Shown here piece by piece: positions 1 through 64,000 of a stretch of 64,000 bases of DNA (the stretch's first letter is position 1; every line of letters starts with the position of its first letter). The position numbers and the translations under genes are program-made. The notes beneath the pieces are model-generated. The model was not told the origin of the DNA, made no database searches, and saw only the letters and a program-made list of their open reading frames with translations. The stretch comes from Armatimonadetes bacterium DC (lineage in GTDB: Bacteria; Armatimonadota; Fimbriimonadia; Fimbriimonadales; GBS-DC), in assembly GCA_001442985.1 (NCBI GenBank), contig LDYB01000023.1:124001-188000 (forward strand). The letters are read 5' to 3'.

Positions 1-1327
1 CGTCGTCCACTGTGCCATCGCCGTTCAGGTCGGCGGCGGTATCATTCGTGCCGAACGCGAACAGGACGGTCAGCAGATCAGCGTCATCCACACGCAGGTC
101 GGCGTTCGTGTCGCCGTTCGGCAGAACGACCGTGCCCAGGTCCACCGTGCCCGACACATTCACATTCGGGATGCGCACGCCCAGCCAGTGGGTCTCCGTG
201 CTGAAGCTCACGCCCGTAACGCAGAAGTTAGTCGGGCAGTTAAGCGTGAGGATGCTGGGCGAATAGATGGGACGCACCACGATGTCGTAAGTGCCTGCCT
301 CCACTTCGGGCGTGTCGATGGGGAAGTCGGGCCCAGCCGCTGTGGGCATGCTGAAGCGCGCGACGCGCTGCTTCGTGCCCGGGCGGTAGAAAATCACCTC
401 CACATTGGTGGGCGGTGTGGGAGAAGGCGCATCCGCGCACTGGGCTGTGCCGACCACCTTGCCCGAAGCCGCCGCTGAATTCCGGAAGCCCAGCACGCCA
501 TTATAGAGGGCAGGGGCATGGTAGCGGTTCCAGTCGGGCTGCGTGTTCCAAGGAGGTGAGTTGGCAAAAGGATCGTCCGCGCGGAAAGGCAGGTCGGTGT
601 TCAGGATGCGCTCGCAGGTGAAAGGCGCCACGGAAGTGTTGTAGCGGAAGCGCTGCCAACTGGCAGGCTGAATGGGGTTGCTCCCTGCGCTGCCCAGACC
701 GCGCGGCGAGTAGTAGAGATTCGGACCGCCCGGGGCGCCCATCGCCAGCGCTACATAAGAGTCCAGCCCTGCTGTGCTGTAGTCCTCATCGCCCACGATA
801 ATTGCAAAGTAGAGACCGGGTGGTAGCGTTACGCTCTGGTTCAGCGGGCTGGTGCGCAGGTAGAGAAAGGTGGTCGTGCCGCCATAATAGGTCAGAATGA
901 GGGTGTCGGAGGGATCGTTCGGCGGGTCGCCCGGATAATACCCAAGACTTGTGTGGAACAGAACATTATTCAAGTCCGGAATAGGATATCCGGCAGAATC
1001 GGTGGTCGCGCCTGTAATCCAGACACGGATCTCAGGCAGTCCTGTGGACAGGCTGGGTGCGTAACTGATCGAGTCAAAGGTAATCGTATTGTGGATACGG
1101 AAGGGAAAGGCGGTCCAGCGCGCAGGCAGCCCTGCACTGGCAACATCACCCGAAATAAAATAGAGGTAGTCAGCAGTAAGGGTGGGGCTGGCGCATGTAC
1201 CGCCTACTGTATACCACGAGTTCGCGGGGTTCCCTGCAAAGTAAACGAAGGGACCCTGAGCAGAGAGCCTGCCCGTCATCAACAGCGCCGTAAGTGCCAA
1301 CCCAACTACTGTCGCATGTCGCATCAT
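1..1327 (-). CDS. Secreted protein with dockerin-like repeat (3' end outside window)
   Basis: The frame is open from the start codon at 1327 down to base 1, so about 442 residues are visible and the C-terminus lies outside. It begins MMRHATVVGLALTALLM, a signal peptide ending near LSAQ, with AAGGAGG just upstream. The body is beta-rich with no family I recognise. The last visible part carries a calcium-loop repeat pair of dockerin type (NGDTNADLRVDDADLLTVLF, then DLNGDGTVDD running into the edge). The same tail occurs at 13666-15108 and 62188-63153. Export is well supported; a scaffold or surface-attachment role for the tail is inferred, since no cohesin is visible. Confidence 0.85.
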   Translation of the reverse strand, partial: MMRHATVVGLALTALLMTGRLSAQGPFVYFAGNPANSWYTVGGTCASPTLTADYLYFISGDVASAGLPARWTAFPFRIHNTITFDSISYAPSLSTGLPEIRVWITGATTDSAGYPIPDLNNVLFHTSLGYYPGDPPNDPSDTLILTYYGGTTTFLYLRTSPLNQSVTLPPGLYFAIIVGDEDYSTAGLDSYVALAMGAPGGPNLYYSPRGLGSAGSNPIQPASWQRFRYNTSVAPFTCERILNTDLPFRADDPFANSPPWNTQPDWNRYHAPALYNGVLGFRNSAAASGKVVGTAQCADAPSPTPPTNVEVIFYRPGTKQRVARFSMPTAAGPDFPIDTPEVEAGTYDIVVRPIYSPSILTLNCPTNFCVTGVSFSTETHWLGVRIPNVNVSGTVDLGTVVLPNGDTNADLRVDDADLLTVLFAFGTNDTAADLNGDGTVDD

Positions 1328-1354
1328 ATCGCACCTCCTTTTCAGGGTATCGAT

Positions 1355-1383
1355 ATTATAGCAAATTTCGGGGCGTTTGTCAA
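1355..1383 (-). promoter_or_regulatory. Consensus sigma-70 promoter for the dockerin-like gene
   Basis: On the minus strand TTGACA (1383-1378) and TATAAT (1360-1355) are separated by exactly 17 bp, with TG one base before the -10 (extended -10). The predicted start gives a short leader containing the AAGGAGG ribosome binding site of the gene at 1327. The same arrangement recurs at 10844-10872. Confidence 0.85.
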
Positions 1384-1475
1384 GGGGGTGGTAGACAATT
1401 CAGGGCAATTTCAGGTGATTTTCCCTCTAAAATGCCCTCTCACGCTGCTTGCCCACACAGGTATAATCCTTGCCG

Positions 1476-2456
1476 ATGGAAGCAACACTTCGAGTGGGCT
1501 TGATCGGCGCAGGCGGGATAGGACGCTATCTCGCCTATCAGGCAAAAGGGGTTTCGGAAATTACGCTCACAGGCGTGTACGATGCAAACCCGGAGTTGAC
1601 CCAATCGGCGGCGCAGGAGCTGGAAATCCCCGCCTATCCGACGCTTTCCGCTCTTCTGGAAGATGAAGGCGTTCAGGCGGTCATCGTGGCGACTCCGCCC
1701 TACACGCATCGGGAGTTATGTGAGCAGGCGCTACAGGCGGGCAAGCATGTGTTTCTGGAGAAGCCGATGGCGCTCTCGGTTGCCGACTGCGACGCGATTC
1801 TGCAGGCGGCGGAGCGAACTCAGCGGCGCGTGATGGTCGGACATGTGCTACGCCTGTTCCCCCTGTTCTATCAGGCGAAGCAGTGGCTGGATGCGGGCGT
1901 AATTGGCAAGCCGCTGGCGGTCGCCATCCGGCGCACGGGCAACGAACGCGAACTGTTCGCCAAAGGCTGGCGCGCCGATGTGCGCCAGAGCGGCGGACTG
2001 CTGATGGAAATGAATGTGCATGAGCTCGACTACCTGCGCTGGCTGCTGGGCACCGTGCGAGTAGTCGCCGCGCAGGGAATCCAGCCCTTCGCCGAGCCGA
2101 GCTTCATTCAACACTGGCACGCGCTGTTTGTCAGCGAAACAGGCGCCGTTGCCCAGATAGAAGCTGGCATGATAGACCCGCTTGGCACCTATCGCGTGTC
2201 CATTATCGGCGAGCAGGGCACGATTGAGCATACAGGCTTCGGGGGAACCGTGCGCTACAAAACCCACTCTGGCGAGGAGCAGACCATGACCCCTGAAGAG
2301 ATTAATACCCCCGAACCCTATCAGTGGGAGCTACGGCTGTTTGCACGCGGTGTGCTGTTCGGGGAACCACTGCCCTACGACGGCACGGATGGACGCGAGG
2401 CAGTCGCCCTCGCCGAAGCCTGCTTGCAAAAAATGAACACCCGGCAGGAATTTTGA
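1476..2456 (+). CDS. Gfo/Idh/MocA family NAD(P)-dependent oxidoreductase
   Basis: A 326-residue protein with an N-terminal Rossmann motif (VGLIGAGGIG) and the family signature LEKPMALS, followed by the C-terminal alpha/beta substrate domain. Members oxidise or reduce sugars, inositols or related polyols with NAD(P); the substrate cannot be read from the sequence. I chose ATG 1476 over the upstream TTG at 1470. TATAAT at 1462-1467 lies 8 bp before that ATG and there is no Shine-Dalgarno, which suggests a leaderless message. It is the first gene of a same-strand run with R2lox (42-bp gap), CARF and PIN genes. Confidence 0.88.
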   Translation: MEATLRVGLIGAGGIGRYLAYQAKGVSEITLTGVYDANPELTQSAAQELEIPAYPTLSALLEDEGVQAVIVATPPYTHRELCEQALQAGKHVFLEKPMALSVADCDAILQAAERTQRRVMVGHVLRLFPLFYQAKQWLDAGVIGKPLAVAIRRTGNERELFAKGWRADVRQSGGLLMEMNVHELDYLRWLLGTVRVVAAQGIQPFAEPSFIQHWHALFVSETGAVAQIEAGMIDPLGTYRVSIIGEQGTIEHTGFGGTVRYKTHSGEEQTMTPEEINTPEPYQWELRLFARGVLFGEPLPYDGTDGREAVALAEACLQKMNTRQEF

Positions 2457-2498
2457 CCGAACAGTCGTATTAAGCCCCCGACGAGGAGGTCTGAGACA

Positions 2499-3437
2499 AT
2501 GAAAACGCACAGCGAGTTTCTCACGACCAGCGCACGGGGGCTAAACCACAATCACCCCATGCTCAAAATGTTCCAGAAAGCCAAGAGATTGGGGGTTTGG
2601 GACCCCGCCGCGATTGACCTGTCTCAGGACCGCGAACACTGGCAAACCTTTACCGAACCGCAGAAAGACGCGACTTTGCGACTCATCTCGCTCTTTCAAG
2701 CAGGCGAGGAGAGCGTGACGCTGGACTTGCTTCCGCTCATTCAGGTGATTGCCGAAGAGGGGCGCCTTGAGGAGGAGATGTACCTCACCTCGTTCCTGTT
2801 TGAAGAAGCCAAGCATGTGGAGTTTATGAACCGCTTCCTGACCGAGGTGGCGGAGGTGCGCGGGGAAGACCTCTCGCGCTACCACACACCGTCCTATCGC
2901 GCCATTTTTTACGAGGCGTTGCCGCAGGCGATGCATCGGCTCACCTACGACCGCTCCCCCGTCGCGCAGGCAGAAGCCAGCGTGGTCTACAATATGATTG
3001 TGGAGGGCGTGCTGGCGGAAACGGGCTACTACGGCTTTTTCCAGGCGTATAAGCGTCAGCAGGTGATGCCGGGGCTGGTGCAGGGCATCGGTAAGATGAT
3101 GCAGGACGAGTCGCGCCATATCGCTTTTGGCGTCTACTTCCTCTCGCGCCTGATTGCCGAACATGGCGACCCCGTGTGGGAAGCGATTCAGAACAAGATG
3201 AACGAGCTGCTGCCTTACGCTGTGGGCGTGGTGCAGGAGGTCTTTCAGGCATACGAGCCTGAGATGCCGTTCGGACTGGAGATGGACGAGTTCATGAACT
3301 ATGCCATGACCCAGTTTATGCGTCGGGAGAATCGGCTGGCACGCGCCCGCACGCTGACGCTGGAACAGCTCTATCAGGAAACCGAACAAGCTGAAGCGGA
3401 GGCAGCCGAACTCACTCGCGGAATCGTGGAGGGATAG
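2499..3437 (+). CDS. R2-like ligand-binding oxidase (R2lox)
   Basis: A 312-residue ferritin-like helical protein of the R2lox branch of ribonucleotide reductase R2 homologues. Predicted Mn/Fe ligands are E70, E103, H106 (FEEAKHVEFM), E169 (IVEG), E204 and H207 (DESRHIAF). V73 and Y164 match the valine-tyrosine pair that forms an ether cross-link in characterised R2lox proteins. The family binds a long-chain fatty acid and does two-electron oxidation chemistry; its physiological role is unknown. A clear GAGGAGG site precedes ATG 2499. The CARF gene starts 3 bp after its stop codon, so the genes are probably co-transcribed. Confidence 0.88.
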   Translation: MKTHSEFLTTSARGLNHNHPMLKMFQKAKRLGVWDPAAIDLSQDREHWQTFTEPQKDATLRLISLFQAGEESVTLDLLPLIQVIAEEGRLEEEMYLTSFLFEEAKHVEFMNRFLTEVAEVRGEDLSRYHTPSYRAIFYEALPQAMHRLTYDRSPVAQAEASVVYNMIVEGVLAETGYYGFFQAYKRQQVMPGLVQGIGKMMQDESRHIAFGVYFLSRLIAEHGDPVWEAIQNKMNELLPYAVGVVQEVFQAYEPEMPFGLEMDEFMNYAMTQFMRRENRLARARTLTLEQLYQETEQAEAEAAELTRGIVEG

Positions 3438-3440
3438 GCG

Positions 3441-3947
3441 ATGCACGCCCAAACTCCTGTGCGCCGCGTGTGGGTGTCGGTTGTGGGCTGGAGTCCGATG
3501 GCGGTCATCAACACCCTGTGGGGCGCGTGCGAGCAGGGAATTGTGCCCACGCACCTGATTCTGCTGGCTTCGGAAGACAAGCCCGAAGTGCAGAAAAGCA
3601 TCCGAATCGTAGAGAAGTACGCACGCGCCCTCTTAGCCCAGTTCGGCGTGCCAGACCCCAAGATGGAGACTCGTAGCATCGACGAAGACGACCTCAAGGG
3701 GTTCTGGGAGACCCTGAAGCAGGTGATGGCGCAGCTCAAAAACAGCGGCGACCGTATAGTGCTGGACATCACGGCGGGCAGGAAGTATATGTCCGCACTC
3801 GGAATGGCGCTTGGACGCTGGGGGAATATTGGGCTGGAAAAGTTGTACTATACCCATCTCTATGACCAGCGGTATACCGATGTTCCCTACCCCCTCATCC
3901 CTCGCCACCAGCACCGCCTGTACGACCTGCTGGAGACTTTCCAATGA
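3441..3947 (+). CDS. Stand-alone CARF-domain protein (cyclic oligonucleotide sensor or ring nuclease)
   Basis: A 168-residue Rossmann-like protein. The N-terminal strand and turn VWVSVVGWSP followed by a helix with INTL, and the later motif D109-I-T-A-G-R-K115-YMSA, are the two ligand-site motifs of CARF domains. CARF proteins bind cyclic oligoadenylates made by type III CRISPR complexes; small single-domain members of about this size include Crn1-type ring nucleases. No effector domain is fused and no CRISPR locus is in the window. Its TGA overlaps the ATG of the next gene (ATGA), so the two are translationally coupled. Possible roles are sensor subunit for the PIN protein, or ligand-degrading off-switch. 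Fold is fairly sure; ligand unknown. Confidence 0.72.
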   Translation: MHAQTPVRRVWVSVVGWSPMAVINTLWGACEQGIVPTHLILLASEDKPEVQKSIRIVEKYARALLAQFGVPDPKMETRSIDEDDLKGFWETLKQVMAQLKNSGDRIVLDITAGRKYMSALGMALGRWGNIGLEKLYYTHLYDQRYTDVPYPLIPRHQHRLYDLLETFQ

Positions 3948-5017
3948 TTCGGATTGCCGAACGCCATCTGATGGCGCTGCTGAATCGGCTGGGCGACCGC
4001 GTGGAGGTTCGGGCGCCCCTGCTTCAGGACGCCAGGCTGTTCACGCTGGATCTCTCGCAGGCGCAGGCAATAATTGAGCAGGTAATTTCGGACTCGGAGT
4101 ACGGCTCGAAAGTCCCCCGAATCCGCAAGGAAGAGACCTATTCTCAGGAGATTGCCTCAGAAATCCCCCTCTACACGCGCCTGCGGGACTGCTTCGTGGC
4201 GTCGGGAGTGATTCGCCCCAACAATTGGGAGGAGATTAACCAATTGCTAACTGATGCGCGTCGTTCTAACCCTGCCCGCGGCGGCGATATTTACTATTTC
4301 GCCTTTGACAATAACGCCGTTCGCAATCGCGTTTACTCGCTGTATCTCAAGCCTCGTCACCGAGGGCATCCAGAGCCGAACCTGGTTCTATCGGAAATCG
4401 TGCGACAGGAGCTGGATTTGCGTGAGGGCAAAATAGGGGGCAAGTTCCTGAAGGCTTTCAGCAGCGCGTTTCCGGGCGTTGGGATTGAGGACATGTTCAG
4501 TAATCAAAACCGTCTGCAAGACCGCTTGCGCCTGCTGGCGCTGGCAGAATGGAGCGCGATGCAACGCGCAGGCAACTTTCAGTCCGTAGGCTCCAAAGTG
4601 CGGCGACGCCTGGAGGATTGGGATGGGCGTATTCTGGATTCCTGCGAGCGCTTTGCCAAGCATGCAGGGCGCAAGGTGGTCCTGCTCAGCAGCGACAATG
4701 AGCTGATTCAGCGGAGCTGCGGACTGCGGAATCTGATCCCCTGCCTGATATCCTATCCCCCTTTGCAAGCGACGGAATACGAGGCAGAGTGGGAGTGCGT
4801 CCGCCGTCTGCTCTATCATCTCGCGGTGGTGTACGGGCGAATTGATTTGAGGCTGAACAACGGCACCTGCGTGCGCCTCTACGGCGTCTGGAAACAAAAA
4901 GGCTCGCCCGATTGGGACAAGGAGCGAGTCAAGGTTAGGGTGGAACCTTCCGGTACGCTGCTGGAAACGGCTCTGAAACGCACGCTGGCGGTTCTGGAAG
5001 CAGTGGGTGAAGCGTGA
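3944..5017 (+). CDS. PIN-like nuclease candidate coupled to CARF protein
   Basis: A 357-residue protein that I do not recognise at full length. Its middle part has the acidic spacing of a PIN RNase: D122 (YYFAFDNNAVRNRVYS), E151 (LSEIVRQEL), an acidic residue near D228-D232 and D251 (VVLLSSDNELIQRS). The first ~110 residues and the C-terminal ~90 residues have no recognised domain; the latter could bind RNA or the CARF partner. It overlaps the CARF stop codon by 4 bp. The simplest reading is an effector RNase controlled by the CARF protein. PIN assignment is moderately confident; function in defence is inferred. Confidence 0.6.
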   Translation: MIRIAERHLMALLNRLGDRVEVRAPLLQDARLFTLDLSQAQAIIEQVISDSEYGSKVPRIRKEETYSQEIASEIPLYTRLRDCFVASGVIRPNNWEEINQLLTDARRSNPARGGDIYYFAFDNNAVRNRVYSLYLKPRHRGHPEPNLVLSEIVRQELDLREGKIGGKFLKAFSSAFPGVGIEDMFSNQNRLQDRLRLLALAEWSAMQRAGNFQSVGSKVRRRLEDWDGRILDSCERFAKHAGRKVVLLSSDNELIQRSCGLRNLIPCLISYPPLQATEYEAEWECVRRLLYHLAVVYGRIDLRLNNGTCVRLYGVWKQKGSPDWDKERVKVRVEPSGTLLETALKRTLAVLEAVGEA

Positions 5018-5029
5018 GAATCTCTGCAA

Positions 5030-5345
5030 TTCGCGTGTGAGTTTAGACGGGTGAACCTGCTCTGTCGCAAAGATACCTTCTGGAACCCACGATGCCCCAA
5101 AAGAGCGACGGCTAAAGCCGTTCCTATGAAACGAAGCCGACCTGCGTCGGCTGAGAAAGCCAGCGGAGGCTGGCTTTGTTTAGTAGGAACGGCTTTAGCC
5201 GTCAGGGCACAGGTTCCAGGACGACACGCCCGTCAAAAAGCCTCTCCCTAAGACCTGAAGGAAGGGGTCTCGGAGCGCTCACGCCCCTATCCTTGCAACA
5301 GAACAGCTTCAACCGTCTGGCACAAAGGCTTTACGAGAGTTAAGT
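5030..5345. repeat. Modular palindromic intergenic repeat, copy A
   Basis: The 442-bp gap 5018-5459 has no gene. It shares blocks with copies at 16961-17290 and 63220-63429, for example AGACGGGTGAACC, CCTATGAAACGAAGCC, and the long block from AGGGCACAGGTTCCA through CATCCTTGCAACAGA. Inside it a 20-bp perfect inverted repeat (GACGGCTAAAGCCGTTCCTA at 5107-5126; complement at 5184-5203) flanks two smaller hairpins, GCCGAC/GTCGGC and AGCCAGC/GCTGGCT. No terminal inverted repeat is clear in this copy. Confidence 0.75.
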
Positions 5346-5459
5346 AGCCCATAAGGCACGCCTTCTCGACACCGCCTGCCGTGTGCGCCCTCCGAACCGT
5401 GTGGAGCAATCAGCAGGGATTTCGCACCGCAGCACGAAGCGATAGGCAGGAGGTCAACG

Positions 5460-6425
5460 ATGAAAGTTGTGGCGGTCTTACCCCCTTCGGAGCAGGTTCA
5501 GGCGCAGATAGCGATGGTGCGGGCGCTATTTCCCGGACACACCGTAGAGTTAGCCACCAGCGCCGACGAGCTGGAACCCCACCTTGCGGACTGCGAAGCG
5601 CTGATTTCCACCGCGTTCACCCCGATTACCCGCGCGATGCTGGAAAAAGCGCCGCGCCTGCGCTTCATTCAGGTAGCGGGCGTGGGCGTGGATCACATTG
5701 ACCTGGACGCCGCGCGGGAGCTGGGCATCACCGTCGCCGCCGTTACGGGCGCGAACACGGTCAGCGTCGCCGAGCATGTGGTGATGGTCGCGCTGGCGAT
5801 GATGCGCGGTCTCATCCCCGCCCACAACATGCTGGCGCGAGGCGAATGGTCGCTCCCCTACTGGATTGCGCACGCTCGCGATTTGCAAGGTAAAACCGTG
5901 GGGATTATCGGCATGGGACGCATCGGGCGCGAGGTGGCAGCGCGGTTGCTTCCCTTCGGCGTCACCACATTTTATTACGATGTGAACCCGCTCCCGCCAG
6001 AGCAAGAAGAGGCGCTGGGGGCAACCTATCTGGAGCTGGATGCCCTCTTGCCCGAATGCGATGTCATCACGCTCCATATGCCCCTGACCCCCGAAACCCG
6101 CGGGATGTTCAACAAAGAGCGCCTCCAGCGGATGAAACACGGCGCGTTTTTGATTAACACCGCGCGCGCCGAGCTGGTGGACACCGACGCGCTGGTGGAA
6201 GCGCTTCAGGGGCATCTGGGCGGCGCCGCCATCGATGTGTTCCACCCCGAACCGCCGCCGCCTGACCATCCCCTGCTGAAACTGCCGAATGTGATTCTCA
6301 CCCCCCATGGCGCGGGCGTAACGCAGGAAGCGCAACAGCGCATCGCGCAGGGCGTGATTCAGAACATGCTCCGCTTTCTGGAGGGGCGCCCGCTGGCGGA
6401 TGTGGTGGTGGAAGGCAGCCGCTAA
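5460..6425 (+). CDS. D-isomer-specific 2-hydroxyacid dehydrogenase
   Basis: A 321-residue member of the phosphoglycerate/hydroxypyruvate dehydrogenase family. The catalytic domain is split around an inserted NAD-binding domain with GMGRIG near residue 155. Catalytic residues are visible as the Arg of NTARAELVD, the Glu of DVFHPEPP and the His of LTPHGAG. It would reduce a 2-keto acid or oxidise a D-2-hydroxyacid with NAD(P); it lacks the ACT/serine-binding extensions of biosynthetic SerA. AGGAGG precedes ATG 5460. The next gene follows within about 15 bp, so an operon with the propeller protein and GH116 enzyme is likely. Confidence 0.88.
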   Translation: MKVVAVLPPSEQVQAQIAMVRALFPGHTVELATSADELEPHLADCEALISTAFTPITRAMLEKAPRLRFIQVAGVGVDHIDLDAARELGITVAAVTGANTVSVAEHVVMVALAMMRGLIPAHNMLARGEWSLPYWIAHARDLQGKTVGIIGMGRIGREVAARLLPFGVTTFYYDVNPLPPEQEEALGATYLELDALLPECDVITLHMPLTPETRGMFNKERLQRMKHGAFLINTARAELVDTDALVEALQGHLGGAAIDVFHPEPPPPDHPLLKLPNVILTPHGAGVTQEAQQRIAQGVIQNMLRFLEGRPLADVVVEGSR

Positions 6426-6440
6426 GAGGAGGTGAAGCCT

Positions 6441-7826
6441 GTGCGCCGTGAAGCGATTCTGGTGCTTTTAATCGTTGCGCTCCTCGCTATCGCCATCGGG
6501 ATGTGGCAGGGATACTCGTCCCCCAGACAAAGGGTGCGCGAGCTGGTGCCGATGGAATCGGGCGCGCTCTCCTTACTGACCCCTCAACTGGTCGCAGACG
6601 GCACCATCACCGCATACGCATGGCATCCAGACGGGCGCTACTTGCTCTGCGCTTCGCTGAACATGAAAAGGTTCGACGCACAGTCGCGTCAGGCGGTCAT
6701 GGAGAGCGCACTCTGGCTCTGGGACCAGAAAGAGCTGCGTCGCACGCGCATGTGGCATCAAACCTGGCGCGTGCAGGGCGACCGCATCGACTTCGAAATT
6801 TTGCGAACGATAGCGTGGAGCGCCACCACGCCCGAAGCGCTGATTCTGATACAGTCTCGTGAAGAGGAGGGGTGGGTTTCGCGAGTGTACTATCTGAATG
6901 CCGCAACACGCAACTGGCGCGCAATTGCCCATGGCGACTTCAGGGAAGTGGACGCCCACCCGAAACTGCCCTACTGGCTGGTCTCTGGGGGCGTGCAAAC
7001 ACCGCCGCTGGTGGTGGCGCGTAATGGGCAGGTGGCGCCCCTGCTTGTGCCCCCTCCGCATGCCGCCTTCCGGCTATCAGGCTGGGAGCCAGAGCAGCCG
7101 ATTGCGTACTGTACCCACACGATTCAGGTTTCCCCTGGCGAAGACGAAGCGGGGGAGATCGTGCGCAATTTAGCGGTAGACCTGCACCAGAAAACCATCA
7201 CTGAAATCCCGCAACTCCCCAAGCGCATGGTGAATCGCTATGACACCCTGTGGAGGCGTACCATATTACCCACGGAGGCAGATACGCTCTCTATTGTACA
7301 GGAACCCATCCCTGCCAAACCGCCTGAAGTGTTACGAAAGCCGCGCCTGACATGGCTGGTGAGCAAAGCGGGCGAGCGGCACTACCGCTACCTGCTGGGC
7401 GAGAATCTTCTGCATGCCTCCTTCACGCCTAAAAAAGAGGCGCTCTTTTATATCCGTCGCGAAGGTGCGTTCGTGGTTCCGCTGGTGAAGGTCTCTACCA
7501 GCATCCCCGACGAGCAATTGCGGGAGCAACTGATGAGTCAGGCGAAACAGATCGGGCTTGCGCTCCTGATGTATGTTCAGGACTACGATGAGATTTTTCC
7601 TCCCGCTGATCAGGACTTCGCTTCTTTGCTGACGCCGTACACACGCGACGCGTCCATCTTCCAGAACCCTGAAACAGGAGTGTCTTTCGTGTACCTGCTG
7701 GACACCACGCCGCTTTCCCAGATTGAGAACCCTGCTGCAACACTTGTCGGCTATTTCGAAGCGCCGGGCGGGCGTGTGGTGGTCTATGCTGACGGACATG
7801 TGAAGTGGGTGCCCGATAGGAAGTAG
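6441..7826 (+). CDS. Membrane-anchored propeller-like protein with DUF1559-like C-terminus
   Basis: About 461 residues. An N-terminal segment (AILVLLIVALLAIAIGMW) is one membrane anchor or uncleaved signal. The centre looks like repeated beta blades (AYAWHPDGRYLLCAS and similar WD/TolB-like turns). The last ~100 residues, from SQAKQIGLALLMYVQDYDE to VVYADGHVKWV, resemble the pseudopilin-like DUF1559 module found alone at 15121-15954. GTG 6441 is chosen because AGAGGAGG lies 8 bp upstream; an in-frame GTG at 6432 overlaps that site. Function unknown; probably periplasmic. Gap to the GH116 gene is 1 bp. Confidence 0.75.
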   Translation: MRREAILVLLIVALLAIAIGMWQGYSSPRQRVRELVPMESGALSLLTPQLVADGTITAYAWHPDGRYLLCASLNMKRFDAQSRQAVMESALWLWDQKELRRTRMWHQTWRVQGDRIDFEILRTIAWSATTPEALILIQSREEEGWVSRVYYLNAATRNWRAIAHGDFREVDAHPKLPYWLVSGGVQTPPLVVARNGQVAPLLVPPPHAAFRLSGWEPEQPIAYCTHTIQVSPGEDEAGEIVRNLAVDLHQKTITEIPQLPKRMVNRYDTLWRRTILPTEADTLSIVQEPIPAKPPEVLRKPRLTWLVSKAGERHYRYLLGENLLHASFTPKKEALFYIRREGAFVVPLVKVSTSIPDEQLREQLMSQAKQIGLALLMYVQDYDEIFPPADQDFASLLTPYTRDASIFQNPETGVSFVYLLDTTPLSQIENPAATLVGYFEAPGGRVVVYADGHVKWVPDRK

Positions 7827-7827
7827 C

Positions 7828-10080
7828 ATGGAGGCAAGGAGCACGCTGGACTTTGTGCCGCTGGTACGCTACCCGAAAGAGCGGTTGCGCCAGATTGTGA
7901 TGCCCATTGGCGGGATAGGCACGGGCAGTTTCGCGCTGTCGGGAATGGGCGCGCTGACCGACTGGCAGCTGATGAGCCGCCCTCATCGGGGCTGGCGCCC
8001 ACCGCTGGCGCATCTGCTGCTGTGGGTGCGCACCACTGAAGGCGACGCCTATCTGCGCGTGCTGGAAGGGATTTTGCACACCCAGCTGGACGCCGATTCG
8101 GGCGCGCCGCAGGCGCTGGCAGGCATTCCGCGCATGCGGGCAACAGGCTTTGAGGCGGCGTACCCCTTCGGGCGCGCGCGGCTGGAAGACCCTCTTCTCC
8201 CCCTGCGGGTGAGCCTGACCGGGTTCAACCCCCTCATCCCCGAATCGCTGGATGATTCCAGCCTGCCGATGGGGCTGTTGCAGGTGCAGGTGGAATGGCT
8301 GGGCAGCGAGCCAGCGGAAGCCGCGCTCACTTTCGTGCTGACCAACTTCATCGGAAGCGACGGCGTAAAAACAGACCTGAGGAGCAACCTCAGCGAAGTC
8401 ATCACAGCGCACGGTTGGAAAGGTGTTCTGTTTCGCAAGGCAGACCCTCCGCCTGACCCGCGCGTGGGCACGCTCTGCCTGCTCTGCGACGATTCGGCAG
8501 CGCATGTGGCGCGACGCTGGGCGTTTCAGCATAGCTGGGGCGGCAAGGTTCTGGGGATTATTGATCACCTGCTTCGGGAGGGCGTTTTGCCTGACGCCGC
8601 GCCTGAGGCTCCCTGCCCGCCCTCCGACGAGCGTGGCTGGGATAGCTCCGTAAGCACACGCTTTACCCTGCACCCACACCAGCCCCATACAGCCCGGTTT
8701 TTGCTCACATGGCACTTTCCGTATCGTGATTTGCGCGAGCTGGGCTGGTTTGAGGAAAGCGCTGGCAAAAGCCCCCTCGTGCAGAATGCTTACGCCCAGC
8801 GCTTTCGCGACGCGGTGGAGGTCGCCGAAAAGGTGATTCCCCGCCTCGAATCGCTCTGGGAGGAAACACATCGCTGGGTATCTCAGGTGTGCCGTCGGAA
8901 ACTCCCACTGGCGTTCAAAGAGTCCGCGCTGAACACGCTCACGGTGTTGCGCTCGCCCACGCTGTTTGCCATCAGCGACTCAGGGCGCGTGCATTTTCTG
9001 GGTTTTGAGGGATGCAACGCCACTACAGGCTGCTGCCACGGTTCCTGCACGCATGTGTGGAACTATGAGCAAGCTACGGTCAGCCTGTTCCCCCAGATTC
9101 ACGGCTCGATGCTGGAGAGCCATCTGGAGTACGGTATCACAGAGGAGGGAGCGCACCGATTTCGGCTGGATTTGCCGCTGGGCGCGAATCGCTACTCGCA
9201 CGCCGCCGCCGACGGTCAGATGGGCACGCTGGTGCGAATCTATCAGCACTATCGGCGCACGCGCGATAAGGCGTGGCTGAAGCGCGTCTACCCCAAAGCC
9301 CAGCAGATGCTCGCTTTCGCATGGGTGGAGGGCGGCTGGGACGCCGATCAGGACGGCGTGATGGAAGGCGCCCAGCACAATACCCACGATGTGGAGTTTT
9401 TCGGACCGAACCCGTTATGTGGCGTGTGGTATCTTGCAGCGTTGCGGGCGTGTGAAGAGATGGCGCGGGTTCTGGGCGATATCGGGTTTCAGCGGCGCTG
9501 CCGAAACCTGTTTGAGCAGGGTAGCGACTGGATAGATACCCACCTGTTCAACGGGGAATACTACATCCAGCAAATACGCCGCCCCCAGCAAACGCCCCAC
9601 CCGATGACCTGCAAACATGTGCCCCCCGACCCATTGCCGTATCAGATTGGGAACGGCTGCCAGATAGACCAGCTGGCGGGGCAATACAAAGCGAACCGCG
9701 CCGGGTTGGGCGACCTGCTCAAGCGCGAGCATATCATAAGCGCACTGCGATCCATCATGCGCTACAACTGGCGTCAGGGGTTTCATGCGCACTACAATCA
9801 CATGCGTACCTACGCGCTGGGCGACGAGGCAGGGGTAATTATCTGCTCCTATCCCTACGGGCGCCCTGAGGTACCACTGCCCTACGCATTTGAGTGCTGG
9901 ACGGGGCTGGAGTATCTGCTGGCGCGGCTTCTGCGAGATTATGGGTTACATGCCGAAGCCGAGCGCGTGGTGCGTGCCGTGCGTGCGCGACACGATGGTA
10001 GGCGGCGCAACCCCTTCAACGAGCCGGAGTGCGGCAGCTTCTACGCACGGGCGATGGCTGCCTGGGCGCTTGTCGAATAG
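7828..10080 (+). CDS. GH116 family beta-glycosidase (GBA2-like)
   Basis: A 750-residue cytoplasmic-looking protein without signal peptide. The N-terminal beta-sandwich domain opens with PIGGIGTGSFALSGMGALTDW, typical of the GBA2/TxGH116 family, and is followed by an (alpha/alpha)6 catalytic domain. Expected catalytic residues are present: nucleophile E414 in THVWNYEQA and acid/base D521 in HNTHDVEFFGPN. Characterised relatives hydrolyse beta-glucosides or beta-xylosides with retention. Length fits thermophilic bacterial GH116 enzymes. ATG 7828 follows the previous stop by 1 bp. Confidence 0.9.
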   Translation: MEARSTLDFVPLVRYPKERLRQIVMPIGGIGTGSFALSGMGALTDWQLMSRPHRGWRPPLAHLLLWVRTTEGDAYLRVLEGILHTQLDADSGAPQALAGIPRMRATGFEAAYPFGRARLEDPLLPLRVSLTGFNPLIPESLDDSSLPMGLLQVQVEWLGSEPAEAALTFVLTNFIGSDGVKTDLRSNLSEVITAHGWKGVLFRKADPPPDPRVGTLCLLCDDSAAHVARRWAFQHSWGGKVLGIIDHLLREGVLPDAAPEAPCPPSDERGWDSSVSTRFTLHPHQPHTARFLLTWHFPYRDLRELGWFEESAGKSPLVQNAYAQRFRDAVEVAEKVIPRLESLWEETHRWVSQVCRRKLPLAFKESALNTLTVLRSPTLFAISDSGRVHFLGFEGCNATTGCCHGSCTHVWNYEQATVSLFPQIHGSMLESHLEYGITEEGAHRFRLDLPLGANRYSHAAADGQMGTLVRIYQHYRRTRDKAWLKRVYPKAQQMLAFAWVEGGWDADQDGVMEGAQHNTHDVEFFGPNPLCGVWYLAALRACEEMARVLGDIGFQRRCRNLFEQGSDWIDTHLFNGEYYIQQIRRPQQTPHPMTCKHVPPDPLPYQIGNGCQIDQLAGQYKANRAGLGDLLKREHIISALRSIMRYNWRQGFHAHYNHMRTYALGDEAGVIICSYPYGRPEVPLPYAFECWTGLEYLLARLLRDYGLHAEAERVVRAVRARHDGRRRNPFNEPECGSFYARAMAAWALVE

Positions 10081-10107
10081 AAAAGGGCTGGGAGTGCCCC
10101 AGCCCTT
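10081..10107. terminator. Bidirectional terminator between GH116 and PEP-CTERM genes
   Basis: AAGGGCTGGG (10083-10092) pairs with CCCAGCCCTT (10098-10107) across a 5-nt loop. On the minus strand the stem is followed by TTTTCT, a good intrinsic terminator for the gene at 10132-10788. On the plus strand the T-run is missing, so plus-strand termination is weaker. Confidence 0.75.
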
Positions 10108-10131
10108 GAGAAGCCCGGAAAAGTAAGGCGG

Positions 10132-10788
10132 TTAGCGTTTGCGTCGGCGGAGCGCCAGTCCACCCAGACCCACCGCGAGCGCCAGCAGGCTGGCAGGCTC
10201 AGGAACCCAGTCCTGCTCCACCAGCTGCAGCGAGGCAGTGGAAGTGCCGGGTGCCTGTGCGCCATCAATGTGCAGGATGAACACTTCGAACACCATCAGG
10301 CTATTGGACGGGCTGGACAGCGTTACCGGGATGTTAACGGTGAACGCGCCATCGGTACCGCCCCAGGAGCTCCCGCTGAACACGCCCGAACCCGTGTACA
10401 GCACCTCGCTGGTGTTCATGTCCACGACCTTCTTGAACCAGATGATTTGCCCGAACTCCCACACAAAACCGCTGACGACAAAGTTGAACCCTGTCAGCAT
10501 GCCCTTCGTGTTGGTGGGGTCGGTAATGGTGTAAATGCCAGTGAAGGTGCCGTTGGTGAACGAGGTGCCGTTCCCAACAAGGATTGGGTTAGGCGCCCCT
10601 GCTGCTGTGTTGAAAGTAATCTGGGGCAGCGGGTTGGTAATTACTGTTGCCGGAACAGTAGAAACCACAGAGCCGGGGTTAAGGACACCGGTGCTGGTTG
10701 TAATATTCACTTGCCAGCCAGACGCAAGCGCGCTCGCCGCCAAGGCGACGGCTACAAGCGAGCCAATCAGTTTCGTTATGCGCATCAT
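10132..10788 (-). CDS. PEP-CTERM sorting domain surface protein
   Basis: About 218 residues with signal peptide (LIGSLVAVALAASALASG) and the C-terminal sorting signal VPEP-ASLLALAVGLGGLALRRRKR: Pro-Glu-Pro, a hydrophobic helix and an Arg-rich end. Such proteins are cut and attached by an exosortase and are usually linked to exopolysaccharide; no exosortase gene is in the window. The middle is a beta-rich extracellular domain of unknown role. AAGGAGG precedes a GTG-ATG-ATG cluster; ATG 10788 is used here but 10785 is equally possible. Confidence 0.88.
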   Translation of the reverse strand: MMRITKLIGSLVAVALAASALASGWQVNITTSTGVLNPGSVVSTVPATVITNPLPQITFNTAAGAPNPILVGNGTSFTNGTFTGIYTITDPTNTKGMLTGFNFVVSGFVWEFGQIIWFKKVVDMNTSEVLYTGSGVFSGSSWGGTDGAFTVNIPVTLSSPSNSLMVFEVFILHIDGAQAPGTSTASLQLVEQDWVPEPASLLALAVGLGGLALRRRKR

Positions 10789-10843
10789 CACATCCTCCTT
10801 TCTGAGGTTTTCTCAGCGCGGGGCGAACCGCGCTGGCTATCAT

Positions 10844-10872
10844 ATTATAGCATATTTTTCAGGGTTTGTCAA
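10844..10872 (-). promoter_or_regulatory. Consensus sigma-70 promoter of the PEP-CTERM gene
   Basis: Minus strand: TTGACA (10872-10867), a 17-bp spacer and TATAAT (10849-10844), with TGC directly before the -10. It is nearly the same core as 1355-1383, including the AAC after the -35. The leader is about 50 nt and contains a GAGGTTTTCTC-like short palindrome. Confidence 0.85.
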
Positions 10873-10946
10873 GGGGTTCAGAAGCAATTTCGGGTGAATT
10901 GGGCGGCAAATTGGGGCAATTTCTCCGATAGGGTATCATGAGGGCA

Positions 10947-11801
10947 ATGGCGATCGCGGAATCCTTACCCATTCAGGGTTTGCCTCCCGGTGCGCGCCTG
11001 CTGTGCGAGACGGAGGCGTTTCTGGTGTTCGAGCGGCGTTTCTACTCCGATGACCCGCTCCGAGCGCAGGAGTTCGCCCGCGAACACGGCTGGGTGGAGT
11101 TCGTGCTGAGTCTGCGTCCACCCGACCCCGAACATTTGACATGTCCTCGCACGCTTCGCTCCGATGTGCGCTATCTGCATCACCATCTGGTGGTGCGGGT
11201 GGCGCCTGACTACCTGCGTGCCTTGTTGAAGCCTGAAGAATCGCGCGTGCTGGAGGCGCTTCAGCCCTTTGTGCGCGGCGAGCAGGCGCTTCCTGAGAAT
11301 TTTTACCTGATGACGAGCCACCCGCTTTTGACGGGGGTGGTGGAATCGATGCTCACTCCCCCACCTGTGGGCAGTTTGCGCCTGTTTTACGAGGCGAAGG
11401 TGCGCGAGCTGATCGCCTATCTCTGTTTTCGGGAGCCAGAGGTGGTTCCCGCCCACGATGACGCGCGCTTGCGCGAGGCGCTGATGTATTTGCAGGCGCA
11501 CCTGAGCGACCCCCATGTGTTGCGCAAGGCTTTTGAGCAGATGCCGCTGAGCCAGCGCCACTGCCAGCGGCTGTTCCGTGTTGCGCTGGGATGCTCCCCC
11601 TCCGAGTATCTCACCGAACTGCGCATGCGTAAAGCGGCGCAGCTGCTGCTCAACTCTGATCTCACGATTTCGGAGATTGCGCTGGAGGTGGGCTACCTCA
11701 GTCTGAGCCACTTCTCCAGTGTGTTCCGTCAGCGGTTTGGGGTCAGCCCCCGCGAGTTTCGGCGTAATCCCAGAGCCGTCGGCGCGACGCTGGAAGAGTA
11801 A
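10947..11801 (+). CDS. AraC family transcriptional regulator
   Basis: About 284 residues. The last ~100 residues carry two helix-turn-helix units of AraC type, ending in EIALEVGYLSLSHFSSVFRQ and FGVSPREFRR. The N-terminal ~170 residues are a divergent sensor domain without clear cupin motifs, so the inducer is unknown. TATCAT at 10934-10939 lies 7 bp before ATG 10947, arguing for a leaderless start there rather than ATG 10938, which the hexamer overlaps. It is divergent from the PEP-CTERM gene and could control it; this is inference. Confidence 0.87.
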   Translation: MAIAESLPIQGLPPGARLLCETEAFLVFERRFYSDDPLRAQEFAREHGWVEFVLSLRPPDPEHLTCPRTLRSDVRYLHHHLVVRVAPDYLRALLKPEESRVLEALQPFVRGEQALPENFYLMTSHPLLTGVVESMLTPPPVGSLRLFYEAKVRELIAYLCFREPEVVPAHDDARLREALMYLQAHLSDPHVLRKAFEQMPLSQRHCQRLFRVALGCSPSEYLTELRMRKAAQLLLNSDLTISEIALEVGYLSLSHFSSVFRQRFGVSPREFRRNPRAVGATLEE

Positions 11802-11832
11802 AAAATCCCCCTGCGCACGGGGTCGCAGGGGG
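11800..11832 (-). terminator. Intrinsic terminator of the DUF4097 gene
   Basis: CCCCCTGCG (11807-11815) pairs with CGCAGGGGG (11824-11832). Read on the minus strand the stem is followed by ATTTTTTA, a good U-tract. It lies just beyond the stop codon of the convergent AraC gene and may block read-through from both sides. Confidence 0.85.
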
Positions 11833-11862
11833 TGAGCGAGGTCTCACTGTGAGAGTTGCTGG

Positions 11863-13086
11863 TCAATCGGTTGGATGAGAGCGGAGCTCCACACAGAGGT
11901 CGCCGTGAACCGTCTCCATAATCAGGGAACCTTTGCCCTCACCGCAAACTCCCTGAAGGCTTCGGGAGTTGCGCTCTAAAGAGCGACACTCTAGATCACA
12001 CTCAATGTCGCCTGCGACGGTGCGCATGGTGACGGTGCAATCGTTATCATCGGGCACGCGGAGCGTGATGTCGCCGCTGACGGCGTTGAGGTGAACCGTG
12101 TCCCGTATCGGCTCAGTGAGGTCTATTTCCATATCGCCCTTCACCGTTTCTGCCTTGAGGGCGGCAATGGCGGCGTCCTCTATCAGAATGTCGCCGTGGG
12201 TGAGGTTCACCTGCAGCTGCTCGATGCGTGCGTGGCTGAGGTGGAGGTCGCCGTGCAGGGCGCGCAGCTGGGCGCGTGGCGCCTGCACATCGGCCAGTGT
12301 CAAATCGCCGTGCAGGGTTTCTGCCTCGATGGCTCCTGTAGCGTGGCGAACAGTAATATCCCCTCGTCGTGTCCTGAGCTGAACAGTGCCGTCAATCTTC
12401 TCGACGGTGATGTCGCCATGTTGCTGTTGAACGCTAAGATTGATTTCACGGGGCACGCGCAGGGTGAGGTCTACCTGCTGCCCGATGTGCTGTCCCAGGT
12501 CGGGCACGCTCAGGCGGACGCCTTCCGGCGTCTGTTCCACCAGCAGGCTGTAGGCGCGCAGTGCCTCCTGAAGCGCGTCGGGGTCGGCTCCCCGCAGGTG
12601 AATAACGGCTTCGACCCGTCCCCCATCGAAACCGCCCGTGATACGGGTATCCCCTGCAGGGAGCGTGATGGTCAGAGTCTGCCCTGCGGTCAGAGGCAGG
12701 CTCATCTCCTGATGTGTTTCGGCGTCATGTTTCCCCCATTTCCCCAAGGACCAGTCGGTGCGCTCCAGCTCGGCGAGCGCTTTGCGCATCTCTTCGAGTC
12801 CGCGCTGGGTCTGGTGGCGAATGGTGTCGCCAATCGCGCGCCAGTCGATTTTGCGCACGGCTTCGGTCGCGCTCTGAGCAGCCTCTTCTACCGCGCGGGC
12901 GATTTTGTCGAACAGGCTCCGCGCCGTTTCGGTTTGCCCGTTTTCAGGTGGCTCCTGAGCGGGTTTTTCCTCAGAGGTGTAGCCGCCCGTATCGTAGAGC
13001 GCGTCAATAAGGTCCGCCGCCTCTTCCGCGGTGATCACGCCCTGCTCCATCAGATGCAGAATTCGCTTCAGTGTTTCGTTTTTCAT
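11863..13086 (-). CDS. DUF4097 beta-helix protein with SHOCT/YvlB-like N-terminus
   Basis: A 407-residue protein. Residues 1-30 form a short helical element (ILHLMEQGVITAEEAADLI) like that at the start of YvlB proteins. A charged linker follows, then a repetitive beta-solenoid with regular GDI/GDL turns (QQHGDITVEK, TRRGDITVRH, TLHGDLTLAD), the DUF4097 fold. No signal peptide or membrane helix, so it is probably cytoplasmic. GGAGGCGACACG precedes ATG 13086. The DUF2089 gene lies 14 bp upstream on the same strand, as in the yvlB-type operons of Firmicutes. Function unknown; an envelope-stress role is often suggested. Confidence 0.8.
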   Translation of the reverse strand: MKNETLKRILHLMEQGVITAEEAADLIDALYDTGGYTSEEKPAQEPPENGQTETARSLFDKIARAVEEAAQSATEAVRKIDWRAIGDTIRHQTQRGLEEMRKALAELERTDWSLGKWGKHDAETHQEMSLPLTAGQTLTITLPAGDTRITGGFDGGRVEAVIHLRGADPDALQEALRAYSLLVEQTPEGVRLSVPDLGQHIGQQVDLTLRVPREINLSVQQQHGDITVEKIDGTVQLRTRRGDITVRHATGAIEAETLHGDLTLADVQAPRAQLRALHGDLHLSHARIEQLQVNLTHGDILIEDAAIAALKAETVKGDMEIDLTEPIRDTVHLNAVSGDITLRVPDDNDCTVTMRTVAGDIECDLECRSLERNSRSLQGVCGEGKGSLIMETVHGDLCVELRSHPTD

Positions 13087-13100
13087 CGTGTCGCCTCCGT

Positions 13101-13493
13101 TCAGCGCAGGTTGCGCAGTTTGCGCGCCGCCTCTTCGGCGGTAATCAGCCCCTGCTCCAGCATATCCAGAATCTCCTGCTGCTGGGCAGAGATTCTGCCG
13201 TTCTCTTGCTGGATGGTGGCGGGCATAATGCCCAGCGCCAGCAGGAGCGCGTCCAGCTTATTGCGCGCCGTGGGGTAGCTGATACCCAGCTCCCGCTCCA
13301 CACCCGACAGCATCCCCCGATGGCGCAGAAACACCTCCAGAAACTGGAGATGCTCTGGCTCCAGTTGACAAAATCGGCAGGCGGTAAAATGCCCCGTCAG
13401 GCTGGTGCCGCACTCGGTGCATTCCAGCGTTCTCACAGAGAGCGTCCCGCTACACACAGGGCACCGCGTCGGTTGTGGATAGCGCTTTTGCAT
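13101..13493 (-). CDS. DUF2089 family zinc-ribbon/HTH protein
   Basis: A 130-residue protein. The N-terminus is a zinc ribbon (CPVCSGTL, then CTECGTSL) plus CRFCQL; the middle has a helix-turn-helix (GVERELGISYPTARNKLDAL); the C-terminus ILDMLEQGLITAEEAARKL nearly repeats the first helix of the partner protein at 11863-13086. It probably binds DNA and controls its own operon. TATACT at 13508-13503 is 9 bp before ATG 13493 with no Shine-Dalgarno, so a leaderless start is likely; the upstream in-frame ATG codons at 13607 and 13514 are rejected. Confidence 0.85.
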   Translation of the reverse strand: MQKRYPQPTRCPVCSGTLSVRTLECTECGTSLTGHFTACRFCQLEPEHLQFLEVFLRHRGMLSGVERELGISYPTARNKLDALLLALGIMPATIQQENGRISAQQQEILDMLEQGLITAEEAARKLRNLR

Positions 13494-13600
13494 AACGTCC
13501 CCAGTATACCCCATCGGATTCAAAAAAGTCAAGCTCTTGGCTGTCAAAAGGTGAAAATTTCTGAGCTCCGAGTGCAATTTTTTGATTGGCGAGTAAGTAG

Positions 13601-13642
13601 CAAACAAACTCCCCCTCCGCCGCAGGAGAGCGGCGGAGGGGG
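13601..13642 (-). terminator. Terminator of the propeller/dockerin gene
   Basis: A 13-bp perfect stem, CCCCCTCCGCCGC (13611-13623) with GCGGCGGAGGGGG (13630-13642), loop AGGAGA. On the minus strand it is followed by AGTTTGTTTG, a moderate T-rich tract, 23 bp after the stop codon of the gene at 13666. Confidence 0.8.
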
Positions 13643-13665
13643 CAGCATAGCGAAATCAGGGATTT

Positions 13666-15108
13666 TCAGCACCCGCTGCCGAAGTGGAACAGCACGGTCA
13701 GCAGGTCGGCATCATCCACAACCCCGTCGGTGTTCACATCCGCCTGTAGTCCTGAACCCGACTGCCCGAAGGCGAACAGCACGGCGATCAGGTCAGCGTC
13801 GTCCACGCAGCCGTCGCCGTTCAGGTCGCCGTTCGGGGCATACTTGATGGCGCCGAGGCGCTCGTAGGTTCGCCAGTAGCCCCATTCGTTCCGCTCCTCA
13901 ATTCGCAGGATGCCCGCCGTGAGGACGCTGCCGTCCGTTTCGGGGAAGAGCGCCTCGAGAGTCATCGGCACTGATTGCCGCCACAGCGGCTGCCCGCTGG
14001 GGTTGAGTCGCGCGAAGAAGGAGGGCGCAGACACGCCCACATAGCGCTCCCCTGCGTCGTTCAGGCGTAGCAGCCCAGAGAGGATAGGCGCTCCGTCGGG
14101 CACGAGTTCTGTATCTGTAAGCAGGGCGCCCTGAGGCGAGAAAGTTGCCAGACGCAGGGTGTGCCGTTCGAACGGCTCGCCGCGCCACAGCACCGTCTTG
14201 ACCAGCAGGTGCAGGTTTTCACGGCGGTCCAGAACCATGTCCTCGGCGTAGTCGTCGTGGAGCTGGTAGGAATACCGATAGCCCCAGCGCATGGCGGCAG
14301 GCGCGTTATAGGCAAGCACCACGACATCCTCGCCTGTGATGCCCCCTTCGGACTGGATGCCCACCCAATAGTGTTCCATGCCGTTGCTGGTGGCGAGCAT
14401 TGGTATATCCACGCCGCGCGCTGGTCCTGAGTAGCGCAGGAAGGCTACATCGTAGAAATAGCTGAACGCATCCACCGAGTGGCTTGCAGATGCCCTTGTG
14501 CCCAGCATGAGAATAAAGTGGGGGTTCGGGTCAGCGACGCCCCATGGGCGCATGCCGACTGGCAGAAACACATAGCCAAAGCTATCGGCTTCGTAGAGCG
14601 CCAGCAGGCTCTCGCTGTTCTGCACGAGTTCTGCAACAACCGCAGGTTGCCAGCTTTCGCCAAAAGTCAGCCGTATGGGACGCAGGTGGGCGTTGGAGGC
14701 TCGGCTAAGCGCATAGATTTGAACAGGCTGCCCGCTCTGATTGAGGCGATGAACCTCGGCATAGCGGTAGCCCTCAGCGTCGGTGAACTGCGCCAGCAGC
14801 CACAGGTCGCCCCCCGCCTCTACGGCGTCCACAAAGGCGTCGTCGAGGCTCGCGCCGTCCCGCTGGTAGACCCATGCTTCAGTGCCGTCGGGGTTCACGC
14901 GAATCGCCAGCGCGTCGTGTCCGTTCGTGGGCGTTTCCACCCAGCCCACCAGAAGCAAACTGCCATCGGCAAGGCGCACGGCGCGATTGAGGTGGGCGTA
15001 CAGTTCGCTTTGTGGGGGCATATATACATAGCGCCACACTTCGCGCATCTGCGCCGTCGCCAGCGCGGTGAAGCTGAATGCCAGAGCAGTGATTGTCAGC
15101 ATTCTCAT
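13666..15108 (-). CDS. Secreted beta-propeller-like protein with dockerin-like tail
   Basis: A 480-residue protein with signal peptide (MRMLTITALAFSFTALATA). The body has repeated beta blades of the 'delta-60'/PQQ-like kind (RLADGSLLLVGW, FAFQTDAEGY-like turns). The last ~55 residues hold two calcium loops, DLNGDGCVDDADLIAVLFAF and DVNTDGVVDDADLLTVLFHF, ending FGSGC. The tail matches proteins at the left window edge and at 62188-63153. AGGAGGGAG precedes ATG 15108. The DUF1559-type gene lies 12 bp upstream, so they form an operon. Confidence 0.85.
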   Translation of the reverse strand: MRMLTITALAFSFTALATAQMREVWRYVYMPPQSELYAHLNRAVRLADGSLLLVGWVETPTNGHDALAIRVNPDGTEAWVYQRDGASLDDAFVDAVEAGGDLWLLAQFTDAEGYRYAEVHRLNQSGQPVQIYALSRASNAHLRPIRLTFGESWQPAVVAELVQNSESLLALYEADSFGYVFLPVGMRPWGVADPNPHFILMLGTRASASHSVDAFSYFYDVAFLRYSGPARGVDIPMLATSNGMEHYWVGIQSEGGITGEDVVVLAYNAPAAMRWGYRYSYQLHDDYAEDMVLDRRENLHLLVKTVLWRGEPFERHTLRLATFSPQGALLTDTELVPDGAPILSGLLRLNDAGERYVGVSAPSFFARLNPSGQPLWRQSVPMTLEALFPETDGSVLTAGILRIEERNEWGYWRTYERLGAIKYAPNGDLNGDGCVDDADLIAVLFAFGQSGSGLQADVNTDGVVDDADLLTVLFHFGSGC

Positions 15109-15120
15109 AGCGCTCCCTCC

Positions 15121-15954
15121 TTACTGTGGCGTGAAGAGCGGCAGGTGTCCGCAGGCGTTCGTGCGGGCGAGGCTGGGCACACCCTGCGCGTTGTAGCCGT
15201 CAAACGGGTCTATCTGTGGGTTCGTGTTGCTGGGAGCAATCCGTGCGCCCAGTCGGCGGGTGACCAGCTTGCCGTCGAGCATCACAAAATGCACGCCGCT
15301 GCGATGAATCCAAACCGACTGGCGCGGCAGGCGCACTTCGCCGAGGGGGTAGGTGGTTGCGGGGTCTGTGCAGGGCACGAATTCGCATTTCCCACTGGCG
15401 CGGTCGCATCGCAGCAGCGGGTTCACAGGCGCGAAACCCAGCCAGTGTTCGCGTCCCAGCCCCTCCCAGATAGTGGGCAGCGTGCTGGGGTCTGCCACCA
15501 GCGCCAGCCGATAGCTGTGCAGATAGCCATTATAGGTGTAGCTGACGGGCATGGGCGAGCGAACACGCTGGCTGTAATCTACATTCGGCAGTTTCGCGGG
15601 CAGGGTGGCGGGGCAGTAGAACGACTTATAAACCTGTCCCGCGTTGCTCGTGTAGAAGGAGAGTGCGTTCACCCATGTCCAGCCGCCAGAGGGGCTGCCG
15701 TCCTGCCAGTTGCGGGGAACCGCCACAGGGGTATCCCACTGCCACGGCTCACTGGGCGAGAAGCGTTGATACGCCAGCGGGAAGTGATCGTCGTAATCGT
15801 TCAGGTACATCGCAAGCGCCTGTCCGAGTCGCTTCAGGTTCTGGGCGCAGTGTTTCTCAGCGGGGTCAAAGTTGTCCGCAACCGCGCGCATCAGCGAAGC
15901 TACTCCCAGCGCGGTCGCCATCAACACCCCAAACAGGAGCCATCTCCTTCGCAT
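15121..15954 (-). CDS. DUF1559-like prepilin-type protein
   Basis: A 277-residue protein with one N-terminal hydrophobic segment (WLLFGVLMATALGVASLM), then NLKRLGQALAMYLNDYDDHFP, the helix of planctomycete/Armatimonadota pseudopilin-like proteins, and a C-terminal VHFVMLDGKLVTRRLG resembling their 'H-x-D-G' end. A classical prepilin cleavage site is not evident. It is probably an envelope protein displayed outside the cytoplasm; function unknown. GGAGGTGCCTT precedes ATG 15954. It is transcribed before the propeller protein at 13666-15108. Confidence 0.75.
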   Translation of the reverse strand: MRRRWLLFGVLMATALGVASLMRAVADNFDPAEKHCAQNLKRLGQALAMYLNDYDDHFPLAYQRFSPSEPWQWDTPVAVPRNWQDGSPSGGWTWVNALSFYTSNAGQVYKSFYCPATLPAKLPNVDYSQRVRSPMPVSYTYNGYLHSYRLALVADPSTLPTIWEGLGREHWLGFAPVNPLLRCDRASGKCEFVPCTDPATTYPLGEVRLPRQSVWIHRSGVHFVMLDGKLVTRRLGARIAPSNTNPQIDPFDGYNAQGVPSLARTNACGHLPLFTPQ

Positions 15955-15971
15955 AAGGCACCTCCGCAGGC

Positions 15972-16009
15972 ATTATACCTCAGATGGGAACGGGATGAGG
16001 AGGTATAAT
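15972..16009. promoter_or_regulatory. Divergent -10 elements
   Basis: TATAAT occurs on the minus strand at 15977-15972 (for the gene at 15954, which has its own ribosome binding site) and on the plus strand at 16004-16009, 6 bp before ATG 16016. Neither has a good -35. The plus-strand spacing implies a leaderless transcript. Confidence 0.6.
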
Positions 16010-16015
16010 TTTCCT

Positions 16016-16960
16016 ATGCGTCCCTTACGATGGTGGATGCTCTGGTTGGCGCTGGGGGTCGCGGCGCTGGCAGTTATCGCATGGATGATGCATTTCGCCA
16101 GCCAGAACAGAATCTATCGGTACACCTTCCCCGACGGCAGTTATGTGCGCATTCTCAGACTGGATTACGCCAAGCAGAGCCGCTTCGTGCGCTGGCGGTT
16201 CGACAAGACTTTCCCCTTTATCCACCGCGATATGCATGAAACCCCGCTTTCGTTTCAACCGCGGTATATCCTCTGGGCGGAGTGCGCATTCGGAGACTAC
16301 CCTCCCCAAGGGTGGGTGCGCGACTCGCACGGGTGTGAGTATCCTGTAACGAGCCAGCCTTTGAGTCTCTCCAGTTTTTACTGTGAGGAGCTTTATAACC
16401 TGCCTACCGACGGGCAGAAGGTAACGCTCCAGCTGCGCCCCAGTTACGAACAGCCTCCCGGGCTGGAATACCCCGTGCAGTGTGTTAAGGAGCCAGTAGC
16501 CTACCCTGCGCCCGAGCGTCTACCCATTACCCGAGAGCAAGGTGGCGTGCGCTTGACCTTGCGTTCCATACGCTGGAAAGGAGTACTCCAGAAGTGGTAC
16601 AGGCAAAATCACAAGGCGTCCGAAGAGCCGACCCTATACTGGCAGTTTATTGTCAAACCCGATTTACAAGTAGCGCCTAAAACCTGGAAAGTCGTCGGGA
16701 TGGGGGTGATGACGCTGTATAACCGCTCGCCAGATCGCCCTGCAAACGGTATGGAAGTGGCTCTTCTACAGGACTGCTGGCGGCAACCGGTCTACCGGCT
16801 CTATGTGGTAGTGCAGGAACTAACCACGCGTCGTCGCGAGGTTTTTGAGTTTCTGATTCCACCGCCTCCAGCAGAGCAAATCGAGCATCCTGAGGAACAT
16901 ATATTGTATTACACTGGCAGTCCGCTAATTCCGCCTCGGGGTTTCGTCTACTTTCCCTAA
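16016..16960 (+). CDS. Single-pass membrane-anchored protein of unknown function
   Basis: A 314-residue protein starting MRPLRWWMLWLALGVAALAV, one N-terminal membrane helix, then a soluble domain predicted outside the cytoplasm. I do not recognise the family. It is rich in Tyr, Trp and Pro, with a Cys pair in the first third and a proline-rich stretch (IPPPPAEQ) near the end. ATG 16016 is chosen because TATAAT ends 6 bp before it and the longer frame starts inside the neighbouring divergent gene. It stands alone, followed directly by repeat copy B. Confidence 0.65.
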   Translation: MRPLRWWMLWLALGVAALAVIAWMMHFASQNRIYRYTFPDGSYVRILRLDYAKQSRFVRWRFDKTFPFIHRDMHETPLSFQPRYILWAECAFGDYPPQGWVRDSHGCEYPVTSQPLSLSSFYCEELYNLPTDGQKVTLQLRPSYEQPPGLEYPVQCVKEPVAYPAPERLPITREQGGVRLTLRSIRWKGVLQKWYRQNHKASEEPTLYWQFIVKPDLQVAPKTWKVVGMGVMTLYNRSPDRPANGMEVALLQDCWRQPVYRLYVVVQELTTRRREVFEFLIPPPPAEQIEHPEEHILYYTGSPLIPPRGFVYFP

Positions 16961-17290
16961 GAGGCTGTCCAGGAATTTCGCGTTTGAATTCAGACGGGTG
17001 AACCCATTCGTATGAAACGAAGTCAGCCTCCGCTGACTATAGCCCCCTGTTTACGAGGGTTGGGGGGCTGAGCCGACGCAGGTCGGCTTCGTCTCATAGG
17101 AACGGCTTCAGCCGTCAGGGCACAGGTTCCAAGACGGCACGCCTGTCAAAAAGCCTCCCCCTAAGACCTGAAGGAGGGAGTCTCGGAACGCTCACGCCCC
17201 ATCCTTGCAACAGAGCAGCTGAAGCCGTCTGGCGCAAACGCAATGCGATCCCGTTGCTTACTCGCTTTCCTGAAGCGCCCCTGAAAACCC
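16961..17290. repeat. Modular palindromic intergenic repeat, copy B
   Basis: The 357-bp gap after the gene ending at 16960 is almost all repeat. The left end GAGGCTGTCCAGGAATTTCG matches the left terminal repeat of copy C at 63220. Blocks CAGACGGGTGAACCC, AGCCCCCTGTTTACG and GAGCCGACGCAGGTCGGCTT are shared with copy C; the block from CAGGGCACAGGTTCCA to CATCCTTGCAACAGA is shared with copy A. The right end (TTTCCTGAAGCGCCCC) is a decayed version of the terminal repeat. No gene is seen inside. Confidence 0.8.
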
Positions 17291-17317
17291 TCACCGCAAG
17301 CGGGTATGCTTATAAAC

Positions 17318-18103
17318 ATGGAAACACCGCTGCGCGTTGAGGTTTCGGAGGGGATTGCCCAGGTGGTGTTGAACCGCCCGGAGGTGCATAACGCCTTCAA
17401 CGAATCGCTGATTCAGGCGCTCACGCAGACCTTTGAGGCGTTCCGCGAGGACGACTCGGTGCGGGTCATCGTGGTGCGGGGCGAGGGGAAATCATTCTGC
17501 GCAGGGGCGGATTTGAACTGGATGGGTAAGATGGTGAACTACAGTTTTCAGGAGAACTTAGAAGACGCCCGTGCGCTGGCGCGCATGTTTGAAACGATCG
17601 ACCACTGCCCCAAGCCCGTGATTGGGCGTGTGCATGGCGCGGCGATGGGCGGCGGGGCAGGCTTGGTGGCGGTGTGTGATGTCGCCATCGCCAGCACGGA
17701 GGCGCGTTTTGCCTTCAGCGAGGTGAAACTGGGGCTAATTCCATCGGTGATAGCGCCGTATGTGGTGCGCAAAATCGGCTACGGGCACGCGCGCCATCTC
17801 TTTATTACAGGCGAGCGGTTTGACGCCGAGACCGCGCTCCGAATCGGGCTGGTGCATCGCGTGGTGGCGCCCGACGCGCTCGACGAGGCGGTGGACAGCG
17901 TGATACGGGAGTGCCTTGCAAACGGTCCGAACGCGATGGCGGCGGCGAAGATGCTCCTGCACGCGACGCAGGTGCTGCCCCCTGACGAGTTGCGCTCCCT
18001 GACGATTGCCCGTATCGCCGAGCTGCGGGTCAGTCCCGAAGGGCAGGAAGGAATCCGCGCCTTTTTAGAGAAGCGCAAACCCAACTTCGGAGGGTCGGCA
18101 TGA
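17318..18103 (+). CDS. Enoyl-CoA hydratase/isomerase family protein (methylglutaconyl-CoA hydratase-like)
   Basis: A 261-residue crotonase-fold protein. Oxyanion-hole segments are FCAGADLNWM and VHGAAMGGGAGLVAVCD; a Glu in FSEVKLGLIP matches a catalytic glutamate. The phrase GADLNWM is typical of methylglutaconyl-CoA hydratases of leucine breakdown, but no other leucine-degradation gene is present, so the substrate stays open. ATG 17318 is used: TATGCT at 17305-17310 is 7 bp upstream and would give a leaderless message. Its stop codon overlaps pfkA by 4 bp. Confidence 0.85.
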   Translation: METPLRVEVSEGIAQVVLNRPEVHNAFNESLIQALTQTFEAFREDDSVRVIVVRGEGKSFCAGADLNWMGKMVNYSFQENLEDARALARMFETIDHCPKPVIGRVHGAAMGGGAGLVAVCDVAIASTEARFAFSEVKLGLIPSVIAPYVVRKIGYGHARHLFITGERFDAETALRIGLVHRVVAPDALDEAVDSVIRECLANGPNAMAAAKMLLHATQVLPPDELRSLTIARIAELRVSPEGQEGIRAFLEKRKPNFGGSA

Positions 18104-19071
18104 AACCCATCCAGCGGATTGCAGTAATGACCAGCGGCGGCGACGCGCCCGGCATGAACGCCTGCATTCGCGCCGTCGTGCGGAGCGCGCTCTATCACGG
18201 GCTGGAGGTGTACGGCATCCGTCGCGGCTTTGCGGGGCTGCTTCGCGAGGAAATCGAGCCGATGACCAGCCTCTCCGTGGGAGGCATCATCAATCGCGGG
18301 GGCACGATTTTGCGCACAGCCCGCAGTGAAGAATTCAAAACCCCCGAAGGCGTGCGCAAAGGCGCGGAGATACTGAGCCGCTATGGCATCGAGGGGCTGG
18401 TAATTATCGGGGGCGACGGCTCCATGCGCGGCGGCGTGGAACTGAGCCGTATCAGCAATGTGCGCATTATGGGCGTACCCGGCACGATAGACAACGACAT
18501 CCCCGGCACCGACTACGCGATTGGATTCGACACCGCCATCAACACCGCGCTGGAAGCGATAGACAGGGTTCGGGATACAGCGTACTCGCACGAGCGCGTG
18601 TTCGTGATTGAGGTGATGGGGCGCCATAAGGGGTTTATTGCGCTGGAGGTGGGGCTGGCAGGCGGCGCGGAGGCGATTCTGATCCCCGAAGTGCCTTACG
18701 ACTTAGCCGCGCTGTTGGACATGCTCCATCGCAGCTACGAGCGGGGCAAGCATTCCAGCATTATTGTGGTGGCGGAAGGGGCGTGCCGCGCCGAAGATGT
18801 GAAAAAGTTCCTGCAGGAGCATACGCCCTACCATGTGCGGGCGCTGGTGCTGGGGCACATGCAGCGTGGCGGCTCACCGACTGCCTTTGACAGGGTGCTG
18901 GCGACCCAGCTGGGCGCTTACGCTGTGGAACGCCTGCTCAAAGGGCACACGAACGAAATGGTCGGGATGGAGGGCGGGCGGCTGGTCGCCGTGCCAATTG
19001 AATACATCCAGACCACCACGAAAACGGTGGATGTCCGCAAGCTGGAACTGGCAGCGATGATGGCGATTTAG
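18100..19071 (+). CDS. pfkA: ATP-dependent 6-phosphofructokinase
   Basis: A 323-residue PfkA of standard bacterial length. Signatures are AVMTSGGDAPGMNACIR (ATP site), GGDGS, and the catalytic PGTIDNDIPGTDYAIGFDTA. It phosphorylates fructose-6-phosphate in glycolysis. Start overlaps the stop of the enoyl-CoA hydratase gene (ATGA), so it is translationally coupled. The GGDGS glycine pattern suggests ATP rather than pyrophosphate as donor. Confidence 0.95.
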   Translation: MKPIQRIAVMTSGGDAPGMNACIRAVVRSALYHGLEVYGIRRGFAGLLREEIEPMTSLSVGGIINRGGTILRTARSEEFKTPEGVRKGAEILSRYGIEGLVIIGGDGSMRGGVELSRISNVRIMGVPGTIDNDIPGTDYAIGFDTAINTALEAIDRVRDTAYSHERVFVIEVMGRHKGFIALEVGLAGGAEAILIPEVPYDLAALLDMLHRSYERGKHSSIIVVAEGACRAEDVKKFLQEHTPYHVRALVLGHMQRGGSPTAFDRVLATQLGAYAVERLLKGHTNEMVGMEGGRLVAVPIEYIQTTTKTVDVRKLELAAMMAI

Positions 19072-19086
19072 CGGCTGTCCAGAAAT
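19071..19086. repeat. Possible isolated terminal-repeat remnant
   Basis: GCGGCTGTCCAGAAATTC right after the pfkA stop resembles the GAGGCTGTCCAGGAATTT terminus of repeat copy B with three differences. Nothing else of the repeat is present. Chance cannot be excluded for so short a match. Confidence 0.35.
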
Positions 19087-19122
19087 TCAGCCCCTTGACA
19101 GGACTTCATGAACGCCTCCACT

Positions 19123-19569
19123 TCAAATCAACTCGTCTACAAGTATCACTCGCGGTTGACTAATCCGCTTCAGCGTTGTGTCGTTCGTCAAGATAGCGTC
19201 GCACTCCAAAATAGAGGCAGCTGCGACCTGAAGCGCATCGGGCGTGCGTAAGTTATGTTGAGCGCGCAGTGTCGCCGCCAACTCGGCTGTTGCGGCATCG
19301 ATAGGAGAAAGCGTAAAGTTGCGAGCCTCCAACAGGATACGGCGATACTTCTCTACAAGCTCCGTCCGTCCAAGGCGCACCGGATGAGTGAGAACCTCAG
19401 TCAGGGTGATGACTGAGCTGTACGCCATGAGAATACCCTCATCAACGCGACGCACTATTTCCTGCACAATCGGGGAATAGAGGGGGTGCTGCTCAATCAG
19501 GTATATGAGCGGAGCAGTGTCAATAAACAGGCGGTTTACTCCACTCAGAACCTTCGCTACTGAGGTCAT
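19123..19569 (-). CDS. VapC-like PIN-domain toxin
   Basis: A 148-residue PIN domain with the full acidic set: D17 (RLFIDTAPLIYLIE), E58 (VITLTEVL), D111 (LRTPDALQVAAA) and D130 (AILTNDTTL). Such toxins cut RNA, often tRNA. I start at the ATG overlapping the upstream gene's TGA (ATGA at 19569), typical of toxin-antitoxin coupling. The partner at 19566-19805 is the likely antitoxin. Confidence 0.85.
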   Translation of the reverse strand: MTSVAKVLSGVNRLFIDTAPLIYLIEQHPLYSPIVQEIVRRVDEGILMAYSSVITLTEVLTHPVRLGRTELVEKYRRILLEARNFTLSPIDAATAELAATLRAQHNLRTPDALQVAAASILECDAILTNDTTLKRISQPRVILVDELI

Positions 19570-19805
19570 TGTGGATGGTGCCATTCATCACGTAGCGCAT
19601 TCACATACTGCTGGGCGTCCATCGTTTGCCAGATTTCGGCGCCCAGCCCGACGAGATGAAGCAGACTGCAGCCAGTCTCTCCTGCAGGCTCGCCTTGAAG
19701 GGCTAAGTCGTGCGCCAGTTTTTCCATCAGCTGACGCTTCTGTTGAGGGGTCAGCCTACGGATGTATTGTTCATACAGCTCGTCCACTTTTGCGGCAGAT
19801 TCCAT
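19566..19805 (-). CDS. Probable antitoxin of the VapC-like module
   Basis: A 79-residue, mainly helical protein (VDELYEQYIRRLTPQQKRQL and LALQGEPAGETG) lying upstream of and coupled to the PIN toxin. It has a short helical N-terminal region and a C-terminal tail (IWQTMDAQQYVNALRDEWHH) that could wrap the toxin. No clear AbrB or ribbon-helix-helix motif is visible, so the antitoxin class is open. AGGAGG precedes ATG 19805. Confidence 0.7.
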   Translation of the reverse strand: MESAAKVDELYEQYIRRLTPQQKRQLMEKLAHDLALQGEPAGETGCSLLHLVGLGAEIWQTMDAQQYVNALRDEWHHPQ

Positions 19806-19867
19806 ATCTGGATGCCTCCTGTCGAATGATACCTCGTTGTGCGTCTGATTTTGCTGTAGTCCCCTGT

Positions 19868-22204
19868 CTACCTGAATCTCACAACCGTAACTCCCTCTCC
19901 ACCCTCGTTGGGGCTGGCAAAATGGAAGGAGCGCACCTGCGGATGCTGGCTCAGGTAGGCATGCACCATCTTGCGGAGCGCGCCCGTGCCGCGCCCGTGC
20001 ATAATCCGCACGCTGTCGTAGCCAGCGAGAATTGCGTCGTCTATATACTTTTCCAGGATGGGTTGCGCCTCTTCCACGCGCATGCCGTGCAGGTCTAACT
20101 CCAGCGGCACGGGCGCAGGGGGGCGCGGTGTTTTGACAGTGATTACAACAGGCTTGGGCGCTTCCTGTAGCGGCTCAATATCGCTGAGGGGGAACTCAGT
20201 GCGCAGTTTACCCAGATAGACCTGCGCTTTGCCCCCTTCGGGCAGAGCAGCCAGCGTGCCGCGCTGATTGAGGCTTCGAATCCGCACGGGCATGCCGACC
20301 TGCCACTCCTGAGAGGGGGCTTCCGCAGGCGCGGTTCGGGCAGGCGGCTGGGTTGCCTGTGTCGCCTGCTGAAAGAGGTGCTGAAGCTGTTCGCGCAGCT
20401 GGGCAGTTTGCTTGCTCTCGCGCCCTGCCTGACGCAGTTGCTGAAAGATGGCGTTCGCTTCCTGCTGGAGCGCCCGAATCACCTGCTCCAGCTCCTGCTG
20501 GGCGCGCTGGTAGGCGGTGCGACGCGCCTCTTCCAGCGCCTGACGCTCCTGCTCCAGCTGTTTCTGGAGCTGGGCGAGCTGCTGGTTGCGGGCGCGCCAT
20601 TCGGCTTCCGCCTCTTCCGCCAGCCGACGCTGGCGCTCCAGCTCCTGAATCATGCGCATCAGGTCCACTTCGCGCACGCCCAGCGCCTCCAGCGCGCGCT
20701 GAATAATCGTGCGCGGCATGCCGAGCCGCTCCGCGATCTCTATTGCGTGGCTGGCGCCCGGAATGCCCATATGCAGGCGGTAGGTGGGCTGGAGCGTGTC
20801 GGCGTCAAACTCCATCGCGGCGTTCTGGAACTGGGGATGCTCATACGCCAGCGCTTTCAGGTCGCCGTAGTGGGTGGTGGCGACCACGCGCGCCCCGCGC
20901 TCCACGAGACTGGTCAAAATCGCCCGCGCCAGCGCGGAGCCTTCCGTGGGGTCGGTGCCCGCGCCGATTTCGTCCAGTAGCACGAGGCTGTGGCGCCCCG
21001 CCTCGTTCAGAAAGCGCACGATGTGCCGGATATGCCCCGAAAAAGTGGAAAGCGACTGCTGGAGACTCTGCTCGTCGCCAATATCGGCGAACACACCGTA
21101 GGGGATAGCAATCTGCGTGCCCTCGTCGGCAGGGGGGTGCAAGCCGAGCAGGGTCATAAGCGTCAGCAAGCCGAGGGTCTTGAGCGTTACGGTCTTCCCG
21201 CCTGTGTTGGGTCCGGTAATCAGCACGCAGAGCCAGTCGCGCCCGATTTCGAAATCAATCGGCACGACGCGCTCTCTGGGAATCATCGGGTGTCGCGCCT
21301 TGCGTAGTTTCCAGTAGCCGTCGGTGTTCACTTCGGGCAGGCTCGCCTGCCAGTCGAGCGCGAGCCGTCCTGCCGCCAGAATCGCGTCCAGTTCGCTCAA
21401 CGCTTCGGTGGTCTTTTCCAGTTCCGAGCCGTGAGATTCGACAGCGCGGGAGAGGGCGTAGAGGATGGCTTCAATCTCCTCCCGTTCGGCGGCTTGCAGC
21501 TCGCGCAGGCGATTGCCCAGCTCCACCAGTTCAAACGGCTCCACGAACACCGTGGCGCCGCTCATGCTGGTGTCGTGGACAATACCGGGCGCTTTGCCCT
21601 TATGCTCAATCCGAACGGGCAGGCAGTAGCGTCCTGCACGGAGGGTGTAGGTCGGCTCCTGCAGCCAGTCGCGCCATGCGTGAATGAGTTGCTGAAGCCG
21701 TTCGGTGATGCGCTTTTGCAGGCGTCGCTGGTCGTTGCGGATACGGGCGAGGTTTTCGCTGGCACTGTCGCGCACCTCGCCGTTGGGGTCGATGCAGTCG
21801 TGAATCTGGCGTTCCAGCGGCTGGAGGGGATGCAGTTGATGGGCGTAGTGGGCAAGCTGGGGGTAATGCGCCGCGCGAGCCAGGAGATGGGCCTTGTAAA
21901 GGCGTGCGCAGGCGAGCAGTTCCGCCAGGCTCAGCAGCTCGGTGGGCGCGAGCGTACCCCCTTTGAGCGCTTTGGTGAGCGCGGGGCGCACCTCGCGCAC
22001 CTTCATCGGGGGCGGCGGCTCACGAAGCAATAGTCGGGCGGCGGCATCGGTCTCCTGCAAACGCAGGCGCACCGTCGCCACATCACGGCTCAGGGGGCGC
22101 TGAAGCGCGCGCTCCTGACCCATCGGCGTATCGGCGCGACGCGCCCACTCCTGACGCACCCACGCCAGATCCAGAACCTCAAGACTGTGGGAATCCCACT
22201 CCAT
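19868..22204 (-). CDS. mutS2: Endonuclease MutS2
   Basis: A 778-residue MutS2. The MutS core helices precede an ATPase with Walker A GPNTGGKTVTLKTLG and LLDEIGAGTDPTEGSALA. A long coiled coil (about 500-620) follows. The C-terminal Smr domain starts LELDLHGMRVEEA and includes MHGRGTGALRKMVH. MutS2 proteins act on branched DNA or on collided ribosomes. TACACT (22219-22214) is 9 bp before ATG 22204, so this start is chosen over the longer frame from 22225. Confidence 0.95.
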   Translation of the reverse strand: MEWDSHSLEVLDLAWVRQEWARRADTPMGQERALQRPLSRDVATVRLRLQETDAAARLLLREPPPPMKVREVRPALTKALKGGTLAPTELLSLAELLACARLYKAHLLARAAHYPQLAHYAHQLHPLQPLERQIHDCIDPNGEVRDSASENLARIRNDQRRLQKRITERLQQLIHAWRDWLQEPTYTLRAGRYCLPVRIEHKGKAPGIVHDTSMSGATVFVEPFELVELGNRLRELQAAEREEIEAILYALSRAVESHGSELEKTTEALSELDAILAAGRLALDWQASLPEVNTDGYWKLRKARHPMIPRERVVPIDFEIGRDWLCVLITGPNTGGKTVTLKTLGLLTLMTLLGLHPPADEGTQIAIPYGVFADIGDEQSLQQSLSTFSGHIRHIVRFLNEAGRHSLVLLDEIGAGTDPTEGSALARAILTSLVERGARVVATTHYGDLKALAYEHPQFQNAAMEFDADTLQPTYRLHMGIPGASHAIEIAERLGMPRTIIQRALEALGVREVDLMRMIQELERQRRLAEEAEAEWRARNQQLAQLQKQLEQERQALEEARRTAYQRAQQELEQVIRALQQEANAIFQQLRQAGRESKQTAQLREQLQHLFQQATQATQPPARTAPAEAPSQEWQVGMPVRIRSLNQRGTLAALPEGGKAQVYLGKLRTEFPLSDIEPLQEAPKPVVITVKTPRPPAPVPLELDLHGMRVEEAQPILEKYIDDAILAGYDSVRIMHGRGTGALRKMVHAYLSQHPQVRSFHFASPNEGGEGVTVVRFR

Positions 22205-22213
22205 GCAGAGCAA

Positions 22214-22219
22214 AGTGTA
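22214..22219 (-). promoter_or_regulatory. -10 hexamer of mutS2 (leaderless type)
   Basis: TACACT on the minus strand ends 9 bp before the mutS2 ATG. No TTGACA-like -35 or Shine-Dalgarno is visible. Same geometry as the other short-leader starts in this window. Confidence 0.5.
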
Positions 22220-22303
22220 CCTCAAGCGGGTTCAATCCCCGTAATCCTGCTGACGACTGTTGCCAGCGGTTGTGGCAAAACGCCAGTAAGGCGGTGAGTG
22301 CCG

Positions 22304-22909
22304 ATGATAACCGAGCTGAACGCGCTTCGACAGGATGCCCTTCGTGAGCTGGGCAACATCGGGCTGGGGAGCGCTGTAACTGCGCTCTCGGATATGACGG
22401 GCGTGCTGTTCGCGCTGGAGGTGCCCGAAGTGTACGAGCTGGGCACGGGGCGCTTCTCCAGGGTGTGCCACAGCCCCGAATGTCTTGTGGTGGGCACGGT
22501 GGCGCGTGTAGAGGGCGACTGGACTGGCGAAGGCGCGTTTATTTTCCCCTGGGAGAGTGCCGTTACGCTCTGGCAAATTCTGGCAGGCAGTGCGCCCAGC
22601 GACCTCTCGGAGCTGAACGAGCTGTACGAGTCGGTGATTCGGGAAGTTTCCAACATCATGCTGGGCAGCTTCCTGAATGGACTCTCGCAAATGACGGGGT
22701 TCACACTTCATATGGAGCCGCCCGTTTTCGCCGCCGACATGGCAGCGGCGCTGATGAGCTCCCTGATGGTGGAAGCCCTTTACGGTCAACGCGAGCTGCT
22801 GGCAATCCAGACCACTTTTCGCGTGCCGGAGCGCGAGTTTCAGGGATTCTTCCTGTATCTGCCTGAAGTGGGCAGCCTTGAGAAACTGTTCCAGACGCTG
22901 GGAATTTAG
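22304..22909 (+). CDS. cheC: CheC-like chemotaxis phosphatase
   Basis: About 201 residues with both CheC active-site helices: ELGNIGLGSAVTALSDMTG near the start and EVSNIMLGSFLNGLSQMTG in the second half, each with the E-x2-N pattern that attacks CheY phosphate. It dephosphorylates CheY-P and binds CheD. ATG 22304 is preferred over GTG 22298. First gene of a six-gene chemotaxis cluster; divergent from mutS2. Confidence 0.88.
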   Translation: MITELNALRQDALRELGNIGLGSAVTALSDMTGVLFALEVPEVYELGTGRFSRVCHSPECLVVGTVARVEGDWTGEGAFIFPWESAVTLWQILAGSAPSDLSELNELYESVIREVSNIMLGSFLNGLSQMTGFTLHMEPPVFAADMAAALMSSLMVEALYGQRELLAIQTTFRVPEREFQGFFLYLPEVGSLEKLFQTLGI

Positions 22910-22924
22910 GCAGGAGGTCAACCA

Positions 22925-23452
22925 ATGGCGGTGGCGGGTAAGACGGAGGTGCTTCTCGCGGGCATGGGCGAGATTAAGGTGGCGCGCGGCGCGGGCGTGC
23001 TGGGCTGTATCGGGCTGGGGTCATGTGTGGGAACGCTGCTGTACGACCCACACGCAGGCGCTCTGGCGCATGTGATGCTCCCCGAACCCCACGACGATGA
23101 CGCGCTCCGGATGCCCGGCAAGTACGCCGTCTCGGCGGTTCCCGCCCTCCTGAAAGAACTGGGATTGACGCCCGCCACCGCCTCACGACTCAGAGCGATT
23201 CTGATTGGCGGCGCGGAAGTGTTTCAAAACCGCGAATCCACGCTACGAATTGGGGAACGAAATGTGGAAACACTTTCACGGCTCCTGAAAGAGCTGCGTA
23301 TCAGCATCGCGTTCAGCGACACCGGCGGACATAGGGGACGCTCTTTTGAGTTTGACCTGACTACAGCCGAGCTGGTGATTCGTGTGGTGGGGCAGCCCCC
23401 ACAGGTTCACTCGCTGAGCCGTGCGCTGGGACGAATGCCAATCGCGGTGTAG
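22925..23452 (+). CDS. cheD: Chemoreceptor glutamine deamidase CheD
   Basis: A 175-residue CheD. The catalytic Cys (GLGSCVGTLLYD) and His (LAHVMLPEP) are present, along with ILIGGAEVF and the conserved FSDTGGHRGRS. It deamidates receptor glutamines and partners with CheC, encoded just upstream. GGCAGGAGG precedes ATG 22925. Standard length. Confidence 0.92.
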   Translation: MAVAGKTEVLLAGMGEIKVARGAGVLGCIGLGSCVGTLLYDPHAGALAHVMLPEPHDDDALRMPGKYAVSAVPALLKELGLTPATASRLRAILIGGAEVFQNRESTLRIGERNVETLSRLLKELRISIAFSDTGGHRGRSFEFDLTTAELVIRVVGQPPQVHSLSRALGRMPIAV

Positions 23453-23464
23453 CGGAGAGCAAAC

Positions 23465-24553
23465 ATGAGCAAGATTCGTGTGCTGGTGGTGGACGACTCG
23501 CTGTTTATGCGGCGGATGATAACCGACATCCTCGCCGAAGACCCGGAGATTGAGGTGGTGGGCAGCGCCCGCAACGGTCAGGAAGGGCTGGAGATGGCGC
23601 GCCAGCTTCAGCCTGATGTGATCACCCTCGATGTGGAGATGCCCATGATGGACGGCATCACCATGCTGGAGCGCCTGATGAAAGAACAGCCCACGGCGGT
23701 GGTGATGGTCAGCAGCCTCACAAAAGAGGGCGCCGAGGTGACCCTGCGCAGTCTGGAGCTGGGCGCGGTGGATTTCGTCACGAAACCGTCAGGTTCCATC
23801 TCGCTGGATTTGTATAAGGTTTCCTCGCAGATTCTGGAGAAGGTGAAGGCGGCGGCGCGTGTGCCACGGTTCCGCTTGCGCGCGCTCACTCAGCCTTTCG
23901 CTTCGCGCCCTGTGCCCACAACGCCAGCGCCTGTGCCACCCGCGCCACCGAAGGCGCCTTCCCAGTTCCAGAATGTGCTGGTGGTGGTGGGCTGCTCCAC
24001 AGGCGGTCCGCGCGCGCTGACCACCCTGATGAGCCAGCTCCCGCCCGATTTTCACGCGCCGATGCTGATTGTGCAACATATGCCCGAAGGCTTCACGCGC
24101 AGTCTGGCGGAGCGGCTGGACCGCCAGTCGCCCATGAGCGTGCGCGAGGCGAACGCAGGCGACCGCCTGCAACCGGGCGTGGCATATTTAGCACCGGGCG
24201 GACGCCATCTGAAACTGGCTCAAGACCGCACGCTCCAGCTTTCTCAGGACCCGCCCGTGCATGGCGTGCGCCCCTCCGTGGATGTGACCCTGCTCTCTGT
24301 TGCCCAGCACTTCACGGGCAAGGTGGTTATTGCCATCCTGACGGGGATGGGCTCCGATGGCGCGATGGGCGCCCGCACGCTCCATGCGAAAGGGGCGCGC
24401 GTGCTGGCAGAAGACGAATCGACCTGTGTGGTGTTCGGTATGCCCCGTGCGGTGATTCAGGCAGGCTGCGCCGACCGCGTGGTGCCCTTAGACCAGATGG
24501 CGCAAGCACTCTATGAGGAGGTTCAGGCATTATGCAAAACCCAGGCGGCGTAA
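23465..24553 (+). CDS. cheB: Chemotaxis methylesterase CheB
   Basis: A 362-residue response-regulator methylesterase. The receiver has the acidic pocket D10/D11 and phospho-acceptor D56 (TLDVEMPMMDG). A Pro/Ala linker joins the esterase with S178 (VGCSTGGPRAL), His in IVQHMPEGFT and Asp in GMGSDGAMG. It removes methyl groups from receptors, opposing CheR. Its end overlaps cheR by 22 bp. Confidence 0.95.
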   Translation: MSKIRVLVVDDSLFMRRMITDILAEDPEIEVVGSARNGQEGLEMARQLQPDVITLDVEMPMMDGITMLERLMKEQPTAVVMVSSLTKEGAEVTLRSLELGAVDFVTKPSGSISLDLYKVSSQILEKVKAAARVPRFRLRALTQPFASRPVPTTPAPVPPAPPKAPSQFQNVLVVVGCSTGGPRALTTLMSQLPPDFHAPMLIVQHMPEGFTRSLAERLDRQSPMSVREANAGDRLQPGVAYLAPGGRHLKLAQDRTLQLSQDPPVHGVRPSVDVTLLSVAQHFTGKVVIAILTGMGSDGAMGARTLHAKGARVLAEDESTCVVFGMPRAVIQAGCADRVVPLDQMAQALYEEVQALCKTQAA

Positions 24554-25392
24554 ATATCCCGAAAACACCCGAACTGTTGCGCGACTTTGAACAGTTCAAG
24601 CGCGAACTGAAACAGCGCACCGGCTTGGACCTGGAGCAATATAAGTTTGACCAGACCTATCGGCGCATCTGGACGATGGCGGAGCGCGCAGGGTTCTCTC
24701 GCTTCACCGACTACCTGCGCTACCTGTCTCAGGACGAATCGCGTATGCGAGCGTTTATCGACAGGCTCGCCATCAATGTGTCGGAAATGTTTCGCAACCC
24801 GGAGCAGTTCGAAATCCTGCACAAAGAGGTGTTGCCGCACCTGCTCCAGCGGCGACATAGCCTGAAGGTGTGGAGCGCGGGTTGCTCTTACGGCGCAGAA
24901 GCGTACAGTATCGCAATTCTGTTGCACGAGCTGGCGCCCAACCGCGGGCATCAGATTCTCGGCACCGACATCGATACGGATGTGCTGGAGCGCGCCCAGC
25001 GGGGAGTCTTCGCGCCCAGCGATGTGCGCAATGTGCCCCCGCTCTATCTCCAGCGCTACTTCCGGGTGTTCGAAGAGAACGGACGCACGCTTTACGAGGC
25101 AGACCCCATTCTCAAGCGCTACCTGCGGTTCCAGAAGCATAACCTGCTTTCAGACCCCTATCCGCAGGGGTTTGACCTGATTGCGTGCCGCAATGTGATT
25201 ATCTATTTCTCGGAAGAGGCGAAGGAGCGCATCTTCCGGGAGTTCTACCGTGCGCTCACGCCAGGGGGCTATCTGTTCCTCGGCAACACCGAGCGCATCT
25301 TCCATTACCAGCAAATCGGGTACGAAAACCCGTTTGCCTTCTACTACCGCAAGCCAGAACAGGAGGTGCAACGATGGCGAAACGCATCTTAG
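24532..25392 (+). CDS. cheR: Chemotaxis protein methyltransferase CheR
   Basis: A 286-residue CheR. N-terminal helical domain, then the SAM domain with VWSAGCSYGAEAYSIAI, the acidic ILGTDIDTDVLERA and DLIACRNVIIYF. It methylates receptor glutamates. The start lies inside the cheB 3' end and its own 3' end overlaps cheY, so the three genes are tightly coupled. Confidence 0.95.
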   Translation: MQNPGGVNIPKTPELLRDFEQFKRELKQRTGLDLEQYKFDQTYRRIWTMAERAGFSRFTDYLRYLSQDESRMRAFIDRLAINVSEMFRNPEQFEILHKEVLPHLLQRRHSLKVWSAGCSYGAEAYSIAILLHELAPNRGHQILGTDIDTDVLERAQRGVFAPSDVRNVPPLYLQRYFRVFEENGRTLYEADPILKRYLRFQKHNLLSDPYPQGFDLIACRNVIIYFSEEAKERIFREFYRALTPGGYLFLGNTERIFHYQQIGYENPFAFYYRKPEQEVQRWRNAS

Positions 25393-25733
25393 TGACGGAC
25401 GACGCGCTGTTTATGCGCGTAACGCTCAAAAATATTCTCACGCAGAATGGCTTCGAGGTCGTCGGGGAAGCCTCCAACGGACGCGAGGCTGTGGAGTTGT
25501 ACGAAAAGCTCAAGCCCGACCTCGTGTTTATGGACATCACCATGCCCGAAATGGACGGTCTGGAAGCGCTCAAAGCCATCCGCGCCAAAGACCCCAACGC
25601 CAAGGTGGTGATGTGTACCGCGATGGGGCAAAAACAGATCGTGCTGGAAGCCATTCAGGCGGGCGCTAAGGACTTCATCGTCAAGCCCTTCCAGCCTGAC
25701 CGTATCGTCGAGGCAATTAACAAAGTCGCCTGA
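25374..25733 (+). CDS. cheY: CheY-type single-domain response regulator
   Basis: A 119-residue receiver: D9/D10 (LVTDDALF), D54 (VFMDITMPEMDG), T87-like site in VMCTAMGQ and the Lys of FIVKPFQ. No output domain. ATG 25374 follows AGGAGG within the end of cheR; the longer upstream frame reads through cheR and is not used. It would receive phosphate from a CheA encoded elsewhere. Confidence 0.92.
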   Translation: MAKRILVTDDALFMRVTLKNILTQNGFEVVGEASNGREAVELYEKLKPDLVFMDITMPEMDGLEALKAIRAKDPNAKVVMCTAMGQKQIVLEAIQAGAKDFIVKPFQPDRIVEAINKVA

Positions 25734-25746
25734 GGAGGGAGACGCC

Positions 25747-26214
25747 ATGAAAGCCGAATACATCAACCCGTTCGTGATTGCGGCGATTAATGTGTTCCAG
25801 ATGATGCTGGGTATCACGCCGCAGAAAGGGCAGTTGAGCGCCCGTAAGGGGATTTTCACCTCCCAGCAGTGCAATATCGTGCTGGGCGTGACGGGCAAAC
25901 TGGAAGGGCAACTCATTTACGGGATGTCTATCTTCACCGCCGATAAGATTGCCTCCAAAATGCTGGGCACGACGATTCGCACTTTTGACGAGCTGGCGGC
26001 GAGCGCGATTGCCGAGTTAGGCAACATGATTTCGGGCGCCGCGCTGACCGAGCTGGCGGCACGCGGGATTCAGTGCAACCTCTCGCCGCCCAGCCTGATC
26101 CGGGGCACCAATGTGAAAATCAGCACCCTTGAGATTCCTGCACTGGTGATTCCGCTCCTCACCGAGCTGGGCGAGCTGGAAATCAATGTGGGGTTGCAGG
26201 AGCGTGTCAAGTAA
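25747..26214 (+). CDS. cheX: CheX-like CheY-P phosphatase
   Basis: A 155-residue protein of the CheX/CheC fold with one active-site helix, ASAIAELGNMISGAALTELA (E-x2-N). CheX dephosphorylates CheY-P as a dimer. GAGGAGGGAG precedes ATG 25747. Together with CheC this gives two CheY phosphatases in one cluster. Confidence 0.85.
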   Translation: MKAEYINPFVIAAINVFQMMLGITPQKGQLSARKGIFTSQQCNIVLGVTGKLEGQLIYGMSIFTADKIASKMLGTTIRTFDELAASAIAELGNMISGAALTELAARGIQCNLSPPSLIRGTNVKISTLEIPALVIPLLTELGELEINVGLQERVK

Positions 26215-26243
26215 GCGGAGTACCCTTCTCTCCAGGGGGACAG

Positions 26244-26273
26244 AGGTCGGCTTCCAAGGACGGAAGCCGACCT
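26244..26273. terminator. Hairpin between convergent cheX and ccmB-like genes
   Basis: AGGTCGGCTTCC (26244-26255) pairs perfectly with GGAAGCCGACCT (26262-26273) over a 6-nt loop. There is no T-run on either side. The GTCGGCTTC core is also a module of the dispersed repeats, so this may be a repeat fragment serving as a transcript end. Confidence 0.55.
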
Positions 26274-26889
26274 ATTCACGCCAAATCTTCTCAAAAATCC
26301 ACGCCGCGCCGGCGCTCAGCGTCAAGCCGTAGCCCAGAATCCCCTGAAGGCTCTGCCACATGGGGCGCGCCTGCAGAATCTGCTCCGTCGCGGCAATCAG
26401 CATCAGCACCATCGGCAGCAGCAGGGGGAAAGTTACGACCGCCAGCAGCGCCCCACGCGACGCCGTGCCCGCCACCAGCGCACCACACAGGGTCAACACT
26501 GTTACCAGCCCGACTCCGCCCAGCCCCCACAGCACCAGCCACGCCCACCACGCGCCCGCCAGCGGCGCAATCATCAGCATATAAAGCGGCACCAGCACCG
26601 CGCTCAACACGATATACAGCGTCAGGTGAAACAGCCACTTGCCCCAGAAAACACATGAAGGACGCGCCCCCAGTCGCAACAAATCGGCAGTGCCCAGCTC
26701 CTCCTCGCTGATGAAGCCGCGTGCCAGCGCCGGAAACATCCCGAACAGCACCGCCAGCCACAACACCCCTGCCTGCAGCCGTACCGAGAGACTCACCCCC
26801 AGACTGGCAAAGCTGAGCGCCGCCACGGTAACCACCCCCATCAGCAGCGAAGTCATCAGCCCATGCCGCAGGCGCCACTCCTGCAGCAT
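26272..26889 (-). CDS. CcmB-like ABC exporter permease
   Basis: About 205 residues with six hydrophobic segments, resembling the CcmB heme-exporter permease: short N-terminal arm (MLQEWRLRHG), ARGFISEEELGTADLLRLG after the second helix, and GTASRGALLAVVTFPLLLP. Start at ATG 26889, the first usable codon after the CcmA-like gene. Only CcmA and CcmB are here, with no ccmC, E or F, so transport of heme is not established. The KD-like motif just before the chosen ATG (WRKD) hints that a non-standard upstream start is possible. Confidence 0.75.
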   Translation of the reverse strand: MLQEWRLRHGLMTSLLMGVVTVAALSFASLGVSLSVRLQAGVLWLAVLFGMFPALARGFISEEELGTADLLRLGARPSCVFWGKWLFHLTLYIVLSAVLVPLYMLMIAPLAGAWWAWLVLWGLGGVGLVTVLTLCGALVAGTASRGALLAVVTFPLLLPMVLMLIAATEQILQARPMWQSLQGILGYGLTLSAGAAWIFEKIWRE

Positions 26890-26914
26890 GTCCTTGCGCC
26901 AGATGGCGAGCGTT

Positions 26915-27529
26915 TCACGCCCCCATCTCCAGAACGAGGTCGCCCCAGCGTGCGTGTTCGGCGCGATTGGTGGCGAACAGAGCCAATCCGAAGGTTCGTT
27001 GCTCATAAAGAACTCGCTCCAGCAAAGCCAGTCCCGAAGAGTCCATCCCTGCGTCGGGTTCATCCAGCAGCAGCAGGGGCGGTTGCCCCCATGTGGCTAA
27101 CGCGAGCCGCAGGCGCTGGCGCATGCCCGTGGAAAACGCCCGCACGCGCTCGTGGGCGCGCTCTGCCAGCTCAAACCGCGCCAGCCACTCCAGCAAAGCC
27201 TCGCGCGAGGGCGTCCCGCCGCGCACCGTCGCCCACCAGGCAAGATGCTCATAAGCAGTCAGCTCCCGATAGAGCGCGCCATCGGTAGCGCACCAGCCCA
27301 GATAGTCCATCCGCGTCGCGACCGCCTGCGCCCCGTAGCGTAAAATCACCCGCCCCTCGGTCGGCGCGGTCAAACCTGCCACAATCCGCAACAGCGTGCT
27401 TTTGCCTGAGCCGTTGCCCCCCTGCACCACCACCACATTCCCCGTTTCGGCTCGCAGGCTGAGACCCCGAAACACCCAGCGCACACCGAACCGCTTGCCC
27501 AGCGTGTCGCACTCCAGCACCCAGCGCAC
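26915..27529 (-). CDS. CcmA-like ABC transporter ATPase
   Basis: A 204-residue ATPase: Walker A GGNGSGKST (about 37-45), signature FSTGMRQRLRLAL, Walker B LLLLDEPDAGMD. It pairs with the permease 25 bp downstream. The start is GTG 27529: TATACT (27541-27536) ends 6 bp before it, a leaderless arrangement, and the upstream frame translates antisense to the SpoIIM-family gene. Single-ATPase size fits CcmA. Confidence 0.85.
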   Translation of the reverse strand: MRWVLECDTLGKRFGVRWVFRGLSLRAETGNVVVVQGGNGSGKSTLLRIVAGLTAPTEGRVILRYGAQAVATRMDYLGWCATDGALYRELTAYEHLAWWATVRGGTPSREALLEWLARFELAERAHERVRAFSTGMRQRLRLALATWGQPPLLLLDEPDAGMDSSGLALLERVLYEQRTFGLALFATNRAEHARWGDLVLEMGA

Positions 27530-27543
27530 ACGCCGAGTATACC

Positions 27544-28500
27544 TCACCGACGGCGCACCCGCCAGATGTAGGTTAGCAAAATCGCCAGCGACGCCGTGCC
27601 CCACAGGAACTTCAGCCAGCCCGGAAACGCATAAAACGAGAAGAACGCCTCCACCAGCCCCGCAATCAGAATCAGCACCACCGAGCCAGCCACCAGATAG
27701 AACACATCGTGCCCCACGCGCCGAATCGCCTCGATGCGCGAATAGTCGCCCGGCATAATCACCGCGCGCCCCAGCAGCAGCCCTGCGCCCGCGCAGAAGA
27801 AAATCGCGCCCAGCTCCGGCACGCCGTGCGGATAGATGGAGACCAGGAAGAAGCCGAGCTTGCCCACCCGCGCCAGCTCCGCCCCGAAAACGCCCAGAAT
27901 CACCCCGTTCGTCCAGAGCAAATAAACCGTCGGGATGCCCGCGAAAATGCCCAGCCCGAACGAGAGCAGCGCCACCCGCGAGTTGTTCAGAAAGTAAAAC
28001 ATCGACATGCCCGGCGCGTGGCTCACATCGCCCGGCGTGTATTGTTTCCCTGTTTTCCACTGCTCCAGCACCTGACGAAACTGCCCGTCCACCAGCCGTT
28101 TGCCCCATTCGGGGTCTGTCAGCACCAGCAGGAAGGCGGTCAGGCTGGCGACGAGCGTGATGGCAATCGCCAGCAGAATCACTTTCCAGTGGCGTCGTGC
28201 CGCATCAGGGAAGCCGTAGTAAAGATTACGAAGCCCTTCTGTCCACTGCCCGCGCTTTGTGCGATACAGCACCCCGTGCGCCTGTGCCAGCAGGCTGTTG
28301 AGATAGTCCTGTACACTGGCATCAGCTCCCTGCTGGCGGGCGTAGGCTAAGTCGGCAGCGACCTGTCGGTAGAGGCGCCCCAGCTCGTTCAGCTCGTCGG
28401 CGTTCAGCTGTTTAGCGCCCGACCAGCGCACGGCTTCCACCATCTGGGCGAACCGCTCCCAGCGCGCCCGACGCCTTTCCACGAACTGGCGGACATTCAT
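27544..28500 (-). CDS. SpoIIM/DUF95 family membrane protein
   Basis: A 318-residue protein with a soluble N-terminal arm (~100 residues, helical, charged) and about five to six membrane helices. The conserved loop FFLVSIYPHGVPELGAIF is the hallmark of the Stage II sporulation M family, found in many non-sporulating bacteria. Role unknown here. TACAAT (28515-28510) is 9 bp before ATG 28500 with no ribosome binding site. Same orientation as the CcmAB-like pair. Confidence 0.85.
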   Translation of the reverse strand: MNVRQFVERRRARWERFAQMVEAVRWSGAKQLNADELNELGRLYRQVAADLAYARQQGADASVQDYLNSLLAQAHGVLYRTKRGQWTEGLRNLYYGFPDAARRHWKVILLAIAITLVASLTAFLLVLTDPEWGKRLVDGQFRQVLEQWKTGKQYTPGDVSHAPGMSMFYFLNNSRVALLSFGLGIFAGIPTVYLLWTNGVILGVFGAELARVGKLGFFLVSIYPHGVPELGAIFFCAGAGLLLGRAVIMPGDYSRIEAIRRVGHDVFYLVAGSVVLILIAGLVEAFFSFYAFPGWLKFLWGTASLAILLTYIWRVRRR

Positions 28501-28524
28501 GGCAACAGAATTGTACCTGTTGCC

Positions 28525-28656
28525 TCACGCCGCTTGCTGGAAAGGCTCCTCGTGCTGGAGCAGGCGTAGTTTGTTGCTCCCGTTCAGCGCGGCAACCTTG
28601 TAGCACTCCGCCAGTGTGGGATAGTTGAAAATCGCCTGCAGGAACTCGCAACAATT
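28525..28656 (-). pseudogene. Remnant of a soluble pyridine nucleotide transhydrogenase (SthA) C-terminus
   Basis: The minus strand reads FLQAIFNYPTLAECYKVAAL followed by NGSNKLRLLQ and a stop at 28527-28525. AIFNYPTLAECYKVAALNG matches the very end of SthA-type flavoprotein transhydrogenases. Upstream (28657 on) the frame loses similarity and runs into the promoter of the DUF1015 gene. Only about 40 codons survive, so the gene was deleted down to its 3' tip. Family recognition is from memory of the conserved C-terminus. Confidence 0.65.
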
Positions 28657-28660
28657 CGGG

Positions 28661-28666
28661 TACAAT
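28661..28666 (+). promoter_or_regulatory. Candidate -10 of the DUF1015-kdsB operon
   Basis: TACAAT at 28661-28666, about 55-60 nt before ATG 28729, which has its own GAGGAG ribosome binding site. No strong -35 is visible. It abuts the sthA remnant. Confidence 0.45.
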
Positions 28667-28728
28667 TAGCCCATCCGCTCCCGCGCCGAAGACGATGGGG
28701 AGCTAATACAGATAAAGAGGAGTTCTGT

Positions 28729-29934
28729 ATGGCAACGATACGAGCCTTTCGTGCAACACGCTATGCAAGAGTGATCCCGGAAGTGGTCGCTCCGCCCTAT
28801 GATGTAATTAGCCCCGAACAGCGGGCAGAGTTGGTAAACCAGTCGCCTTACAATATCGTTCAGTTGACCCTGCCTGAAGACGGCGAGTCGCGCTATCAGC
28901 GCGCGAACCAGATTCTGAAGCACTGGCTTGACGAGGGCATTCTGCGCACCGACACCGAACCCGCCCTCTACCGCTACACCCAGAAATTCATAGACCCCCT
29001 GACCCAGCAGGAACGCACCCGAACGGGCTACTTTGTGCTGCTTCACACGGAACCCTACGAATCGGGCACGGTACTCCCTCACGAGCATACCTTCCCCGGC
29101 GTCAAGGAAGACCGCTTCCGATTGCTGGAAGCCACCCGCACCCATCTGGAAGCCATCTTCGGGCTGTTCGAGCCGACCTCTGAGTTTCAGGAGGCGGTTC
29201 AGGGCACGCTCTGGGAGCCGCTTGCCCAGCTGGAAGGGACGAACCTGCCCGAAGGGCATTTCCACCTGCTGGAGCGCCTGACCGACCCCGTCGCTGTAAG
29301 CCGTATCGAGCGCGCCTTCGAGCCGATGCGCATCTGGATTGCCGATGGGCATCACCGCTACGAGACCGCCCTCCGCTTCGGGCTGCAGTACGGGCGCCCC
29401 AACTCGCCTGAGCGGTTCCTGCCCATCCTGCTCGTGCCAATAGACGACCCCGGGCTGGTGATTCTGCCCACGCATCGGCTGCTGAATGTTTTGCCTCCCG
29501 GTAGCCCCGAAGACTGGCGTGCGCGCCTCGCGGAGGCGTTTGAGGTGGCTCCGTTTGAGCCGACCGAGGTAGCCTCGCTTCAGGGCGCGATTGGCTTCGT
29601 GTGGCAGGACGGCGCATGGCGCATCACCCCGAAACACTATGCCCCTGTGGACGACCTGCCCGATGCGCTGGTGCGCTTCGATGCGTGGCAGCTCCACCAT
29701 CGGGTGATGCCCACGATGGGATTAGTGGACCCTGAGGCGCGCTATACTCGTTCTTTTAGCGAAGCGCTCAGCGCGGTGCGCGACGGGCAAGCCGCCTGCG
29801 CCTTTCTGCTGAACCCGCCCCCGCTAACAACCCTGCAGGCGATTGCCGCCGCAGGCGGCAAAATGCCCCACAAGTCCACCTACTTCTATCCGAAGGTGCT
29901 GTCGGGGTTGATTACCTGGAGGCTGGACTCATGA
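28729..29934 (+). CDS. DUF1015 family protein
   Basis: A 401-residue DUF1015 protein of normal length. Recognised by IRAFRATRYARVIPEVVAPPYDVI at the start (two pieces: IRAFRATRYAR and VAPPYDVISPEQR) and the central WIADGHHRYETALRF. The family is widespread, often near serine or kinase genes, and its biochemical role is not settled. AAGAGGAG precedes ATG 28729; the end overlaps kdsB by 4 bp. Confidence 0.88.
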   Translation: MATIRAFRATRYARVIPEVVAPPYDVISPEQRAELVNQSPYNIVQLTLPEDGESRYQRANQILKHWLDEGILRTDTEPALYRYTQKFIDPLTQQERTRTGYFVLLHTEPYESGTVLPHEHTFPGVKEDRFRLLEATRTHLEAIFGLFEPTSEFQEAVQGTLWEPLAQLEGTNLPEGHFHLLERLTDPVAVSRIERAFEPMRIWIADGHHRYETALRFGLQYGRPNSPERFLPILLVPIDDPGLVILPTHRLLNVLPPGSPEDWRARLAEAFEVAPFEPTEVASLQGAIGFVWQDGAWRITPKHYAPVDDLPDALVRFDAWQLHHRVMPTMGLVDPEARYTRSFSEALSAVRDGQAACAFLLNPPPLTTLQAIAAAGGKMPHKSTYFYPKVLSGLITWRLDS

Positions 29935-30689
29935 GCAAAGTGATTGGGGTCATCCCCGCGCGGATGGCAGCCACGCGCCTGCCAGGCAAGCCCTTGCTGC
30001 CGATAGCGGGCAAGCCGATGGTGCAATGGGTCTGGGAGCGTGCTTCGCAGGCGCGCTCCCTGCACGAGCTCTACATCGCCACGCCCGACCCGGAGATTAT
30101 TCAAGCCGCGCAGGCGTTCGGGGCGCAGGCAATCCTCACCAGCCACGCCCACCGCACAGGCACCGACCGCCTCGCCGAAGTCGCACGCCTCACCCAGGGC
30201 GAGATTTATGTGAACATTCAGGGCGACGAACCCCTGCTGCGCCCCGAAGCGATTGACCGCGCCGTTGCCCCCCTGCTAAAAGACCCCACCGTGATGATGA
30301 GTAGCCTCTACACCGAAGCCCAGCCCCACGAATACGACCAGCCCAGCGTCGTGAAAGTGGTGCTGGACCAGCAGGGAAACGCGCTCTACTTCTCGCGCTC
30401 CCGCATCCCCTACCCCCGCGAAAGCACCGAACTGCCCGTCTGGAAACATATCGGACTCTATGTGTTCCGTCGTGAGCTGCTGCTCCAGTTCGCTGAATGG
30501 GCGCCCACGCCCCTGGAACGCACCGAATCGTTAGAGCAACTGCGCGTGCTGGAACACGGATACCGCATCCGCATGGTCTATTTCGAACACGCCCCGATTG
30601 CAGTAGACACCGAAACCGATTTAGCCCGTGTGCGCGCCATTCTGGAAAATTCACCCAATCCCTCTGCAGAGAATCGAACCAGCCCATAA
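29931..30689 (+). CDS. kdsB: 3-deoxy-manno-octulosonate cytidylyltransferase
   Basis: A 252-residue KdsB: VIGVIPARMAATRLPGKPL (nucleotide-binding), VNIQGDEPLL, SVVKVV, YFSRSRIPYPR and KHIGLYVFRRE. It activates Kdo as CMP-Kdo for lipopolysaccharide inner core, which implies an outer membrane. The last residues (NPSAENRTSP) are an extra tail. Start overlaps the DUF1015 stop (ATGA). Confidence 0.95.
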   Translation: MSKVIGVIPARMAATRLPGKPLLPIAGKPMVQWVWERASQARSLHELYIATPDPEIIQAAQAFGAQAILTSHAHRTGTDRLAEVARLTQGEIYVNIQGDEPLLRPEAIDRAVAPLLKDPTVMMSSLYTEAQPHEYDQPSVVKVVLDQQGNALYFSRSRIPYPRESTELPVWKHIGLYVFRRELLLQFAEWAPTPLERTESLEQLRVLEHGYRIRMVYFEHAPIAVDTETDLARVRAILENSPNPSAENRTSP

Positions 30690-30770
30690 AGAAATCCGTC
30701 AATAAGCCGATAATCTCCCTCGAACCGTGTTTCTTATGGGCACGGCACACCATTCTGATGGAGGGATACG

Positions 30771-31112
30771 ATGGCACGACGGAGTAAAAAGACGAAAGTA
30801 CCGGTACAGCAGCGACCTGTGCCTATCAGCGTCGCCAGCTATCTCACAGGCGTGGAGACCCACACCATCCGCTACTGGGAGCGGGAGTTCTCCGAGTTCC
30901 TGCAGCCCGTGCGCACAGCGGGCGGACAGCGCCGCTACCGCCCTGAAGACATCGAGGTGCTGAAGGAAATCAAACGCCTGCTCAAAGACGAGATGTACAC
31001 AATTGCAGGCGCGAAACGCAAGCTGCAGGAGCGATTCGGCACACCCCAAAAAACCGAGACGAATAACGGGCACCACGACACACCCAAGCGCGCACGCGCC
31101 GCTAAGCGCTAA
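30771..31112 (+). CDS. MerR family transcriptional regulator
   Basis: A 113-residue protein with a basic N-terminus, then the winged helix of MerR type (ISVASYLTGVETHTIRYWER, GGQRRYRPEDIEVLKEIKRL). The dimerisation helix is short and the tail is basic (PKRARAAKR), with no sensor Cys. This short form resembles HspR/MlrA-like regulators. GGAGGGATACG precedes ATG 30771. It is followed 29 bp later by the GT2-TPR gene. Confidence 0.85.
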   Translation: MARRSKKTKVPVQQRPVPISVASYLTGVETHTIRYWEREFSEFLQPVRTAGGQRRYRPEDIEVLKEIKRLLKDEMYTIAGAKRKLQERFGTPQKTETNNGHHDTPKRARAAKR

Positions 31113-31141
31113 CCCAACCCGCGAAAGGGGGGAGCCAGTCT

Positions 31142-33304
31142 ATGCACGAGTCCGCCATCCACAGCCTGCGCCAGCTGATCCAGCAGGACCGCTGGGAAGA
31201 AGCGCAAAAACAGCTCAACGAGGCGCTCCAGCAAAACCCCAACCCCACGCCCGAACTTCGGGCTTGCCAGACATGGATCCTGCTCTACCACACGCAGGAA
31301 CTGGACGCCTACCCGATTGTGCTGGAGCTCCTTAAGACAGGCTATCGCGACCCCGACTGGCTCCGCGAGGTGGTGCTTCCCCTGCGCAACTATTTCCTCT
31401 GCATCGCCAGCGACCCCACCCTGAAGATTGTCTCAACCCGCAAAGGCGACCCCAGAGCGCAGGTGCTGGCGTTCGCCCGCTCGCTCGAAGAGTGGCTGCA
31501 GCAATATGAGTTTCCCATCCCCGACGAGCCGGTGGGCACGCGAATCAGCCTCTGCATGATTGCCCGCGACGACGCCGACATGCTCGAAGAGTGCCTCAAG
31601 AGCGTGCAGGGCGTCGTGGACGAAATTGTGCTGGTGGACACGGGTTCGCAAGACGCCACACCCCAGATTGCGGAACAGTTTGGCGCGAAGGTGATTCACA
31701 CCGAATGGCGCAACGACTTCGCCTGGGCGCGCAACTTCGCCCTGCAACACGCCACAGGCGACTGGGTGCTGGTGCTGGACGCCGATGAACGCCTGAACGG
31801 TCCGCAGACCCGACAGGCACTGCTGGAAGCCGCACGCCACCCCCAGTTTGCAGGCTATCAGATTGAAATTGTTAACCTCACCGACTTCGAGCAACCCGAC
31901 CAGGTGTTTCTCCACAGGGCGGTGCGCCTGTTCCGACGACTGCCTTATGCCCGCTGGGAAGGCGCCATTCACGAGCAGATTACCCCCAGCCTCGCCCAGC
32001 ACGGGGGACGAATCGCAATTCTGACCAACGCCCAGATTATCCACCTCGGCTACGAGAAGAGCGTGATTGCGCGTAAAAACAAGGCGCAACGCAATATCCA
32101 GATTCTGGAGGCTACCCTCGCCCAGAACCCGGACGACCTGTTCCAGATTTTCAACTTAGCCAACACCTACTATACGGACGGCGATTATGCGCGGGCGCTC
32201 CCGTTGCTGGAGCGCGTCTGCAAAGAAACCGACCCACGCCAGGACCATATGCCCCACGCATGGTCGCTCTGGATTGCGGCGTTGCGCCACACGGGACGCC
32301 CGGAAGAGGCAATTACCGCTGCCCAGCAAGCGCTCCAGAAGGGCGTGGATCATCCTGCGGTCTATTTTGAAATGGCGCAGGCGTATCGGGCACTCCACCA
32401 GGATGAGCAAGCACGCGAGGCATTGTTGCAGGTTCCCGCGAGCGCCCAGCGGCTCGGCTTGCTTGCGGACGATGGAGAAACCCTCAAAGCCAGTGGCAAC
32501 TTCGTCGGCGACCTCACGATAGTCACCTACAAGTGGCGCCATCTGCTCGCCGACACGCTGATGGCACTTGGACGCCACGACGAGGCGGAGCCTTACCTGC
32601 GCTACCTCGCCCAGCATCATAGCCACAACCCGACTTTTTTGCTGCTCTACGCCGACTGGCTCCGCAACAAGGGCAGGCTGGAAGAAGCCAGCCAGTTTTT
32701 CGAGCAACTGACACAGAGCCACGCCCATGCGGAACTCGCCAACCGCGCGCTTGCCGAACTCTGGTGGAATCAGGGGCATTATGCCCGCGCACTCCCTGCC
32801 CTCAAGCGCCTCTGCGAGCTGCTCCCCGAAGACGAGAGCCTCTGGCATCGCTGGGTCTATGCGTGTGAGCAGGCAAACAATCCTGAGGCGCTGATTGAGG
32901 CGTTCGAGTGGCGCGCCCGACAGCGCAAGCCCCTCTCCAGCGGCATCCATATCAACTGGGGACGCGCCCTGTGGCAACTCCAGCGTTATGAGGAGGCACT
33001 CCACCACTTCGCGCTCGCGATTCAGATGGAACCCACCAACCCGAACGCCCTGTTGAACGCGGGCGACGCACTCTATCAACTGGGCGCTTACGCCGAAGCC
33101 GCCGACGCCTACAGCGTCGCGCTGGAGTTAGACCCCTACAACCCCCAGGCATGGTTCACCCTCGGCAACTGCTACGCCCGCATGGGAATCTATGATGCCG
33201 CCCGAATCGCTTACCAGCAAACCCTCCAGTTAGACCCCAAACACCCCCAGGCACAGCACAATCTGGCGGTGATTCAGGAGAAAATCCGTCACACCGCCGC
33301 CTGA
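31142..33304 (+). CDS. Family 2 glycosyltransferase fused to TPR repeats
   Basis: A 720-residue protein. The first ~130 residues are helical repeats. A GT2 domain of SunS-like type follows (ISLCMIARDDADMLEECLKS, LVDTGSQDATPQI, the metal-binding D213-A-D215 in LVLDADERL, and RWEGAIHEQI). From about 300 to the end there are some ten TPR units (for example YEEALHHFALAIQMEPTNPN and YDAARIAYQQTLQLDPKHPQ). It probably glycosylates a protein or envelope sugar, with TPRs binding the target. No signal peptide or membrane helix. Confidence 0.85.
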   Translation: MHESAIHSLRQLIQQDRWEEAQKQLNEALQQNPNPTPELRACQTWILLYHTQELDAYPIVLELLKTGYRDPDWLREVVLPLRNYFLCIASDPTLKIVSTRKGDPRAQVLAFARSLEEWLQQYEFPIPDEPVGTRISLCMIARDDADMLEECLKSVQGVVDEIVLVDTGSQDATPQIAEQFGAKVIHTEWRNDFAWARNFALQHATGDWVLVLDADERLNGPQTRQALLEAARHPQFAGYQIEIVNLTDFEQPDQVFLHRAVRLFRRLPYARWEGAIHEQITPSLAQHGGRIAILTNAQIIHLGYEKSVIARKNKAQRNIQILEATLAQNPDDLFQIFNLANTYYTDGDYARALPLLERVCKETDPRQDHMPHAWSLWIAALRHTGRPEEAITAAQQALQKGVDHPAVYFEMAQAYRALHQDEQAREALLQVPASAQRLGLLADDGETLKASGNFVGDLTIVTYKWRHLLADTLMALGRHDEAEPYLRYLAQHHSHNPTFLLLYADWLRNKGRLEEASQFFEQLTQSHAHAELANRALAELWWNQGHYARALPALKRLCELLPEDESLWHRWVYACEQANNPEALIEAFEWRARQRKPLSSGIHINWGRALWQLQRYEEALHHFALAIQMEPTNPNALLNAGDALYQLGAYAEAADAYSVALELDPYNPQAWFTLGNCYARMGIYDAARIAYQQTLQLDPKHPQAQHNLAVIQEKIRHTAA

Positions 33305-33329
33305 GAACCCCTATTACCTCCCCAAAATT

Positions 33330-33447
33330 GGGACTTAAGTCCCTACCGCGTGGTGGGCTTTATGATGTATGCTATAGTCAAACAAATCCCACCACGCTGT
33401 GGGAACTAAGTTTGCCTCAGAAGGGGCAAAATCAGGACTTAAGTCCT
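33330..33447. repeat. Palindromes and inverted repeat 3' of the GT2-TPR gene
   Basis: Two perfect palindromes with the same core GGACTTAAGTCC occur at 33330-33343 and 33434-33447. Between them GCGTGGTGGG (33348-33357) pairs with CCCACCACGC (33388-33397). No gene is present; the intervening 30 nt are AT-rich. This could be a small palindromic repeat unit or a transcript-end structure. Confidence 0.7.
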
Positions 33448-33448
33448 A

Positions 33449-33477
33449 TAGAAAACGGCGCTTTCGTAGCGTATAAT
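33449..33477 (+). promoter_or_regulatory. Candidate promoter of a small RNA
   Basis: TAGAAA (33449-33454), a 17-bp spacer and a perfect TATAAT (33472-33477). The -35 matches TTGACA at four of six positions. It fires toward the terminator at 33571 with no open reading frame between. Confidence 0.55.
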
Positions 33478-33483
33478 AAGCTG

Positions 33484-33600
33484 TGTATCCGATATCTGCC
33501 GTGCCGCAGATAAGGGTAAGTTGAGTCGCTTACCTCCTAAGAAGGGGATTCGTCCCTGCCGTGCCTGCCACCCCGGGCGGCAACGCCCGGGGTTTTTTTT
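33484..33600 (+). ncRNA. Candidate small non-coding RNA
   Basis: From the predicted start near 33484 to the terminator is about 117 nt without a plausible gene. Three hairpins follow in order: ATCTGC/GCAGAT (33494-33511), GGTAAG/CTTACC (33515-33534), and a TTCG-capped GGGA/TCCC (33545-33556). The transcript ends in a strong terminator. It does not match the conserved parts of SRP RNA, tmRNA, RNase P or 6S RNA that I know. It could instead be the 3' UTR of the GT2-TPR message. Confidence 0.5.
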
Positions 33601-33602
33601 TT
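33571..33602 (+). terminator. Strong intrinsic terminator
   Basis: CCCCGGGCG pairs with CGCCCGGGG (loop GCAA is formed at the tip) followed by ten T residues. It is directional for plus-strand transcripts. Its T-run overlaps the stop codon of the convergent OsmC gene. Confidence 0.92.
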
Positions 33603-34050
33603 ACGCACGGCTCCAATCGGTATGCACTTCGAACTGGATTTGCTCGCTGAGGGAGTTCGACACGAGACAGAAGGTCTTGGCGTCTTTCGCCAGTTTGAGG
33701 ATGCTCTCTATCTGAGCGTCGGTGGCGTCGGGCGCGACGGTGAAATGGAGGTTAATCTCAAATCGGGTGAAGCGCAGGCGTCGCGTTTGCGGATCGCGCT
33801 CCACCACGCCCTGAACCTGAATCGTCTGCTTCTGAAGCGGAAGCTTTTTGAGTTCCGCCATGTAGGCAATTGTAATCACATAGCACGATGCCAGCGCCGC
33901 CAGCAACATCTCTTCGGGGCTGGGACACCCCCCTGGACCGCCAAAGTCGGTGGGCACGGCAAAGTGGCAGTGCAGTCCACCGGGCGACTGGAGCGAGCCA
34001 ACGCTGTTGCTATCACCTGTCCATTCTGCAGAGACTGAGAAAGTGTGCAT
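33601..34050 (-). CDS. OsmC/Ohr family peroxiredoxin-like protein
   Basis: A 149-residue OsmC-fold protein with the two reactive cysteines in LLAALASCYVI and AKTFCLVSNSL. The family reduces organic hydroperoxides using these cysteines. Length and motifs fit the OsmC/YhfA-like group. TATAAT (34078-34073) and GAAGGAGG precede ATG 34050, a normal leader with ribosome binding site. Stands alone. Confidence 0.9.
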   Translation of the reverse strand: MHTFSVSAEWTGDSNSVGSLQSPGGLHCHFAVPTDFGGPGGCPSPEEMLLAALASCYVITIAYMAELKKLPLQKQTIQVQGVVERDPQTRRLRFTRFEINLHFTVAPDATDAQIESILKLAKDAKTFCLVSNSLSEQIQFEVHTDWSRA

Positions 34051-34090
34051 AGGTTCCCTCCTTCGTGGCGAGATTATACCGCGTGAGGGT

Positions 34091-34270
34091 CTATCGCCGA
34101 TCTATCAGCCGCCACAACTCCATCCAGGCGGAAAAGGGGTCCAGCGGGTTGCGCTCCATCTCGTCGCGCACCTCCTCAATTCGCTGGTTGAGCAGGCGAA
34201 CGCGCACCGCAATCCGCCACGCCAGCACCGCAATCACCACCATGCAGATTGCCACAAACGCCCAGTTCAT
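34091..34270 (-). CDS. Small single-pass membrane protein downstream of ruvC
   Basis: A 59-residue protein: MNWAFVAICMVVIAVLAWRI is one membrane helix, followed by a charged coiled-coil-like stretch (RLLNQRIEEVRDEMERNP) and DPFSAWMELWRLIDRR. Its ATG overlaps the ruvC stop codon (ATGA) and GGGAGG lies 6 bp upstream, so it is translated with ruvC. Function unknown. Good codon use and coupling argue it is real despite its size. Confidence 0.7.
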   Translation of the reverse strand: MNWAFVAICMVVIAVLAWRIAVRVRLLNQRIEEVRDEMERNPLDPFSAWMELWRLIDRR

Positions 34271-34764
34271 CGCGTGCCTCCCGACAGGCGCAGGAGCGAC
34301 TCGTGCTGGGCGTGGCAGATGCAGAGCGCAAGCGCGTCGGCGGCGTCATCCGGGTGGGGGATAGTGTCCAGCCCCAGCAGCTTCTGCACCATGCGCTGAA
34401 CCTGCGCTTTGTCCGCACCGCCGTAGCCCGTTACGGCTTGCTTCACCTGAAGGGGTGTGTATTCGTACCAGGGCACGCCCGCCTGCGCAATCGCCAGCAG
34501 AGCAACGCCCGCCGCCCGCGCCACCTGCATCGCCGTGCGCCGATTGGTGCTGAACAGCAGCTGTTCCATAACCGCCACATCGGGTTGGTAGTGCGCTATC
34601 AGCTCGGATAGTCCCTGGTGCAGGCGCAGCAAGCGTTCAGGCAGCCCCAGCGATTTGGGGGTCTCCAGCACGCCGTAATCCAGCGCCCGATAGCGATTGC
34701 CAACCTTCTCCAGCACGCCATAGCCCATCGTGGCAGTGCCGGGGTCTATGCCCAAAATAATCAT
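34267..34764 (-). CDS. ruvC: Holliday junction resolvase RuvC
   Basis: A 165-residue RuvC: MIILGIDPGTATMGYG with catalytic D7, EQLLFSTNRRTAMQVARAAG with catalytic Glu, and DAADALALCICHAQ with the final Asp pair. It resolves four-way junctions with RuvAB, which are not in the window. ATG 34764 is chosen because the protein normally begins at this motif and TACAAT (34778-34773) ends 8 bp upstream; the longer frame would start inside the divergent gene. Confidence 0.94.
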   Translation of the reverse strand: MIILGIDPGTATMGYGVLEKVGNRYRALDYGVLETPKSLGLPERLLRLHQGLSELIAHYQPDVAVMEQLLFSTNRRTAMQVARAAGVALLAIAQAGVPWYEYTPLQVKQAVTGYGGADKAQVQRMVQKLLGLDTIPHPDDAADALALCICHAQHESLLRLSGGTR

Positions 34765-34772
34765 TCTGAGGT

Positions 34773-34795
34773 ATTGTACCATGAGGTATATTATA
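34773..34795. promoter_or_regulatory. Overlapping divergent -10 elements
   Basis: TACAAT on the minus strand (34778-34773) serves leaderless ruvC. TATATT on the plus strand (34787-34792) serves the retropepsin gene, whose ATG 34817 has AGGAGG. A further minus-strand TATAAT sits at 34795-34790. The two transcription units thus share about 50 bp. Confidence 0.55.
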
Positions 34796-34816
34796 GCCAC
34801 TGCCAGGAGGTTCGCC

Positions 34817-36760
34817 ATGCGTAACGGTTTCTGTTTGTGGGGATGGTTCGCATTGACTGCCCTGCTGTGGGCAGACCCTTCGGTGGCGCGAGAACGCTTT
34901 GAGGCTGCGATTCAGAATCACGGTGGCGAAGCCTATCGGAAGCTGTTCCTGAACGGCTTCAAAGCCCAGCACGACATCACCCGCGAACATGGAGGCAAAA
35001 GCGAATCGAAACGGGTGGAGTACCGCAAAGGCAACAAACAGCGTGTGGAGATCATGCGCGGCGAGGAGCGTTTCGTCATCACCTTTGACGGTAACGGCGG
35101 CTGGCGCAAAGACGGTTACCTCGTGACTGGACTGGCGCAGGAAGAAATCTGGGCGCAACGCGACTCGGCGCACGGCGACTTTGTGGTCGTTCCCCACTGG
35201 CTGGAACAGGCAACCCTTGTTGGGGGCGAAGACGCCAAAATGCCCGACGGGCGCTCCGCTTTCCGCATCGAGTTTCAGTTCCCCCTCTCGGAAGAGCAGA
35301 AGAAACTGCCCACCAAGCCCACAGGCAAAGCCTACTGCTACCTGGACGAGAAAAACCAGATTCTCGGCATCCAGTATGAGCTGATAGACTACGAAACGGA
35401 TGAGGTGAATCAGGCGGCTGAAATTTTCCACAACTATCGGGAGATGCCCACGCCTGCGGGCATGGTGCGGATGCCGCTGGAGACGCGCTACTACATTGGC
35501 AATCGGCATGTGGGTACTTACTTCCTGACCGCGCTCGACGCGCAAAGCGAGATTGCCGACAGCCTCTTTGAGCGTCCGCCCTCCGAAGCGCCGCCGATTG
35601 TGCGCGAGACGCTCCCGACCAAAGTGCCCTTCCGCATGAAGGGCTTCTCGCTCTATGTGGAGGTCAAACTCAACGGCAAGGGACCGTACTGGATTATTCT
35701 GGACACAGGCGCCGCCAGCACATGGATAGACGCCCAGATTGCTAAAGAAGCGGGGCTGGAGAAAATCCCCAACAGCGACTATTACGGCGTGATGGTCTAC
35801 GGCGCGTTTCCCTCCTATCGGGCGCGGGTGAAGAGCCTGCAGATTGGCAACGCCGAGGTGCGCGACCTCACAATCGGCGTGGGGGAGCTGCAATACACCC
35901 CACTCGGCGACGATACGCTGGATGGCAAAAAGGTGATTGGGCTACTGGGGCGCGAGACCCTCTCGGCGTTCCAGATGACGGTCAACTTCGCGGAGCGCAC
36001 CATTACGCTGGAGCCACCCGATGCCGAGCTGCCTCAGGGCACTGTAATCCCTTACGAAATGTTCGGCGACCATATTCTCGTCACGATGGGCGTCGGCAAT
36101 AAGAACCAGATTCGGATGATTGTGGACACCGGCGCATCGGTGAACCTGCTCCCGCCCAGTTATAAGCCCGACAAAGCCGACGGCGTGTGGATGACGCTGG
36201 AAGAGTGGACCAAGCGGCTCGGCGAGATTCATGAGGATGACGAATATAGCTTTATGACGGGCGATATGCGCGTCTATCGTCTGCACAAGATGACGCTGGG
36301 TCCGCTTCTCTTTGAATCGGTCTACGCTTTTCAGAAGCTGGCGGAGGGGGCGCGTTCCGACTCGATTATCGCGTCCAAGACCAAGCACGGCTTGCTGGGG
36401 ATTCCGGTAATGCGCCACTATAAAATCACCTTCAACTACTACCGGCAGCTCATGGTGTGGCAGCCGAACACCGAGCAGGAACGCACTGCCGATAACGCCG
36501 GCTACGGCATCTGGTGGCGTAAGCAGGGCAAAGACCTCTTCGTGCGCTGGGTGATGCCCCTCTCCGACGCCGACCTGCAGGGGGTCAAAAAGGGCGACAA
36601 GATTGTGCTGATCGACGGACAATCGCCCGCGAACTGGACCGAAAAACAGCTGGTGGATCGGCTCTCCTACACCAAGCCGTACCGCCCCCTCAAACTGACC
36701 GTAGAACGCAACGGCAAACGGCTGGAGTTTGAACTGATTGCCCGCAACTACGAGCTGTAA
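34817..36760 (+). CDS. Tandem retropepsin-like aspartyl protease with PDZ domain
   Basis: A 647-residue exported protein. It starts MRNGFCLWGWFALTALLWA, a signal peptide. Residues ~30-260 form a lipoprotein-carrier-like beta domain (VEIMRGEERFVITFDGNGGW). Two retropepsin-like units follow, each with a catalytic D-T-G: D296 (WIILDTGAAST) and D437 (RMIVDTGASVN). The end (LFVRWVMPLSDADLQGVKKGD and following) is a PDZ domain. The two units may pair into one active site, as in pepsin. Substrate unknown. AGGAGG precedes ATG 34817. Confidence 0.82.
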   Translation: MRNGFCLWGWFALTALLWADPSVARERFEAAIQNHGGEAYRKLFLNGFKAQHDITREHGGKSESKRVEYRKGNKQRVEIMRGEERFVITFDGNGGWRKDGYLVTGLAQEEIWAQRDSAHGDFVVVPHWLEQATLVGGEDAKMPDGRSAFRIEFQFPLSEEQKKLPTKPTGKAYCYLDEKNQILGIQYELIDYETDEVNQAAEIFHNYREMPTPAGMVRMPLETRYYIGNRHVGTYFLTALDAQSEIADSLFERPPSEAPPIVRETLPTKVPFRMKGFSLYVEVKLNGKGPYWIILDTGAASTWIDAQIAKEAGLEKIPNSDYYGVMVYGAFPSYRARVKSLQIGNAEVRDLTIGVGELQYTPLGDDTLDGKKVIGLLGRETLSAFQMTVNFAERTITLEPPDAELPQGTVIPYEMFGDHILVTMGVGNKNQIRMIVDTGASVNLLPPSYKPDKADGVWMTLEEWTKRLGEIHEDDEYSFMTGDMRVYRLHKMTLGPLLFESVYAFQKLAEGARSDSIIASKTKHGLLGIPVMRHYKITFNYYRQLMVWQPNTEQERTADNAGYGIWWRKQGKDLFVRWVMPLSDADLQGVKKGDKIVLIDGQSPANWTEKQLVDRLSYTKPYRPLKLTVERNGKRLEFELIARNYEL

Positions 36761-36768
36761 TACAAACC

Positions 36769-36798
36769 AGGGGGCGTGAACCCACAACGCCCCCATTT
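36769..36798 (+). terminator. Terminator of the retropepsin gene
   Basis: GGGGGCGT (36769-36776) pairs with ACGCCCCC (36786-36793), followed by ATTTTCC. It lies 9 bp after the stop codon. Confidence 0.8.
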
Positions 36799-36857
36799 TC
36801 CCCCTGAATTTCCCTGTTTTTCCCACTGCTACCCGACTCGTGAGTCAAAAATCGATG

Positions 36858-37017
36858 TATAATTCCATCAGTGAGGAGGGCTTGGATCTGAAAGGAAGGA
36901 CAGGTACTCTCCACCCCCGCCTTACCTTTCTGCCACCTCCTCCCCCAATCCGGGGACAAAAAACGGCAAAATTGCCCCTTTTTTGCCTGCAGGGCTGTCC
37001 GGTTTTTGCCGTTTTTT
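36858..37017 (+). promoter_or_regulatory. Promoter and structured leader of the ECF sigma gene
   Basis: The 315-bp gap before the sigma gene holds TATAAT at 36858-36863 with GACTC-GT-GAGTC (36835-36846) over the -35 region, possibly an operator or an alternative sigma site. The ~205-nt leader contains a 14-bp perfect inverted repeat, AAAAAACGGCAAAA (36958-36971) and its complement at 37004-37017, ending in six T residues. That could act as an attenuator. No leader peptide is obvious. Confidence 0.55.
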
Positions 37018-37075
37018 GAGTCTTTAAGGACAGAGCGCGAGAGGGCGCTCCGCGAAAGGAAGGAAGGTGGCTACC

Positions 37076-37618
37076 ATGCAATATGCGGAAAGGGCTTACT
37101 ATACGGAACAGGCAGAGCATCAGTTTTTGCTGGCTCTGCGTGAGCGAATTGAGCGGATCGTGCGCTGGTATGTCCGCACAGGCGACGACGATGTAGCCGA
37201 TTTGACCCAGGAGTGTCTGTTGCGCGTCTACAACAAGCTGGACTCCATCCGCGATTTAGACAAGATGGAGCCGTGGCTGAAGTCGGTGGTGCGCAACACC
37301 GTTTTCACCTGGCTTCGGGAACGCAAGCGGGAGCAGGAGGTCTGTTCCGTTGGGCTGGACGCCGAAAACGAAACGGATACCTACTGTCTGCCCGAAGACG
37401 ATTTGTTGCTCTATTTTATTTTGCAGGAAGCGATGCAGACACTGTCGGAAGCAGACCAGCAGATGCTGGAGTTGCGCTATGGCGCGGGCATGAGCTACCG
37501 CGAGATTGCCCATGAGATCGGGCTGAACGAGGAAACCGTCCGAAAGCGCATTAGCCGTGCCGTGGCGCGACTGCGTGCCCACCCGATTATCAAATCTATC
37601 ATCACGGAAGGTGGATAG
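37076..37618 (+). CDS. ECF-type RNA polymerase sigma factor
   Basis: A 180-residue sigma-70 family protein. Region 2 contains DDDVADLTQECLLRVYNKL and MEPWLKSVVRNTVFTWLRER; region 4 has LSEADQQMLELRYGAGMSYR and EIAHEIGLNEETVRKRISRA. Regions 1.2 and 3 are missing, as in ECF sigmas. The next gene, 3 bp after the stop, encodes a zinc anti-sigma-like protein. ATG 37076 is chosen over GTG 37067, which overlaps the AAGGAAGGTGG ribosome binding site. Confidence 0.9.
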   Translation: MQYAERAYYTEQAEHQFLLALRERIERIVRWYVRTGDDDVADLTQECLLRVYNKLDSIRDLDKMEPWLKSVVRNTVFTWLRERKREQEVCSVGLDAENETDTYCLPEDDLLLYFILQEAMQTLSEADQQMLELRYGAGMSYREIAHEIGLNEETVRKRISRAVARLRAHPIIKSIITEGG

Positions 37619-37621
37619 CCA

Positions 37622-37810
37622 ATGAATTGCAGGCGAGCCAGAGAACATATCGAAGCGTATGTGTTTGGAGATCTGGATTCTGCGCTCGCCGAGGCACTGG
37701 AAGAGCATTTGAAGCGATGTGGCGATTGTCAACGCCTTGTGGAAGAGCAGCGCAAGCTGATGCAGGCGCTCCGACGGCTCTTCGCCTTGCAGGGGCACCG
37801 CTCGGCTTAG
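37622..37810 (+). CDS. Short ZAS-type anti-sigma factor
   Basis: A 62-residue protein beginning MNCRRAREHIEAYVFGDLD, with H29-x3-C33-x2-C36 (EEHLKRCGDCQRLV), the zinc anti-sigma signature. Unlike most relatives it has no membrane helix or sensor domain after it, so it would act in the cytoplasm. It is coupled to the sigma gene and its stop overlaps the stop of the convergent HD-GYP gene. Confidence 0.82.
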   Translation: MNCRRAREHIEAYVFGDLDSALAEALEEHLKRCGDCQRLVEEQRKLMQALRRLFALQGHRSA

Positions 37811-38880
37811 GCGGCGCGCTCGGCTTGCTGCGATAAACTCGCCTGGCGAATCATCCGGAGCTCGTCTTCGGGGATTTCCAGGAACACCTTCACAAGGTCG
37901 GGATCAAACTGCGTGCCCGCATGGCGCGCAATCTCTTCACGCGCCTGAGCGAAGCTGAGCGCCTTGCGATAGGGGCGATCGGAGGTCATCGCGTCCAGTG
38001 TATCGGCGATTGCGAAAATCCGCGCACCAAGGGGGATTTCCTCCCCCGCAAGCCCATAGGGGTAGCCCTTGCCGTCCCAGCGCTCATGATGATGCAACAC
38101 GATCGGGGCGGCAGGGCGCAACATCTCTATTTTCATGCACATCCGATAGCCAATCTCAGGGTGCTTTTTCATAATCTCCCACTCTTCGGGGGTGAGCGGA
38201 CCGGGCTTGTAGAGAATCGCGTCGGGCACGCCGATTTTGCCGATGTCGTGCAGCAGTGCGCCGCGTTCAATATGGGGGAGTTCGCTTTCGTCTATCTTGA
38301 GGCGGTGGGCGATTGCCATCGTGTAAGCCGCAACGCGCTCGGAGTGCCCTTCGGTCTCGGTGTCGCGCGTGTCCAGCGCCGCCAGCAACGCCTCCATCGT
38401 GGCGCGATAGGCAGACTGCACCTCCTTCTCCAGGTGGTGCGTCTGCGAGTGCTGAATCGAATGACGCGCGAGGTTCCGCTCTATCAGAATCGGGATTTCC
38501 GAAATGTTGTACGGCTTGGTGATGAAATCGCTCGCGCCCTCTTTGACCGCCTGCTTTGCCATCTCCACATTGCCATAGCCGGTAATCAATATCACGGGCA
38601 CATCGGGCGCACGCTGGCGAATCTGTTTCAGCAGGTCAAACCCATTCATGCCGGGCATAAAAATATCGCTCAGCACAATGTCTATCGGCTGGCGTTCCAG
38701 AACCGCCAGGGCGTCCAGCGCGTGCGAGACCGACCAGACCTGATAGCCCCCCTCCTCCAGCACAAAGCGCAGGGTTTCACGCACCAGATCGTCGTCGTCG
38801 ACAATCAGCACATGGCGCTGATGGGTGTTCGTCCCTGACTCCACAGGCGGTGCTGGCTCAAACAGTCGGTAGACCTCCAT
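37807..38880 (-). CDS. Response regulator with HD-GYP domain
   Basis: About 357 residues. Receiver domain with VDDDDLV, phospho-acceptor Asp in LSDIFMPGMNG and KPY, then HD-GYP: LLHDIGKIGVPD, HPEIGYRMC, HHHERWDGKGYPYGL. This domain usually cleaves cyclic di-GMP. GGAGGGAGGAAAT precedes ATG 38880 (MEVYRLFEPAP), better than the longer frame from 38910. TATAAT lies at 38914-38909. No sensor kinase is adjacent. Confidence 0.92.
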   Translation of the reverse strand: MEVYRLFEPAPPVESGTNTHQRHVLIVDDDDLVRETLRFVLEEGGYQVWSVSHALDALAVLERQPIDIVLSDIFMPGMNGFDLLKQIRQRAPDVPVILITGYGNVEMAKQAVKEGASDFITKPYNISEIPILIERNLARHSIQHSQTHHLEKEVQSAYRATMEALLAALDTRDTETEGHSERVAAYTMAIAHRLKIDESELPHIERGALLHDIGKIGVPDAILYKPGPLTPEEWEIMKKHPEIGYRMCMKIEMLRPAAPIVLHHHERWDGKGYPYGLAGEEIPLGARIFAIADTLDAMTSDRPYRKALSFAQAREEIARHAGTQFDPDLVKVFLEIPEDELRMIRQASLSQQAERAA

Positions 38881-38969
38881 ATTTCCTCCCTCCGCGCGTC
38901 CATAGCGCATTATAGGCAGTCGGTTCGGTTCCCTTAAGAGTGTTTTCCAAAAACTGGCAATTTTCGGGG

Positions 38970-39842
38970 CTATCCGACGACAATCTGCCGCATGGCACGA
39001 GCCTGTTCGGCGATGCGCTGGACGAGCGCCGCGCGCTCCGACTCGGGCAAAGCAAACTGCTGGCTCGCCTCGACGGGGGGCGGGGTAATCATGAAGCCAA
39101 ATTCGGTTTCTCCATGCTGCTGGTGGCTCCAGAAGTCGCCCATCATCACGCTGGCAAGCACAGGCGCATGTTCGTTGTCGGGCAGAGCGGGCGCATGGTG
39201 CGAGGCAATCACCTCCACCAGCTCGTCGGGGAGTTCCCAGCGTTCTGCCAGCAAGCCGCCCACCTGCGCGTGGTCGGTTCCCAGCAGCTGGCGCTCCGCC
39301 TCTATCAGCGAAAAGGCTTCGCTTTGAGGCTTGCGGGCATACTCCAGCACCTTCTGGTAGTCTCTGGGGAATCGGGTCATCAGCACCACAATCCCGATTT
39401 CGTGGAGTAGCCCTCCCATAAACGCCTCTTCGGCTTTGCGAGCGCCGCGCTTGAGGCGAAGCATCAGCTCGCGGGCAATCCCCGCGCAGAGAAACGAATG
39501 CTCCCAGAGTTCCAGCTCGTGGGGTGTGGGCGTGCGCCCGTTTTTGAGGACGGTTATCGCGGCAATCCCCAGCGCCAGATTCTTGACGGCGTGAAACCCC
39601 AGCACCAGCAACGCCTGCTTGATGGTGCTGATGGAACGCGACAGCCCGTAGTATGCCGAGTTCGCGAGGTGCAGCACCTTCGCGGTCAGCACGGGGTCGG
39701 CAACAATCAGCGACTCCACCTGCTCTGCGGTGGCGTTCTCGCTATCTACCAGCTCGATCAGTCGTATCACCGCGCCTGGCAAGGGCGGTATCTGATGAAT
39801 GACTTGCTTGACCTCTCGCTCTATCAGATGTAATGTCGTCAT
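38970..39842 (-). CDS. HDOD domain protein
   Basis: A 290-residue HDOD protein: IPPLPGAVIRLIELVDSENA, IVADPVLTAKVLHLANSAYYG and AFMGGLLHEIGIVVLM. HDOD proteins are non-catalytic HD relatives in signalling and motility. It lies upstream of the HD-GYP gene on the same strand, 89 bp apart, and diverges from rsmG. A GATAAT-like -10 and GAGGGTAG site precede ATG 39842. Confidence 0.88.
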   Translation of the reverse strand: MTTLHLIEREVKQVIHQIPPLPGAVIRLIELVDSENATAEQVESLIVADPVLTAKVLHLANSAYYGLSRSISTIKQALLVLGFHAVKNLALGIAAITVLKNGRTPTPHELELWEHSFLCAGIARELMLRLKRGARKAEEAFMGGLLHEIGIVVLMTRFPRDYQKVLEYARKPQSEAFSLIEAERQLLGTDHAQVGGLLAERWELPDELVEVIASHHAPALPDNEHAPVLASVMMGDFWSHQQHGETEFGFMITPPPVEASQQFALPESERAALVQRIAEQARAMRQIVVG

Positions 39843-39925
39843 GGTCTACCCTCGCAAGGGATTATCGGCAACATGAGAGGTTTGCTTTAGCAGGAGATGC
39901 CCTGCGGTACAATTGCGCTCGCGAG

Positions 39926-40675
39926 ATGATTCCGATTGGCGACTGGGCTTTACTGACGCAGCTCACCGAGTGGGGCGTCCGCCTTGACTCAGAGCAGGAG
40001 CAACGCTTGCGGGCGTACCTCACACAGCTCTATGAGGCGAACCAGCGGTTCAACCTCACGCGCGTGCCGCCGGAACAGGCGGTCGGGCGCCACCTGCTCG
40101 ATTCGCTATGCCTTTTGAAAGTCGCCCAGCCGCCAGCAGGCGCGCGCGTGCTGGACCTTGGCACGGGCGCAGGACTGCCCGGCATTCCCCTCAAAATCGT
40201 GCGCCCCGATATTCGGCTGACCATGCTCGATTCGCATGGCAAGACGGTACAGTTTCTGCGTGCGGTTTGCGAGTCGCTGGGGCTTGAGGCGCAGGTGGTA
40301 CAGGCGCGTGCGGAAGAGTACGCCCATCAGCCTGAAGCACGCGAGGGGTACGACTGGGTGGTGGCGCGCGCGGTGGCGAAGATGCCTATTCTTGCCGAGC
40401 TGATGCTCCCTTTCGTCAAAGTTGCGCCCGAAGCCCGCGCGCTGGCGCTCAAAAGCCAGCAGGAACTTGAGGAGGTGCGTGAAGCCGCGTATGCCGTGCG
40501 CCTGCTGGGCGGCGCGATGCAGGTGCAAACAGTTCCGTTTCAGACGGAGCAGGGGATGATTACGCGCCTGATTGTGTGTCTGCAAAAGCATGCGCCGACG
40601 CCCGCGCTCTACCCCCGCCGGTGGAACCAGATTCTCAAACACCCTCTGCGAGGTGGGGGATGCGAGTCGCCATAG
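39926..40675 (+). CDS. rsmG: 16S rRNA (guanine-527 N7) methyltransferase RsmG
   Basis: About 249 residues: FNLTRVPPEQAVGRHLLDSL, the SAM motif VLDLGTGAGLPGIPLKI, then RAEEY and VVARAVAKMPILAELMLPF. It methylates G527 of 16S rRNA using SAM. ATG 39926 (MIPIGDWALL) is chosen: TACAAT at 39908-39913 lies 12 bp upstream, and the longer frame from 39833 overlaps the divergent HDOD start. The C-terminal ~25 residues overlap the next gene. Confidence 0.92.
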   Translation: MIPIGDWALLTQLTEWGVRLDSEQEQRLRAYLTQLYEANQRFNLTRVPPEQAVGRHLLDSLCLLKVAQPPAGARVLDLGTGAGLPGIPLKIVRPDIRLTMLDSHGKTVQFLRAVCESLGLEAQVVQARAEEYAHQPEAREGYDWVVARAVAKMPILAELMLPFVKVAPEARALALKSQQELEEVREAAYAVRLLGGAMQVQTVPFQTEQGMITRLIVCLQKHAPTPALYPRRWNQILKHPLRGGGCESP

Positions 40676-41784
40676 ACGCGCGCCTGCTCACGGGCGCCTA
40701 CACAGGCGACCGCACCTACTGGCGCGGGCTGCTGAAGGCACTGATTCGCCAGTTAGAGGGGAGCGCGCATCGGCTGGTGCTGTTCAGCGCGCGCCCCCTG
40801 CCCCCAGAGGCGTTGCCCCCCTCGCCCGTGTGGGAGTCGGTTGTAATCCCCGCGCGCTCGGAGCGATGGTGGAGCCTGTGGCATTTTCCACGCGCGGCGC
40901 AATGCTACGGTTGCCATGTGGCGCATATGCAGTATACGGTCTCGCCCCTGTTTCGCATTCCCGCCATCACCACGGTGCATGACATCTCGTTTCTGATTGC
41001 GCCGGAATGGTTCGGCTGGAAAGACCGCTGGCTGTTGCGCTTGACCGTGCCCCCCTCGTGTCGGCGTGCGGCGCGGGTGCTGACCGTTTCGGAAACCTCG
41101 CGTGAGGATATGATTCGCTATCTGCATCTGCCGCCCGACAAGGTGGTGGCAACGCCGAACGGCGTTCCCGAAGGGTTTTATCCCATCCCGAAAGACGAAG
41201 CGCAGGCGTGGGTGCGCCAGCAGTATGGCATCGAGCCGCCCTTTGCGCTCGCCGTGGGTGTGCTACAACCCCGCAAAAACTGGGGGCTGGCAATCCGTGC
41301 AGTGGCTTACTATCGGGAGCAGAGCGGCAACCCCCTAAAGCTGGTGCTGACGGGCAAGCCCGGCTGGGCAGAGGCGTCGGTGAGGGCGCTCTGTGCGGAA
41401 CTGGAAGCCGAGTCGTGGGTTCACTTCACGGGGTATGTGCCCGATGAACATCTGGTCTGGCTTTATAACGCCAGCGAGATGTTGCTCTATCCCTCGTTTT
41501 ATGAGGGGTTCGGCTTGCCGCCGCTGGAGGCGATGGCGTGCGGCGTGCCCGTGATTGCGTCCAACGGGGGCGCGCTTCCCGAAGTGGTCGGCTCTGGGGG
41601 CATCCTGCTGCCCCCAACCGAGTACGGCATGTGGGCATACGCCATCCAGACCCTCATGGAAAATGAGGCGGTGCGTGCGCAGATTCGGGAACGCGCCCTC
41701 CAGCAAGCGCAACGCTTCCGCTGGGAGACCACCGCCGAGCGCACCTGGGCTGTTTATGAGCAAGCCGCCTGCGCCAGCGGGTGA
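40660..41784 (+). CDS. GT4 family glycosyltransferase
   Basis: A 374-residue GT-B fold enzyme: MRVAIDARLLTGAYTGDRTYW, ALAVGVLQPRKNW, and the nucleotide-sugar site YPSFYEGFGLPPLEAMACG with the E-x7-E pattern and PVIASNGGALPEVVG. It probably adds mannose or similar to a glycan or lipid. ATG 40660 lies within the last 16 bp of rsmG. Confidence 0.9.
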   Translation: MRVAIDARLLTGAYTGDRTYWRGLLKALIRQLEGSAHRLVLFSARPLPPEALPPSPVWESVVIPARSERWWSLWHFPRAAQCYGCHVAHMQYTVSPLFRIPAITTVHDISFLIAPEWFGWKDRWLLRLTVPPSCRRAARVLTVSETSREDMIRYLHLPPDKVVATPNGVPEGFYPIPKDEAQAWVRQQYGIEPPFALAVGVLQPRKNWGLAIRAVAYYREQSGNPLKLVLTGKPGWAEASVRALCAELEAESWVHFTGYVPDEHLVWLYNASEMLLYPSFYEGFGLPPLEAMACGVPVIASNGGALPEVVGSGGILLPPTEYGMWAYAIQTLMENEAVRAQIRERALQQAQRFRWETTAERTWAVYEQAACASG

Positions 41785-41805
41785 ATTGGTATAATAACCG
41801 CAACG

Positions 41806-43509
41806 ATGGCGCGCTACCGCTGGAAAATCCGACAAACGGACGACTCAAAAGTAGAGCTGCTGACGCGCGAGCTGAGCCTTCACCCAATTGTGGCGCGGAT
41901 TCTCGTGGCGCGGGGCTATGAAGACCCCGAAACCGCCTATAAGTTCCTGAAGCCCTCGCTGGACGATCTTGCCGACCCCCGCTTGTTGCCCGACGCTTCG
42001 CCTGCGGTGGCGCGGCTGGCACGGGCGATTGAGCAGCGCGAGCGCGTGTTGATTTACGGCGACTACGATGTGGATGGCGTCTCTTCCGCAGCGCTGTGGC
42101 ACACGACGCTTTCCCGATTGGGCGTGCCAGTGAAGGTCAAACTGCCGCACCGCGACCGAGAGGGCTACGACCTGCACCCCGTGGCGATTGAGGAGGCGCA
42201 GGCGTTCGGCGCAAAGCTCGTGCTGACCTGCGACTGCGGGACACGCGCCCACGATGTGGTGAACGCCCTGAATGCGCACGGCATCGAGGTGGTTATCACC
42301 GACCACCACGAACCCGACCTGCGCTTGCCGAATGCTGTCGCGGTGGTAAATCCCAAACGCTTCGATTCGCAATATCCTTACGCTGACCTGAGTGGGGTGG
42401 GGGTCTCCTTTCGGCTGGCGGAGGCGCTATTGCGAGAGCGCAACATCCCTCTGCGTCGGTTTCGTGAGCGGATGCTGGACCTGGTAGCGCTGGGCACGGT
42501 GGCGGATGTGGCGCCGCTCACGGGCGAGAACCGTATTCTGGTGCGCGAGGGGCTGGACGCGCTCTACACCACACGACGCAAAGGGCTGATTGCGCTGAAA
42601 CAGGTGGCAGGAATCGCCAACCGCCGCCCCACCGCCACAGATATTGGCTTTCGGCTGGGACCGCGCCTCAACGCCGCGGGGCGTCTGGACGACGCGATTG
42701 CCGCGCTGGAGCTGCTGCTCACCGAAGACGACGCACTGGCAGAACAGTTAGCCAGCGAGCTGAACAGGCAGAATGCCCAGCGTCAACAAATGGAGCAGGA
42801 AGCGATGGAGGAAGCCATCCGAATGGTGCAGGAAGAAGAACAGCTCCGACATCGCGCTCTGGTGGTGGCGTCGCCGAACTGGCATCATGGCATCGTGGGG
42901 CTGGTGGCGGGCAAGCTGCGCGAACGCTTCGGACGCCCCACCTTTGCGATTAGCCTTGAAGAAGAGCTGGGACGCGCCCGCGGCTCCATCCGTAGCATCC
43001 CCGCGATGGATCTGGTGCCCCTGCTCCAGAAAATGAAGCCCCTTTGCACCAAGTGCGGCGGGCACGCCATCGCAGGGGGCTTTTCCGCACGGATTGACCA
43101 GCTGGACGCCCTGCGCCAGCTCATCTGGGAGTACGCCGATAGCCTGCTGACCGATGAAGATTTAATCCCCGCGCTGGAAGTGGACGCCGAAGTGTCGCCT
43201 GAGGAAGTTGACTGGAGGCTCTACCGCGACCTCGCGCATCTGGAGCCGTTCGGGCAGGGCAACGAGGTGCCCGTCTTGCTCTGCCGTGATCTGACCGTGA
43301 TAAGCCGCCGCACCTGTCGGAACAACAAACACCTGTTTCTGGAGCTGAAGCCTCCAGAGCGAGCCATGTATGTCCCTGCAGTGATGTGGAACGGCGCCGA
43401 ATACGCCATAGACCCTCAGACCAGTCTGGATGTCGTCTTCTCTATAGAATGGGACGATTACACGGGCGGCTTGCGCTGGGAGCTCAAAGATTTTGAAGAG
43501 CGTCTGTAG
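41806..43509 (+). CDS. recJ: Single-stranded DNA exonuclease RecJ
   Basis: A 567-residue RecJ. The DHH domain has IYGDYDVDGVSSAALW and VITDHHEPD; the DHHA1 domain has SPNWHHGIVGLVAGKLRERF, GRARGSIRSI and KCGGHAIAGGFS; the OB domain is at the end. It degrades ssDNA 5' to 3' in repair. TATAAT (41790-41795) lies 10 bp before ATG 41806 without a Shine-Dalgarno. Standard length. Confidence 0.95.
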   Translation: MARYRWKIRQTDDSKVELLTRELSLHPIVARILVARGYEDPETAYKFLKPSLDDLADPRLLPDASPAVARLARAIEQRERVLIYGDYDVDGVSSAALWHTTLSRLGVPVKVKLPHRDREGYDLHPVAIEEAQAFGAKLVLTCDCGTRAHDVVNALNAHGIEVVITDHHEPDLRLPNAVAVVNPKRFDSQYPYADLSGVGVSFRLAEALLRERNIPLRRFRERMLDLVALGTVADVAPLTGENRILVREGLDALYTTRRKGLIALKQVAGIANRRPTATDIGFRLGPRLNAAGRLDDAIAALELLLTEDDALAEQLASELNRQNAQRQQMEQEAMEEAIRMVQEEEQLRHRALVVASPNWHHGIVGLVAGKLRERFGRPTFAISLEEELGRARGSIRSIPAMDLVPLLQKMKPLCTKCGGHAIAGGFSARIDQLDALRQLIWEYADSLLTDEDLIPALEVDAEVSPEEVDWRLYRDLAHLEPFGQGNEVPVLLCRDLTVISRRTCRNNKHLFLELKPPERAMYVPAVMWNGAEYAIDPQTSLDVVFSIEWDDYTGGLRWELKDFEERL

Positions 43510-43569
43510 CAGGTATAATTGCCCCATCGGCAACGACGCCGAGGCACTGCAACGATGGAGGTGACACGC

Positions 43570-44652
43570 ATGGATATTATGCCGATTCGACGGATTGACC
43601 ATGTGCGGTTCTTCGTGAGTAATGCGAAGCAGGCAGCCTACTTTTACCGCACGATGTTCGGCTTCAATGTGGTGGCATACGCTGGGCTGGAGACGGGCGT
43701 GCGCCACGAAGCCAGTTATGTACTCCAGCAGAACGACATCCGCTTTGTGCTGACCGCCCCTTATAAAGCAGACCACCCCAAGATAGACTGGCTGGTGAAG
43801 CACGGGGACGGCGTTTGCGATATCGCGTTTGAGGTGGACGATGTGGTGCGCGCTTATAGCGAGGCGGTGCGGCGCGGCGCACGCGGCGCCCAGGAGCCAA
43901 CCGTCCTCAAAGACGACGACGGCGAAGTGCATATCGCCTCGATCCACACCTATGGCGATGTGGTGCATACTTTCATCAACCGCGACCGCTATCGCGGGGT
44001 GTTCATGCCCGGCTTCAAGGAGATGTTCATCCCCGGCGAGCCGATTGGGGTCTACGAAATTGACCACATCGTCGGCAATGTGGAGCTGGGTAAGATGAAC
44101 TACTGGGTGGACTTCTATCGCTCCATCATGGGCTTTGAGCTGCTGGTTCACTTCTCGGACGATGACATCAGCACCGAATACTCGGCGCTGATGTCGAAGG
44201 TGGTGCAGGACGGGCGCGGCAAGATTAAGCTGCCCATCAACGAGCCAGCCGAAGGGCGACGCAAATCGCAGATTGAGGAGTATCTGGAGTATAACTCTGG
44301 TCCTGGCGTGCAGCACATTGCGCTGCTGACCGATGATATCATCTCCACGATGCGCCATCTGCGGGCGCGCGGGATGCAGTTCATCTATGTGCCCCAGACC
44401 TACTATGAGGAAGTGCCGCGCCGTGTGGGCACCATAGAGGAGGACCTGCGCGCGATTGCGGAGCTGGGTATTCTGGTAGACCGCGACGAGGAAGGCTACC
44501 TGCTGCAGACCTTCACCAAGACGGTTCAGGATCGCCCGACGCTGTTCTTTGAGATTATCCAGCGCAAGGGTTCGCGCGGCTTCGGCAAGGGCAACTTCAA
44601 GGCGCTCTTTGAGGCGATTGAGCGCGAGCAAGCCATGCGCGGGAACCTGTAA
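43570..44652 (+). CDS. hppD: 4-hydroxyphenylpyruvate dioxygenase
   Basis: A 360-residue double vicinal-oxygen-chelate protein with iron ligands H166 (EIDHIVGNV), H249 (GVQHIALLT) and E328 (LFFEIIQRKGS). It converts 4-hydroxyphenylpyruvate to homogentisate in tyrosine breakdown. No homogentisate dioxygenase is nearby. ATG 43570 has GGAGGTG 6 bp upstream; the two earlier in-frame starts are rejected. TATAAT at 43514 gives an ordinary leader. Confidence 0.94.
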   Translation: MDIMPIRRIDHVRFFVSNAKQAAYFYRTMFGFNVVAYAGLETGVRHEASYVLQQNDIRFVLTAPYKADHPKIDWLVKHGDGVCDIAFEVDDVVRAYSEAVRRGARGAQEPTVLKDDDGEVHIASIHTYGDVVHTFINRDRYRGVFMPGFKEMFIPGEPIGVYEIDHIVGNVELGKMNYWVDFYRSIMGFELLVHFSDDDISTEYSALMSKVVQDGRGKIKLPINEPAEGRRKSQIEEYLEYNSGPGVQHIALLTDDIISTMRHLRARGMQFIYVPQTYYEEVPRRVGTIEEDLRAIAELGILVDRDEEGYLLQTFTKTVQDRPTLFFEIIQRKGSRGFGKGNFKALFEAIEREQAMRGNL

Positions 44653-44674
44653 ACGCGAAATCGTGCCTGGCGGA

Positions 44675-44710
44675 GCCAGCCTGCACCCCGTTGGGGCAGG
44701 CTGGCTTTTT
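44675..44710 (+). terminator. Terminator of hppD
   Basis: GCCAGCCTGC pairs with GCAGGCTGGC followed by TTTTT, 22 bp after the hppD stop. The loop ACCCCGTTGGG can form a small inner pairing. Confidence 0.92.
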
Positions 44711-44748
44711 GCGTCAGGGCTTGTTGCACTCTCAGGTACAATTCCCGC

Positions 44749-47604
44749 ATGCAGTTTCTGGAGCCAGGCTATTTATGGCTTCTGCCTCCACTGCTGTTTG
44801 GGGTTTGGTGGAGTGGGCGGCGCATTCTTGGCATGAGCCGTGCCCGCAAGCGGCTCGTGCTGGCGTTGCGCATGCTGATGGTGGCGCTGCTGGTGCTGGC
44901 GCTGGCAGGACCGCAGGCGATACAGCCCAATCGGGGCACCTGCGTGGTGTTCGCGCTGGATATGTCCGATAGTGTGTCGGATCAGGGGCGCAAGGCGAGC
45001 CGCGAGTTCATCCGACAGGCGTTGCGCCACCTCGGTCCCGACGATCAGGCGGCGATTGTGGCGTTCGGGCGCGATGCGCTGGTGGACACCACTCCCAGCC
45101 CCCTCAAAGAGTTGCCCCCTATCTATTCCAAGCCCGACGCGCGGGGCACGAACCTCGCCGCGGCGATGCGCTTAGCCAGCGCCCTGTTCCCCGATGGCAA
45201 ACACCGCCGTATCGTGTTGCTCACCGACGGCAACGAAACCGAAGGTAACGCCATAGACACCGCGATGGTCGCCAGCACGGAAAATATTGAAGTGGATGTG
45301 GTGCCGCTCCCCTCGGCAGTTTCGGACAAAGAGGCGCTGGTGCTGGAGGTGCAGACGCCCAGCACGGTCAAGATTGGCGAGCCGTTCCAGATGCGGATTG
45401 TGATTGAGGCGCGCACCCACGCGGAAGGCACGCTCCATATTGACCACGACGGCAAGCCTATCAAGAGCATGCGGGTGGCGCTCTCGCCGGGCAAGAATGT
45501 GGTGGTGGCGCCCATTCGCACGGAGAAAGAGGGCTTCCATCGCTATCGGGTGCTGCTGGAGGTCAGCCCCGATGCCGACCCACGCAACAATCAGGGGCGC
45601 GCGTTCGTCAAGGTGCAGGGCAAGCCGAAGGTGTTGCTGGCTGAAGGGGGCGCCCCCGACCCCACCCGCGCCCTGGAACGCGCCCTGAAAGCCAACAATC
45701 TGGAGGTGGTGCGCGCCACCGAGACCACCTTCCCCGCACGCCCCGACGAACTGCAGGGCTACGACGCGATTATTCTCCACGATTTCCCCGCCACCGCGCT
45801 CACCCCCCAGCAGATGCTCATGATTCAGGCGGCGGTACGCGATACAGGAATCGGCTTCGCGATGATTGGGGGCGAAAACTCGTTCCTGCCAGGAGGCTAT
45901 TATGAGACCCCTATCGCCGAGATTCTGCCAGTGGACTTAGATGTACGCCAGCGCAGGGTTTTCCCGCCTGCCACCGTGGTGATTATCGTGGACATTTCGG
46001 GTAGCATGGAAGTGCCAGAAGATGGTATCCCGAAAATCCAGCTGGCGGCGAAGGCGGCAGTGGAATCGCTGAAACTGCTTCGCCCCAACGATCGGTTCGG
46101 CGTGATTGTGAGTGGCACGGGGGTGGACTGGCTCGCCCCGATTCAGCCTGCGGACAACAAGGAGCGCACCATTGCACAGGTCATGCGGATGGAGGCAGGG
46201 GGCGGCGGGATTTATGTGCGCCCCTCGCTGGAGTTTGCCCTGAAGGCGCTGACCACCGAAACCACCCATGTGCGCCATGTGATTCTGCTGGCGGACGGCG
46301 ACGACTGCGACGAGCAGGAGGGATGTTTTGAGCTGGGCGCGACGATGCGCAAAATGGGCATCACGATGTCGGTGGTCTCGCTGGGGCGCGGCAGGGATGT
46401 GGAGTTTCTCAAGCAGCTCGCGAAGGTATCGGGCGGGAACTTTTACCTCACCGAGCGCGCTCGCGACCTACCCCGCCTCTTCACCGCCGATGTGAGCCTG
46501 ATGACCCGCTCCGCGATTGAAGAGGGCGCGTTCATCCCCAAAATCGCGGCGAGCGACGAAATGCTTCAGGGGATTGACTGGAACCGCACTCCGCCCCTGC
46601 TGGCGTATGATCTGACCTCCGACCGCCCGCTGGCGCGCACGCTGATGCGCACCCACAAGGATGATCCCCTGCTGGCGGTGTGGCAGTATGGGCTGGGAAC
46701 CTCGCTGGCGTTCACTTCTGATGCGAAACCGCGCTGGGCACAGCGCTGGGTCGGCTGGAACGAGTTCGCCCCGTTCTGGACCCAGCTCACGCGCTCTATC
46801 TTGCGCAAAGGAAGTCGCCAGGACTACCAGCTCACCGTGCGCCAGGAAGGCGGGCAGGCGGTGGTGGAGATGCAGGCGTTTACCCCCGAAGGTGAACCCA
46901 TCAACTTTCTCCAGCCCGAGCTGCGCGTCAGCACGCCTTCAGGGGAGAACCTCACGCTGACTCTGAATCAGGAAGCGCCCGGTCGCTATCAAGGGCGTTT
47001 CCCCCTGCGCGAGATAGGCGACTACCTGCTCACAACCGTAGAGAAACAGCCCGACGGAACCGTGCGCACCTTCACGACAGGGTTTGCGGTGCCATACCCT
47101 TCAGAATATCGCTTCACCCGCACGAACACGCCGCTGCTGAACCGTATCGCGGAGCTGACGGGTGGCAAGGTGAACCCCCAGCCGACAGAAGTGTTCCGCT
47201 TGCCCACGCGGCAGGGGCGCTCGGTGCGTGATTTGTGGCAGAGTTTCCTGTGGCTGGCGCTGGTGCTTCTGCTAACAGACATCACCCTTCGGCGTGTGAT
47301 GATTCCTGTGGAAGCGATATGGGGCTGGATACGGGCGTTGCCGCGTCGGGTGACGCAAGTAGGTCGTGGCGTGCGCCCCGCCCCGCAGGCGCAGGCATCC
47401 GCGCGCCTGCTGAGCGTCAAGGGGCGTGTGCGTCAGGAAACGGCGTCCAGTTCCACAGCGCCCATGTCTTCCCCGACTCGTCCAGAGCCAGCGTCCCCTG
47501 TTGCTCCCAGTGCGCCCGCCCCGAAACCGCCGCCCGCCACCACACCGCAGGAGACCACCAGCCGCCTGCTGGAAATCAAAAAGCGCCGGGGTGGGCAGGG
47601 CTAA
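44749..47604 (+). CDS. Membrane protein with two VWA domains and amidotransferase-like fold
   Basis: A 951-residue protein of the BatA/planctomycete VWA type. Two N-terminal membrane helices are followed by a first VWA (FALDMSDSVSDQG). A class-I glutamine-amidotransferase-like segment (AMIGGENSFLPGGYY) carries no evident catalytic Cys. A second VWA has a full MIDAS (VIIVDISGSMEVP, LLADGDDCDEQEG), then beta domains, a membrane helix near 840 and a Pro/Ser-rich cytoplasmic tail. It probably binds metal and partners in the periplasm. TACAAT (44737-44742) is 6 bp before ATG, a leaderless start. Confidence 0.82.
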   Translation: MQFLEPGYLWLLPPLLFGVWWSGRRILGMSRARKRLVLALRMLMVALLVLALAGPQAIQPNRGTCVVFALDMSDSVSDQGRKASREFIRQALRHLGPDDQAAIVAFGRDALVDTTPSPLKELPPIYSKPDARGTNLAAAMRLASALFPDGKHRRIVLLTDGNETEGNAIDTAMVASTENIEVDVVPLPSAVSDKEALVLEVQTPSTVKIGEPFQMRIVIEARTHAEGTLHIDHDGKPIKSMRVALSPGKNVVVAPIRTEKEGFHRYRVLLEVSPDADPRNNQGRAFVKVQGKPKVLLAEGGAPDPTRALERALKANNLEVVRATETTFPARPDELQGYDAIILHDFPATALTPQQMLMIQAAVRDTGIGFAMIGGENSFLPGGYYETPIAEILPVDLDVRQRRVFPPATVVIIVDISGSMEVPEDGIPKIQLAAKAAVESLKLLRPNDRFGVIVSGTGVDWLAPIQPADNKERTIAQVMRMEAGGGGIYVRPSLEFALKALTTETTHVRHVILLADGDDCDEQEGCFELGATMRKMGITMSVVSLGRGRDVEFLKQLAKVSGGNFYLTERARDLPRLFTADVSLMTRSAIEEGAFIPKIAASDEMLQGIDWNRTPPLLAYDLTSDRPLARTLMRTHKDDPLLAVWQYGLGTSLAFTSDAKPRWAQRWVGWNEFAPFWTQLTRSILRKGSRQDYQLTVRQEGGQAVVEMQAFTPEGEPINFLQPELRVSTPSGENLTLTLNQEAPGRYQGRFPLREIGDYLLTTVEKQPDGTVRTFTTGFAVPYPSEYRFTRTNTPLLNRIAELTGGKVNPQPTEVFRLPTRQGRSVRDLWQSFLWLALVLLLTDITLRRVMIPVEAIWGWIRALPRRVTQVGRGVRPAPQAQASARLLSVKGRVRQETASSSTAPMSSPTRPEPASPVAPSAPAPKPPPATTPQETTSRLLEIKKRRGGQG

Positions 47605-49424
47605 TAACCCAGTTCAAAAAAGGTGCGGAGCCATTCGCCTGCGATTGGCGCCGCCACCGCGCCACCGCCCCCCGACTCTTCTGCCATCACGCATACCACC
47701 ACGCGCGGCTGGTCGGCAGGCGCAAACGCCACAAACCATGCGTGCGTCTTGCCTCCCTTGCGAAACTCGGCGGAGCCTGTTTTGCCCGCGACACGCACGC
47801 CGGGCACGCGCGCCGCGCCCGCCGTACCCTGCTCTACCACCCGCACCATGCCCTCTATCACCGCTTCCCAGTGCGCCGGGTTCGCCTGCACCCGATGAAT
47901 CACCTCAGGCTCAAAAGTCCGAATCACCTGCCCCGCTTCCGACACAATCTGTTTCACCAGGTGGGGGCGATACATCACGCCGCGATTCGCAATCCCCATC
48001 GTGGCGACCGCCATCTGGAGGGGGGTTACATGCAGATAGCCCTGCCCGATGCTGTAGTTGAGCGTCTCGCCGCCGTACCAGGGTTCTTTCAGCACGCGCC
48101 GTTTCCAGTCGGGGTCGGGAACCAAGCCCTTGCGCTCATGGGGCAGGTCAATTCCTGTGGGTTGCCCCAGTCCAAAGGCGCGCGCCGTTTCTGCAATCTT
48201 TTCGGGACCCAGTTTCTGCCCCAGCAGGTAGTAAAACACATCGCACGACATGGCGATGGACTTATAGAAGTCCACATAGCCGTGATGTCTCCAGCAGCGG
48301 AAAGTGCGCGTGCCCAGCCGATAGCCCCCCTGACAGGTAATGGCAGTGCGCGTGGAGATAAGCCCCTGCTCCAGCCCTTCGAGCGCCAGCAACGGCTTGA
48401 AGATGGAGCCGGGCGCATAGCTGGACTGGATGGCGCGGTTGTTGAGGGGCGCATCGGGGTTATTGAGAAGGGGGCGCCATACCTCGCGCGGGATTCGGGG
48501 CACGAACAGGTTCGGGTCAAACGCAGGCTGGCTGACCATCGTTAGTACCTCGCCCGTGCGGGGGTCTAACGCCACCAGTGCGCCCTTGTGCCCCTGCAAC
48601 AGTTCAAAAGCCTTCTGCTGGAGGCGCGTGTCGATGCTGATAATCAGCCGCGCCCCCGGCTTGGGTTCAAACTCCTGAAGTACCCGATGAATCTTGCCCA
48701 GGGGCGTAACCTCCACCTGCTGACCGCCCGGTTTGCCGTGCAGGTAAAGTTCGTACTCTTTCTCCAGTCCGTTTTTGCCCACGAAGTCGGTTCCGTCGTA
48801 AAGGCGTGCGGTGAGCCAGTCGGTCGGCTCCTCGTGGCGGGTCTTCTCGGTGTATTCCTTGAGTTCGTCTTCGGAGATCTGCCCGACATAGCCCACGATA
48901 TGGGCGTAGAGTTTCCCGTAGGGGTAGCGGCGCATCGCCTGCATGGTGACTTCCACTTCGGGGAGGTTATACTGGCTTTCCAGCAGGTTGACCGCCTGCT
49001 CGTGCGAAACGCCCTTTTGCACCACCAGCGGCACATAGGGGTTAATGCGCGGGTTGGAGACCATCTCCTGAAGGTCTTCGGGCGCCATGCCGAGCCGTTG
49101 CGCCACAAGCGGGATGCGCTCTGGATTCTGACGCAGCAGGTAGGGCATCACGCTGACCACCAGCTGCGCCTTGTTCACGGCAATCGGGGTGTTGTTGCGG
49201 TCTACAATCAGCCCACGCGGAGGCGGGATTCGGATGAGCCGCGTGCGCACCAGCTCCGCACGGGTCGCCAGCTCCGCGCCGTGCAGAATCTGCAGGTACC
49301 ACAAGCGCACCCCCAGAATCAGCAACACGACGCCCACCATCCCCAGCATGATGTATTCGCGGGGGCGAGCAATGCGCTGCGCCTCCGCCTGAACCCCCAG
49401 GTAGCGTTTTGGACGCCGAATCAT
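47601..49424 (-). CDS. mrdA: Penicillin-binding protein 2 (transpeptidase)
   Basis: A 607-residue class B PBP. One N-terminal membrane helix (IMLGMVGVVLLILGVRLWYL), the dimerisation domain starting PPRGLIVDRNNTPIA, and the transpeptidase with S340-IFK (APGSIFKPLL), the SCD motif (AMSCDVFYYL) and K548-TG (VAGKTGSAEF). It cross-links peptidoglycan for cell elongation with RodA, which is not adjacent. Its ATG overlaps the PBP1A stop. Its own stop overlaps that of the convergent VWA gene. Confidence 0.92.
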   Translation of the reverse strand: MIRRPKRYLGVQAEAQRIARPREYIMLGMVGVVLLILGVRLWYLQILHGAELATRAELVRTRLIRIPPPRGLIVDRNNTPIAVNKAQLVVSVMPYLLRQNPERIPLVAQRLGMAPEDLQEMVSNPRINPYVPLVVQKGVSHEQAVNLLESQYNLPEVEVTMQAMRRYPYGKLYAHIVGYVGQISEDELKEYTEKTRHEEPTDWLTARLYDGTDFVGKNGLEKEYELYLHGKPGGQQVEVTPLGKIHRVLQEFEPKPGARLIISIDTRLQQKAFELLQGHKGALVALDPRTGEVLTMVSQPAFDPNLFVPRIPREVWRPLLNNPDAPLNNRAIQSSYAPGSIFKPLLALEGLEQGLISTRTAITCQGGYRLGTRTFRCWRHHGYVDFYKSIAMSCDVFYYLLGQKLGPEKIAETARAFGLGQPTGIDLPHERKGLVPDPDWKRRVLKEPWYGGETLNYSIGQGYLHVTPLQMAVATMGIANRGVMYRPHLVKQIVSEAGQVIRTFEPEVIHRVQANPAHWEAVIEGMVRVVEQGTAGAARVPGVRVAGKTGSAEFRKGGKTHAWFVAFAPADQPRVVVCVMAEESGGGGAVAAPIAGEWLRTFFELGY

Positions 49425-51760
49425 CGCACACGCACCCCGTGTTTACGGCACTTCTGCTTCGGCTGGGCGCCTGCCGGGAACTGGCGTGTGATGACCTCAG
49501 GGCAGTAGTCGGTTGCGAGCTGCCCCGTGTCGACGCAAACCGCCACACTGATGGTTTCGGGGGGCGCGGGCGCCCTGGGAGGCGGAGGGGGGGCTTGCGT
49601 TCTGGGCGCTCCTCCTGAAACGCTGGGGGTACTGGGAGTCTCGCGCAGGCTTGGGGTAGCCCCCAGGTCGGCTGGCTCACCTGAATACGGCTGGGAAGTT
49701 ACGGGCGCATCGGCAGGGGTCTCGTCGCTGGGCAGGGTGGTCGTTCCGTCAGAACTTACCGGCGTGTCAGGCGGTACGCTTCCATCTGGGGGCGGGCTTA
49801 CAGCAGGTTCGTTGCTGACAGGCGTCTCTGGCTCCGATTCGGCAGGCGGCGTCGTGCGGTTCGGAACCTGCAGTTTCGCGTCGATTGCCAGTACCTGTTC
49901 CATCAGGTTTGCCCAGATGCGGGCGCACACCGTGCCGCCGAACACGCGCTTCATCGGGCGGTACTCCCACCGGTGAGTCTGCGGGTTATAATGCTCGCTG
50001 GCGACCCACACCACAGCGAGATAGTGATCGGTGTAGCCCACGAACCATGCGTCGCGATGGTCACTGGTGGTGCCTGTTTTACCGCGCGCGTTCGGGATTC
50101 GCGCCGCCGCTTTCCCTGTGCCGCGCACCACCGCCTCCCGAAGAATCTGGTCTATCCACTCCGCGCTTTGCTCGGACAATACCTGAGGCACTACCTGTGC
50201 CTGCTGCTCCAGCAGCACCGCCTGATTACGGTCCGCCACGCGCCTGATCAGGATGGGTTCGATGCGATTGCCCCTGGTGGCGAACACGGTGTAGGCTTTC
50301 GCCAGCTCAATAGGGCGCACTGCCGACGCGCCCAGCGCAAGTGGCAACACCGGTTCCAGAGGCGACTCGATGCCGAATCGCTCGTGGGCGAACTCGGCGA
50401 GGGTTTTCGCACCGACCAGCTGCGCCGCCCGTACCGCAGGGATGTTAATGGAGTATGCCAGCGCGCGCGTTACCGTCACGGCGCCCCGAAACTTGCCGTC
50501 GGCGTTTTGGGGACGCCAGTATTTACCACGCACACCGCTGGGCAGGCTGAGCGGGCTATCCTGTAAGACGCTATTGGGGGTCAGCTTGCCCAGCTCAAAC
50601 GCCGTGGCGTACACAATTGGCTTGAACGCCGAGCCGGGCTGGCGCCGCCCCTGCGTGATGGTGTTGAACTGTGAGCGGCGGAAGTCCACCCCTCCCACCA
50701 TCGCGCGGATGTAGCCCGTGCGCAGGTCTATCAGCAAAATCGCGCCCTGCGTCACGCCCTGAGCCGAAAAAGCTTTGATCCCATTTTGCAGGGCGCGCTC
50801 CGCCGCCTGTTGCATGCCCATGTGAATCGTGGTCTGGACCTGCAACCCCCCTTGCAGAATCAGCTCCTTGCCGTAGAGCCGTTCCAGCTCGCGCATAGCG
50901 TCCATCACGGCGTAGGGGGCGAGAAAGCGCGTGCGGGGACGGTTGCGCGTCAGGCGCAGGGGTTCGGCTCTGGCGGCGTCGCGCTGTTCGGGCGTGATGT
51001 AGCCCTCCCGTGCCATCAGCGCCAGCACCAGATTGCGCTGTTCAATCGCCTCATCCGGGTTCCCGAACGGCTCATAGGCTGAAGGGCGCTGCGGGAGCGC
51101 GGCGAGCAAAGCGCACTCCGCCAGAGTCAGTTTGTCTAAGGGCTTGTTAAAATAAACCTTCGCGGCGGCTTTGACCCCATAGGCGCCGTTGCCATAATAA
51201 ACCTGATTGAGATAGAGCTCCAGAATGCGCTCCTTGCTCAGGCGACGCTCCATCTCCTGCGCCAGAATAATCTCCTGAATCTTGCGCGAGAAGGTGCGCT
51301 GCTGGGTGAGAAACGCATTGCGCGCCAGCTGCTGGGTAATGGTACTTCCCCCCTGACGAATGTCGCCCTCCGTAAGATTAACCCACAGCGCCCGCAACAC
51401 CCCCCTCCAGTCCACCCCACGATGCTGCCAGAATCGGCGGTCCTCTTTGGCAATCGTGGCGTTAATCAGATGTTTGGGAATCTGCTCCAGCGGCACAGGT
51501 TCGCGGTACTCCTCCGCAATCCGCGCCAGTTGCACCCCGTCCGCCGAGAGAATGAAGCTGGCATCGCGCGGCTGGTAGTTCTCAATCACACTCACGGAGG
51601 GCATCATCTGCACGACCTGATAATACAGCACCACCACAAAGGTGATTCCCCCCAGCATCATTAACAGAAACAGCAGGGTCAGGTACGCAAGGAACCGTTT
51701 CCACCAGCGGCGTCGCTTGCGTTTTGAAACCTGTTTCACCGAATGAGACTGCGTTCGCAT
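49421..51760 (-). CDS. mrcA: Bifunctional penicillin-binding protein 1A
   Basis: A 779-residue class A PBP. Basic N-terminus, membrane helix (22-48), glycosyltransferase with E106 (IAKEDRRFWQHRG) and GGSTITQQLARN, then transpeptidase with S377-AFK (PGSAFKPIVYA), SIN (YSINIPAVR) and K561-TG (GKTGTTSDHRDAWF). The last ~130 residues are a Pro/Ser/Thr-rich tail ending in a short Cys-containing domain. TATACT (51775-51770) is 9 bp before ATG with no Shine-Dalgarno. The PBP2 gene follows by ATGA overlap. Confidence 0.93.
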   Translation of the reverse strand: MRTQSHSVKQVSKRKRRRWWKRFLAYLTLLFLLMMLGGITFVVVLYYQVVQMMPSVSVIENYQPRDASFILSADGVQLARIAEEYREPVPLEQIPKHLINATIAKEDRRFWQHRGVDWRGVLRALWVNLTEGDIRQGGSTITQQLARNAFLTQQRTFSRKIQEIILAQEMERRLSKERILELYLNQVYYGNGAYGVKAAAKVYFNKPLDKLTLAECALLAALPQRPSAYEPFGNPDEAIEQRNLVLALMAREGYITPEQRDAARAEPLRLTRNRPRTRFLAPYAVMDAMRELERLYGKELILQGGLQVQTTIHMGMQQAAERALQNGIKAFSAQGVTQGAILLIDLRTGYIRAMVGGVDFRRSQFNTITQGRRQPGSAFKPIVYATAFELGKLTPNSVLQDSPLSLPSGVRGKYWRPQNADGKFRGAVTVTRALAYSINIPAVRAAQLVGAKTLAEFAHERFGIESPLEPVLPLALGASAVRPIELAKAYTVFATRGNRIEPILIRRVADRNQAVLLEQQAQVVPQVLSEQSAEWIDQILREAVVRGTGKAAARIPNARGKTGTTSDHRDAWFVGYTDHYLAVVWVASEHYNPQTHRWEYRPMKRVFGGTVCARIWANLMEQVLAIDAKLQVPNRTTPPAESEPETPVSNEPAVSPPPDGSVPPDTPVSSDGTTTLPSDETPADAPVTSQPYSGEPADLGATPSLRETPSTPSVSGGAPRTQAPPPPPRAPAPPETISVAVCVDTGQLATDYCPEVITRQFPAGAQPKQKCRKHGVRVR

Positions 51761-51769
51761 GGATACATT

Positions 51770-51775
51770 AGTATA
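51770..51775 (-). promoter_or_regulatory. -10 hexamer of the PBP1A-PBP2 operon (leaderless type)
   Basis: TATACT on the minus strand ends 9 bp before the PBP1A ATG. No clear -35 is visible. Confidence 0.5.
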
Positions 51776-51801
51776 CCCTTCTGGAGGGTATCCTCTGTCC
51801 T

Positions 51802-51846
51802 GCGGCTGAAGCCGTTCCTATGAGACAAAGCCGACCTTCGTCGGCT
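51802..51846. repeat. Fragment of the modular palindromic repeat
   Basis: The 242-bp gap 51776-52017 holds GAAGCCGTTCCTATGAGACA and GCCGACCTTCGTCGGC, modules of copies A-C, with the same GCCGAC/GTCGGC hairpin. Downstream (51846-51905) lies a different hairpin, AGCGCA/TGCGCT inside GTAGCA/TGCTAC. No gene is seen. TATACT at 51986-51991 is the likely -10 of the acyl-CoA ligase gene. Confidence 0.65.
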
Positions 51847-52017
51847 AAAGTAGCAAGCGCATCTCTGCGCTTTGATGTTGGGCAGGATGCCCCTGCTACG
51901 GGAGCCAGCGGAGTTTGATAGATTCTCAGCCCCTAGCTCGTGTCGGCAGGAAACGATTGCTTCGCGCTGTAAATGAATTACGCGGTATACTAAACAGTCG
52001 GTAGAGAGGTGAAGGCG

Positions 52018-53769
52018 ATGGCGGCGAACTATCTCAAGGGCGAGCCTCTGGTGCTGAGCTGGAAGAGCGCGTGGTGCGAACACGAGGCAAAGACAATCCC
52101 CCAACTGTTTCGGGCGCAAGTAGAACAGTTAGGCGATTCGACCCTGTACCATGTCAAGCGCGAGGGGGTCTATCAGCCTGTTGCGTGGCGGCAGGTGCAT
52201 CAGGCAGTGCAGTCGCTGGCGGCGGGTTTGATTGCGCGGGGAATCCAGCCGGGCGACAGGGTGGCGATTCTGGCGGAGAACTCCTACAACTGGGTGATAA
52301 CCGATCTGGCGATTCTGCACGCGGGCGCGATTTCGGTCACGCTTCACTTTCCGCTCACGCCCACGCAGGTGGAAGAGCAGTTGCGCGATTCCGAATCGGT
52401 CGCCATCTTCGTTTCCAACGCCACGCAGGCGCAAAAAGTGGAGCAGGTACGCGAGCGGCTGCCCGCGCTGAAGCATTTCTTCAGCTTTGAGCCGCTTTCG
52501 GGCTGGGTCGCGCTGGGAGAATTGCAGGAGGAAGGAAGGCGACTTCTCCGTGAGAAGCCCCGTCTCGTGGACGAGACCGCCGAAAGCCTGAACTGGGATA
52601 GCCTCGCAACCATTATCTACACATCCGGCACGACGGGCGAAAGCAAGGGCGTGATGCTCTCGCATGGCAACCTGCTCGCCAGCGTCTACGCCGCGATGCG
52701 GGTCTTCCCACCCCCTGACCGCAACTATGTGATGCTGAACTTCCTGCCGCTCAGCCATATCTATGCCCGCACATGCGACTATCTGGCGAGCATGGCGCTG
52801 GGCGTGGAGCTGGCGTTCGCGGAGAGCATCGACACCCTGCGCGAGGATTTGCAGGCGATTCGCCCCCACGCGATTAACGGCGTGCCCCGCTTCTACGAGA
52901 AAGTGCGCGAGCGCGTGCTGGAGGTGACCCAGAGCAAGCCCCTGTTGCGCCTGCTGGGCAAATTCGCCCGCAAGAAGGGACTCCAGCGTGCGTTTGGCGG
53001 GCGGCTCATCTGGGCGATCAGCGGCGGCGCGGCGTTAGACCCTCAAGTCGCCGAATTCTACTGGGAGCATGGCGTGGAGCTCTATCAGGGCTACGGGCTG
53101 ACCGAAGCCTCGCCTGTGATTGCTTCCAACGCGCCAGGGCACAATCGCATCGGCACGGTGGGACGCCCCTTCCCCGGCGTGGAGGTGCGCATCGCAGAAG
53201 ACGGCGAGATTCTGGCGCGCGGACCCAACATCATGAAGGGCTACTGGCGCAAGCCCGAAGCCACCGCCGAGGCGATTGACCCCGACGGCTGGCTCCACAC
53301 GGGTGATGTGGGCACCATCGTGGACGGGCAGTACCTGCAAATCACCGACCGCAAAAAAGACATCTTTGTGCTGGCGGGGGGCAAAAACATCGCGCCCGTC
53401 GCGATTGAGACCGCGCTGGTGCGCAACCCCTATATTGAGCAGGCGGTGGTGTATGGCGATAAGAAGAAGTTCGTCTCCGCACTGATAGTGCCCGACTTTT
53501 ATGCGCTGGAGAACTGGGCGAAGCAGAAAGGCATCGCCTACGCCAGCCGCGAGGAGCTGGTGAACCATCCCGAAGTCTACGCCTGGATGGAGAAGCAGGT
53601 GCAGGAAGCGCTTCAGGGGTTCGCGCCCTACGAGCAGGTCAAGCGCTTTATTCTGCTGCCCGAAGCGTTCACCTTTGAGGCGGGCGATGTGACGATTACG
53701 CTCAAGATGCGCCGGGCGCGGATTATTGAGCGCTACCGCGCGCGGCTGGACGCGCTGTATGAGCCGTAG
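52018..53769 (+). CDS. AMP-dependent long-chain fatty acid-CoA ligase
   Basis: A 583-residue adenylate-forming enzyme: P-loop IIYTSGTTGESKGVMLSH, HIYARTCDYLA, GYGLTEASPVI and the hinge ITDRKKDIFVLAGGKNIAP. It activates fatty acids with ATP and CoA. It resembles the long form (FAA1-like) but is slightly short. ATG 52018 has GAGAGGTG upstream; an in-frame GTG at 52009 overlaps this site and is rejected. Confidence 0.9.
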   Translation: MAANYLKGEPLVLSWKSAWCEHEAKTIPQLFRAQVEQLGDSTLYHVKREGVYQPVAWRQVHQAVQSLAAGLIARGIQPGDRVAILAENSYNWVITDLAILHAGAISVTLHFPLTPTQVEEQLRDSESVAIFVSNATQAQKVEQVRERLPALKHFFSFEPLSGWVALGELQEEGRRLLREKPRLVDETAESLNWDSLATIIYTSGTTGESKGVMLSHGNLLASVYAAMRVFPPPDRNYVMLNFLPLSHIYARTCDYLASMALGVELAFAESIDTLREDLQAIRPHAINGVPRFYEKVRERVLEVTQSKPLLRLLGKFARKKGLQRAFGGRLIWAISGGAALDPQVAEFYWEHGVELYQGYGLTEASPVIASNAPGHNRIGTVGRPFPGVEVRIAEDGEILARGPNIMKGYWRKPEATAEAIDPDGWLHTGDVGTIVDGQYLQITDRKKDIFVLAGGKNIAPVAIETALVRNPYIEQAVVYGDKKKFVSALIVPDFYALENWAKQKGIAYASREELVNHPEVYAWMEKQVQEALQGFAPYEQVKRFILLPEAFTFEAGDVTITLKMRRARIIERYRARLDALYEP

Positions 53770-53835
53770 CCGCTATGCGTAGCGGCAAGCGTAAAATAGC
53801 GAAACGCGCTGGGCGTTAGACCCAGCGCGTTGTCG
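53768..53835. terminator. Hairpins between convergent ligase and PEP-CTERM genes
   Basis: GCCGCTA/TAGCGGC forms a small hairpin right at the ligase stop. Then AACGCGCTGGG (53803-53813) pairs with CCCAGCGCGTT (53821-53831), extended by AGCGA/TCGCT. There is no long T-run on either strand, but position and strength suggest a bidirectional transcript end. Confidence 0.65.
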
Positions 53836-53875
53836 CTTCACACCGCCGGACGCGCCTGCGGCTGATTTCGTGAAG

Positions 53876-54517
53876 TTACGCGGTGCGAGCCTTGCGGCGG
53901 CGCAGCCCCACCAGCCCCGCCAGACCCGCGCTCAGCGCAACCATGCTCGCTGGCTCAGGCACATAGGTCTCTATCGCGAAGTTCGCAACAGGGTTGCCGC
54001 CGAAGTTCCAGTAGTCGTTGTTGTCAATCACCCCGTTCCCGTCGTCGTCCCACGCAAACACATTTGCGCTGGAACCAGGGTTGGGATAGGGATTGGGTGA
54101 AATAACCATACCCGCTTGTGCTGCATTGGTCGACAGACCAATCCACAAATTCTGGTAGCCCGCGGCGAAGCCAGGACCAGTCGCTATCTGGAGCGGCGTC
54201 AGCCCATTAGGAATCCCCGTAACAGTGAATGTTCCAAGCAAGGTGCCTACGCCGCCCGAGACGGGGTCTGCCGCATAAACATACACGGTGGCGTCAACAG
54301 CAGACGTGTTCGCGTTGAAGAACGCGATGTTGATCTGTTTGATAGCCAGATCGGTAGCGCGTCCAACATCGTCCAGTACCTGCTTGTTGGCACCGCCTGG
54401 GAAATAGTACTGGTAGCCGCTTCCTGGGTCGTTGTCGAAGTCGACGGTATTCGCGTATGCGCTAAGGGCAATTGCACTCAAGGCGCCCAGCAAAAGCATC
54501 GCTCGTTTCATCAGCAT
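53876..54517 (-). CDS. PEP-CTERM sorting domain surface protein
   Basis: A 213-residue protein: signal peptide (MLLLGALSAIALSAYA), a beta-rich extracellular domain with an EF-hand-like loop (DDDGNGVIDNNDYW), and a C-terminal VPEPASMVALSAGLAGLVGL followed by RRRKARTA. It is a probable exosortase substrate. AGGAGG (54526-54521) precedes ATG 54517; ATG 54511 is an alternative. A structured ~150-nt leader lies upstream. Confidence 0.88.
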   Translation of the reverse strand: MLMKRAMLLLGALSAIALSAYANTVDFDNDPGSGYQYYFPGGANKQVLDDVGRATDLAIKQINIAFFNANTSAVDATVYVYAADPVSGGVGTLLGTFTVTGIPNGLTPLQIATGPGFAAGYQNLWIGLSTNAAQAGMVISPNPYPNPGSSANVFAWDDDGNGVIDNNDYWNFGGNPVANFAIETYVPEPASMVALSAGLAGLVGLRRRKARTA

Positions 54518-54582
54518 AGACCTCCTGCGAAAGTATGATTTTGTGAATGCCCGCTCTTGGGCACCCGTTAAGCCATGACTCC

Positions 54583-54661
54583 AAAGGAGCTAGAAACCGG
54601 ACAGCCTGAAGGGCTAATTCATCCGAGTTCAGGGGCAAATTCGCCCCGAACTGGCTCCTTT
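54583..54661 (-). ncRNA. Three-way-junction RNA structure in the leader of the PEP-CTERM gene
   Basis: On the minus-strand RNA, P1 is AAAGGAGC (54661-54654) with GCUCCUUU (54590-54583). P2 is a ten-pair hairpin, AGUUCGGGGC with GCCCC-U-GAACU (54652-54626). P3 is CGGA-AGCC with GGCU-UCCG (54625-54598). A 7-nt linker joins P3 to P1. The 3' arm of P1 (CUCCU) could also pair with the downstream GGAG or with the gene's AGGAGG ribosome binding site, a riboswitch-like layout. It matches no riboswitch or ribozyme consensus I know. No conservation data. Confidence 0.5.
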
Positions 54662-54676
54662 CAGTCTGACGGCGCT

Positions 54677-54682
54677 ATTATA
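54677..54682 (-). promoter_or_regulatory. Candidate -10 of the structured leader
   Basis: TATAAT on the minus strand would start transcription near 54670, about 10 nt before the P1 stem of the three-way junction. The -35 region (TCCGCA) is poor. Confidence 0.55.
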
Positions 54683-54739
54683 CATCGAGAGAGGCGCTTT
54701 GCGGAATAGTAAAAATACCAGTTTTTGGGTTGTAAGCGC

Positions 54740-56119
54740 TCAATTATGGTCAGGGTGAACCGATAATATCTCAATTGCCTCCTGTGCGGCGCGTTCGCCC
54801 GATTCAATCGCGCCGTCGATGTAGCCCATCCAGCGCGTGGCGGTCTCTGTGCCTGCCCAGAGGATGCGCCCGACGGGCGCGCGCAGGGCGTGCCCGTACT
54901 GGCTCCATGCGCCGGGCGGAAAATGCGCGCCATAGCAGCCGCGCGTCCACACCTCGGCGCTCCAGTCGTGGTCTAAATAGTGTTCGGGCTGGCGCGCCTT
55001 TTCCCCAAAGTAGCGGGCAAGCACCTGCAGCACCACCTCGCGCCGCCTTTCGGGGTCAACCCCGCTCAGCTGTCGCGCCGAGCGCCCCTCAATAAACCCC
55101 AGCAGGATGCCCACCGAGCCGTCGGGCGGCGAGTTATCAAACACCAGATGCACCGGCTCCACATCGCTGGTTACGAAACCGTTCAGCCCCTGCTCGCGCC
55201 AGAAGGGACGGTCGTACACGGCAAAGCACTTAATCACAGAACCCTGCGGCAGACGCTGGGTGAGCTGGTCGCGGGCAGGCGGCAGAGGCGGGTCGTACTC
55301 GATTCGCGCGGCTAAGGCGGGCGGGATGGCGACAATCGCCACCTTCGCCTCGTAAACGCTGGTCGGCGCGTCGGGGTGGGGCTGGCAGTAGACGCGCACG
55401 CGGTCGCGCTCCTGACGAATGGCGCGCACGGGGCTGTTGAGTTTGAGGCGCTCTGCACCAAGCCGTTGCGCCAAGCCTTCCGCAAGCGCCTGTGCCCCAT
55501 GCACGAACCGATCCTGCTGCGCACCGCCGCGAGTCGCCGTGAGCCGCTCAAAGCCGCCCCCCGAATGCAGATAAAACAGCGCGTGCAACAGCGAGAAATC
55601 GCCCGGCTCCGCCGCGAACACCGCCTCCGCAAAGAGCCGCATGCCCCAGCGCCCCACCCGCGTGCGGAGCGTCTGCTGAATCCATGTCGCAAAGGTCATC
55701 GAGTCCCACGCTTCGGCATTCGGGGCGCGCCACGGCGCCTCCAGCGGTACCTGCTGCGCCATTTTATCCAGCAGGCTCACCCCGCGCCCGAAATCGAGCA
55801 GGTTCCACAACCCCAGGTTCGGCACAATCCCGGTGTAGCGTTTCTGCTGACCGCCGAAGTCCACAAGGCTCTCGCCCTCCGTGTAGGTGGGAAATAGTGC
55901 CGCGCCCACCGTCTGCGCCAGCCGATAGGCGCGCTCTTGCGTGGGACCCAGCCACTGCGCTCCCAGGTCAATCACCACGCCCGGCGCGAGCATGTGGCTG
56001 TAAATCCGTCCCCCCACGCGCGAGCGTGCTTCCAACACCAGCACCTCTTTGCCTGCCTGCGCCAGCGCATGAGCGCAGGTCAAGCCCGCAATTCCCGCGC
56101 CGACCACAATCGCGTCCAT
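54740..56119 (-). CDS. Flavin-dependent amine oxidase family protein
   Basis: A 459-residue FAD enzyme. N-terminal dinucleotide fold VVGAGIAGLTCAHALAQAGK and VLEARSRVGGRI; C-terminal WAGTETATRWMGYIDGAIES, the second FAD contact of monoamine oxidases. It oxidises amines or polyamines, or a related substrate. ATG 56119 (MDAIVVGAG) is chosen since the family starts just before this motif. It diverges from the acetyl-CoA synthetase gene. Confidence 0.88.
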   Translation of the reverse strand: MDAIVVGAGIAGLTCAHALAQAGKEVLVLEARSRVGGRIYSHMLAPGVVIDLGAQWLGPTQERAYRLAQTVGAALFPTYTEGESLVDFGGQQKRYTGIVPNLGLWNLLDFGRGVSLLDKMAQQVPLEAPWRAPNAEAWDSMTFATWIQQTLRTRVGRWGMRLFAEAVFAAEPGDFSLLHALFYLHSGGGFERLTATRGGAQQDRFVHGAQALAEGLAQRLGAERLKLNSPVRAIRQERDRVRVYCQPHPDAPTSVYEAKVAIVAIPPALAARIEYDPPLPPARDQLTQRLPQGSVIKCFAVYDRPFWREQGLNGFVTSDVEPVHLVFDNSPPDGSVGILLGFIEGRSARQLSGVDPERRREVVLQVLARYFGEKARQPEHYLDHDWSAEVWTRGCYGAHFPPGAWSQYGHALRAPVGRILWAGTETATRWMGYIDGAIESGERAAQEAIEILSVHPDHN

Positions 56120-56217
56120 AGCACCCTGATTCCTGCAACTGGCTCGCGACTCCTGCTTCCCAGCAGGAATGCTTGCCTGCAAAGCGAATCAATATTCTTA
56201 CTGGAGGGATGAAAACG

Positions 56218-58170
56218 ATGCGACCAACGGCAATTGATGCGCTGTTGCAGGAGACCCGTGTCTTTCCGCCTTCGGAGGAATTCAAAAAGCAAGCGAATGT
56301 AAACGACCCGAAAATCTACGAGGAGGCGGCGCAGGACTACCTCGCCTTCTGGGCGCGATGCGCCGAAATGCTGGACTGGTTTGAGAAGTGGCACACGGTG
56401 CTGGAGTGGAACCCGCCCTATGCGAAGTGGTTCATTGGGGGCAAGCTGAACGCCTGCTACAACTGTGTGGATCGGCATGTGAAAACATGGCGGCGCAACA
56501 AAGCCGCGCTCATCTGGGAGGGCGAGCCGGGCGGGGAGCGCGTGCTGACCTACAGCGACCTGCACCGCGAAGTGCAAAAGTTCGCGAATGTGCTGAAGTC
56601 GCTGGGCGTGCGCAAGGGCGACCGCGTATGCATCTATATGCCCCTGATCCCCGAAGTGGTGATTGCGATGCTGGCGTGCGCGCGGATTGGGGCGCCCCAC
56701 TCGGTGGTGTTCGGCGGTTTCAGCGCGGAGGCGCTCGCCGACCGCATCAACGACGCGCAGGCGAAAGTGCTGATTACTGCCGATGGAGGCTACCGCCGCG
56801 GCAGTATCGTGCCCCTCAAGCGCAACGCCGACGAGGCGCTCAAAAACGCGCCCTCCATCGAGAAGGTGGTGGTCTATCAGCGGCTGGGCACGGACTATAA
56901 CGCACCGATGACCCCCGGACGCGACCTCTGGTGGCACGAACTGATGGCAAACGCGCCGCTCGTCTGCGAACCCGAACCGATGGACAGTGAAGACCTCCTC
57001 TACCTGCTCTACACCTCCGGCTCCACCGGCAAGCCGAAAGGTATCATGCACACCACAGGCGGCTATATGACGGGCGTAACCGTCACCACGAAATGGGTGT
57101 TTGACCTCAAGGACGAGGATGTCTACTGGTGTACCGCCGATGTGGGCTGGGTTACGGGACACAGTTATATTGTGTACGGACCGCTTGCCAACGGGGCGAC
57201 CTGCGTGATTTACGAAGGCGCGCCCGACTATCCCGACCGCGACCGCTTCTGGGCGATTGTGGAGAAGTATCGCGTCAACATTCTCTACACCGCGCCGACC
57301 GCCATTCGCGCCTTCATGAAGTGGGGCGAGCAGTACCCTAAAAAGCATGACCTCTCCAGCCTGCGGTTGCTCGGTACTGTGGGCGAGCCGATTAACCCCG
57401 AAGCGTGGATGTGGTATCACGAGCATATCGGCGGCGGGCGCTGCCCGATTGTGGACACATGGTGGCAGACCGAGACGGGCGCGATTATGATTACGCCCTT
57501 GCCCGGCATCGTCGCCACCAAGCCCGGCTCCGCGACGCGCCCGTTTCCTGGAATCTTCCCCGAGATTCTGGACGATGCGGGCAATCCTGTCGGCATCGAT
57601 CGCGGCGGCTACCTCGTGATTACCAAGCCATGGCCCGCCATGACGCGCGGGCTGTGGGGCGACCCCGAACGCTTCAAGCAGACCTACTGGAGCAAGTACG
57701 AGGGCATCTACTTCACAGGCGACGGCGCACGACGCGACAGCGACGGCTACTTCTGGCTGCTGGGGCGCGTGGACGATGTGATTAATGTATCAGGGCACCG
57801 CCTCAGCACGATGGAAGTGGAAAGCGCGCTGGTGGATCACCCTGCTGTCGCTGAAGCCGCGGTGATTGGCGTCCACCACGAGATCAAGGGACAGGGCATC
57901 GCCGCGTTTGTGATTATCAAAGAGGGCTATACTGCCAATGAGAGCCTCAAAGACGCCCTCAAGCAGCATGTGGTGCAGAAAATCGGCGCGATTGCCCGAC
58001 CCGATCAAATCTTCTTCACGGCAGACCTGCCCAAGACGCGCAGTGGCAAAATCATGCGCCGTCTGCTCCGCGATATTGCCGAAGGGCGTGCGCTGGGCGA
58101 CACTACCACCCTCGCCGACCCTGCCGTGGTGCAGGCGCTCAAGGAGAAATACGAGGGGCAGGAGGAGTAG
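56218..58170 (+). CDS. acs: Acetyl-CoA synthetase
   Basis: A 650-residue Acs: [57 protein letters not shown] and the C-terminal [11 protein letters not shown] holding the acetylatable lysine. It converts acetate, ATP and CoA to acetyl-CoA. Start at ATG 56218, 9 bp after GGAGGG; ATG 56209 is the alternative. Confidence 0.95.
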
Positions 58171-58190
58171 GCTTGGGTATACTCCCCCGC

Positions 58191-58811
58191 ATGCGACGCT
58201 TGCAGGTTGTGTACGGGCTACTGATGCTCTGTCTGGTGGGCGTGGGCGGGCTGACCCTGCGCGCGCAACAAACGCCCCCCGCGCCCTCGGAAGTGGATCA
58301 ACTGCTCCTCGCGCTCGCCGACATCACATGGTTCAACAACATCCGCCCTCTCAACCTCACCCGCGAGCAAATTGACCGCCTGCTCAAGGCACACGAACGC
58401 GCCTACAAACAACTGGAAGACCTCATCCGTCAGGAAGCCACCGAACTGCGCAACCGCAAAGATGAGATTATGCGCGTGCGTGAGGAAGTCTCGCGCGGCA
58501 AAAGCCTGCCCAAAGAGTTTCAGGAAACCATCCGCCGACTGGAGCAGGACGCCGCGCAAAAACGACGCCAGCTCCGCAATCAAGTGATTACCACTATTGC
58601 CACTGAACTCAAGCCCCACTTCACCGACGAACAGATGGACTACATGGTCAAACGCAGTAAGGAGGTGCTGGACGCCGCGCGCGTGGACACTTCCAAACTG
58701 GAGAAAGACCAGCTCTATATGTTTTTCGTGGAGAATGTGTTTCTGGTGGATCGCGCGCCCGTGCTGCTTAAAGAGTGGCAGGAGAAGAACCTGCCCAGAC
58801 CTGGCTCTTGA
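58191..58811 (+). CDS. Exported helical protein of unknown function
   Basis: A 206-residue protein with signal peptide (LLMLCLVGVGGLTLRA) and a highly charged, all-helical body (LTREQIDRLLKAHERAYKQL, FQETIRRLEQDAAQKRRQLR). It recalls Spy/CpxP-type periplasmic proteins, whose LTxEQ motif is echoed by LTREQ and FTDEQ, but the match is weak. TATACT (58178-58183) is 7 bp before ATG 58191, giving a leaderless message. It follows acs by 20 bp. Confidence 0.7.
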   Translation: MRRLQVVYGLLMLCLVGVGGLTLRAQQTPPAPSEVDQLLLALADITWFNNIRPLNLTREQIDRLLKAHERAYKQLEDLIRQEATELRNRKDEIMRVREEVSRGKSLPKEFQETIRRLEQDAAQKRRQLRNQVITTIATELKPHFTDEQMDYMVKRSKEVLDAARVDTSKLEKDQLYMFFVENVFLVDRAPVLLKEWQEKNLPRPGS

Positions 58812-58814
58812 CGC

Positions 58815-58967
58815 CTATCGCAACAGGGGCGAGTCCCAGTAGTATTGGGTCGTACACTGGCTCGGCTGTTCGCATGCCTGCGGGGCGGAAGTGTAACGCT
58901 TGCTGACCGCCGCCCACAGGCTCAATACTGCCAGTATCCACAAAACCCATGTCAGCACCTTTCGCAT
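58815..58967 (-). CDS. Small membrane-anchored protein
   Basis: A 50-residue protein: MRKVLTWVLWILAVLSLWAA is one hydrophobic segment, then a Cys/Gln-rich tail with two cysteines (QACEQPSQCTTQYY). AAGGAGCGAGAGC precedes ATG 58967. It sits after the GH-A enzyme gene on the same strand, 63 bp downstream, and ends 3 bp from the convergent gene. Function unknown. Confidence 0.55.
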   Translation of the reverse strand: MRKVLTWVLWILAVLSLWAAVSKRYTSAPQACEQPSQCTTQYYWDSPLLR

Positions 58968-59030
58968 GCTCTCGCTCCTTACACGCTTCTGGTTGATTAG
59001 AGGCGGCAACGGGGCACTGCGATTCATGCC

Positions 59031-61985
59031 CTACGGCAACGCCACTGCGACCTCCAGACCGCCATATGCCTGCACCTGCTGGGAGCGCATGCGCCATTCG
59101 GTCTCCCCAAAACGCCCCCTGCCCCACACCAGCGCGACCCAGCCCCCCGGCAGGGCACGCGACTCGCCTGCGGGAATCGTCATCGCGAGGGGAACCCACA
59201 GGTCAGGGTGCTGGCGCCCCTGCTCGTCTTTGAAGAAGGAGCAACGCCACGCCAGCGGGTTCAGTGGGATGGCTCCGTAAAAGCGGTTCGCGGCGCGGTC
59301 TTCCCACACGCCTGCGTTCAGGTAGTAGTTCGGCACGCCGCCTGCCTCGTCGTCAGCGTCGCTGCCGCCCAGCAGGCTCAGAGGGTAGTGGTAGATGCCT
59401 CTCACCTCCATCGGCTGCTTACCCCGGTTCTGGAGCGTGAAATAGCGCACGAGCATCAAGCCGTTCACCAGCATAAATTCCCACTCAACGGCGAAGGGAA
59501 TATCCGGCGCATCGGGTTCGGGCTGGTGAAAGAGCCAGCCGCGCCCATACTCGATATCTTCAACCTGAACAAAACCGAGTGCGTGCTGGTTGGGCGCGAG
59601 CCAGCGGTTCTCGCTGCGCACCTGCCAGAGCACCACCGTGTAGCGTCCATACGGCTCGCCCTGCCAGCGCAGTTCGCCAATCGGCGCACGCTCGGCACTG
59701 AAACGCAACTGCAGGGGCAGGTGTTGGGAGCCTATCTGCGCGTCGGGCGCCAGCCGATAGTACTGCTGGGGGCGCGCCGTGCGTGGACGCTCCGCCGCAA
59801 AACTCAGCGTATACTCCCGCTGTTCGCCCGGTCTGAGGTTCTGCAGATAGACCCACGCACGCTCGCGATACAACGGCTCCACTGTGAATCGCACGGGCTT
59901 GCCCTCGCGCGTGCGACAGGCGAAAGCGCCCTTCCAGCGCGAGGCAGGGTTGTTCGGCGGCAAATCCACACACACCCAGCCTGTGAACGCCTGCTCGCCG
60001 CGATTGCGTACAACAAACGGCAGGCGCATCGAGTCGGCGCCTATCTGGGCTTTCGCCGTTAGCACAGGGCGCGTCTCCGTCGGCTGGGGACTGCGCTCCC
60101 AGAAGCGTCGGGAAGCCGCGTGAATCTCATACGCACGGCGGTGAACCTCTGTTGCGGTGGCAACCAGTTCCCTGTAGGGTACACCCTGCTCGTTGACCAG
60201 CCCATAGTTGCTATCTTCAGGGAAGGTGCGGCTGACGCCCTGCGCAGGCTCATCCACCCACATAAAGAAGTTGGAGCCGACCACGAAGGGCAGCGACAGG
60301 GCGGTCTCCTGAAAGATTCGGAAGCATCGGGCACGCTGGGATTGGGTATCTACCCGCATGCCTGCGCCATGCTTGCAAGGTAGCCCGCTGTCCAGCGCAG
60401 GGAAGCTCCACTCGGTTATCATCAGCGGGCGTTTGCTTTCTTTGTGCCACTGGCGCAGGCGCTCCTCCCAGTCCAGCACGCGCCCCTGACGGAGGTCTAT
60501 GCGCGGGTAGGTATTGACGCTGATCACATCGCAGTATTCGCCTGCGATATCCCAGAGAGGCGGGGCATCGCCTGCGAAGCGGCAGCCCAGAATCAAATGG
60601 TTCGGGTCGTGTTTGCGGATGGCGCGGGTGGCAGTTTCAAAATAGCGTCGCGCCGCCAGCCGCACGAAGGCGATTCCGTCCTGCTGGGCGCGTGGGGTGC
60701 GGATAGCAGGTGGGGTATCGCTCTCCGCAATCTCCCGAAAGTCGCGCAGGTTCGCCTCCCAAGCGCGATTGAAAGCCGCGATATCTCCCTTGTAGCGCTG
60801 GCGGAGCAGGTCAGCAAGCGCGACTCGCGCCGTGTGCCCCGCAGGACGACGCAACGCCTCCACCGCCAGCCCCCACGGCAGGTAATCTTTGCCGAACCAT
60901 TCCAGCTCGTTATCCAGCATGTAGCCCAGCAGCCACGGATCGTCGCGGTTGGGGCGACAGCGCTCGTAGGCAATCCAATCGCACCACGACTCCCATTCGG
61001 GCGAAAACACATTCGGGAAACCCGTCCAGTGGACGGGTTTCACCAGGTCGTCATGATACGCGAAGCCCTGCCCCATGCCCAGAATCTGCTCGGGGTGGGG
61101 CAGTCCTTTGTGGCGCAGGTAGACGGAATGGTTGACTCCCAGCGCGGTGAAGCCCCATGCTTTGAGCCGTTGCAGGGTCTCTTCCGCCCAGCGCGCTTCG
61201 GAGCCGTGCCGGCGCTCCATATTGCGGTGATAGGGCGCGTAGCCCAGCGCTTCGCACCAGTGGACGAAGTAGCTGGCGTGGTCAGTGCCCAGCGCGAGAA
61301 ACAGGTTGCCGCTGGGGTCTATGAACCACCAGACGCCCTCCACCTGTTCCACGCGGAAAAAGCCTGTGGCACGCTGGCGGGCAGGCTTAACACGGGCGCG
61401 CACAGGCGGCGGTTTAAGTATCACCCCAGAGGGCGTGAAGGGCTTCATGCGCTCGATGCGGGCATCGCGAATTGTTGCCTGAAAGCCGTTCACCACGATG
61501 CCCATCTCGCCCCAGTAGATGCCCTCTCGGAACCGCCACCCCCCTCGCCAGCAGAGCGTGTCGCCTTCCCACACTTCGCCCACAATCTTCTGGTTGTCCC
61601 ACTCGATTCGGAGGCGGTAGGGGGTTTCGTAGTTCCACTGCCAGCCTTCGCGCGTGTAGGCGAGGCTTTCGTCGGGCACGACGCCTTCCTGCGAGAGCCA
61701 CTGCCCGCCATACATCTGTTGCAGTTCCACGAAGTGGCGTCGGTCGGCATCGTCGGGCGCTTCCACGAGGTTCAGGCGCCAGTGATTACGCTCGTTGCGC
61801 CAGAGGGTCAGCCCTGCAGTCTTCCACTGACTGGTGGTCGCGCGATGCAGGGTGAACACTGCGGAGAACGCGCCCGCCTCCGAAGAGGAATCACGCCATA
61901 GGAGCGGCGCTCCAATCCCCCGCACGGCAATACTGCCATCGGGCTGCTCCCGATAACCGAACGGGAGTCTTTTCCACGGTTGCAT
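59031..61985 (-). CDS. Large clan GH-A glycoside hydrolase (agarase/beta-galactosidase-like)
   Basis: A 984-residue enzyme without signal peptide. The first ~200 residues form a beta-sandwich binding domain. A (beta/alpha)8 barrel follows, with the acid/base in LGYMLDNELEWFG (E360) and the nucleophile in PLMITEWSFPALDSG (E525), the two glutamates of clan GH-A. About 330 further residues are beta-sandwich. The barrel resembles GH50/GH86 agarases and GH42-like enzymes, but I cannot fix the family. Start ATG 61985 has only a weak ribosome binding site. Confidence 0.78.
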   Translation of the reverse strand: MQPWKRLPFGYREQPDGSIAVRGIGAPLLWRDSSSEAGAFSAVFTLHRATTSQWKTAGLTLWRNERNHWRLNLVEAPDDADRRHFVELQQMYGGQWLSQEGVVPDESLAYTREGWQWNYETPYRLRIEWDNQKIVGEVWEGDTLCWRGGWRFREGIYWGEMGIVVNGFQATIRDARIERMKPFTPSGVILKPPPVRARVKPARQRATGFFRVEQVEGVWWFIDPSGNLFLALGTDHASYFVHWCEALGYAPYHRNMERRHGSEARWAEETLQRLKAWGFTALGVNHSVYLRHKGLPHPEQILGMGQGFAYHDDLVKPVHWTGFPNVFSPEWESWCDWIAYERCRPNRDDPWLLGYMLDNELEWFGKDYLPWGLAVEALRRPAGHTARVALADLLRQRYKGDIAAFNRAWEANLRDFREIAESDTPPAIRTPRAQQDGIAFVRLAARRYFETATRAIRKHDPNHLILGCRFAGDAPPLWDIAGEYCDVISVNTYPRIDLRQGRVLDWEERLRQWHKESKRPLMITEWSFPALDSGLPCKHGAGMRVDTQSQRARCFRIFQETALSLPFVVGSNFFMWVDEPAQGVSRTFPEDSNYGLVNEQGVPYRELVATATEVHRRAYEIHAASRRFWERSPQPTETRPVLTAKAQIGADSMRLPFVVRNRGEQAFTGWVCVDLPPNNPASRWKGAFACRTREGKPVRFTVEPLYRERAWVYLQNLRPGEQREYTLSFAAERPRTARPQQYYRLAPDAQIGSQHLPLQLRFSAERAPIGELRWQGEPYGRYTVVLWQVRSENRWLAPNQHALGFVQVEDIEYGRGWLFHQPEPDAPDIPFAVEWEFMLVNGLMLVRYFTLQNRGKQPMEVRGIYHYPLSLLGGSDADDEAGGVPNYYLNAGVWEDRAANRFYGAIPLNPLAWRCSFFKDEQGRQHPDLWVPLAMTIPAGESRALPGGWVALVWGRGRFGETEWRMRSQQVQAYGGLEVAVALP

Positions 61986-62187
61986 GTCTCACATGCTTGT
62001 TTTGAGGGGATGGGCGAATCTCCTGCTGCCCTCGGGGCGACTGATGAGCGCCTATGAGCGCCAGCGTTTCGTTGCGAGAGGCAGGTCTCACTGGACAAAG
62101 CCCGCTTTCGGGGGCAACTTTTCCCACTGAATCAGATTCCTCCGCCAGCGTGAGTTTGGAAACGCCCACAAGGGGCAGGGTTGCGTC

Positions 62188-63153
62188 TCAGCACCCCTGC
62201 CCGAACTGGAATAGAACGGTCAGCAGGTCAGCGTCATCTACAATCCCGTCGCAGTTGGTGTCTTCCGCCAGTCCAGAGCCAGTGTTGCCGAAGGCGAACA
62301 GCACTGCCAGCAGGTCGGCGTCATCCACGCAGCCGTTGCCGTCCACATCGGCGGAGGTCACGATAGCGTCCGCTTCAGTCGCTGCGCCCCTCACCTTCAT
62401 GTAGAACGAGGCGCGCGGATTACCATTGAACCAGTAGTAACCCGCTCCGTAAGAGCCGTTGCATCTCGTGTCGCCTTCCCAGTAGAAGGTGTCGCCCTCA
62501 TAGCCGGGTCCTGAAGCAAGCCACCAGCCAGGTCCGCCGCCCTCATACAGGGGAGCGCAATACTGCGGGAACTTGACGCCTATCCAGAAGCGATCGTACT
62601 GGTTGCCGTCGGTACCTGTGAACTCGAAAGTCGACACAGAGTGGGGGGCGCAGCGTGGGAAAGTCAGGCTGACGACATAAGTTCCTGGGTCGAGATTACC
62701 CAGCGAGATGTCCTCTACTGCCAGCATTACGCCTGTGTCAACACCGCCAGAAGCGTCTGAGGGCGCCAGATAGAGCGAGATAACCACCGGCTGCTGTGCC
62801 GTAGCGGGCACATAGAACGAGACATCTACCTGAGTGATAAAGTAGGTGTTGTCTCCATCCGTGTCGAGGCTGTTGGGGATGTTCGCGTCGTCAAAGGTGA
62901 TGTTGGATACTGGGAAGTAATAGCCTGCGTAGGTCGTGTTGTCGACGAGGGTTGTCGGCGCGGCAGGGAAGAAATCGCCCCCGTTCGGAGCAGAACCGCC
63001 GAATGGGGCAGGCAACAGGGAGACTGGCACTGCAGGCACCGGTAAGCCATGAACCGGTCGTACCCGAATCTGAGGCGCGAGTTCAGCCTGCGCGTATGCG
63101 CTTAGTAAGGTCGCACCCATCACTGCTGTAAGCCATCCTATCCTGTTCATCAT
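62188..63153 (-). CDS. Secreted protein with dockerin-like tail
   Basis: A 321-residue protein: signal peptide (WLTAVMGATLLSAYAQA), a beta-sandwich body with several aromatic loops (YWEGDTRCNGSYGAGYYWF), and two calcium loops at the end, DVDGNGCVDDADLLAVLFAF and DTNCDGIVDDADLLTVLFQF, closing with FGQGC. Same tail as at 13666-15108 and at the left edge. AAGGAGCG precedes ATG 63153. A short hairpin overlaps its stop codon (62172-62202). Confidence 0.86.
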   Translation of the reverse strand: MMNRIGWLTAVMGATLLSAYAQAELAPQIRVRPVHGLPVPAVPVSLLPAPFGGSAPNGGDFFPAAPTTLVDNTTYAGYYFPVSNITFDDANIPNSLDTDGDNTYFITQVDVSFYVPATAQQPVVISLYLAPSDASGGVDTGVMLAVEDISLGNLDPGTYVVSLTFPRCAPHSVSTFEFTGTDGNQYDRFWIGVKFPQYCAPLYEGGGPGWWLASGPGYEGDTFYWEGDTRCNGSYGAGYYWFNGNPRASFYMKVRGAATEADAIVTSADVDGNGCVDDADLLAVLFAFGNTGSGLAEDTNCDGIVDDADLLTVLFQFGQGC

Positions 63154-63183
63154 ACCGCACGCTCCTTTTCGGTTGGTAACGGT

Positions 63184-63189
63184 ATTATA
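63184..63189 (-). promoter_or_regulatory. Candidate -10 of the dockerin-like gene
   Basis: TATAAT on the minus strand, 31 bp before the start codon at 63153. The -35 region is poor (near TTAATG). It lies between the gene and repeat copy C. Confidence 0.5.
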
Positions 63190-63219
63190 CCCCCATTTTT
63201 TTGGGAACCATTAATTTAG

Positions 63220-63429
63220 GAGACTGTCTCGGAATTTCGCGTTTGAATCCAGACGGGTGAACCCGTTCCTATCAAACAAAGCCAGCCTCCGCTGGCTATA
63301 GCCCCCTGTTTACGGGGATTGGGGGGCTGAGCCGACGCAGGTCGGCTTCGTCTCATGGGAACGGAACCTCAGCCGTCTGGCGTCAGCGCGGTGCAATTCT
63401 GTTGCTTGCTCGCTTTCCGAGACAGCCTC
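63220..63429. mobile_element. MITE-like element, repeat copy C
   Basis: A 210-bp non-coding element with 15-bp terminal inverted repeats, GAGACTGTCTCGGAA (63220-63234) and TTCCGAGACAGCCTC (63415-63429), one mismatch. It has an internal palindrome GCCGACGCAGGTCGGC and the blocks shared with copies A and B. The left flank ends TTAG and the right starts TTGG, so no clear target duplication is seen. The terminal sequence resembles insertion-sequence ends of the GGCTGTC type; no transposase is in the window. Confidence 0.75.
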
Positions 63430-63585
63430 TTGGACCCCTTTTTTGGCTCTGGAACCACTCTGCTCGCATGTGTGGACTTGCGCAGGAACGGGATTGGATA
63501 CGAGATTAACCCGGAGATTGCTCTCGAGGCTGTGCGCCGACTGCGAAGCTATCAGGTCCCCCTCATAGAAAACTCTGGAGGTTAG
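63430..63585 (+). pseudogene. Truncated DNA methyltransferase (C-terminal fragment)
   Basis: Right after the repeat the frame reads LDPFFGSGTTLLACVDLRRN, then GIGYEINPEIALEAVRRLRS, and ends at 63585. This is SAM-binding motif I (DPFxGSGTT) and the following helix of an N4/N6 DNA methyltransferase, with only ~25 residues after it. The catalytic DPPY-type motif and all upstream sequence are missing, and only 66 bp separate the repeat from the next gene. So the enzyme is dead. The break falls exactly at the repeat boundary. Confidence 0.75.
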
Positions 63586-63590
63586 AACTC

Positions 63591-63818
63591 ATGGCACGCT
63601 CATGGGAGAGTGTTCGCCAGAAAATTTCCCTGACACAAGGACTACTTCAAGAGGTCGGTCTCAGCTTAGAGGCAATCATTGGAAGAATCTGTCGTGTAGA
63701 GATGCACTGGCCCTTCGGAGGCAAGCCTGCTATCAGGCTTAACCTCAACCTGTTAAGGGTGCAATTCCTCCCCATTAGAGAGTTCCCCAAAGGCTTGCCC
63801 TTCGTGGAATCCACTTAA
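63591..63818 (+). CDS. Small ORF after the methyltransferase remnant
   Basis: A 75-residue ORF starting MARSWESVRQKISLTQGLLQ, with GGAGG upstream and only 5 bp after the methyltransferase stop. I do not recognise it. Its place suggests the start of a partner restriction enzyme, now truncated; the abrupt C-terminus (FPKGLPFVEST) would fit. It may also be an intact small protein. Confidence 0.4.
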   Translation: MARSWESVRQKISLTQGLLQEVGLSLEAIIGRICRVEMHWPFGGKPAIRLNLNLLRVQFLPIREFPKGLPFVEST

Positions 63819-63853
63819 GGGTATACTACTCTCATCACTCTGGGGGTTTTGCC

Positions 63854-64000
63854 ATGGCGATAACGGCGTATGAATGGTCTGGACGCTTGCGTCCCTATCG
63901 GTGGCGCGTGCGCATGTTGCTGGCGTGGAAGCTGGGGGCGATCGGGGGGACGGCAGGTGCGCTCACCTCGGCGCTACTGAGCCTTCTCGACTGGCGCGCT
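63854..64000 (+). CDS. N-terminus of a membrane protein (3' end outside window)
   Basis: 49 codons are visible from ATG 63854. A basic stretch (RLRPYRWRVRMLLAWK) is followed by a hydrophobic segment (LGAIGGTAGALTSALLSLL), probably the first membrane helix. TATACT at 63822-63827 is a likely -10. Family cannot be told. Confidence 0.6.
   Translation, partial: MAITAYEWSGRLRPYRWRVRMLLAWKLGAIGGTAGALTSALLSLLDWRA

Follow-up and report, generated by a model that had tools for sequence, protein, structure and literature searches.

Analysis of a 64,000-nucleotide stretch of the genome of Armatimonadetes bacterium DC (contig LDYB01000023.1; hereafter the window) suggests that a probable restriction-modification locus near its right end was broken by a rearrangement at the edge of a short repeat, through either adjacent deletion or recombination between repeat copies, and that the neighboring endonuclease-like gene was separately gutted by an internal deletion. 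We assign this reading a probability of roughly three in four. The event is of a known kind, a defence locus wrecked in an ordinary way where a repeat marks the breakpoint, and it changes no concept; its value is as a clear case in which a non-autonomous repeat lies precisely where a restriction-modification locus has lost gene sequence, in a methyltransferase-rich lineage.

The first component of the locus is what is left of the 3' end of a DNA methyltransferase gene of class N4/N6 (63430..63585, forward strand). It comprises the final ~51 codons, beginning with motif I (LDPFFGSGTT) and running to the stop codon. These 51 codons match profile positions 187-219 of 221 in the Pfam N6_N4_Mtase family (PF01555; E = 1.4e-9), contain the FxGxG signature of motif I, and align to three intact homologs. 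Compared with Type II N4/N6 methyltransferases with an N-terminal HTH (PF01555 plus PF12728), the remnant gives a gap-free alignment with the C-terminal ~50 residues of complete proteins but, unlike them, has lost ~86% of the protein (~312 of 362 residues), including the recognition region and catalytic motif IV, which reads SPPY in intact homologs. The absence of motif IV and of the recognition region indicates that this piece is a remnant and not a functional member of the group. Nucleotide identity to the corresponding gene of a relative, G004, is 89/120 after 63430 and 11/36 before it, and homology therefore begins exactly at the right end of the repeat. These results bear out the first-pass annotation, which had described a MITE-like element ending at 63429, methyltransferase coding from 63430 with motif I at its start, and the loss of all the preceding protein. 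As that annotation had suggested, we also looked for the lost 5' part beside another copy of the repeat. When residues 1-315 of the protein from G004 were used to search all contigs of the genome, it was not recovered; the best match was a complete 433-aa paralog with 40% identity on another contig (C20), and the remaining matches were weaker paralogs. Matches to motif-I-type methyltransferases occur at 21 places in this 2.85-Mb genome (G000; E up to 1), which marks the lineage as rich in methyltransferases.

The second component lies 5 bp downstream and is also open. This ORF (63591..63818, forward strand) encodes 75 amino acids, and the comparison with restriction enzymes that had been proposed for it identified it as a restriction-endonuclease-like remnant. 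Over residues 28-74, it shares 70% identity with the C-terminal end of an ORF of 270 aa in another genome (G162). In a two-piece alignment, residues 1-31 correspond to residues 4-34 of this homolog (12/31 identical; score 67, versus at most 36 in shuffles) and residues 31-75 to residues 214-258 (33/45 identical); none of 2000 shuffles reached either score. Since its two ends align to the same 270-aa gene, one after the other, the ORF represents a single gene with ~179 codons (~540 bp) deleted in frame, and on the same ground the possibility that it is an unrelated or a complete small gene was ruled out. This two-piece structure is new relative to the first-pass annotation. In G162, the 270-aa gene comes after the C-terminal end of a protein resembling a methyltransferase, which over 57 aa has 35% identity to another methyltransferase of the window genome. 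This position and a candidate PD...D stretch suggest that the 270-aa protein may be a restriction endonuclease. The intact homolog gave no match in Pfam, NCBIfam, PADLOC, PHROGs or PDB, and no relatives were found in the named genomes, viral contigs, phages and plasmids that were searched.

Comparison with 291 genomes of the phylum identified an intact counterpart of the locus. The best relative of the remnant was found in G004, a genome of the same family in one contig, with 76% identity; this nearest relative belongs to a different genus, with protein identity of 73-76%. Its methyltransferase is a complete protein of 362 aa with an HTH and a methylase domain, whose nearest solved structure is 2zie (E = 3e-41). 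The locus is anchored by a conserved downstream neighbor gene, the start of which lies in the window (63854..64000, forward strand); it encodes a 612-aa protein with a coiled coil, and 15 of the 18 genomes of the family have it. The intact methyltransferase of G004 is located directly upstream of the ortholog of this gene (67.6% identity over 621 aa), and because it adjoins the same conserved neighbor we consider the locus orthologous, shared inheritance being a simpler reading than independent insertion at the same place. The repeat search gave no match near the intact locus in G004. Neither an identical fragment without the repeat, among the relatives searched, nor the 5' half elsewhere in the genome was found, these being the two observations that the first-pass annotation had named as speaking against its account.

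In a further genome, G008, an asparaginase-family gene is followed by 120 bp and then by the same neighbor gene, with no methyltransferase between them, which indicates that the methyltransferase gene was gained upstream of this neighbor, being intact in G004 and beheaded in the window genome. The asparaginase-family gene adjoins the methyltransferase in G004; in the window genome it is found on another contig (C20), beside other genes, indicating that this side of the locus has lost its gene order and that the repeat lies at the point of disruption. What now lies to the left of the repeat is unrelated, lineage-specific DNA. It includes a gene for a secreted protein with a dockerin/EF-hand-like C-terminus (62188..63153, reverse strand), which is not beside this locus in any relative examined, and a glycoside-hydrolase-like gene (59031-61985) with only ~35% relatives within the family. 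Left-flank genes were sought near this locus in the relatives as a sign of translocation, and no counterpart was found; since the flank has no syntenic counterpart, neither a reciprocal junction nor the partner copy of a recombination can be named.

The repeat itself (63220..63429, forward strand) is 210 bp long, has no coding capacity of its own, and carries the ends GAGACTGTCTCGGAA ... TTCCGAGACAGCCTC. Its left (63220..63234, forward strand) and right (63415..63429, reverse strand) terminal inverted repeats (GAGRCTGTCTCGGAA) are 15 nt long and 93% complementary. The trinucleotide just before the left end is TAG and that just after the right end is TTG; TAG is not duplicated, so that the window copy itself lacks a target-site duplication. 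Between the ends lies a palindromic core (63262..63378, forward strand), and the repeat as a whole is largely a nested palindrome: the single-strand fold of the 221-nt stretch has an energy of -58.5 kcal/mol versus -34.1 in shuffles (z = -7.5), a value reached by 0/200 shuffles. Against Rfam, these palindromic hairpins gave nothing but sub-threshold resemblances to CRISPR repeats, which were dismissed as chance.

The end motif, which defines what we call TIR family A, is present at ~24 places in the 2.85-Mb genome when at most one mismatch is allowed (0 places for the reversed-pattern control), and parts of the whole repeat matched at 58 places, indicating that the repeat is real and well above chance. 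The copies have distinct ends, GAGACTGTCTCGGAATTTCGCGTTTGAATCCAGACGGGTGAACC on the left and, read inward, GAGGCTGTCTCGGAAAGCGAGCAAGCAACAGAATTGCACCGCG on the right, and the most similar copies are up to 95% identical. In most copies the trinucleotide outside the ends is TNA. The same trinucleotide is found on both sides at C25:110842 (TCA), C16:215089 (TTA) and C20:178674 (TGA) and in the relative G004 (L247; TGA), and the flanking trinucleotides differ in the full copies at C16:340116 (TCA/TCG), C25:117924 (TAA/TTG) and C9:49475 (CTG/TTA). A second copy within the window (16958-17270; C23:140961) has a family A left end at 16961 with TAA outside and a degenerate right end with TGA outside. The family thus has the features of a MITE, namely terminal inverted repeats, short length, no transposase, multiple copies and, in four copies, a target-site duplication. 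As the two flanking trinucleotides still agree in only 4 of the ~9 full copies that were examined, the missing duplication at the window copy is weak evidence on its own.

In IS5-type elements of the IS427 and IS1031 groups, the terminal repeats start with GAG and the target duplication is a 3-bp TNA. The window repeat is similar to IS5-type MITEs in being short and without a transposase, with 15-nt ends that start with GAG, TNA at the ends and many copies. An IS-like element of ~880 bp in the same genome (L238:1430-2310) encodes a DDE_Tnp_1 transposase between ends that also start with GAG (GAGCGTATACGGGAA), with TCA on both sides. The likeness to the IS5-type group lies in the GAG-start ends and TNA, and a cognate DDE transposase was not found: within the one transposase family searched, none of the four DDE_Tnp_1 loci of the genome has family A ends, and for this reason we take the label no further than "MITE-like."

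Taking these observations together, we propose the following sequence of events. A restriction-modification locus, consisting of the methyltransferase gene followed by the endonuclease-like gene, would formerly have been located directly upstream of the 612-aa gene. A repeat of TIR family A would have been present in, or would have entered, the methyltransferase gene immediately ahead of the codons for motif I. An adjacent deletion, or recombination with another copy, ending at the left edge of the repeat may then have taken away the first ~310 codons together with all that lay beyond them. The same rearrangement would have joined the repeat to the unrelated DNA upstream of the secreted-protein gene, and the endonuclease-like gene was probably lost separately, by in-frame internal deletion, leaving a scar from which no activity would be expected. 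The data show directly that the repeat forms a family, where the junction lies, that an orthologous locus is intact in a relative, that the 5' part is absent and that a second deletion took place; we infer both the order of these events and the route of the rearrangement. The TAG/TTG flanks fit loss at the repeat edge; they are no proof of it, because matching trinucleotides survive at only about half of the full copies. It is well known that IS copies without target duplications mark deletions. In PMC11708052, decay, recombination between copies and adjacent deletion are named as causes of such missing duplications, and the cases reported include a deletion involving IS5. The window is similar to those cases in having a mobile element at the exact edge of lost DNA without matching target duplications, and differs from them in that the element is non-autonomous and the event historical rather than observed. 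With regard to the first-pass annotation, which had proposed insertion with flanking deletion or recombination between repeat copies, loss at the repeat edge, by either of these routes, is the account that fits best.

A later arrival of the repeat is the best of the alternatives, although a distinctly improbable one. Under this explanation the repeat inserted at the edge of a gene that had been truncated beforehand, or whose 5' part had gone in an unrelated deletion, with a target duplication that has since mutated. TAG and TTG are both TNG, one base apart, and the exact duplication is missing at several other copies as well, including that at C16:340116 (TCA/TCG), so decay is common. However, coding homology begins at the first base after the repeat, and insertion exactly at an old breakpoint would be a coincidence; moreover, the 66 bases to the left of the repeat contain no methyltransferase coding.

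Somewhat less probable still is a misjoin of the assembly across near-identical copies of the repeat, with the 5' part of the gene in the few per cent of the genome that is unassembled. The assembly consists of 26 contigs and is 95.45% complete, and repeat copies reach 95% identity. Against this, the repeat is only 210 bp long and the outer ends of the window copy are unique enough for ordinary read pairs to bridge it, the 5' part is on no contig, and the independent deletion of the neighboring endonuclease-like gene means that the decay of the locus is real either way. Finally, it is very improbable that the two small ORFs are functional proteins made from remnants, or that the longest ORF at the junction, a fusion of the repeat and the methyltransferase (63355..63585, forward strand; 76 aa) whose in-frame ATG at 63355 is supplied by the repeat, gives a functional product: both remnants are open, in frame and closely spaced, but the fusion has no catalytic (S/D/N)PP(Y/F) motif and no target-recognition region, the 75-aa ORF is without the middle part that holds the candidate PD...D catalytic residues, and neither form is present in any other of the 291 phylum genomes.

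The first-pass annotation had described a restriction-modification locus as destroyed, and this agrees with the adjacent methyltransferase and endonuclease-like remnants, both broken, as in other decayed loci of this kind; what goes beyond such loci is only the repeat at the edge and an endonuclease-like family without a database match. The part of the claim that is less secure is the pairing itself. The usual partner of this methyltransferase family in other genomes, found after intact homologs (L073, L074, L133-L136), is a conserved protein of ~360 aa (SSDIKSRTYLEYRKDMKRKAIAELE...) that differs from the 270-aa one, so either the pairing in the window is unusual or the two remnants derive from different systems. 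The ~360-aa protein gave no match in Pfam, NCBIfam or PADLOC; it probably serves as the cognate endonuclease and would belong to an undescribed family that occurs across bacteria and in Archaeoglobus. More tentatively, it is possible that the 270-aa protein represents an undescribed and publicly rare endonuclease family, paired in this lineage with a methyltransferase that usually has another partner, and that breakpoints elsewhere in this genome are also marked by members of the repeat family. The analysis yields two useful by-products: the 270-aa gene, which may stand for a new family of endonucleases, and the ~360-aa protein as a second, unnamed partner of this methyltransferase family.

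The palindromic core of the repeat is not restricted to TIR family A, as it is also present in copies with other, or without recognizable, terminal repeats. The same core is found between terminal repeats of a second type, GAGGGTGTTCGAAAAATC (G000 L008, L014, L021 and L030, near the centre), so that one core appears to be common to two MITE types. Ends of this second type bound a DDE_Tnp_1 transposase locus (L239:998-2739), which may be the parent of that type. In addition, many copies (G000 L004, L010, L003 and L028) carry an extra module, CTGCTCTGTTGCAAAGATACCTTCTGGAACCCACGATGCCCCCGAAAGAGC, between the left end and the core; these repeats are modular mosaics, with palindromes within palindromes.
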